The notes below the pieces were generated by a model. The model had not been told where the DNA came from, did not search any database, and was given only the letters and a program-made list of their open reading frames with translations. This document shows, in pieces, positions 1-24,876 of a stretch of 24,876 nucleotides of DNA. The stretch lies in IMG/VR virus record IMGVR_UViG_3300037041_000545, positions 1 to 24,876 of that record; one strand, 5' to 3'. Position 1 is the stretch's first letter. Every line of letters begins with the position of its first letter. The stretch comes from a virus. The translations under genes were made by a program, and so were the position numbers.

Positions 1-167
1 ATTAATTTATTGTCACTTTCATAAAAAGCAAAACAATCTTCATTAAGCCCAAGTTTTCTTAGCTTTAACGCCAACTTATAAGGCACAAATTCTTTATTCC
101 CATTTGATGTAACAGATTTTAATTTTAACCACTTATCTACCCAAAGTTTTATCTCATATTGTTTCAT
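1..167 (-). CDS. Partial small hypothetical protein, cut by window edge
   Basis: An open leftward frame starts at ATG 167-165 and runs off the left edge after 55 codons with no stop. It begins MKQYEIKLWVDKWLKL and contains the stretch FVPYKLALKLRKLGL followed by NEDCF. From memory, short proteins with a similar PYE-AL-LK-LGF-E-CF pattern are frequent in Bacteroidota phages and prophages, but I know of no function. The start is supported because the stop of the preceding gene (169-171) lies one base upstream and because the 18 bp covering this junction (164-181) recur exactly at 665-682, also around an ATG. The 3' end is unknown. Confidence 0.6.
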   Translation of the reverse strand, partial: MKQYEIKLWVDKWLKLKSVTSNGNKEFVPYKLALKLRKLGLNEDCFAFYESDNKL

Positions 168-168
168 C

Positions 169-327
169 TTATTCTGATTTAAAGGTTTCATCTACCCATT
201 TCACTCCAAAAAATATACTCATCATTTTTCTATGAATCCATTTTGGTTTGTAAGTCATAATAAATGTTGTTGCTAAATTATGGTCTCCTAATCTGTAACC
301 ACCTACATTTTTTACTGAATTTCTCAT
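169..327 (-). CDS. Small hypothetical protein, 52 aa
   Basis: Leftward ORF from ATG 327-325 to TAA 171-169. The product starts MRNSVKNVGGYRLGDHNL, is rich in Lys, Trp and aromatic residues (TYKPKWIHRK, FFGVKWVDE) and ends in KSE. An A-rich leader (AAAACAAACAAA) lies directly before the ATG, as is usual for Bacteroidota genes without a Shine-Dalgarno sequence. The gene sits tightly between a 33-codon membrane ORF and the edge gene, one base before the next ATG. The family is not recognised. Its support is the tight packing, the coding-like composition and the absence of a better ORF on either strand. Confidence 0.55.
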   Translation of the reverse strand: MRNSVKNVGGYRLGDHNLATTFIMTYKPKWIHRKMMSIFFGVKWVDETFKSE

Positions 328-337
328 TTTGTTTGTT

Positions 338-439
338 TTAAAAGTAAAAGTTAAATATTAATAATCCTCCTATCATTTCAATAACTGCAGCAACATAAAA
401 TATTATTGCAATTTGTTGCTCAATTGACTTATCCTTCAT
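338..439 (-). CDS. Small single-pass membrane protein, 33 aa
   Basis: Leftward ORF from ATG 439-437 to TAA 340-338. The product is a short polar head (MKDKSIEQQ) followed by one hydrophobic stretch of about 22 residues (IAIIFYVAAVIEMIGGLLIF) and a short aromatic end, so it should span the inner membrane once. The start overlaps the end of the upstream 85-codon gene by 11 bases, which fits the packing of the whole operon. The family is not recognised; tiny membrane proteins are common among accessory early phage genes. The hydrophobic segment and the overlap are the evidence. Confidence 0.5.
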   Translation of the reverse strand: MKDKSIEQQIAIIFYVAAVIEMIGGLLIFNFYF

Positions 440-668
440 TTAATTGTATAAAGGTTTCATTGTAGTATTGCTCTCCGTTTTTTAATGTTTTGAAATTTTC
501 AAGCACACTCATTCTTTCAATAGCTTCATCAACTGCATCAACTATCTGCTTCTTCTCTATTTCTTTGACTTGTTTAAATGCTAAATCAATTTTATTCCAT
601 TCTTCATCACTAAATCCATCAAGTTGTTTTGGAAATAAATGATTATATAACCATTCTACTGCTGTCAT
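429..668 (-). CDS. Small hypothetical protein beginning MTAVEWL, about 79 aa
   Basis: The longest frame starts at 686 (MINQNKMTAVEWL), but the internal ATG at 668 is preferred. The product then begins MTAVEWL, like relatives I recall from Bacteroidota phages, and the 18 bp around this ATG (665-682, TAAATCAGAATAAGATGA on the minus strand) also surround the start of the edge gene at 167. The protein is mostly charged helix (FKQVKEIEKKQIVDAVDEAIE) and ends with EQYYNETFIQLNEG. It resembles the 77-aa protein at 6211-6444 in overall pattern: a short EWL/EWF head, then an acidic-basic helix. Function is unknown. It follows the YqaJ-like nuclease gene in the early operon. Confidence 0.65.
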   Translation of the reverse strand: MTAVEWLYNHLFPKQLDGFSDEEWNKIDLAFKQVKEIEKKQIVDAVDEAIERMSVLENFKTLKNGEQYYNETFIQLNEG

Positions 669-682
669 CTTATTCTGATTTA
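664..682 (-). promoter_or_regulatory. Gene-junction repeat with translation start, copy 2
   Basis: Minus-strand TAAATCAGAATAAGATGA occupies 682-665 and is identical to 181-164. Both copies place the ATG at the same spot. In the 164-181 copy the upstream gene ends in it (codons K, S, E, stop), so the repeated unit is a stop-start junction. Here it sits just inside the longer 686 start, which is why 668 is chosen as the start. Confidence 0.5.
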
Positions 683-736
683 TCATTTCTATTTAATATA
701 AGGGGCAACTTTTACCCATTTTCGTGAATAGATTTG

Positions 737-1354
737 TTACTTAGCCTCAAGCAATGAATAATACTCATCATAATACTCAGTCGCCCATTTCAATCGGTCA
801 AGCATCTCAATCTCTTTATCCTCATTTCTCTCAAATGAAAGCACGGTGATTCTCTTCTCAGGTGCTATGTGATCAACACGATGGATATCCAAGTTCTCCC
901 ACTCATTCAATAGCTCGTTGGATGTAGTTACCATGCAATAGATTAATTCTGCCTTAGGTCGGTCGTACAACATCATGTAAGCTCTCAACTGCCACTCATA
1001 CAGTGCGTCATATCCATCCTCTGCCATCACTGGGAAGGTATCCAATGACCAGGACGTCTTGATATCGATGATTGAATCGTTGGTGATGATGTCGCACTCT
1101 CCGGTCATGACCTCGTTCACCATTCGCACGGTGTTCTTCTCATATCCCTCGAATCGCACGGTGTTGAGAAGGTCAATTGAATCTTGCTCTTGCATCAATC
1201 CCTTTTGAATGTACTTGTTATTTATCTCACTACGGTAACCGTAGAAGTTTTCTTTGGCAACTTGCTTGATGTAACTCTTTGCGGTTGCACCTACTTCGTT
1301 TTTTCCACGACCGTTGGTCATCAACTTGCCGATGGAGGATGGATGCCACTTCAT
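737..1354 (-). CDS. YqaJ-like PD-(D/E)XK exonuclease
   Basis: A 205-aa protein with the layout of YqaJ/lambda-exonuclease type viral recombinases. An early helical part contains KGLMQEQDSIDLL, whose Glu is the likely first metal-site residue. GECDII follows at about residue 85, then IIDIKTS at about 95-101 gives the catalytic D-x-K, with a helix beginning WQLRAYM after it. Such enzymes chew dsDNA to leave single strands for an annealing protein. That partner is directly upstream: the ERF gene ends at 1351, and this ATG overlaps its last codons. The length is normal for the family. Exonuclease plus ERF forms a complete phage recombination pair, with the VRR-NUC protein nearby. Confidence 0.8.
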   Translation of the reverse strand: MKWHPSSIGKLMTNGRGKNEVGATAKSYIKQVAKENFYGYRSEINNKYIQKGLMQEQDSIDLLNTVRFEGYEKNTVRMVNEVMTGECDIITNDSIIDIKTSWSLDTFPVMAEDGYDALYEWQLRAYMMLYDRPKAELIYCMVTTSNELLNEWENLDIHRVDHIAPEKRITVLSFERNEDKEIEMLDRLKWATEYYDEYYSLLEAK

Positions 1355-1872
1355 AGTTCTAATGCTTTAAGTTGTACTTCACTCAATGTCCATTTCTCAA
1401 TCAATTGCTCCTTGGTGTACTTACCTGCTTGAATGGATGCCACTGCGGATTCAAATCTCGCATTGTCCAATGCAGGTTTCACCGGAGCGACTGCAATTGA
1501 AGCTGCCTTTCCATCATCATCCACTGCCTGAAGAGAGAGAAGTGATTGCAATGTTCCTCTTCGGAAGTAAGTCACCGCACTCAACACTTTTTGTGGATCA
1601 GTGATAATCGGCAAAGTCATGAATGATTCAACCATCTCACCTGAATCGATGTCGATGATTCGAGTTACCACATCATTTCCAACTATTGGCTGAAGTAGAA
1701 TCAATCCATTCTCCAATAGAATTGGCTCGACTGCGGTGAGCAGTGCATTGATGTCAGCATATGACTTTTTGAAATGTGGATTCGTAGCATTCTTTGCTAC
1801 CTTTCCAATCTGCGACTTGGCAGTGTGCAACTTTTGGTACAGTGTTGCGACTGTTTTTGTGTTCTTTTCCAT
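1351..1872 (-). CDS. erf: ERF-family single-strand annealing protein
   Basis: A 173-aa protein with the ERF signature: an N-terminal helix, then NPHFKKSYADINALL (about residues 31-45), VEPILLENGLILLQP, and TYFRRGTLQSLLSLQA leading into the acidic DDDG near residue 120. ERF proteins bind single-stranded DNA and anneal complementary strands in phage recombination and repair. The C-terminal part, with Ala-rich sequence and a short helical domain ending in LKALEL, is variable in the family. It lies in the usual place next to the exonuclease gene (overlap at 1351-1354) and 35 bases after the VRR-NUC gene. There is no Shine-Dalgarno sequence, but the leader is A/T-rich. Confidence 0.85.
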   Translation of the reverse strand: MEKNTKTVATLYQKLHTAKSQIGKVAKNATNPHFKKSYADINALLTAVEPILLENGLILLQPIVGNDVVTRIIDIDSGEMVESFMTLPIITDPQKVLSAVTYFRRGTLQSLLSLQAVDDDGKAASIAVAPVKPALDNARFESAVASIQAGKYTKEQLIEKWTLSEVQLKALEL

Positions 1873-1907
1873 TTGTTAGCGTGTTAATTTTCAATAAAGA
1901 TAGTTAT

Positions 1908-2366
1908 TTATTTTAATTCAGCGATGAAATTATCATAAAATTCGATGAAATCATCAAAAGTTCTTGAGATATAGTATACTCCTCCAGCATCCTCAATCAT
2001 TTTTTGATATACTTTTTGAGCTTCCGATTGCCTATCCTTCCCATACTTCACTTCAATCTTGACTGACCTCCCTCGAATGGTTGCCGATATATCTGCGGAG
2101 CCTGGTGTTCCCGTTCCTTTGGTCCATTGTCCTCCCATCTCCACTCCATCGGTGCGGTACTTTTTGCGATATACTCCCATCGTATTGATTCTCTCCGCTT
2201 GGCATCCACTCATCTGAAGGAATCCACATATTGATTTGGTCAGAGCATTCGCACTGTTATCCTGCCAATTGGTGAGAAATGAATCGATGTATGGCATCTT
2301 TGGATACTTCGCCCTGGTGAGAGCTCTCTCAAGGTCCTTGATTCGTTCTTTGTTTTGTTTGTTCAT
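1908..2366 (-). CDS. VRR-NUC-type nuclease
   Basis: A 152-aa protein. The C-terminal half has the VRR-NUC pattern: GTPGSADISATIRGR (Asp of the metal site near residue 92), VKIEVKYGKDRQSEAQ (E-x-K near 103-105, then the conserved Q-x-E-x-Q run), and YQKMIEDAGGVYYISR followed by a Phe-Asp-rich end. VRR-NUC domains are PD-(D/E)XK nucleases thought to act on branched or flapped DNA, and in phages they sit with replication and recombination genes as here. The N-terminal 60 residues are helical with NWQDNSANALTKSICGFLQ. The start overlaps the stop of the 59-aa gene by ATGA, preceded by GAGGAG, a real Shine-Dalgarno-like element. Confidence 0.8.
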   Translation of the reverse strand: MNKQNKERIKDLERALTRAKYPKMPYIDSFLTNWQDNSANALTKSICGFLQMSGCQAERINTMGVYRKKYRTDGVEMGGQWTKGTGTPGSADISATIRGRSVKIEVKYGKDRQSEAQKVYQKMIEDAGGVYYISRTFDDFIEFYDNFIAELK

Positions 2367-2542
2367 GGTTTCTCCTCTAAGTTGTATATAAATTGTAATA
2401 TTCCTCTAAATGTCCACGAAGCTAATACGTTGTTTTCGTAGGTTGTCGTTATTACTTCATCCCATATTGGAAGCTCTGATTTGTTTTCTATTTTATACTG
2501 AAGGTAATTGTACAAAATATCCCTTGCTAATTCCTTTGTCAT
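2363..2542 (-). CDS. Small hypothetical protein, 59 aa
   Basis: This ORF lies between the 72-aa gene and the VRR-NUC gene. It runs from ATG 2542-2540 to TGA 2365-2363. Both ends overlap their neighbours as ATGA, which strongly supports it. The product begins MTKELARDILYNYLQYK, contains SELPIWDEVI and ends FIYNLEEKP; it is a mixed helical acidic protein. The start is preceded by AAAGGAGAT, a strong Shine-Dalgarno-like sequence that is part of an 18-bp repeat also found before the 72-aa gene. I do not recognise the family. Position suggests a minor accessory role in replication or recombination, but this is only inferred from the neighbours. Confidence 0.75.
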   Translation of the reverse strand: MTKELARDILYNYLQYKIENKSELPIWDEVITTTYENNVLASWTFRGILQFIYNLEEKP

Positions 2543-2556
2543 ATCTCCTTTGCTTT
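2539..2556 (-). repeat. Gene-junction repeat (KAKEI/SD/start), copy 1
   Basis: TCATATCTCCTTTGCTTT on the plus strand, identical to 2754-2771. Read leftward it encodes the last residues K-A-K-E-I and stop of one gene and, overlapping, a GGAG Shine-Dalgarno element and the ATG of the next. Confidence 0.85.
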
Positions 2557-2757
2557 TTTAATATACCACCATCTTGGCTCAATCACTTGACCGATATAGT
2601 CATCATCTTTTTCATCTATTCCACTCCAAAATACTCTTGTTACAAGATATTTTTTCACTAAACCACTATCATCTATTTCTTTGACTATTCCTTCAAAATA
2701 GCAATCACCATCTTCGACATCAAAGATATGGTCATCTAATTGATAATCTTGCTTCAT
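2539..2757 (-). CDS. Small hypothetical acidic protein, 72 aa
   Basis: A 72-aa acidic protein starting MKQDYQLDDHIFDVEDGDCY, with a beta-rich middle (YFEGIVKEIDDSG, KKYLVTRVFWSG) and PRWWYIKKAKEI at the C-terminus. It begins by ATGA overlap with the primase-helicase gene and ends by ATGA overlap with the 59-aa gene. Its last five residues, KAKEI, match the last five of the primase-helicase because the two gene ends are the same 18-bp sequence (2539-2556 and 2754-2771). The beta pattern could suggest a small barrel, but no family is recognised and no function is claimed. Confidence 0.7.
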   Translation of the reverse strand: MKQDYQLDDHIFDVEDGDCYFEGIVKEIDDSGLVKKYLVTRVFWSGIDEKDDDYIGQVIEPRWWYIKKAKEI

Positions 2758-2771
2758 ATCTCCTTTGCTTT
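2754..2771 (-). repeat. Gene-junction repeat (KAKEI/SD/start), copy 2
   Basis: Second exact copy of the 18-bp unit at 2539-2556, covering the end of the primase-helicase gene and the start of the 72-aa gene. The copies lie 215 bp apart and flank the 72-aa gene exactly. Confidence 0.85.
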
Positions 2772-5207
2772 ATCGTTTAACTCATCCCAAATATCATCCT
2801 TTGGTTTCTCAACCTTCACTCCTGGTATACTCAATTCAAAGTATCTTCCATTGTGATTCCTTCCTTTGCTCATGATGAATCCTTTCACATTAGCATATTC
2901 AGCTACCCACTTGAGGAACTTCCTTGACTCAAGGTCCTTCCATCCATTGAATTCGGATGTGAATTGCTGCATCACTCCACTATTGTAATGGAAGATATTA
3001 AGCGGAAGATTGCCTTCCTCAGTCCAATCATAAAAGTCCTTCGATGTGGATTGAATGAATCGCTTCGCATCGGCATTGATTGAGATTGATTTGGTCAATC
3101 CATTGGAAAGGAACAATTGAAGATTCTTGATCATGTAATTGTCAAAGCGAATCCAATCATCATCTCCCCATGAATCAAATAACAATCTCCCATACTCATC
3201 CAATGGTGACCTCCTTGAGTGGAAGTATTGGAAGAACTCAAGCTCATGCCTTCTGCGGTCATGTGAGCTACCGGCACCACTTATCACATAGTTGGTTGTG
3301 ATGACAATCTTTGGTGACCTCTCGAATGGGATAAATATCTCATCCTTATTTTTTCGGTTGACTGTTATCCCTTCCGAGATGATTGAGAACAGTTGCTCAA
3401 AATCAAAGTTTCTTTTTACGTCATCGAATGCAAGAATCTGAGAATCCAAGTTCACTCGTTGATATACGAAATCACTCTTCCCAGGATTGAATGCCTTCCC
3501 ATCAATCTTCACGACTCTTCGAAAGTATCCAAGAGCTGCCAACATCAATGACTTACCACTTCCCCCATTTGGATTGTCATCAATCTCTTGGTCATTGAAG
3601 ATGATTGCCTTTTGATCGGTCTTATCTTTGTATGAATGGATGAGATATCCAAGAGTGGATTCAAGTGACATGATTCGAGTATCATCATTAGCGGATACTT
3701 TCTTCACGAAATCCTCAAAGTCATTTTTCGCATCCTTGATTGGAGTGAAGTCACGTTGAATGATTTGATTCTCCCAAATGTATCCATCCACATCAATGTA
3801 ACTCATCACCTTCACCTGGTCCTTGGATACTTTCACCACTCCATTCTTGAATGGTATGAATGATGCATCCTTTGTATCCTGAAGCATGAAGATATCAATC
3901 GAGTCAATCATGTTGAGGTGATTCTCATTGAAGAGATACGGTGAACGGGAGCAGTAATTCCATACGGATACCTCATTTTTATCGAGAAGGTAGTTTAAAA
4001 CATAATCTTTGATTTGTTCTGTTGAGCTGAGTCGGACCTTGTTCTCTTTTACTCTGACAAATGTCGGTTTCTCAGCATTCTCCGGATAGTATTTATTAAA
4101 TCCACTCTTCACCAGGAACTCACTGTACTTGATTGGCTCAATTTGGATTCCCTTTTTTGAGTCAACCATCCAAAAAACATCATCACCCGATGCGATATCT
4201 TCCTTGATATCATCAATGATGTCATCGGATACATTCAATTGCTTTTTGATATCATCCTTAGCAATTCCCGACTTCAATTTTTGTTTGACTTTGTGGAAGG
4301 TATCCTTATCTTCAAAGTATTTGGATGAGAATGTCGCTTTTTTGTATGCTGAATTGATGGATGTAACCATCTCACCATGGTTGAAGCTCGTGCCTTGGCA
4401 GTATTTGGTCCAAATATATTGCTCAGTTGTTGACTTATCAATGCCATATTCACACATCACACACGCCAACTTGAAAACAAAGTGATTGCGACTGCCTTCC
4501 TCAAATTTACATCCATGGTCAAATCGTTCAATCAATGAGATGATTTTATCTTCATCATTCAACACGCAAATGGGAGTTCTTTCGGTATACTGATATCCCT
4601 CATCGGTTTCAATTCCAATCCACTCTTGACAAAACTCATTGAAGTAAATCTTCGGATCGTAACTCTCAAAACAAACACGAGATACATTTGAATTCTTGAC
4701 ATCAAAATAATCTGATTGGAAGTATTTTCCGAATGCGGTGAATCTTCTCTTATGTTCTAACTTATCTGATTTTGGAATGCTGATGACTGCCTTCAATCCA
4801 TTTCCTCCTGGAGAGGTGAATACCATCATCACATGGACATCATCAATCAATCGAGCTCTCTCCGCATCCATTGCTTCCTTTGTTGGATATTGGTCGAAAT
4901 CCAATACGCAAAGTCCGGAGTGCTCAACCAATGAATTGTCGTTTCTCTCTGAGAATATTCCATTGAACATAATTGCATTGAGAGATGACTTTAATCGGTC
5001 ATGCTCAGGATCACTCTTCTCAAGTTTTCTGATTTTGTTGATTTTGGAAATCAATTCAGCATTTCCAACTTTGATGCGTTGGTATATGTCATGAATTGTG
5101 AGCTCATAAGGTGTATCTTTTGAGCTAAAAAGATTCTTAAAAACTGATACTTTCAATTTACTGCATTTAAAATGAAAAATCCCCTTGAACTTTCGTGAAT
5201 GCAGCAC
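2754..5207 (-). CDS. BT4734-type primase fused to SF3-like helicase
   Basis: A long replication protein (817 codons from a GTG at 5207). The N-terminal region, residues about 20-200, matches the BT4734-like (VirE_N) domain, related to archaeo-eukaryotic primases: HSGLCVLDFDQYP (D103, D105), TSPGGNGLKAV (131-141) and VSRVCFESYDP (175-185). A PriCT-like helical region follows (about 220-290). The C-terminal part is an SF3/DUF5906-like helicase: Walker A NGGSGKS (547-553), Walker B ILAFDD (591-596), motif KIVITTNY (633-640) and basic RRRHELEF (651-658). It should prime and unwind phage DNA. The start is uncertain: GTG at 5207 gives a poorly fitting leader, whereas TTG at 5156 would begin KVSVFKNLF, closer to relatives. 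The iteron-rich gap and DnaA-like gene lie upstream. Confidence 0.85.
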   Translation of the reverse strand: MLHSRKFKGIFHFKCSKLKVSVFKNLFSSKDTPYELTIHDIYQRIKVGNAELISKINKIRKLEKSDPEHDRLKSSLNAIMFNGIFSERNDNSLVEHSGLCVLDFDQYPTKEAMDAERARLIDDVHVMMVFTSPGGNGLKAVISIPKSDKLEHKRRFTAFGKYFQSDYFDVKNSNVSRVCFESYDPKIYFNEFCQEWIGIETDEGYQYTERTPICVLNDEDKIISLIERFDHGCKFEEGSRNHFVFKLACVMCEYGIDKSTTEQYIWTKYCQGTSFNHGEMVTSINSAYKKATFSSKYFEDKDTFHKVKQKLKSGIAKDDIKKQLNVSDDIIDDIKEDIASGDDVFWMVDSKKGIQIEPIKYSEFLVKSGFNKYYPENAEKPTFVRVKENKVRLSSTEQIKDYVLNYLLDKNEVSVWNYCSRSPYLFNENHLNMIDSIDIFMLQDTKDASFIPFKNGVVKVSKDQVKVMSYIDVDGYIWENQIIQRDFTPIKDAKNDFEDFVKKVSANDDTRIMSLESTLGYLIHSYKDKTDQKAIIFNDQEIDDNPNGGSGKSLMLAALGYFRRVVKIDGKAFNPGKSDFVYQRVNLDSQILAFDDVKRNFDFEQLFSIISEGITVNRKNKDEIFIPFERSPKIVITTNYVISGAGSSHDRRRHELEFFQYFHSRRSPLDEYGRLLFDSWGDDDWIRFDNYMIKNLQLFLSNGLTKSISINADAKRFIQSTSKDFYDWTEEGNLPLNIFHYNSGVMQQFTSEFNGWKDLESRKFLKWVAEYANVKGFIMSKGRNHNGRYFELSIPGVKVEKPKDDIWDELNDKAKEI

Positions 5208-5259
5208 TACTAATCCAAGAGGATTCTAATAATTTCCTTTTTGTCTCTGCATTTGACAT
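5167..5259 (-). CDS. Possible 30-aa ORF before the primase
   Basis: From ATG 5259-5257 the frame encodes MSNAETKRKLLESSWISS, then AAFTKVQGDFSF and TAA, overlapping the putative GTG start of the primase in another frame. The sequence is polar and helix-like and could be a tiny DNA-binding protein or a leader peptide coupling translation to the primase. Against it, a TAnnTTTG box at 5261-5268 would start transcripts downstream of this ATG. A longer frame back to 5427 crosses the repeat-rich origin candidate and is not believed. Confidence 0.25.
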   Translation of the reverse strand: MSNAETKRKLLESSWISSAAFTKVQGDFSF

Positions 5260-5260
5260 A

Positions 5261-5268
5261 CAAATATA
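5261..5268 (-). promoter_or_regulatory. Candidate -7 promoter box for primase operon
   Basis: Minus-strand TATATTTG matches the Bacteroidota -7 consensus TAnnTTTG exactly. No TTG lies at the usual 17-23 bp distance upstream, so the -33 element is weak or absent. If used, transcripts would begin near 5254 and serve the primase-helicase gene. Confidence 0.35.
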
Positions 5269-5318
5269 ACAATTATTCAATGTAAAAGTTTTATTTGATT
5301 GATTTTTTAACCTAAAAA

Positions 5319-5486
5319 TGACGATTCGTGACGATGTTGAAATGTTATTGTCACGCCTATATCCTAATGTGGTATTGACTTTGAGCAAAAGCGTGACGAT
5401 GTGACGATGAAAAAACTCGATGCCCATTTGATAAAACTGACTAATTGTATAGGTACCCTATATAAGGGATGTGTCACATCGTCACG
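5319..5486. repeat. Iteron cluster, candidate replication origin
   Basis: The gap between the DnaA-like gene and the primase holds repeated GTGACGATG units. CGTGACGATG occurs at 5327-5336 and 5392-5401, TGTGACGATG at 5400-5409, and the reverse complement CATCGTCACG at 5477-5486. A partial unit, TGACGAT, is at 5319-5325, and GTCACG is at 5350-5355. The 14-mer CGTGACGATGTGAC is at 5392-5405 and inverted at 5473-5486. An A/T-rich stretch (about 5281-5318) adjoins, as in an unwinding element. Between the arms are short inverted repeats, TATAGG/CCTATA at 5448-5462 and CCCT/AGGG at 5456-5468. Iterons beside initiator and helicase genes suggest an origin; autoregulatory operators are the alternative. 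Confidence 0.55.
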
Positions 5487-5886
5487 CATCAGTGGTCAAT
5501 AGTTCCTCGTATTCATTCCTCAGCACTCTCCTTTTGATTGCTTTGAGCTGATTGTATGACCTACATTTCAGAATCTCATCTCTCAAGAATCTCATTTTCT
5601 TGACATGAGCACTTCCATTCAGCTCATCGATATCATCTTGAATGACTGTGATGTAATATAGATCACCACTCTCAATTGCCCAATTGTGTTGGTTGATATT
5701 GTGCATCACTGTTGCATGACCTCGATTAAAATACTCACCGATTCCATGAAATGGGAGATTCAATGCTCTCAGCTCTGCCATGAGATACCTTCTTCTCATT
5801 GTGAATACCTGATGTCTACTCGGCACATCCAATCCATCTCGTTGGATGATGTGTTTGATTGCTTTTATTTTATCGTTCTTCGTCAT
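5482..5886 (-). CDS. DnaA domain IV-like DNA-binding protein
   Basis: A 134-aa protein. Residues about 30-66 match the DnaA C-terminal DNA-binding domain: RRRYLMAELRALNL, then FHGIGEYFNRGHATVMHNI, where G-HATV-H stands in place of the DHSTV-H signature that reads DnaA boxes. There is no AAA+ ATPase domain, so it cannot act as a full DnaA. It may recognise the origin and recruit the helicase, or act as a regulator. The C-terminal half is charged and helical (FLRDEILKCRSYNQLKAIKR). The start overlaps the winged-helix gene as ATGA. The stop lies inside the last inverted iteron at 5477-5486, so gene and candidate origin are physically linked. Confidence 0.75.
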   Translation of the reverse strand: MTKNDKIKAIKHIIQRDGLDVPSRHQVFTMRRRYLMAELRALNLPFHGIGEYFNRGHATVMHNINQHNWAIESGDLYYITVIQDDIDELNGSAHVKKMRFLRDEILKCRSYNQLKAIKRRVLRNEYEELLTTDA

Positions 5887-6071
5887 TTTATAAAGTATTT
5901 CTTGTTTATATCTTTTTCCACCTGGTATCCGAGTTGCTCATACATCTTCAGGTATCGATATGCTGACCTCTCACTGATTCCAAGATACCTGGCAATTGTA
6001 TTAACAAATCGAGGTTTCTCCCGGAGGAAATCAATGAGCTTGATCACTCGCATGATTCGATGCTGATTCAT
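5883..6071 (-). CDS. Winged-helix/HTH transcription regulator, 62 aa
   Basis: A compact helix-turn-helix protein: RVIKLIDFLREKP (helix 1), NTIARYLGISERSAYRYLKM (the HTH itself, residues about 24-43), then YEQLGYQVEKDINKKYFI, a likely wing. The pattern resembles HTH_11/DeoR-type domains. It has no other domain and is a plausible repressor or activator of the early operon. Neighbours overlap on both sides by ATGA (48-aa gene upstream, DnaA-like gene downstream), so it is made together with the replication proteins and could act on the repeats at 5319-5486 or 7398-7784. That target is inferred. Confidence 0.75.
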   Translation of the reverse strand: MNQHRIMRVIKLIDFLREKPRFVNTIARYLGISERSAYRYLKMYEQLGYQVEKDINKKYFIK

Positions 6072-6214
6072 ACCTCCTCCACTTTAAATGTTCCCATTTC
6101 ATATCCTCCCTTGATGAGAAGCTCTGACTTCATCCAGTATGCAAGTGACTTGGAATGGAAGTACCATTCTTGCACTGTTCTTTTTCCGATTGTGTATGTT
6201 AGTTTATAGTTCAT
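6068..6214 (-). CDS. Small hypothetical protein, 48 aa
   Basis: This ORF runs from ATG 6214-6212 to TGA 6070-6068 and overlaps both neighbours as ATGA, filling exactly the gap between the 77-aa gene and the HTH gene. The product reads MNYKLTYTIGKRTVQEWYFH, then SKSLAYWMKSELLIKGGYEM, ending GTFKVEEV: a beta hairpin, one helix and a strand, compact and soluble. GGAGGAGGT precedes the next ATG, so the end of this gene carries the Shine-Dalgarno sequence of the HTH gene. No family is recognised. The perfect fit in the overlap chain makes it very likely real. Confidence 0.8.
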   Translation of the reverse strand: MNYKLTYTIGKRTVQEWYFHSKSLAYWMKSELLIKGGYEMGTFKVEEV

Positions 6215-6444
6215 AGCTTTTCGATTTCTTGTTTTGATTCTTTTAATAGTTCCAATGTTTTATCAAATCCAATTATCTCGGATACTTTACCTATAAATAA
6301 TTGCCTTTGAAGTTTTTCTTTTTTCTCCATTTCTTTGGCTTTTGGCATTAAATCATTTATCCAAATGTCAAGTTCTGAATTAGGCTCAAACCAAACTTGT
6401 TTTTTGAATTCAATTAAAAACCATTCTAATGCTGATGGTGTCAT
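6211..6444 (-). CDS. Small hypothetical protein, 77 aa
   Basis: A 77-aa protein beginning MTPSALEWFLIEFKKQVWF, with IWINDLMPKAKEMEKKEK in the middle and a charged helical end (DKTLELLKESKQEIEKL). The short EWF/EWL head followed by a KAKEMEK helix resembles the MTAVEWL protein at 429-668, so the two may be distant members of one family common in Bacteroidota phages; the function is unknown to me. Both ends overlap neighbours as ATGA (35-aa gene upstream, 48-aa gene downstream). Confidence 0.7.
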   Translation of the reverse strand: MTPSALEWFLIEFKKQVWFEPNSELDIWINDLMPKAKEMEKKEKLQRQLFIGKVSEIIGFDKTLELLKESKQEIEKL

Positions 6445-6548
6445 AACGTTTGATTAAATTTTATTTCACATATTCTCTTGTACAGTTCCTCATTAAATGT
6501 ACCTCTGATGTATTCGTGTGATGACTTGGTTGTCCAAAACCATTTCAT
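6441..6548 (-). CDS. Very small hypothetical protein, 35 aa
   Basis: An ORF from ATG 6548-6546 to TGA 6443-6441 fills the gap between the 116-aa and 77-aa genes and ends with an ATGA overlap. The product is MKWFWTTKSSHEYIRGTF, then NEELYKRICEIKFNQTL: a basic aromatic head and one amphipathic helix. The gap to the upstream stop is 10 bases. No family is recognised. The packing argues for a real gene, though 35 codons alone would not. Confidence 0.6.
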   Translation of the reverse strand: MKWFWTTKSSHEYIRGTFNEELYKRICEIKFNQTL

Positions 6549-6558
6549 TCGTTGAATA

Positions 6559-6909
6559 TTAAATACCATAATCTTCCCAATTTATTTCATCATTATCATT
6601 CCCCCAAGTGTATTCACTTAGGAAGTCATTCTCATCCATCAAGCATTCAATCATGTTGAGCATCCAATCCTTGTATGATGGATCAAATTCCATGACCTTA
6701 TCATCCGGGAATTCATCGGTCCACCAAGCTCCACCCTTCACATTGATGTCGATATCATATTTGCAGGTTTCAAAATCATAATTGCTCTTCCACCAATCAA
6801 TATCAATTCGAAAGTATATTGCACCAAGTTTATAATTGGCAACCATGGATGAATGGTCCACATCAGTGATGTCCAATTGAATGCGATCAATCTCTTTTTT
6901 CCAATTCAT
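6559..6909 (-). CDS. Hypothetical acidic Trp-rich protein, 116 aa
   Basis: A 116-aa, strongly acidic protein with many Trp residues: MNWKKEIDRIQLDITDVDHS, YFRIDIDWWKSNYDFETC, KGGAWWTDEFPDDKVMEFD, and a tail of DEN/DND/NWEDYG. The strand-rich pattern and negative charge would fit a DNA-mimic or inhibitor type of small phage protein, but this is only a compositional impression and no family is recognised. The start overlaps the 66-aa membrane protein gene by ATGA. It belongs to the first part of the early operon, where phages often keep host-takeover genes. Confidence 0.65.
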   Translation of the reverse strand: MNWKKEIDRIQLDITDVDHSSMVANYKLGAIYFRIDIDWWKSNYDFETCKYDIDINVKGGAWWTDEFPDDKVMEFDPSYKDWMLNMIECLMDENDFLSEYTWGNDNDEINWEDYGI

Positions 6910-7106
6910 TTTGCTGAGTGTTTAATTATCAATTCTCCATATCCATCCAATACCTTTGATTGAACGTGCTCAGGGATGTCCTGAATGACTTTATCCTCTT
7001 GGATATAGTTTGGTCTCGTTGAGATAAAATAAAGCATTACAACCAAGAATAATGCAACTGGAATAAATGCATCTAAAGCATCCTTTTGTTTTTGTGTAGT
7101 TTTCAT
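6906..7106 (-). CDS. Small membrane protein, 66 aa
   Basis: A basic N-terminus (MKTTQKQKD) is followed by one hydrophobic segment, residues about 13-28 (AFIPVALFLVVMLYFI), and then a soluble tail of about 38 residues with DIPEHVQSKVLDGYGELII. It is likely a single-pass inner membrane protein, tail orientation uncertain. The start and stop overlap the neighbouring genes. It is early in the leftward operon and unrelated to the lysis genes at 8751-10224; the function is unknown. Confidence 0.6.
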   Translation of the reverse strand: MKTTQKQKDALDAFIPVALFLVVMLYFISTRPNYIQEDKVIQDIPEHVQSKVLDGYGELIIKHSAK

Positions 7107-7270
7107 TTTAATCCAAGTTTTTGCACTAAGTTATGTACCACTGCCCAACGTGCAACGGCAGCATCTGTAATTGGGTCATTCATTCCTAATCTATCAATGC
7201 ATTCTTGCAGGTTTTCCCATAGTAACTTTTCTGATTGAATAATAGTGTTAATCATTTCTTGTTTTTTCAT
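7103..7270 (-). CDS. Small helical hypothetical protein, about 55 aa
   Basis: The longest frame opens at ATG 7336, but its first 22 residues (KKFCSCETYYDIRSI...) look non-coding. The ATG at 7270 gives MKKQEMINTIIQSEKLLWEN, then LQECIDRLGMNDPITDAAVA and RWAVVHNLVQKLGLK, a clean two-helix protein. An A-rich leader (TTTAAAAAACACC) precedes this ATG. Similar short proteins with an EN-helix and a D-x-T-x-R-W-x-V pattern are, as I recall, common in Bacteroidota mobile DNA, without known function. It is the first gene after the large control region, so it would be the first product of the early leftward transcript. Confidence 0.6.
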   Translation of the reverse strand: MKKQEMINTIIQSEKLLWENLQECIDRLGMNDPITDAAVARWAVVHNLVQKLGLK

Positions 7271-7397
7271 AGCGGTGTTTTTTAAATTTATACTGCGAAT
7301 ATCGTAATAAGTTTCACAACTGCAAAACTTTTTCAACTTTTTTTTCAGTTTTGAACAAAATAAATTGTGAATGCCTTATTTTAATAGGTTTAAAACG

Positions 7398-7412
7398 TAC
7401 CCGATAGGGTGC
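7398..7412. repeat. Operator-like repeat TACCCGATAGGGTGC, copy 1
   Basis: The 15-mer TACCCGATAGGGTGC occurs here and at 7439-7453, 41 bp apart, with a weaker third match (TACCTGATTGCGTAT) at 7489-7503. Its core ACCC-GATA-GGGT is a dyad, as expected for a dimeric repressor site. It lies in the untranslated leader of the early operon, downstream of the predicted promoter. Confidence 0.6.
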
Positions 7413-7438
7413 TCATGTATAGGAATTTTGATTAATTC

Positions 7439-7453
7439 TACCCGATAGGGTGC
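7439..7453. repeat. Operator-like repeat TACCCGATAGGGTGC, copy 2
   Basis: Exact second copy of the 15-mer at 7398-7412. It is preceded by ATTAATTC. The degenerate third copy at 7489-7503 is preceded by ATTAATTA, so these two share a longer context than the first. Confidence 0.6.
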
Positions 7454-7615
7454 AAAAACATATAATGTAAAGGAAAAACAATTAATTATACCTGATTGCG
7501 TATATTTTTCGTATAAATGCGGATATATTCGTATATCAAAGTGTCTTAAAAAGCACATTATAATATGTTTTTGACCTTTATATGACCAGTTATGGATAGA
7601 ATAATGTGCAAACTC

Positions 7616-7627
7616 ACATTATAATGT
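7616..7627. promoter_or_regulatory. Perfect 12-bp palindrome ACATTATAATGT
   Basis: ACATTATAATGT is its own reverse complement. A one-mismatch copy, ACATTATAATAT, lies at 7555-7566, both preceded by C. The palindrome sits just downstream of the predicted leftward -7 box, where a repressor would block early transcription. Confidence 0.45.
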
Positions 7628-7679
7628 CACAAAACAAAGGTAAAATGTGACGTTTTTTGTCACAAAACAAAGGTAAAAT
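7625..7679. repeat. Two perfect 22-bp direct repeats
   Basis: A 22-bp sequence (beginning TGTCACAAAACAAAGG, ending TAAAAT) occurs at 7625-7646 and 7658-7679, start-to-start distance 33 bp. Each copy contains a minus-strand TACCTTTG box. The spacing places the TTTG of the right copy in the -33 position of the left copy. The unit also provides half-sites of the TGTGAC/GTCACA dyad (7646-7651 and 7659-7664). Confidence 0.85.
7635..7666 (-). promoter_or_regulatory. Leftward Bacteroidota-type promoter for the early operon
   Basis: Minus strand: -33 TTTG at 7666-7663, a 20-bp spacer, then -7 TACCTTTG at 7642-7635. This matches the Bacteroidota consensus TTTG/TTG, 17-23 bp, TAnnTTTG. Transcription would start near 7628 and run toward the gene at 7270. 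The promoter lies within the 22-bp repeats and next to GTGAC dyads, so it is probably repressible. Confidence 0.6.
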
Positions 7680-7755
7680 TCATGCAGATAATCGGATTTT
7701 TACCGATTAATGTCCAGTTTTTTGTCACATAAACTTGACAAATTTGTGACGGAAA

Positions 7756-7784
7756 TGTCGCAAATATCTACTAAATATGCGACA
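7756..7784. repeat. Inverted repeat TGTCGCA / TGCGACA
   Basis: TGTCGCA at 7756-7762 and TGCGACA at 7778-7784 form a perfect 7-bp dyad with a 15-bp A/T-rich spacer. The spacing, 22 bp start to start, is about two helical turns, which fits a protein binding site better than a terminator; no T-run follows on either strand. Confidence 0.45.
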
Positions 7785-7894
7785 CAATATCAGGCTATAC
7801 CTTGAAATAAAGATATGAAACATAAGGTTATACCCATAAAAAAAGAGGTACCGTTTCCGATACCCCCAATTACACACGCTAATGAGGTGCTAAG

Positions 7895-8770
7895 TTACAA
7901 AGGAAATTTGATTGAGTCGATACTTTTATGCATTTTTCTCACACCATTTTTGGTGAATTCTTTTGAATGTATTGTCAAGATTCTTCCTCCGGTTGGTTTG
8001 ATGGGTGCACCCCTTTCAACATGCCATCCTTTCGAGCCATCACCATACTCCTCTTTGTACGTTCCGGTGAGCATCAAGTGAATGTTCTTATGGTGATTAA
8101 CGTATCCATGCTTCGGTGAATGAACAACCGTATCCCTCACATCATTACGACACGCATTCTCATGGATGTGTCCCATGGTAAAGACATCAAAGTCCTCATA
8201 CATCTCCAATGACCTGGTCAAGTTGATTGCTCCCTTGGTAACGATACCACCACCACCTGATCCATGGAAGTATTTGACCTTTGATGTGGTCCAAGAGCTT
8301 GAGTTATATTTCTGATGGATGATCAACCAACCACCATATCCTCCGGTCATCACATTGCTGCCATTCTTATAATTAAGTAGGTCCACAAATCGCTGAAGGA
8401 TATCCGTTTCTTGATATTTGATGATGGCGGTTTCATGATTTCCGTACCCAACAACAGTGAGGATATGTGCGTATGGACTAAACCATTCAACTGCGGTTTC
8501 AACTATGCTATCCAGGTACTTGGCATTGTTGTGCTCAGGTCGGATGTCGGACTTGTTGCCTCGCTTATCACCTCTCCCTTGCATCAAGCAAAAGAAATCA
8601 CCATTCACCATGACCTTGATATCATTCTCAAGGCAATAGTCGAAATCTCGCTTTAATAAATCCCAATCACATTTCGGATTGTCCCAGTGAAGGTCAGACA
8701 TCATTGCAAGTTGTACATTCTCTCCATCAAGGTGAAGCTCGTGAATGTTTTTAGAGTGCTTTTTGAGCAT
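7895..8770 (-). CDS. Calcineurin-like metallophosphoesterase
   Basis: A 291-aa protein with the full set of metallophosphoesterase motifs: MSDLHWD (D26, H28), VNGDFF (G57, D58), YGNHET (N111, H112), YFHGSGGGG (H169) and MGHIHE (H201, H203). These bind the two metals that cleave phosphoester bonds, often in DNA or nucleotides. The first 20 residues form a short strand-like lead, and a Gly-rich loop follows H169. It overlaps the spanin-like gene by 20 bases and is the last gene of the late leftward unit, before the large control region. The substrate cannot be read from sequence; a nuclease or phosphatase role in DNA processing or host takeover is possible. Confidence 0.85.
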   Translation of the reverse strand: MLKKHSKNIHELHLDGENVQLAMMSDLHWDNPKCDWDLLKRDFDYCLENDIKVMVNGDFFCLMQGRGDKRGNKSDIRPEHNNAKYLDSIVETAVEWFSPYAHILTVVGYGNHETAIIKYQETDILQRFVDLLNYKNGSNVMTGGYGGWLIIHQKYNSSSWTTSKVKYFHGSGGGGIVTKGAINLTRSLEMYEDFDVFTMGHIHENACRNDVRDTVVHSPKHGYVNHHKNIHLMLTGTYKEEYGDGSKGWHVERGAPIKPTGGRILTIHSKEFTKNGVRKMHKSIDSIKFPL

Positions 8771-9158
8771 ATTTTAACAGGTATCTCGTGAATATTCCGA
8801 GTCCAAACCCAATAACAAATAACCAAATATTCGCTTTAGATTTCTTCTCGCTTTTATATTTGGCAACCTCCACCTTTTGAATTTGGCGGATAGTATCTCT
8901 CTTTAATTTATATTCGATTTTTTTCTCCCAACGGGTGCGGGGAATATAGTGAGTTTTCCACATTACAACGGTATCCTTTTGAGTGATGTATCTCTCCCAA
9001 ACAATTTCATTGTTCACAATCACCGGAAATGAATCAACCGAAGTGATGCGGATGGTATCTGCTACCTCCTCACATTTGTATCCTTTCTTTATTGCCTTGT
9101 TGAGATGGTGCTCTGCTGAACACGATACCAGGATGAAAAGAATCAGTATGTATCTCAT
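8751..9158 (-). CDS. Probable unimolecular spanin (u-spanin)
   Basis: A 135-aa protein with a lipoprotein signal at the start (MRYILILFILVSC, lipobox LVSC with Cys13), an about 90-residue periplasm-like middle of strands and charged helix (WEKKIEYKLKRDTIRQIQKV), and a hydrophobic segment at residues about 110-127 (IWLFVIGFGLGIFTRYLL). A protein anchored by lipid in the outer membrane and by a C-terminal helix in the inner membrane is the plan of u-spanins such as T1 gp11, which has nearly the same length. Spanins fuse the two membranes in the last step of lysis. It directly follows amidase (ATGA overlap) and holin. A plain lipoprotein of other function is the alternative. Confidence 0.6.
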   Translation of the reverse strand: MRYILILFILVSCSAEHHLNKAIKKGYKCEEVADTIRITSVDSFPVIVNNEIVWERYITQKDTVVMWKTHYIPRTRWEKKIEYKLKRDTIRQIQKVEVAKYKSEKKSKANIWLFVIGFGLGIFTRYLLKYAQKAL

Positions 9159-9802
9159 AAATTTTTAAGCATTTCAATCACTCGTGGACATGGATACATA
9201 TCACTTTTATCCTTCCGTACCGAGTTATGTGTGAAAATCCCTCTCATGCCCTTAAATGCATCCTTATCGATACCCCAAATGGAATCATTATAGTCCTTAG
9301 GGATATCATATGTATCGCATAAATATACAACTAATTGTCTGAGTGACTCAATTTGAGCATCACTGTACTTATAATAGTGTTTGAATCCCTTGAATGGTTG
9401 ATCTAATGTCGTAACATTCTCAGCTTTCACCAATCCACCTGCATAATTGTAGAACTTATCACCTCTTTTGGTAAGGTATCCCCAATTACACACCTCGATT
9501 CCAACTGATGTCTTGTTGAGATTGGTATACTTGGCACCATTTGTAACGAAATCTTGGTTGTCAATCCCTAAATGCCATGCCCAATGTTTTGAACTGAAGC
9601 ATTGCACGATTGTTCCATCCTCACCAATGACAAAAGCGGTCCCGATTCTCGTTTCATTTGAATTCCAATAGCGACTTACACCTTCAGCATTGCCATTCCC
9701 GGCAGTATGGTGAAGATATATTTGTGATTTCGGTGATTCCTCTTTGAAGAATTGGTTGTCCTTCAACCTTACTTGCTTGATTTTGCTGATGTCCAACTTC
9801 AT
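9155..9802 (-). CDS. N-acetylmuramoyl-L-alanine amidase (endolysin)
   Basis: A 215-aa amidase_2-type enzyme that cuts the bond between MurNAc and the stem peptide. Zinc ligands can be placed: H31 or H32 in IYLHHTAGNGNAEG, H192 in GIFTHNSVRKDKSD and C205 in MYPCPRV. E103 in SVGIEVCNWG lies in the conserved central strand. There is no signal peptide, so export needs the holin encoded immediately upstream. The overlaps with holin (9799-9802) and spanin-like gene (9155-9158) define the lysis cassette. The length is typical for single-domain phage amidases, and no cell-wall-binding domain is seen. Confidence 0.9.
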   Translation of the reverse strand: MKLDISKIKQVRLKDNQFFKEESPKSQIYLHHTAGNGNAEGVSRYWNSNETRIGTAFVIGEDGTIVQCFSSKHWAWHLGIDNQDFVTNGAKYTNLNKTSVGIEVCNWGYLTKRGDKFYNYAGGLVKAENVTTLDQPFKGFKHYYKYSDAQIESLRQLVVYLCDTYDIPKDYNDSIWGIDKDAFKGMRGIFTHNSVRKDKSDMYPCPRVIEMLKNL

Positions 9803-10224
9803 TTGAATTCGTCTAAGTTAGTTTTGGTCCTGGTGATAAATTTGCGAAGAGCTGCAAGGACATTCTTCCCGGTCACACTCTCATATGATTCATTGATTGA
9901 TTTGATTTCAACCATCACACAAAAGAATGCGAATACTTTGGTCATGATTAGCTCAATAGAGATGAATTCAGAGATGATATCACCTGCAATATACTTCTCA
10001 ATTAGGAAGGTGAACATAATTGCACCACCATATAACAATGACTTGCTGATTGTATCTGATAACCTGCGAGATTGGAATGCTTTCCATCCTCCTTTTTTTA
10101 CTGATCTCCAAATACCAAAGCAGGTATCAATGAAGATAGCCAACATGGCTAAGTATATCATTGGCATGACCGGTGAAAGTACCGCCCAAAACGAAGCAAA
10201 CATAATCAACACATTCTGCCTCAT
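9799..10224 (-). CDS. Holin, phage_holin_4-like
   Basis: A 141-aa membrane protein. Hydrophobic stretches lie at residues about 6-33 (ending IYLAMLAIFIDTCFGIW), 62-79 (SLLYGGAIMFTFLIEKYI) and 90-106 (IELIMTKVFAFFCVMVE), followed by EIKSINESYESVTG and a basic tail. The pattern D-T-x-G, the KSR/SRRL basic loop and the E-x-x-S-I-N-E segment match the toxin-secretion/phage_holin_4 type found in Bacteroidota phages. It lies directly before the amidase, which it would release to the periplasm. It overlaps both the connector-like gene and the amidase gene by ATGA. Confidence 0.8.
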   Translation of the reverse strand: MRQNVLIMFASFWAVLSPVMPMIYLAMLAIFIDTCFGIWRSVKKGGWKAFQSRRLSDTISKSLLYGGAIMFTFLIEKYIAGDIISEFISIELIMTKVFAFFCVMVEIKSINESYESVTGKNVLAALRKFITRTKTNLDEFK

Positions 10225-10787
10225 AGGACCATGATTGAATTGTTGTAACCGTTATCAGTTGGGTAGCCACATGACCACACTCCATTCATGAAGCAATTCC
10301 CCACACACATATGACAATCAATCTGAGGACGTAGGTCAGTATCTCGATTCTCATGTGATGTAAATATTGGATATTCTGATTTGTTCTTTACCAGGTATCG
10401 AATCAATCGCATCTCAAAGAATGATGCTTTCTGAGCATAATGCTCCATGCCAAATGCAACCTCACTGCGAGATACATTTGATGAGTTATCACCAAATTGA
10501 GTTTGAAGTCCTTTATTCTTGAGTTGATACGTCAATCCAAATATTGCATCCTCAGCTGAACGCCATGCAATCACCGGTTGAATAAACAAAACAAGAGCTT
10601 CCTCTTCCGGTGTTAATGTTTGGTCATTGTATGCCTCAAGTAAGTGATCATAAAAGACAGTCCCAAGGATTGGCATCACTCTCAATTGTGCTTGAGTCGC
10701 AATGTATGGAGTCACATCAGTCACATCCACATTGGCAGTGATTGGTGTGTTTGTTTTTAGATAGGTTTCGGTGATGAAATACAACAT
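10221..10787 (-). CDS. Head-tail connector-like protein (DUF6712-like)
   Basis: A 188-aa, mostly helical protein: TPYIATQAQLRVMPILGT, DHLLEAYNDQTLTPEEEAL, FIQPVIAWRSAEDAIFGL, then NKGLQTQFGDNSSN and MEHYAQKASFFEMRLIRY. This arrangement resembles the DUF6712 family of Bacteroidota phages, which I take as an adaptor at the portal-tail joint. The start overlaps the portal stop as TAATG. The last 30 residues are unusual: C158, C161, C165 and C173 (DCHMCVGNC, WSCGYP) could bind a zinc ion. It lies between portal and holin. The connector role is inferred from gene context and helical pattern. Confidence 0.6.
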   Translation of the reverse strand: MLYFITETYLKTNTPITANVDVTDVTPYIATQAQLRVMPILGTVFYDHLLEAYNDQTLTPEEEALVLFIQPVIAWRSAEDAIFGLTYQLKNKGLQTQFGDNSSNVSRSEVAFGMEHYAQKASFFEMRLIRYLVKNKSEYPIFTSHENRDTDLRPQIDCHMCVGNCFMNGVWSCGYPTDNGYNNSIMVL

Positions 10788-12106
10788 TATGCTTGAGGTG
10801 TTTGTGGTTGATTACTTGCAATCACATCTCCTCCCTCCAATGGAGGTAACGATGCCAATGCTCTCACTTCGTTTGGTGTCATGGTGTCAAGTACCTTGGT
10901 TGCAACCAATGGACTCATCGCATTCAATGCATCTTGAGTTTTGGATGCATCACCTTCCACCTCAACGATTGTTTCATTGATGATTTGGAAATTGTTGACC
11001 ATGAAATCTGCGTTGATTCTTGCAATGCGAAGTATCTCGTTGAAGATATCAGTGACTTGATCTCTCAATGGCATCACGACATTCTTCTCAAATATCACAT
11101 ATGCTTGTTTGATATCACTACCTGAACCAAGTGAACCCGTTGTGCGAACTCCCATCAAGATTGGATCAATTGTGTGGGCAAAACAAATCTGCTCAGTATT
11201 CAATCCGGATGCTTCCTGGAATAGCTTATCATTTTGATTGGTTGGAATGCTTTCAATCTTCGGCAATTGGTCCTGAGAATTAGCAAAGAATGCAACTGCT
11301 TTCCCAGCATTGGCAGCTCCCTTCATTTTGTCAATTGTGTTTCTCAAGACGTTTTTCTCCTCTTCAGATTGTGGTCGCTTAGGGAACATCATTGCGAATG
11401 ATGGGAACACACTGTTCTGAATATTCGATTTTGCGAAGTAACTTAACTCGCCCGAGAGATATGCAAAATTTAAACAACTGGTGTATTTCGGCAGCGGATA
11501 CCACTCTTGACCTAAACACTCAACCTCATACACAAATAATTGGCATCGGTCTGAGCAGGTTGGATGATATCTTTGAATGTCACGCACATCGATTCTTGCT
11601 GCCCAATCATCACAAATAAAGTAGTTGTTAGGATTTTGTCCTCTTCTCACTTTATCCGGAGATACGTTCTCCATGCGAGTGAGCTTCATCTTCTCATCAA
11701 AGTACAGTTTAAAGTAAACACGATTGTGCACAATCAATTGCTCGGTTGTGATTCTCACTGTTTTCTTGAGTCGAGATTTCTTTTCGAATGTATATAAATC
11801 AAGTAACTCTTGAGGTGTTGCCGTTGTTGCTCTCAATTCAATCCCTCCACCAATTACTGCATTGGTTTTGTAGTCCACAATGGAGCCATGCAAAGGTGAT
11901 GAGTATACCAATTGGTTGAGGACGGAAGGAAATAAATTCGAATCCCCGAATGGAATCCATCCACTGGTCTGATGCCTCCCATTAACATATGGAAGAGATA
12001 AATTCCCCGAACCAATTTTAAGAAATGGTGTTGAAAAGGACTGATATCCTTCCACCATCTCCGGTGATTCTTGTTTTGTTGTTCTAAATCGGTCAAAAAA
12101 TCCCAT
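10787..12106 (-). CDS. Portal protein
   Basis: A 439-aa portal from ATG 12106. A longer frame from 12139 would overlap the previous gene by 32 bases, whereas 12106 follows that gene's TAA by one base and gives MGFFDRFRTTK, a normal portal start. Typical portal features are visible: LNQLVYSSPLHGSIVDYKTN near residues 65-85, VSPDKVRRGQ, the helix YLSGELSYFAKSNIQNSV, FFANSQDQLPKIESIP, the stem-like EASGLNTEQICFAHTIDP with LMGVRTTGSLGSGSD, and the C-terminal TPNEVRALASLPPLEGGD seen in many portals. It forms the dodecameric DNA channel at a head vertex. The large terminase is not next to it and must lie outside the window. Confidence 0.88.
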   Translation of the reverse strand: MGFFDRFRTTKQESPEMVEGYQSFSTPFLKIGSGNLSLPYVNGRHQTSGWIPFGDSNLFPSVLNQLVYSSPLHGSIVDYKTNAVIGGGIELRATTATPQELLDLYTFEKKSRLKKTVRITTEQLIVHNRVYFKLYFDEKMKLTRMENVSPDKVRRGQNPNNYFICDDWAARIDVRDIQRYHPTCSDRCQLFVYEVECLGQEWYPLPKYTSCLNFAYLSGELSYFAKSNIQNSVFPSFAMMFPKRPQSEEEKNVLRNTIDKMKGAANAGKAVAFFANSQDQLPKIESIPTNQNDKLFQEASGLNTEQICFAHTIDPILMGVRTTGSLGSGSDIKQAYVIFEKNVVMPLRDQVTDIFNEILRIARINADFMVNNFQIINETIVEVEGDASKTQDALNAMSPLVATKVLDTMTPNEVRALASLPPLEGGDVIASNQPQTPQA

Positions 12107-12107
12107 G

Positions 12108-12449
12108 TTAATCGTAGATTGAGTTTTGTATTGCACCACTTACAACCATTCTCCCCTCCTCAATGACCACTTCGGTCGTGTCCTGGATAGATGTTGGTGG
12201 AATTGTTGATTCATACACTTGATATCGGTATTGTCCTTTGACCAAAATCACATCAACCGGCTCATCCAATAAAAAGAGATTAAATCTCTCCTTCCAATTG
12301 GAGATATCAGCGGTGGTGAATAGGATTGGATCGTTGGTGGTATCCATTTCATTCTCAAAAACGAACAAATAATACGGATTAGACAATGTGCTCACCTCAG
12401 TTAAAGTAAGCACGATGGAATTCACCTCACCTTTATCAATGTAAATCAT
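12108..12449 (-). CDS. Conserved Bacteroidota-phage virion-module protein, 113 aa
   Basis: A 113-aa beta-rich protein: VNSIVLTLTEVSTLSNPYYL, FVFENEMDTTND, WKERFNLFLLDEP, ILVKGQYRYQVYEST and VVIEEGRMVVSG. I recall the same pattern (NPYYLFVFE, then YRYQVYE and a closing E-G-R-M-V-V) among structural genes of Bacteroidota siphophages, without a proven role. It lies between the tail-tube candidate and the portal, so it may be a head-tail joining or tail protein. A hairpin terminator at 12487-12514 separates it from the upstream gene, so it may need read-through or its own promoter; no clear promoter was found in the 86-bp gap. Confidence 0.6.
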   Translation of the reverse strand: MIYIDKGEVNSIVLTLTEVSTLSNPYYLFVFENEMDTTNDPILFTTADISNWKERFNLFLLDEPVDVILVKGQYRYQVYESTIPPTSIQDTTEVVIEEGRMVVSGAIQNSIYD

Positions 12450-12486
12450 ACTATTATATTATAATTAGCAACGAAAATGTTTATAA

Positions 12487-12514
12487 ATAAAAAAGCCACC
12501 CGATATGGATGGCT
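12487..12514 (-). terminator. Rho-independent terminator after tail-tube gene
   Basis: The stem pairs 12494-12501 (AGCCACCC) with 12507-12514 (GGATGGCT): eight pairs, one a G-U wobble in the leftward RNA, with a 5-base loop GATAT. Read leftward, the stem is followed at once by TTTTTATTTATAA. It lies 21 bases after the stop of the 174-aa gene. Confidence 0.8.
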
Positions 12515-12535
12515 CTATTTTTGTAATTGAAATGA

Positions 12536-13060
12536 TTAAGCAATCAATGCATTAACAATTGTTGGATCAACCTCATATGCAAGGAAGTCATTCTCAGCAA
12601 TCAATGTCACTGAGTATTTCGAACCATCTGCACGAGCCGTTCCGGAACCTTCACCAACCGCACTCAATTGTAAATATGGGAAGTACCAAAATTTACCATT
12701 TGCATCTTCGATGATTGCATTCAGGTATTGTTGTCCTGCACCAAGCACTTTGATTGCTTGTGACTTAGATTGGTCACGACGGTGGAACATCAAGCTGATT
12801 GTTGCAGTTACATATGATGAACCATTGACAAGGTCAATTGCTGCATCCTCGGTGTAACTTCCGGTATTTCTGCGGATTTCAAATTCAGTGTATAAATCAC
12901 CACCAACGATTAAGGTGATACTATCAATGGTCCATGTATTTGGAGCTGAGTCCAAAGTGAATCCATCGATGTTATCTTGTTGATTTATATACACTTTGAA
13001 AATTCCTCCTGAATTATTGCTACAAGATTTCACAATAGATTCCAAGTTCTCACAAGACAT
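12536..13060 (-). CDS. Probable major tail (tube) protein
   Basis: A 174-aa beta-rich protein starting MSCENLESIVKSC, with GGIFKVYINQQDNIDGF, a central LVNGSSYVTATISLMFHRRD (about residues 79-98), QYLNAIIEDANGKFWYFPYL and SGTARADGSKYSVTLIAEN near the end. This succession (GGI-KVY-NQDN, a Q-S-K-shared strand, I-EDANGKFW, a Gly-Ala-x-G turn, then S-V-T) is the pattern I associate with tail tube proteins of Bacteroidota siphophages. Tube subunits polymerise around the tape measure, which matches the long tape measure at 17207-19279. It sits between two hairpin terminators, so its level may be set separately. An alternative is a head decoration protein. Confidence 0.6.
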   Translation of the reverse strand: MSCENLESIVKSCSNNSGGIFKVYINQQDNIDGFTLDSAPNTWTIDSITLIVGGDLYTEFEIRRNTGSYTEDAAIDLVNGSSYVTATISLMFHRRDQSKSQAIKVLGAGQQYLNAIIEDANGKFWYFPYLQLSAVGEGSGTARADGSKYSVTLIAENDFLAYEVDPTIVNALIA

Positions 13061-13080
13061 AAAAGTGGGTTTTAAATTTT

Positions 13081-13110
13081 TAAAAATAGAGGGGAGTATT
13101 TCATCCCCTC
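13081..13110 (-). terminator. Hairpin terminator after capsid gene
   Basis: A perfect 7-bp stem, GAGGGGA (13089-13095) with TCCCCTC (13104-13110), and an 8-base loop. Read leftward it is followed by TATTTTTA and a further A/T run. It lies 8 bases past the stop of the major capsid gene. The T-run is broken, so read-through into the tail-tube gene is likely. Confidence 0.65.
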
Positions 13111-13118
13111 AAAGAATA

Positions 13119-14054
13119 TTACGCAGCTGAATTGTAGAATACGATCTCAGCACCATTCACATGAGTGAATCCAACTTTCATGTTTGCACGAGTACGGATA
13201 ACCGGCTCAGCAACTGTATCAGCTAAATTGATAGCTCTCAACGCTTTACCATCACCTTCAGCATCGAATGCGTAGATAAGGTTATCTTTCAACGTAGCAA
13301 CAATTTTAGATGTTGTTCCCATTCCTGGACACAATACCATTTTGATTCCCAAATAAGAGAAGTCCAATGCTTGAGTCAAGTTGGCTTGAGTATTCGCAGC
13401 AGCAACCGCAGCACGATATGCCGTAGCTACCGGTGAAGATACATAGATTCTCAAGTTCTCTTGATTAGCAATAACCGCAGCAGGAATAGCAGCGTAAACC
13501 AATGCCAATTTAGCAAGAACGTTTGATGGAGTGATTGCGATTGGAGATGCGATGTCAATCACGTTAGCTGAATCAGCAACCAATGATTTTACATAACCAT
13601 CACACAATGCGTATGCATCAACCTCAGATTCCGTATCACCTAACCAACGTAATTTTTCAACGTTCTCAGCGATTGTTTTCGCCATTTCTCCCCAATAGTA
13701 ATCCATGAAAGATGCAACAGTGAAATCACCGTTAGATCCTTTTGTCATTTGCAATGAAACGAATGACTGCTCAAGCTGGAATTGACAGATCTCTGCCATG
13801 GCCGATAATCCACATACCGTTACCTCAACTGAAGCGAGGTCATCATTTGATGCGTTCCATCCGCAGTTCTCTGCTTGTAAAACCTGACCAAATGTTACAT
13901 TGGAAATTTTAGTTTTGTATTTGATACCTGGAAGTGTACGGTAGTTGTCAACCGTTTCCTCTTGTAAATACGCACGAGAATAGAATGCCTCGCTGTTTGC
14001 TTGTAATAATGCTGATGCATCAATGTCCAAGTCGAATCTTAATTTTCTGCTCAT
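13119..14054 (-). CDS. Major capsid protein
   Basis: A 311-aa protein matching the Bacteroidota-phage type of HK97-like capsid. The N-terminus is SRKLRFDLDIDASALLQ, followed by PGIKYKTKISNVTFGQVLQ, a long helix region (SFMDYYWGEMAKTIAENVEK), ENLRIYVSSPVATAYRAAVA, and the C-terminal KDNLIYAFDAEGDGKA and PVIRTRANMKVGFTHVNG with EIVFY. It follows the protease/scaffold gene at the usual place and is followed by a terminator, as expected for a strongly made protein. The ATG is preceded by four tandem copies of AAAAC, an A-rich leader that would help ribosomes load in place of a Shine-Dalgarno sequence. It forms the icosahedral head. Confidence 0.88.
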   Translation of the reverse strand: MSRKLRFDLDIDASALLQANSEAFYSRAYLQEETVDNYRTLPGIKYKTKISNVTFGQVLQAENCGWNASNDDLASVEVTVCGLSAMAEICQFQLEQSFVSLQMTKGSNGDFTVASFMDYYWGEMAKTIAENVEKLRWLGDTESEVDAYALCDGYVKSLVADSANVIDIASPIAITPSNVLAKLALVYAAIPAAVIANQENLRIYVSSPVATAYRAAVAAANTQANLTQALDFSYLGIKMVLCPGMGTTSKIVATLKDNLIYAFDAEGDGKALRAINLADTVAEPVIRTRANMKVGFTHVNGAEIVFYNSAA

Positions 14055-14073
14055 TTTGTTTTGTTTTGTTTTG
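14054..14073 (-). promoter_or_regulatory. A-rich pentamer leader of capsid gene
   Basis: On the plus strand, TTTTG occurs four times in tandem; read leftward this is CAAAA x4 running into the capsid ATG. No Shine-Dalgarno sequence is present. A-rich leaders raise translation in Bacteroidota, so the repeat probably serves as the ribosome entry site of the most needed virion protein. Confidence 0.55.
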
Positions 14074-14080
14074 TTTATTA

Positions 14081-15040
14081 TTAATTATTACTTAAAAATT
14101 TACTAACCGCACTGAATTTCTCATGTGTGGATAATTTGGTTGCAGTCATTTCGACTTCATCCTCCGTTTCCGGCATCATCATTTCTTCCATTTGGTTGCG
14201 AAGGTCAGCTATCAATGCGATGATTGCTTTCTCTCTCTCCTCAAGTAATGGTGTAACGATTGCAAGGATAGCCTCTGAATCCAATGCTGGATCAACTGCC
14301 ATTTCTTCCTCAACTGCATCTTCAACAACTGGAGCTTCCTCTTCAACAACTGTTTCTTCAAGTGCAACCTCTTCCATTGCAACCTCTTCAATTGGTGCAT
14401 CCTTAATCTCAATGATTTCTCCATCCACAACAACGTAGATTTTGCCATCGATTAAGTGCTCCCCGTCAGGTAATTTGTTCATGTTATATTTATTTAATTG
14501 ATTACTTAATTTCAATCCCAAGAATCCCTCAATTGAGAATCCGATTTGATCATTGGCAACCAATTCAGCATAATACTCTTTATCAGTTATCTGAGCAGTT
14601 ACCATCAATGTACCCTTTGGAACTTCAATGCCAAATGTTGAGAATGCTTTGTCTTGTTTTGGATTGTCAACCACCCATGTTTCAAGGATATATGCAGGAA
14701 CTGTTTTGGATGTATCATGCTCCAGGTTGAAAAGGTCACGATTGCGAAGGTCACTCATGAACTTCTCATGAATTTTTGCGATTGTTTCTTCAGTGAATGA
14801 TACATAATAATCACCCTGCTCATTATCCTTGCGATATATCTCCATCGGTATCATTGCCGGAGCAGTGATGCGGTACTTCAAATCATCAGCGAACACCATT
14901 CTCTCAGCTTGTTGGAACGCCATCCCTTTGACCTTGATTGCAGGTTGTGAGGTGAAAGCTATCTGCTCAATACCTAAATCTTCCCCATCAGAATATTCCG
15001 GATCAATTGTAATTTTGTAAATAGGTAGGTCTTTGGTCAT
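14081..15040 (-). CDS. XkdF-like prohead protease with acidic scaffold tail
   Basis: ATG 15040 (MTKDLPIYKITIDPEYSDG) is preferred; a frame open to 15190 runs through the divergent gene. Residues 1-180 match the XkdF/peptidase U35 type: EQIAFTSQPAIKVKG, NLEHD (H108, likely catalytic), LETWVVDNPKQDKAFSTFG, and DQIGFSIEGF (S169, likely nucleophile). From about 190, LPDGEHLIDGKIYVVVDG leads into an acidic segment of repeated E-E-V-A/M units (214-250), then a coiled coil (EERE...LIADLRNQMEEMM). The protein would scaffold head assembly and then cut itself and the capsid N-terminus. It directly precedes the capsid gene, the normal order. The acidic repeat may vary in length between phages. Confidence 0.8.
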   Translation of the reverse strand: MTKDLPIYKITIDPEYSDGEDLGIEQIAFTSQPAIKVKGMAFQQAERMVFADDLKYRITAPAMIPMEIYRKDNEQGDYYVSFTEETIAKIHEKFMSDLRNRDLFNLEHDTSKTVPAYILETWVVDNPKQDKAFSTFGIEVPKGTLMVTAQITDKEYYAELVANDQIGFSIEGFLGLKLSNQLNKYNMNKLPDGEHLIDGKIYVVVDGEIIEIKDAPIEEVAMEEVALEETVVEEEAPVVEDAVEEEMAVDPALDSEAILAIVTPLLEEREKAIIALIADLRNQMEEMMMPETEDEVEMTATKLSTHEKFSAVSKFLSNN

Positions 15041-15059
15041 GTATATATTAAAAAAATTG

Positions 15060-15067
15060 TATTTTTG
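15060..15067 (+). promoter_or_regulatory. Candidate rightward -7 box for chaperone pair
   Basis: TATTTTTG matches TAnnTTTG exactly, 17 bases before the ATG at 15084. The nearest TTG upstream (15033-15035) is 24 bp away, slightly beyond the usual 17-23. It is the only promoter-like element pointing rightward near the two plus-strand genes. Confidence 0.4.
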
Positions 15068-15083
15068 TTCATAAATTACACAT

Positions 15084-15638
15084 ATGATAAAAATATTTGA
15101 AAGGGAGATACCCAACAGAATGGATGAATTGACCATTGAACAATTCGAAAAAGTAACTGAAATCACCAACAACCAAGAGCTTGATAACATTGACCGTTAC
15201 ATCAAGATTTTTGAATACTTTGGTGTGAAGGAATCTGAATGGGATGACAATGATGTGGACCTATCCGAGTTTATTGACAAGGTGAAGGAATTCAACTCAA
15301 GTAAGTATGAGAAAAAGGATGCAGTTGAGTCAATCGAATTGGAAGGATATACCTACGAAGCGAAGATGAAGATATCAGTGAAGGATACCAAGATGATTGA
15401 GAAGATAATTGGTCGCAAGTCAAACAATTGGATTAGTGATTTGTTGGCATTAATGTTCAAACGAACTGACTTATCAAATACCGAGCATTATGCGGAAGCT
15501 CATCTCAAGTATAAATCAAAACTTTTCAAGCAATTGAAAGCTGAAATCGCAATCCCTTACTTAGTATTCGTAACCGAAAAAATCGCATCTCATGCTCAAT
15601 CTGAATCTCCCGAAGCAGTGGAGCCAAGTAACGATTGA
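15084..15638 (+). CDS. Tail assembly chaperone-like protein 1
   Basis: A 184-aa acidic, helical protein, one of only two plus-strand genes. It starts IKIFEREIPNRMDELTIEQF and contains a mid-helix region (KMKISVKDTKMIEKIIG), NNWISDLLALMF and LFKQLKAEIAIPYLVFVTEK. The head IP-x-x-M-D-E-L-TIEQF-x-x-V resembles LP-K-Q-W-S-Q-V-TIEQF-I-E-I in the next gene, so the two look like paralogs. Proteins of this type lie before the tape measure gene in Bacteroidota phages and, like lambda G/GT, coat the tape measure during tail assembly. Here they are antisense to the late operon. Its last 47 bases overlap the next gene in another frame. The chaperone role is inferred from context and pattern. Confidence 0.5.
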   Translation: MIKIFEREIPNRMDELTIEQFEKVTEITNNQELDNIDRYIKIFEYFGVKESEWDDNDVDLSEFIDKVKEFNSSKYEKKDAVESIELEGYTYEAKMKISVKDTKMIEKIIGRKSNNWISDLLALMFKRTDLSNTEHYAEAHLKYKSKLFKQLKAEIAIPYLVFVTEKIASHAQSESPEAVEPSND

Positions 15639-16323
15639 ACAATTCATTGAGATAAGGTCATTAAACCTTGAGGATGGTACACTGCAATACAATACCGATG
15701 TGCTCTCCATCCTCTCTGACCTTCCCATTGAGGAGCTTGATGAGATTGAATTGGATGAACTCCAGGAACTGACCAAGCAACTTGCATGGATGACCTCAGA
15801 ACCATCCAAGAGATATCAACATCAGCTCGGTGAATTGAAGCTCAAGCCATTTGTTGACATCACTCTCGGTGAATTCATTACATTGGAATCATTCGTCACT
15901 GATGACTACATCAAAAATCTGAGAAACATATGTGCGATACTCTACCGGAAGACATCCATTGATGAATGGGGGAATGTGATTACTGAGCCATATAAATTCA
16001 AATCAACTGAGAGAGTGCATCTATTCGATGACTATCCAATCACTTCAGTATTTGGATTGATACCTGAGTATCTTCAGTTTAGACAAAACTTCCTGGATAG
16101 CCATGCCAATCTGATGACTGAATCCTTTGAGGATGATGAAGTGATTGATGATCCTGAAGAATTGAAGGAACAAGAACAAGAAAAGAAAGCATCCAAGTGG
16201 GGATGGGAGCAGTTGATATGGACCATGTGTGATGGTGACCTTTCAAAGTTTGATGCAATCACCGATACAAAACTTGTATTGATATTCAACTTCCTTGCAA
16301 TGAGGAAGGAGCTTGAAATCTAA
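15592..16323 (+). CDS. Tail assembly chaperone-like protein 2
   Basis: A 243-aa protein from ATG 15592, starting LNLPKQWSQVTIEQFIEI. A middle region, LGEFITLESFVTDDYIKNL, is followed by acidic DDEVIDDPEELKEQEQEK and a C-terminal KWGWEQLIWTMCDGDLSKFD with LIFNFLAMRKELE. I recall the closing pattern (W-G-W, L/W-GD, F/D-x-IT, N-x-LA, KE-LE) from genes next to the tape measure in Bacteroidota phages. The frame opens only at 15574, after the TAA at 15571-15573, so it could be reached from the first gene by a +1 or -2 shift on the A6 run at 15577-15582, or start on its own. The stop overlaps that of the convergent 141-aa gene (16320-16323). Confidence 0.5.
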   Translation: MLNLNLPKQWSQVTIEQFIEIRSLNLEDGTLQYNTDVLSILSDLPIEELDEIELDELQELTKQLAWMTSEPSKRYQHQLGELKLKPFVDITLGEFITLESFVTDDYIKNLRNICAILYRKTSIDEWGNVITEPYKFKSTERVHLFDDYPITSVFGLIPEYLQFRQNFLDSHANLMTESFEDDEVIDDPEELKEQEQEKKASKWGWEQLIWTMCDGDLSKFDAITDTKLVLIFNFLAMRKELEI

Positions 16324-16745
16324 TAATCAAGAGCATCCCAAAACTCTCCATACAAAGGTTGGAAGTCATATATAACTTTCACTTTTTTACGAAGCAATCC
16401 ACCAAGTTCCAGGATAGGGAATGTTTGAGCCAATTTACTCACATACTGCCCATACATTTCGGATATCAATCCACTCTGCTCAAGTGCAGTGTTGAATTTA
16501 CGAACCAAATGGAATGGTGCGATACTGATTGTACCGTTGTTTAGGAATCCAAAGTAATATGCTGCGAGTATTTCAATACGAAGATTCCCCTCAAGGCTCA
16601 CCTTGGCATTGATACGCACTGATTCATACAAAGTACCTGAATCAATAAGTCCTTCATCCTTGATTACTTTCCTTAAAACATTAGCAACCTTCCTTCTCGT
16701 TGGATAAAGGATGTTGAATTCTCCGGTATTTTTGTAAACTCCCAT
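16320..16745 (-). CDS. HK97-gp10-like tail/head-joining protein
   Basis: A 141-aa protein: RRKVANVLRKVIKDEGLI, SGTLYESVRINAKVSLEGNL, RIEILAAYYFGFLNNG, and a C-terminal part with FNTALEQSGLISEMYGQYV and basic LLRKKVKVIYDF. The SGTLYESVR helix followed by strands ending in a Y-F-x-F-N-N-G turn is like the HK97 gp10 fold (DTGALRNSI), which joins head and tail or completes the tail. It is followed by the tail-terminator-like protein in canonical map order, though transcription runs the other way. The stop codon overlaps that of the convergent chaperone-like gene, so no terminator fits between them. Moderate confidence in the family. Confidence 0.5.
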   Translation of the reverse strand: MGVYKNTGEFNILYPTRRKVANVLRKVIKDEGLIDSGTLYESVRINAKVSLEGNLRIEILAAYYFGFLNNGTISIAPFHLVRKFNTALEQSGLISEMYGQYVSKLAQTFPILELGGLLRKKVKVIYDFQPLYGEFWDALDY

Positions 16746-16760
16746 ACTTATATATTATAA

Positions 16761-17210
16761 TTAATCACCGATTTGTTTTGGAATTTGGCAATCGGTCCAT
16801 GAAGGAATCACAAATGTAATGTTCATCAACCATCCTGCTGCATAATCCAAGAGGTCATTATTCAATGGTGTAAAGGTAGGGAATCCTTCCACATCAAAAT
16901 CAGTATCAATCAATGAGAATGTGTAATTCAAGTAAAGGTCATTCAATATCTGCTGAGTATCTGAGAGAATTGTGGTGATGTTAGCACGATCCTTTTGGAT
17001 GATGTCAAAGCAATATATCTCCAGGTTAATTAAGTTCACGTTATCACTTGCAATGACATCCACCGGCACGATATACACAAGAGGGTACTTCTCATCCTTG
17101 GTTGCAAAGTTGAATAACTGTTCCTTGAAATCAGTACCTACCTTTTTAACTTGGAGGTGTGCATTATAAAATGCAATTATTTCATCGGTGAGTGCTTGAT
17201 ATGATATCAT
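16761..17210 (-). CDS. Tail terminator/completion-like protein
   Basis: A 149-aa protein: ISYQALTDEIIAFYNAHLQV at the start, YPLVYIVPVDVIASDNVNLI, NLEIYCFDIIQKDRANI, ILSDTQQILNDLYLNYTF, and a characteristic end NNDLLDYAAGWLMNITFVIP with SWTDCQIP. Alternating strands and a long helix match tail terminator-type proteins, and the NNDLLDY-x-AGW ending is one I recall from Bacteroidota siphophages in this position. It would cap the tail tube where it meets the head. It overlaps the tape measure gene by four bases at 17207-17210. Confidence 0.6.
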   Translation of the reverse strand: MISYQALTDEIIAFYNAHLQVKKVGTDFKEQLFNFATKDEKYPLVYIVPVDVIASDNVNLINLEIYCFDIIQKDRANITTILSDTQQILNDLYLNYTFSLIDTDFDVEGFPTFTPLNNDLLDYAAGWLMNITFVIPSWTDCQIPKQIGD

Positions 17211-19279
17211 AATTCTGAGGATTTTTGGATTTTGCTTACTTTGTTTTGAGTGGATGTTATTTCGGTTTCACTTACAATTGCAGTAACGGTGATATTGTTG
17301 GAATCACTTGATTCGACATTGTTCTGATTGTTACCTTGACCAAACAAGTTACCAGGTGTGAATGATGGAACTGATGAAGATACCGAAGTATTGCCTCCTC
17401 CTCCAGTATCCGGTGGTGGTGGTGCGGATGTTGATGTAAATTGTGTTGATGCTATCTTGGCAATATTAGCTGCGGACATTGCTGCGGTTGCAACAAGGTT
17501 GGCAATACCAACCGGATTGGGTACCACACCAATTGCCAATGGAGCTGCTGCCAATGAAGCGGTAACCGCCTTACCAGCATCCACAACTGCACCTGCCAAT
17601 TGCATTGACTTGTTGAATGTGAACTGTTTCTTGGCAAGAGCTTCCTCTTCTTTACTTCCTTTCTTGACATTCTTCATCTTCGCTGCGAATGCGATATCAC
17701 CAAGAGCTTGGATTGATTTCACTCCATCCTCAGCAATGCTCAATGCATCATTAGCAGTTTTAAGTTGTGCCTCTCGTTTCTTTTTCTCTTCATCCTCTTT
17801 TATTTTTACACTCTCATCTGCTGCCTTTTTATCAATATCATTCAGGTCTTTTTGAAGTTGAGTTTCTAATGCCTTAATAAGTTCTCCATTGGTACCGGCA
17901 GCTGCAACCTCCTCGTCAAATTTCTGTTGAAGTTTTAGTTTTTCGAATTCAGTTGCATTAAGTGTGAGCTCTTGCAATCTCAACCATTGAGCATCTGCAA
18001 TTGCAATTTTTTTATCTGATTCCTCCTGAGCTTTTTTGGTTCTCTCTTTTCCGGCATCCTCAGCAATCTTTGTCTGCTTAGCTTGGAAATCTAATTCAGC
18101 TTTTGCGAGTAGGTCCTCACTTTGTTTCTTGAGTGTTTCTTTTTCTTTTGCAGTGAGCTTCTCATTTTTCTTGATATCTTCAATTTGTCTGCGATACTTC
18201 TCTTGAATCTCTTGCAATTCTCTCTTGGTTTCCTCAGCAACCAATGCGATACGGTTATCAATGATTGTTCTCTCCGCTGATAATCGATTAGCTGCATTCT
18301 CTTTTCTCTTATCCGCTGCCTTTTGTGCTGCTGCTGCTGCTGCCGCTGCATCTTCATTAGCATCATTGATGGCTAATATCTGACGATCAGAACGCCCTTG
18401 GACAATGATTGCTTTTTCATCGGCAAGTTGCTTTCTTAACTCTTTTAGTTTTTCTTTATCTGCTGATTCTCCAAGTGCTAATTGTGCATCCAATGCTTTC
18501 TTCGCTGAGGTATATCTTTCCTTAGCTGATAAGCTCATTGCCATGGATGCTTGGACTTCGGTTTTGTAGGTATCCTTTCCTTGAGCTTTGAGTAATGCGA
18601 TTTGATTGGAGTACATTTGACTTGTGACCGCATCCCTATCCTTGGATGATTCTTGTATTTTTTTATTCGCCTCAACCATTTTCTCAGCATTCTCCTCTGC
18701 TGCATATTGAGTCAATCCCAACCAATCAGTAAGGTCCTTGAATCCCTGGATAAGTAAATTGATTGGATACATCAATACTGATAATACCTTATCAAGTACA
18801 CCAATCTTATTCAAGAATATTCCAATAGATGCCACAATAGCAACAATAACCGCAGTGATTAAGAATATTGGATTCATGAGAATCTGAGCTCCTAACTTCA
18901 TGAATGTACTTCCAAGAGTCATGACTGTTTTTCCAAGTCCCTTCAATGCAGTGGAGATATCTGCCTTACCAATTCCTCCCATTACTTTTTGGAAGGTCTT
19001 CGCCTTTTGTGATGCCTCTTCAAAATCCAATGACATGATTGAATCCTTGATACCTCCAAATGATGAAGATATCTGCTCAAATTTTGAACCTGATGCGAAT
19101 ACATTCACCGCATCATTAGCATCCTTTATCCTATCCGATACCTCTCCCGCTTTCTTTGCGAGTGCATCCATTTGAGCAGGATCACTTGCTTCAGCAATCG
19201 CAGCCTTTAAACTTTTTAATTGTGACTTGAGGGAGCCTACCCCGTTTAACGTTAAGTCAATTGCTACCTCATTACTCAT
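17207..19279 (-). CDS. Tape measure protein
   Basis: A 690-aa protein with the build of a tape measure. The N-terminal region (residues 1-115) is charged and helical (GVGSLKSQLKSLKAAIAE). A membrane-like stretch follows (about 131-156, GAQILMNPIFLITAVIVAIV), with a second weaker one to about 180. A long coiled coil spans about 195-540, rich in K, E, A and Q and containing a run of eight Ala. A hydrophobic Ala/Val/Ile-rich part (about 560-605, VDAGKAVTASLAAAP) precedes a disordered tail with PPPP, GGGG and Ser/Asn runs. The protein sets tail length. At roughly 1.5 Angstrom per residue, a general rule, it would predict a tail of about 100 nm. It overlaps both neighbours. Confidence 0.88.
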   Translation of the reverse strand: MSNEVAIDLTLNGVGSLKSQLKSLKAAIAEASDPAQMDALAKKAGEVSDRIKDANDAVNVFASGSKFEQISSSFGGIKDSIMSLDFEEASQKAKTFQKVMGGIGKADISTALKGLGKTVMTLGSTFMKLGAQILMNPIFLITAVIVAIVASIGIFLNKIGVLDKVLSVLMYPINLLIQGFKDLTDWLGLTQYAAEENAEKMVEANKKIQESSKDRDAVTSQMYSNQIALLKAQGKDTYKTEVQASMAMSLSAKERYTSAKKALDAQLALGESADKEKLKELRKQLADEKAIIVQGRSDRQILAINDANEDAAAAAAAAQKAADKRKENAANRLSAERTIIDNRIALVAEETKRELQEIQEKYRRQIEDIKKNEKLTAKEKETLKKQSEDLLAKAELDFQAKQTKIAEDAGKERTKKAQEESDKKIAIADAQWLRLQELTLNATEFEKLKLQQKFDEEVAAAGTNGELIKALETQLQKDLNDIDKKAADESVKIKEDEEKKKREAQLKTANDALSIAEDGVKSIQALGDIAFAAKMKNVKKGSKEEEALAKKQFTFNKSMQLAGAVVDAGKAVTASLAAAPLAIGVVPNPVGIANLVATAAMSAANIAKIASTQFTSTSAPPPPDTGGGGNTSVSSSVPSFTPGNLFGQGNNQNNVESSDSNNITVTAIVSETEITSTQNKVSKIQKSSEL

Positions 19280-22046
19280 ATACTCGGATTTCTAAAGGTG
19301 AATAGTTAAGCCTTCCATCGGTATGGTGATGGTTGGAAGTTTTGGTTGTTCTCACCACCACATTACCATCAGTATTGATGTATGCAGTTGCAAGATAATC
19401 ATGCTCAGTGTTGCCAATAGTTACAAAGGTAGTCAATGTATCCAATGGAATCAATGGAGTACCAAGATACTCACCAACTGCGGTGCGAGTCCAGGTGATT
19501 GCGGTCAAGGCATTCTCAAATATGATTGCGGTTGGTGCCGATGTACTCACTTGATTCAAAAGAGCAACGTATTTCGTGTATTGAATCAATGCATTCTCAG
19601 TCAATATTCCATTGATGCGAGGTGTGATGATTCCATCCTGGTCCAATGTCTGACCATCTCCAATGATTAATCCTCTCACATTGGGAAGAGCTGCATTGCC
19701 TTCACCTCTGATGATGACATCAGCTCCATTTAATACAGTGTTATTGGTTATTGTTGCTGAACGTAGTGCATTGGTCACTGCATCATTGATAACATTGCCT
19801 CCGGTTGTTGTACCTGGAGCAGTTTGGAATGGTGCCAAGTCAATATCAGAATCAATCGATATAAGCTCCACCTTAGTGGGTGCATTGTTGTTGGCATCGT
19901 AATCAACTACCTTGTTGATATTCCACCATGAATTGTCGATGCGAATCTTATCATTGAGCTTCATGATTTGGATGTCATCCTCTCTCAAGTCAAAGTATGC
20001 AGTGAGCATTTTGCCTACATTAATTTGGTTTACTGTTCTCCTCCAATACAAATTGTATAGGTTATTGGCAGTCAAGGTTGGCACTTGGTAAAAATAATAG
20101 TCGCACGTTCCAAAGTTGATATCAAAGGTTGGTGTTAATGGATTATCAAAGTGACCAATCGCAGGATATTCCTGAATCCCATATATCCCATTGCTGCCAT
20201 CCTCAATCAGATTCCATTGGTTGCATGACTGTTGACCTCCATCATAACAAATGCGGATATTCACGCTTGGTGATTGACCGCTAATCATGGGAACATATGC
20301 ATTGAATGGAGTGCGTGTGACCGGTGTTGGTGAGAATATCAATTCCTTGGTATCCGTATCCTTCACATATTCATTGTCAAAGGTGTATTCAATCTGACCA
20401 TATATCTCATTGGTCATCTGAGTATACACCGCATTGGCTGAATCGGTATCCTCTTTATATGTAAGTTTTAATTTTTTGTTTGTGACATCCGGAAGGAAAA
20501 CAAGATTTTGCTCTCTGTCCTTCATTAGTTTAGCAGTCCAATTTCTCTCAGCTCCTGAATCATAAAATTCATCTCGATGATTGAAGATGAGTTTATTTGG
20601 TTGGTTGGGATCAATGTCAACATATAAGTTGTACATCTGAAATATTGACTTCACGAAATCAGATTGCTTCACCTTGAGAGGTACAAAATCATTCACCTCT
20701 TGAATCCCTCCAATCACTTGGATATTATCAGATGGAAGTACCTGCACATTGATTGATGTAAGGTCAAGAATAACATTCACCTGGGCGAATCCCGAAGTGC
20801 TCCCCACCCACAAATTTAGTAAGTTGCTTGGGATGGTACCAGCAGCATCAAGACATGGCACAACCTCAACCCCAAGGCTCAGTATCTGAATATCCGAAGC
20901 ATTGATAACCGGTGTACTTGTTGCTGAATTGAAAAGGACCGAGAAGTCCAATGTGCTTGATATGGATTGAATGACTGTATTTCCAATTGGAAGAGGTGAT
21001 GCAGGTGCATATGCGATTGTGATTGGATCACCATACACTGTACCATTCCCAAATCCATTGACGTTTACCTTTGCGAATACTCGATATCTATTGAATGCAG
21101 CTGAGCCACCAACTAATGGAGCCAATACCGCAGTTTGTGTATAGTTGTTATCAAGAATTAGATTCCCGGACAATGCAATCTTCCATTGGTAATATTGACC
21201 GGCTAATGGATTCGATGTGAAAGGTGTGGAATATTCCCCCGTTAAAGGCGTGAATAATGACTGTACATCGGTTATCTCAGTCCATCCGGTGATGACCTCT
21301 TGGAATGTGGTATTTGTTCCACTCGGTTGAGCATAGGACGTTGTCCAGGTATTGGATGCCTCAACCAAGTAATCATTGTAATCAAAATCATTTACATCCC
21401 CATTGTAGGGAATGATTAATTTGTCGAAATGGGCAGCACTCAAGCCGGTCCAATCGTATGTGAATCCTGCATTCGAGAAGATGCGGTCAAAATAAGTTTT
21501 GGCATATATAGCCGGTTTCAATTCATTGACTGAATACTCGAGTGAATTCTTGTATGGGAGTAGGTATTTGTACCCATCACTCACTGTATTATCAAATGAA
21601 TCGTAAATTGTGGCAGCATCAAAGGTGTGATTCAAATCACTGAAGTCCAAATCAGTCAGCTCATTGTTTGTGATGGCAGTGTAAAACTCCGCTTGAGAAT
21701 CCTTCACCAATACCTCATACTCCACTTGTTGCTCATATGCATCGGTGAGCTGCGACTTCCGTACATTCACCAACTGAAGCAATGCATCCTCAACAATTGG
21801 AATCTCATTTTGAAGCACTGTGCATTTTGTGATCGTGTTGATGTTGAATGTTCCTTCCTGGATGTTCACATCGTAATAATGTCCGAGAAGGTTATGGTTG
21901 TTCTTGCTTCCAACCAATGTGATTGTCTTGGAGAATGTTCCATTTCTTTTGCTCAAATCTCTGATATCCCCAACTGAGAAGTTGAGAGGGAATGCAGTAC
22001 CTTCCTTTACATCGAGGTATCCATTCTCAAGTTGTATCCTAACCAT
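19272..22046 (-). CDS. Tail hub/tip protein, Bacteroidota-phage type
   Basis: A 924-aa beta-rich tail protein. The N-terminus (VRIQLENGYLDVKEGTAFPL, then FSVGDIRDLSKRNGTFSKTI and the strand ITLVGSKNNHNLLGHYYD) is typical of large tail-tip proteins in Bacteroidota siphophages. The middle holds many Asn/Thr-rich strands and FVKSIFQMYNLYVDIDPNQP, PNKLIFNHRDEFYDSG, which look like hub-type domains. The last 150 residues form a separate domain with ALLNQVSTSAPTAIIFENAL and WTRTAVGEYLG, as I recall from flavobacterial phages and prophages, probably carried to the tip or used in binding. It lies between the tape measure and receptor-side genes, as hub proteins do. Exact hub assignment is uncertain. 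Confidence 0.7.
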   Translation of the reverse strand: MVRIQLENGYLDVKEGTAFPLNFSVGDIRDLSKRNGTFSKTITLVGSKNNHNLLGHYYDVNIQEGTFNINTITKCTVLQNEIPIVEDALLQLVNVRKSQLTDAYEQQVEYEVLVKDSQAEFYTAITNNELTDLDFSDLNHTFDAATIYDSFDNTVSDGYKYLLPYKNSLEYSVNELKPAIYAKTYFDRIFSNAGFTYDWTGLSAAHFDKLIIPYNGDVNDFDYNDYLVEASNTWTTSYAQPSGTNTTFQEVITGWTEITDVQSLFTPLTGEYSTPFTSNPLAGQYYQWKIALSGNLILDNNYTQTAVLAPLVGGSAAFNRYRVFAKVNVNGFGNGTVYGDPITIAYAPASPLPIGNTVIQSISSTLDFSVLFNSATSTPVINASDIQILSLGVEVVPCLDAAGTIPSNLLNLWVGSTSGFAQVNVILDLTSINVQVLPSDNIQVIGGIQEVNDFVPLKVKQSDFVKSIFQMYNLYVDIDPNQPNKLIFNHRDEFYDSGAERNWTAKLMKDREQNLVFLPDVTNKKLKLTYKEDTDSANAVYTQMTNEIYGQIEYTFDNEYVKDTDTKELIFSPTPVTRTPFNAYVPMISGQSPSVNIRICYDGGQQSCNQWNLIEDGSNGIYGIQEYPAIGHFDNPLTPTFDINFGTCDYYFYQVPTLTANNLYNLYWRRTVNQINVGKMLTAYFDLREDDIQIMKLNDKIRIDNSWWNINKVVDYDANNNAPTKVELISIDSDIDLAPFQTAPGTTTGGNVINDAVTNALRSATITNNTVLNGADVIIRGEGNAALPNVRGLIIGDGQTLDQDGIITPRINGILTENALIQYTKYVALLNQVSTSAPTAIIFENALTAITWTRTAVGEYLGTPLIPLDTLTTFVTIGNTEHDYLATAYINTDGNVVVRTTKTSNHHHTDGRLNYSPLEIRVYE

Positions 22047-23526
22047 TTATGTTGTCCTGATTTGAGAATCGCACGTTGATTGCTTGGCGAATCAAGTTCT
22101 TGTTTCTTTGCTTATATACCTCATATGAGTTATTGGTGACCATCACCGGAACATATGTGGTTGATTCAGGGATGCGAGATACACAATCCTCTTCCTCAAT
22201 TCCCATGACTGCTCCCGTTTCGGTTGCAAGGTACTTTGTTATCTTGAGGTAAGTCATCGGTGAGGTTATTAATTCCTCAAAGTATTGAGCCATTCCCTCA
22301 TCCATCCAATTGGAATTTAAGTCCATGGATTTGATGACATTCGTATTGAAGTAATGGAATCCGAATTCCTCCACTCCATAGTTCCAATGTCCTCCACTCA
22401 CAAATCCTTCAATGTTCTTGTTGTACATCTCTCGAGTGACTTCACCTCTCTCATATGCCTTCAATTGGAATGCGAATGATGACCATGAGCCAAGTCGGTC
22501 CAGGAACAAAACATGATACTCCTCAATCAATTTCCTATCATCAATATAGAATCTATACTTTTGGGAATCTTGAGGTCCTAATGTCGCAGTGCTATTGTAC
22601 CACACATCATAATATTTGGTCGTTGCCTTAATCAATGGGAGTGTTCCAATGTTTGGCGTTAATGTACCAAGGTTGTTGGGACCTACCCCCGTCTGAGTGT
22701 ATGTGTTGAGCTCCACAATCGTTTTGGTGAATGTATCCCCTGCATCGTTTTGGAAAACAAATTGATGATCTACTCGAGTCCTTCCATTAAACCACATATC
22801 TTGACCAAGTGTTGTGTGGAATGATTGCGGTTGGTTGGTCACGAATTCCTTGGTGATGCCATCCATCTCATAATCATTCTCATCATACAACATCCAATCC
22901 ATATGACGAACTGCACCGTTGAATGCTCTCTGATCGGTGATGACTGTTATATCCTCGGTGATGATTTTGCGATTGTCTGAGTACCTCACCACTCCATCGA
23001 TTGTGATGGATGTAATGGAGCTGAATGCAACATTCACAGTAACTGTTGAACCGGTTGCACTGATGACCGTATGAAGTCCCTCAAGTAAGGGATTCGCCAC
23101 ACCACCATCAGCTTGAGTGATGATGACCTGGTCACCTGCCACGAATGTATTGGTTGTTGAGATTCTGACATTCCCTGAGTTATCAGTTAGGTTGGCAGTG
23201 TAAATATACTCAGCAGTATATTCCTCACCAATCTTGACATCATAATCATATTTGGATTCAGGTGCATTAATGGTTGCAGTTGATGTGGTATCCAATGTCC
23301 AGGATACTTTTGCTTGAATGAGCTTAGATAGATCCTGCTCACCATAGCCATCATTGATGCGAGGGATGACCTTATACTCCGCCACCTTATTTGCAGTACC
23401 TCCATCAAATACTTGGAAGATATACTTGAATCCTGACTTGTTCTTGTTGGTTGAATCAATAATGAACTTCAGCTGATTGTATGCCGGTGAGAATTCCTGA
23501 GGTGATGCGATGAGTGTTTGTGCCAT
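22039..23526 (-). CDS. Tail tip/receptor-side protein, Bacteroidota-phage type
   Basis: A 495-aa beta-rich protein starting AQTLIASPQEFSPAYNQLKF, with SGFKYIFQVFDGGTANKVAE, NDGYGEQDLSKLIQ, a Thr/Val/Ile-rich domain (NLTDNSGNVRISTTNTFVAG), and a C-terminal half with IKATTKYYDVWYNS, EEYHVLFLDRLGSWSSFAF and GHWNYGVEEFGFHYFNTNVI. The SPAYN-x-x-F, Q-V-F, YGEQDLSKL order is one I recall from structural modules of Bacteroidota prophages. It overlaps the hub gene by eight bases and shares one base with the 65-aa gene, so it is part of the tail-tip set. Role in the baseplate or in host recognition cannot be told apart by eye. Confidence 0.6.
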   Translation of the reverse strand: MAQTLIASPQEFSPAYNQLKFIIDSTNKNKSGFKYIFQVFDGGTANKVAEYKVIPRINDGYGEQDLSKLIQAKVSWTLDTTSTATINAPESKYDYDVKIGEEYTAEYIYTANLTDNSGNVRISTTNTFVAGDQVIITQADGGVANPLLEGLHTVISATGSTVTVNVAFSSITSITIDGVVRYSDNRKIITEDITVITDQRAFNGAVRHMDWMLYDENDYEMDGITKEFVTNQPQSFHTTLGQDMWFNGRTRVDHQFVFQNDAGDTFTKTIVELNTYTQTGVGPNNLGTLTPNIGTLPLIKATTKYYDVWYNSTATLGPQDSQKYRFYIDDRKLIEEYHVLFLDRLGSWSSFAFQLKAYERGEVTREMYNKNIEGFVSGGHWNYGVEEFGFHYFNTNVIKSMDLNSNWMDEGMAQYFEELITSPMTYLKITKYLATETGAVMGIEEEDCVSRIPESTTYVPVMVTNNSYEVYKQRNKNLIRQAINVRFSNQDNING

Positions 23527-23723
23527 TAACCTTGAATTGCTTGGATGAATAGATTGATATCAGTGAACTCAACCTCATTAATGGTGCATGAAAGGTCAAG
23601 TAAAATTGTACCTTCATTTGTTGGCACATGGCACTGACTTTCGCTAATCACTTCGATTTCTCCATCAAATAAATAGATTAACTCATTAAAGGAAAATCCG
23701 TTTGGTATCGTTGTTATGTTCAT
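23526..23723 (-). CDS. Small hypothetical tail-module protein, 65 aa
   Basis: A 65-aa acidic, strand-rich protein: MNITTIPNGFSFNELIYLFD, GEIEVISESQCHV, LLDLSCTINEVEFTDINLFI. It lies one base after the fibre gene stop and shares one base with the next start, so it is translated within the tail-tip operon. No family is recognised. Its place between a fibre and a tail-tip gene suggests a fibre-associated or assembly factor, which is only a guess from position. Confidence 0.6.
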   Translation of the reverse strand: MNITTIPNGFSFNELIYLFDGEIEVISESQCHVPTNEGTILLDLSCTINEVEFTDINLFIQAIQG

Positions 23724-23724
23724 A

Positions 23725-24564
23725 TCAAATATATTTTGTAGCTCTTGCCATTCTTATAACTGAACTATCTGAAGTACCAGATATTTGAATAGCAAAAATT
23801 ATATAATTATCAACCGATGTAGTAAATGTCGTTGACATCTCTGTATTTCCATTTTGAGTATAATCAACCGCAGTAATTGTTGATGTTGTTAACCCAGTTA
23901 ACGTATTCGAATTTATTCTAAATGTTCTGATTGCTTGTGCATATAATTGTGTTGACGCACTTAAAACAGAACCAATTAAAGTTGCACCCGTTAAAGTGTT
24001 TGATGTGTTTTTATAAATTCTAAATGTTTGACCTGCTAAAGTTCCCGTTTTTAAAACCCTTGCTACAACTTCCAACATTCCAGAACTTGTAAATGTATTA
24101 GCCGGTATTAACAAAGATCGTGATATTGTTTCAGTAGTTGTTCCCGTCACCGCAGTTCCATCGGTTGCACTTAATGCAACTACTGAAGGATTAGCCGTTG
24201 CACTCACAACCAAATCTCCACTCCCCAAAACCGAACTTCCGTTGATTGTTTTGATGTTAGTAGCCGATACGAGTAAATCTTGTTTATTGGTGAAGTTGAT
24301 ATAATCAGTTGAAGTTAAATATCCATCTGAACCTGCATCCGCTTGTGGGATAGATATGTCGGGTGTAGTGCCACCACTTGATGCCAATGGAGCTGATGCA
24401 GTCACATCAGTCACACCACCACCTGCAGCTGCATCGATTATATCTTGACCGGTTACTGACTTAGTCACATATCCTGAGCCATCGAACTCTGATATCTCGA
24501 GGAGGTCAGTTGATGCCAGGTTGGCTCCCTTTGGAGTAAGTTGGGATATCTTTACATTTGCCAT
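23725..24564 (-). CDS. Tail fibre protein
   Basis: A 279-aa fibre. The N-terminus ANVKISQLTPKGANLASTDL, with LEISEFDGSGYVTKSVTGQD, is the common virion-attachment start of Bacteroidota-phage fibres. It is followed by VTDVTASAPLASSGGTTPDI, ADAGSDGYLTSTDYINFTNK and INGSSVLGSGDLVV, the last a motif shared by many phage fibres. The C-terminal half (about residues 125-279) is Ser/Thr-rich beta sequence (FRIYKNTSNTLTGATLIG, FTTSVDNYIIFAIQISG) and probably forms the receptor-side knob or shaft. By eye that half is more A/T-rich than the head genes, as expected if receptor parts are exchanged. No chaperone domain is visible in it. Confidence 0.75.
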   Translation of the reverse strand: MANVKISQLTPKGANLASTDLLEISEFDGSGYVTKSVTGQDIIDAAAGGGVTDVTASAPLASSGGTTPDISIPQADAGSDGYLTSTDYINFTNKQDLLVSATNIKTINGSSVLGSGDLVVSATANPSVVALSATDGTAVTGTTTETISRSLLIPANTFTSSGMLEVVARVLKTGTLAGQTFRIYKNTSNTLTGATLIGSVLSASTQLYAQAIRTFRINSNTLTGLTTSTITAVDYTQNGNTEMSTTFTTSVDNYIIFAIQISGTSDSSVIRMARATKYI

Positions 24565-24854
24565 TATGCCAAAACTAGTTCAAGACCAGAGCCGGTTTCA
24601 CTATCACCTAATAACACACTTGTAAAAACTTCATTATTTTGAGGTGTTATTCTTAAACCGTTTGGAACTATATTGCTTGATAATAATTCATTAATAATAT
24701 CAACTTCTTCACCATCCCTATTTACATAGATTTTTCCTATTATTACTTTGTCACCTCTTACAATAATTTGATCTATATTACCGCCGTACCCACCAGAATT
24801 TAAATAATACGTTCCATTGTTAGCGACTAATTCGCCTATTAAATCTGCTCCCAT
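24564..24854 (-). CDS. Hypothetical beta-rich protein upstream of fibre, 96 aa
   Basis: A 96-aa protein: MGADLIGELVANNGTYYLNS, GGYGGNIDQIIVRGDKVIIG, VNRDGEEVDIINELL and SVLLGDSETGSGLELVLA. Short strands with Gly/Asn turns suggest a small beta domain, perhaps a fibre-tip or particle protein. The stop shares one base with the fibre start. It is the first gene seen in the leftward late unit; 22 A/T-rich bases remain upstream and the promoter lies outside the window. Not recognised. Confidence 0.6.
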   Translation of the reverse strand: MGADLIGELVANNGTYYLNSGGYGGNIDQIIVRGDKVIIGKIYVNRDGEEVDIINELLSSNIVPNGLRITPQNNEVFTSVLLGDSETGSGLELVLA

Positions 24855-24876
24855 TTGTATATTGTTTATATATATT

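Follow-up and report, generated by a model that had tools for sequence, protein, structure and literature searches.

The intergenic region at positions 7271-7894 (624 bp) of the virus record IMGVR_UViG_3300037041_000545, whose full length of 24,876 nucleotides was analyzed and is referred to below as the window, contains repeats that appear, with good support from comparative sequence analysis, to be copies of the operators of at least four kinds of Bacteroidota toxin-antitoxin (TA) systems. In Bacteroidota genomes, the matching operators sit directly upstream of autoregulated TA operons, and the window replicates the 33-, 61-, and 41-bp spacings of these host sites exactly. The explanation that we favor, with modest confidence, is that these copies form a modular array, located between the late terminator and the core early promoter, that would act as a set of antitoxin-binding decoys. 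The host TA systems in this comparison are those observed at the level of the phylum (Bacteroidota) and not in the actual host of the phage. Relatives of the window virus among named phages infect Bacteroidota, and the window replication protein has BT4734-like and PriCT domains; at the DNA level, no match, near or distant, was found in named phages.

The region is bounded by the stop (position 7895) of a 291-aa metallophosphoesterase-like gene (7895-8770) and the start (position 7270) of the 55-aa first early gene (7103-7270), both on the minus strand, which provide its upstream and downstream anchors, respectively. A gene covering the region, which a previous sequence-only reading of this DNA had named as a reason to abandon its interpretation, is not there: the ORFs within the gap are all short and unconserved, and the region is non-coding. 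Just past the 291-aa gene, a terminator scan identified an intrinsic terminator (GGGGGTATCGGAAACGGTACCTCTTTTTTT, 7838-7867, minus strand) that ends the late gene block lying upstream; its position is kept in all relatives. Next to the first early gene lies the core early promoter (TTTTG ... GATATTCG, 7296-7328, minus strand), with an A/T-rich stretch that reaches to position ∼7373. This promoter is found in nearly all of 31 relatives, many of which have the consensus -7 element TATCTTTG in place of the degenerate GATATTCG of the window, and it is kept even in relatives devoid of every module. Elsewhere in the window, two overlapping ORFs (184 and 243 aa, no Pfam match) occupy the plus strand at 15084-16323, the rest of the genome being coded on the minus strand.

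The repeats listed in the sequence-only reading are all present, far above chance in shuffled sequences: two exact 15-bp repeats (TACCCGATAGGGTGC, 7398-7412 and 7439-7453) with a weak third copy (7487-7502), two exact 22-bp direct repeats (7625-7646 and 7658-7679), the palindrome ACATTATAATGT (7616-7627), which recurs imperfectly at 7555, a TGTGAC/GTCACA dyad (found as GTGAC/GTCAC, 7646-7664), and a TGTCGCA/TGCGACA dyad (7756-7784). The present analysis adds a GGTATAACCT pair, a 30-bp TGTCAAGT/ACTGGACA site, ATACGnA iterons spaced at 10, 10, and 11 bp, and the late terminator. None of the three spaced pairs described below was matched in 3,000 shuffles that preserved dinucleotides, and the 29-bp dyad was matched in a single one. 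Within the 24.9-kb window, the operator motifs are confined to this gap.

Two sites on the minus strand, copy 1 (7437-7452, CACCCTATCGGGTA core) and copy 2 (7396-7411), are assigned to the HipB type I operator by their host match and their spacing of 41 bp; a weak third copy (TACGCAATCAGGTATA, 7487-7502, minus strand) is assigned by sequence. In 296 genomes, TACCnnATCGGGTATA occurs in 26 places and has a partner at 40-41 bp in 17 loci, 16 of which adjoin hipB, mostly followed by a HipA-N gene, which is the HipBST layout; none of the seven single copies located inside ORFs lies beside hipB. Host hipBST operons have the 41-bp spacing, as do most of the phage relatives in which the pair is present. 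Compared with the TACCnnnTCGGGTATA pair at 40-41 bp next to hipB, the window has both the motif and the 41-bp spacing, and no hipB gene. The HipB type II operator is likewise represented by two copies (strand unassigned), CACATTATAATGTC at 7615-7628 and, 61 bp away, CACATTATAATATG at 7554-7567, each with one mismatch to CACATTATAATGTG, and by a degenerate extra copy (TGCACATTATTCTATC, 7595-7610, minus strand); relatives have extra sites at 20 and 41 bp. Of seven places with CACATTATAATGTG in host genomes, four have a second-type hipB preceded by three copies, each exactly 61 bp from the next, with HipA-N and HipA-C genes downstream where the fetched stretch extends that far, so that the 61-bp spacing is the same in all four host hipBST operons and in the window. 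The query ACATATTATAATGTGC was overly strict (its one match was a terminator) and was replaced by CACATTATAATGTG; a loose TACC/GGGTA pair scan of viral contigs gave many chance matches and was excluded from the evidence.

The third spaced pair consists of two MmyA-type operators on the minus strand, copy 1 (GGGTATAACCT, 7825-7835) and copy 2 (AGGTATAGCCT, 7792-7802), located 33 bp apart. In host genomes, AGGTATAACCT copies at this spacing, two or three per locus, were found directly before the genes for mobile mystery proteins A and B (mmyA and mmyB, both assignments being above the NCBIfam cut-offs) in only three genomes (L605-L607). A GGTATAACCT search at 3 mismatches returned mostly noise, with similar counts in the control, and its tandem matches alone were kept; three of the four tandem loci fetched carry mmyA/mmyB, and one (L608) does not. 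The regular operators just before mmyA in L605-L607 lend support to autoregulation of this uncharacterized Fic-type pair.

The AbiE-type dyads, all assigned to the minus strand, belong to several arm classes. An AbiEi/DUF6088-type operator of class CG, TGTCGCA-N15-TGCGACA, is exact at 7756-7784. A dyad of class CA with one arm base off, CGTCACA-N15-TGTGACA (7723-7751), the intact counterpart of which (TGTCACA-N15-TGTGACA) is found in one relative (L082), is interleaved with a 30-bp operator of a second AbiEi subfamily (TGTCAAGT-N14-ACTGGACA, 7711-7740) that has hybrid arms and also occurs before host AbiEi-like genes. Another CA-class dyad, with a loop of 14, GTCACA-TTTTACCTTTGTTT-TGTGACA (7625-7651), includes the second 22-bp repeat and reads TGTnnCA-TATTTACCnTTGTTT-TGnnACA in relatives, with CA, AA, or CC arms; the upstream copy of the 22-bp repeat (7658-7679) corresponds in sequence to the right half of an AbiEi-type dyad with TACCTTTG. 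The TGTnnCA-N15-TGnnACA dyad was detected in 92 stretches of viral contigs, many of which have no homologue of the genes that flank the gap. The nn bases of one arm are complementary to those of the other in 27 of 36 distinct phage sequences, which fall into four classes, CG, CA, AA, and CC, and paired dyads cluster at loops of 14-16 bases, where a reversed-sequence control gave none. An RNA structure behind this covariation is disfavored, since identical dyads are DNA operators before DUF6088 genes, and there is no Rfam match. A dyad scan with one extra base, which retrieved mainly a related 30-bp dyad in other phages, served as comparison.

Searching 257 Gb of bacterial genomes for the dyad gave nine matches, eight of them in Bacteroidota; three are directly upstream of genes for DUF6088 proteins, which score as AbiEi in PADLOC, and one is just past an AbiEii toxin gene. 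DUF6088 genes were gathered from ∼500 Bacteroidota genomes, and the paired dyad was found upstream of 30 of the 36 strong non-redundant members that were kept, at a median distance of 48 bp from the start (mostly ∼45-50 bp). Position 39 of the DUF6088 recognition helix is Lys in 12 of 12 proteins with CC arms and Arg in 12 of 12 with AA or CA arms, and position 43 likewise tracks the arm class; this correlation, inflated as it is by shared ancestry, would be compatible with the protein reading the arms. In a weaker DUF6088 group, with proteins of ∼250 aa, a distinct 30-bp site, TGTC[CA]AGT-N14-ACT[TG]GACA, precedes 12 of 12 members, and in one locus (L416) an AbiEii toxin gene follows the ∼250-aa AbiEi-like gene that bears the site. 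Dyads were also recorded in other settings. A CG-class dyad in a Flavobacterium chromosome (L371, positions 5215-5243) lies ∼150 bp past a HipA-C gene instead of preceding a DUF6088 gene; a phage gene with a repressor annotation (158 aa, no Pfam match) has a 28-bp AbiEi-type dyad 12 bp ahead of it (L619, MW202828.1, positions 190-217); and a 30-bp TGTAACA...TGTTACA dyad lies inside a CDS common to several larger phages (L157, L159, L161, L164, L169-L171, L175, and L176), where it could be a coding chance or an in-gene decoy.

Scans with two proteins yielded 154 related viral loci, 46 of which, in addition to the window, have both flanking genes. The resulting 31 distinct intergenic sequences (window included) range from 217 to 1091 bp and contain shuffled modules: interchangeable blocks lie between the late terminator and the core early promoter, two elements that nearly all of them have, and phages with a 90-99% identical flanking protein differ widely in module content. 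In the comparison with relatives suggested by the sequence-only reading, the motif spacing turned out to be conserved, 25 pairs being spaced at 41 bp, 8 at 61 bp, and 11 at 33 bp. As some relatives (L097, L101, and L103) have few or no modules, the array is dispensable. In one relative (L098, 3549-4121, minus strand), the operator array is interrupted by a gene whose product joins a GIY-YIG domain to a HipB-like HTH. Three of the window's modules have no host match: an inverted repeat, TAATCGG-N7-CCGATTA (7689-7709, strand unassigned); an exchangeable insert, TGGTCATATAAAGGTCA (7572-7588, minus strand), in place of which some relatives have TGGCTTTATAAAGGCC or TGCATTTTGTGGAAAAATTCATGCA; and iterons of four ATACGnA-like units at 10, 10, and 11 bp (7497-7534, minus strand), which are common in relatives. 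For these iterons, host-genome matches were near nitrate reductase genes or absent, with no host counterpart, and a plasmid search came back empty; they could possibly be the operator of a further TA system or an origin element.

Clusters of such sites are also found in unrelated phages: in the vicinity of a dyad, the density of second-AbiEi sites is 26 times, and that of other dyads 10 times, the density elsewhere. One of these phages (L172) carries four different AbiEi-type operators within ∼160 bp. Tandem AbiEi-type operators of mixed arm classes, at steps of 32-34 bp and with no homologues of the flanking genes, were observed in L172, L158, and L174. A phmmer search of 488 viral fragments (partial loci) for DUF6088, AbiEii, HipS, and MmyA/B proteins found none, save a few generic HTH matches, and the window contains no complete TA system (toxin and antitoxin genes). 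The sites were not found in three cultured flavobacterial phage records (two of them partial).

The sequence-only reading had taken the layered motifs for a multi-input switch at one promoter. Its first part holds, as several distinct motifs do lie beside the early promoter, but a one-promoter switch is not the best reading, because the operators all lie upstream of the core early promoter, the nearest of them ending ∼70 bp away from it, the modules vary among close relatives, and one of them, the 22-bp module, is inverted in a sister clade. A version in which host antitoxins bound to the array would repress or tune the early promoter, allowing the phage to sense resident TA systems or their collapse, appears unlikely, but has several observations in its favor. 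The array is invariably beside the early promoter, the HipB type I pair is the module closest to it in most relatives, and AbiEi-type dyads in the window overlap a promoter-like sequence, TTTG-N20-TACCTTTG (7635-7666, minus strand), in which both Bacteroidota boxes (-33 TTTG and -7 TAnnTTTG) are exact, with no conservation as a promoter seen in relatives. The operators do not overlap the core promoter, however, module-free phages retain that same promoter, and neither the inverted module nor the similar clusters located elsewhere in unrelated phages would be expected of such a switch. The -7 box is also lost from most phage dyads: TAnnTTTG accompanies 14 of 16 host dyads versus 11 of 43 phage dyads (P = 4e-5, with relatedness and the retrieval pattern as caveats). 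The related idea that the 22-bp repeats are tandem early promoters was dropped as a general one, the module being inverted in the sister clade and its -7 box unconserved. Loss of the -7 box, the lack of matching TA genes in the viral fragments scanned, the distance to the core promoter, and the clustering in unrelated phages favor sites kept for binding rather than for transcription; a tuning role on the early promoter is possible.

It is improbable that the modules are captured fragments of TA promoters that form a spare or neutral mosaic, spread as phages and TA loci recombine. Module turnover is indeed strong, TA loci are mobile, and one relative has the extra GIY-YIG/HTH gene inside the region, but operator symmetry and spacing are retained although the promoter box has been lost, arm changes are compensated, and no TA coding remnants were found. 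A replication origin with iterons is still harder to reconcile with the data and seems very improbable: the A/T-rich sequence, the direct repeats, and the nearby DnaA-C-like and primase genes would suit an origin, to which the ATACGnA iterons alone could belong, but TA operators account for the repeats, close relatives differ in content, and there is no clear skew change. The proposal of the sequence-only reading that the 62-aa winged-helix and 134-aa DnaA-like proteins bind these motifs, as phage regulators encoded in the early operon immediately downstream, is the least probable, as the same sites with the same spacing precede unrelated host antitoxin genes and one phage combines four motif types and several arm classes, evidence that favors host TA antitoxins (AbiEi/DUF6088, the two HipB types, and MmyA) as the binders.

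If the array consists of decoys, host antitoxins of these families (AbiEi/DUF6088, second AbiEi, two HipB types, and MmyA) would bind the phage operator copies, and, as the copy number of phage DNA rises, the decoys would hold antitoxins or TA complexes. Such titration could disturb both TA autoregulation and the release of toxin during infection, and interfere with TA-based defense; possible outcomes include removal of the repressor, retention of toxin-antitoxin complexes, or increased antitoxin output. With modules swapped between phages, the array may follow the TA systems of the hosts met. Several observations count against decoys: some relatives do with few or no modules, three modules have no host match, one good promoter match remains among the sites (7635-7666), and, with 1-3 copies per genome, titration would take place only after replication and could either help or harm the phage.

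Titration has a precedent in multicopy replicons, where extra operator DNA titrates a repressor off its own promoter; there, as in the proposed decoys, extra operator copies remove the repressor. Phage phiTE makes pseudo-ToxI, an antitoxin RNA mimic active against one type III TA system, and thus also counters a TA system by imitating one of its parts, but it does so with RNA, whereas the window has DNA operator copies from several unrelated protein TA systems. We know of no natural multi-target operator array in phages, and phage-borne TA-operator arrays are not described in the open-access papers found (subscription literature and preprints being outside this coverage). In AbiE, an abortive-infection system, the antitoxin is a repressor of the operon that encodes it (PMC3985639, PMC7319586). 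As in that type IV system, the inverted-repeat operators of the AbiEi family overlap the TA promoter, and different AbiEi proteins would recognize different repeats; unlike there, where two 23-bp repeats govern the TA operon itself, the sites here are 29-30-bp dyads in a phage without TA genes (PMC7319586). In the Legionella HipBST system, HipB binds three evenly spaced operators and can keep HipT and HipS on DNA (PMC10653801). The inverted-repeat HipB sites described here are also evenly spaced, as are the copies in Bacteroidota hipBST operons, but their motifs and spacing (41 and 61 bp) differ, and the phage sites come without hipBST genes (PMC10653801).

The by-products of this analysis are the first candidate operator code for DUF6088 antitoxins and predicted operators that would control two hipBST types and the mobile mystery protein A/B pair. 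The array may also serve as a dictionary, in which modules without a host match predict operators and hence TA systems not yet recognized. If antitoxins bind these sites, phages would need no protein inhibitor to counter or read several unrelated TA systems, DNA being sufficient, and it would become directly testable whether chromosomal TA systems contribute to phage defense, a role that is debated. We suggest, tentatively and with somewhat more doubt than conviction, that exchangeable TA-operator arrays may be a general means by which Bacteroidota phages counter TA-based immunity, updated by recombination to match the antitoxins of their recent hosts.
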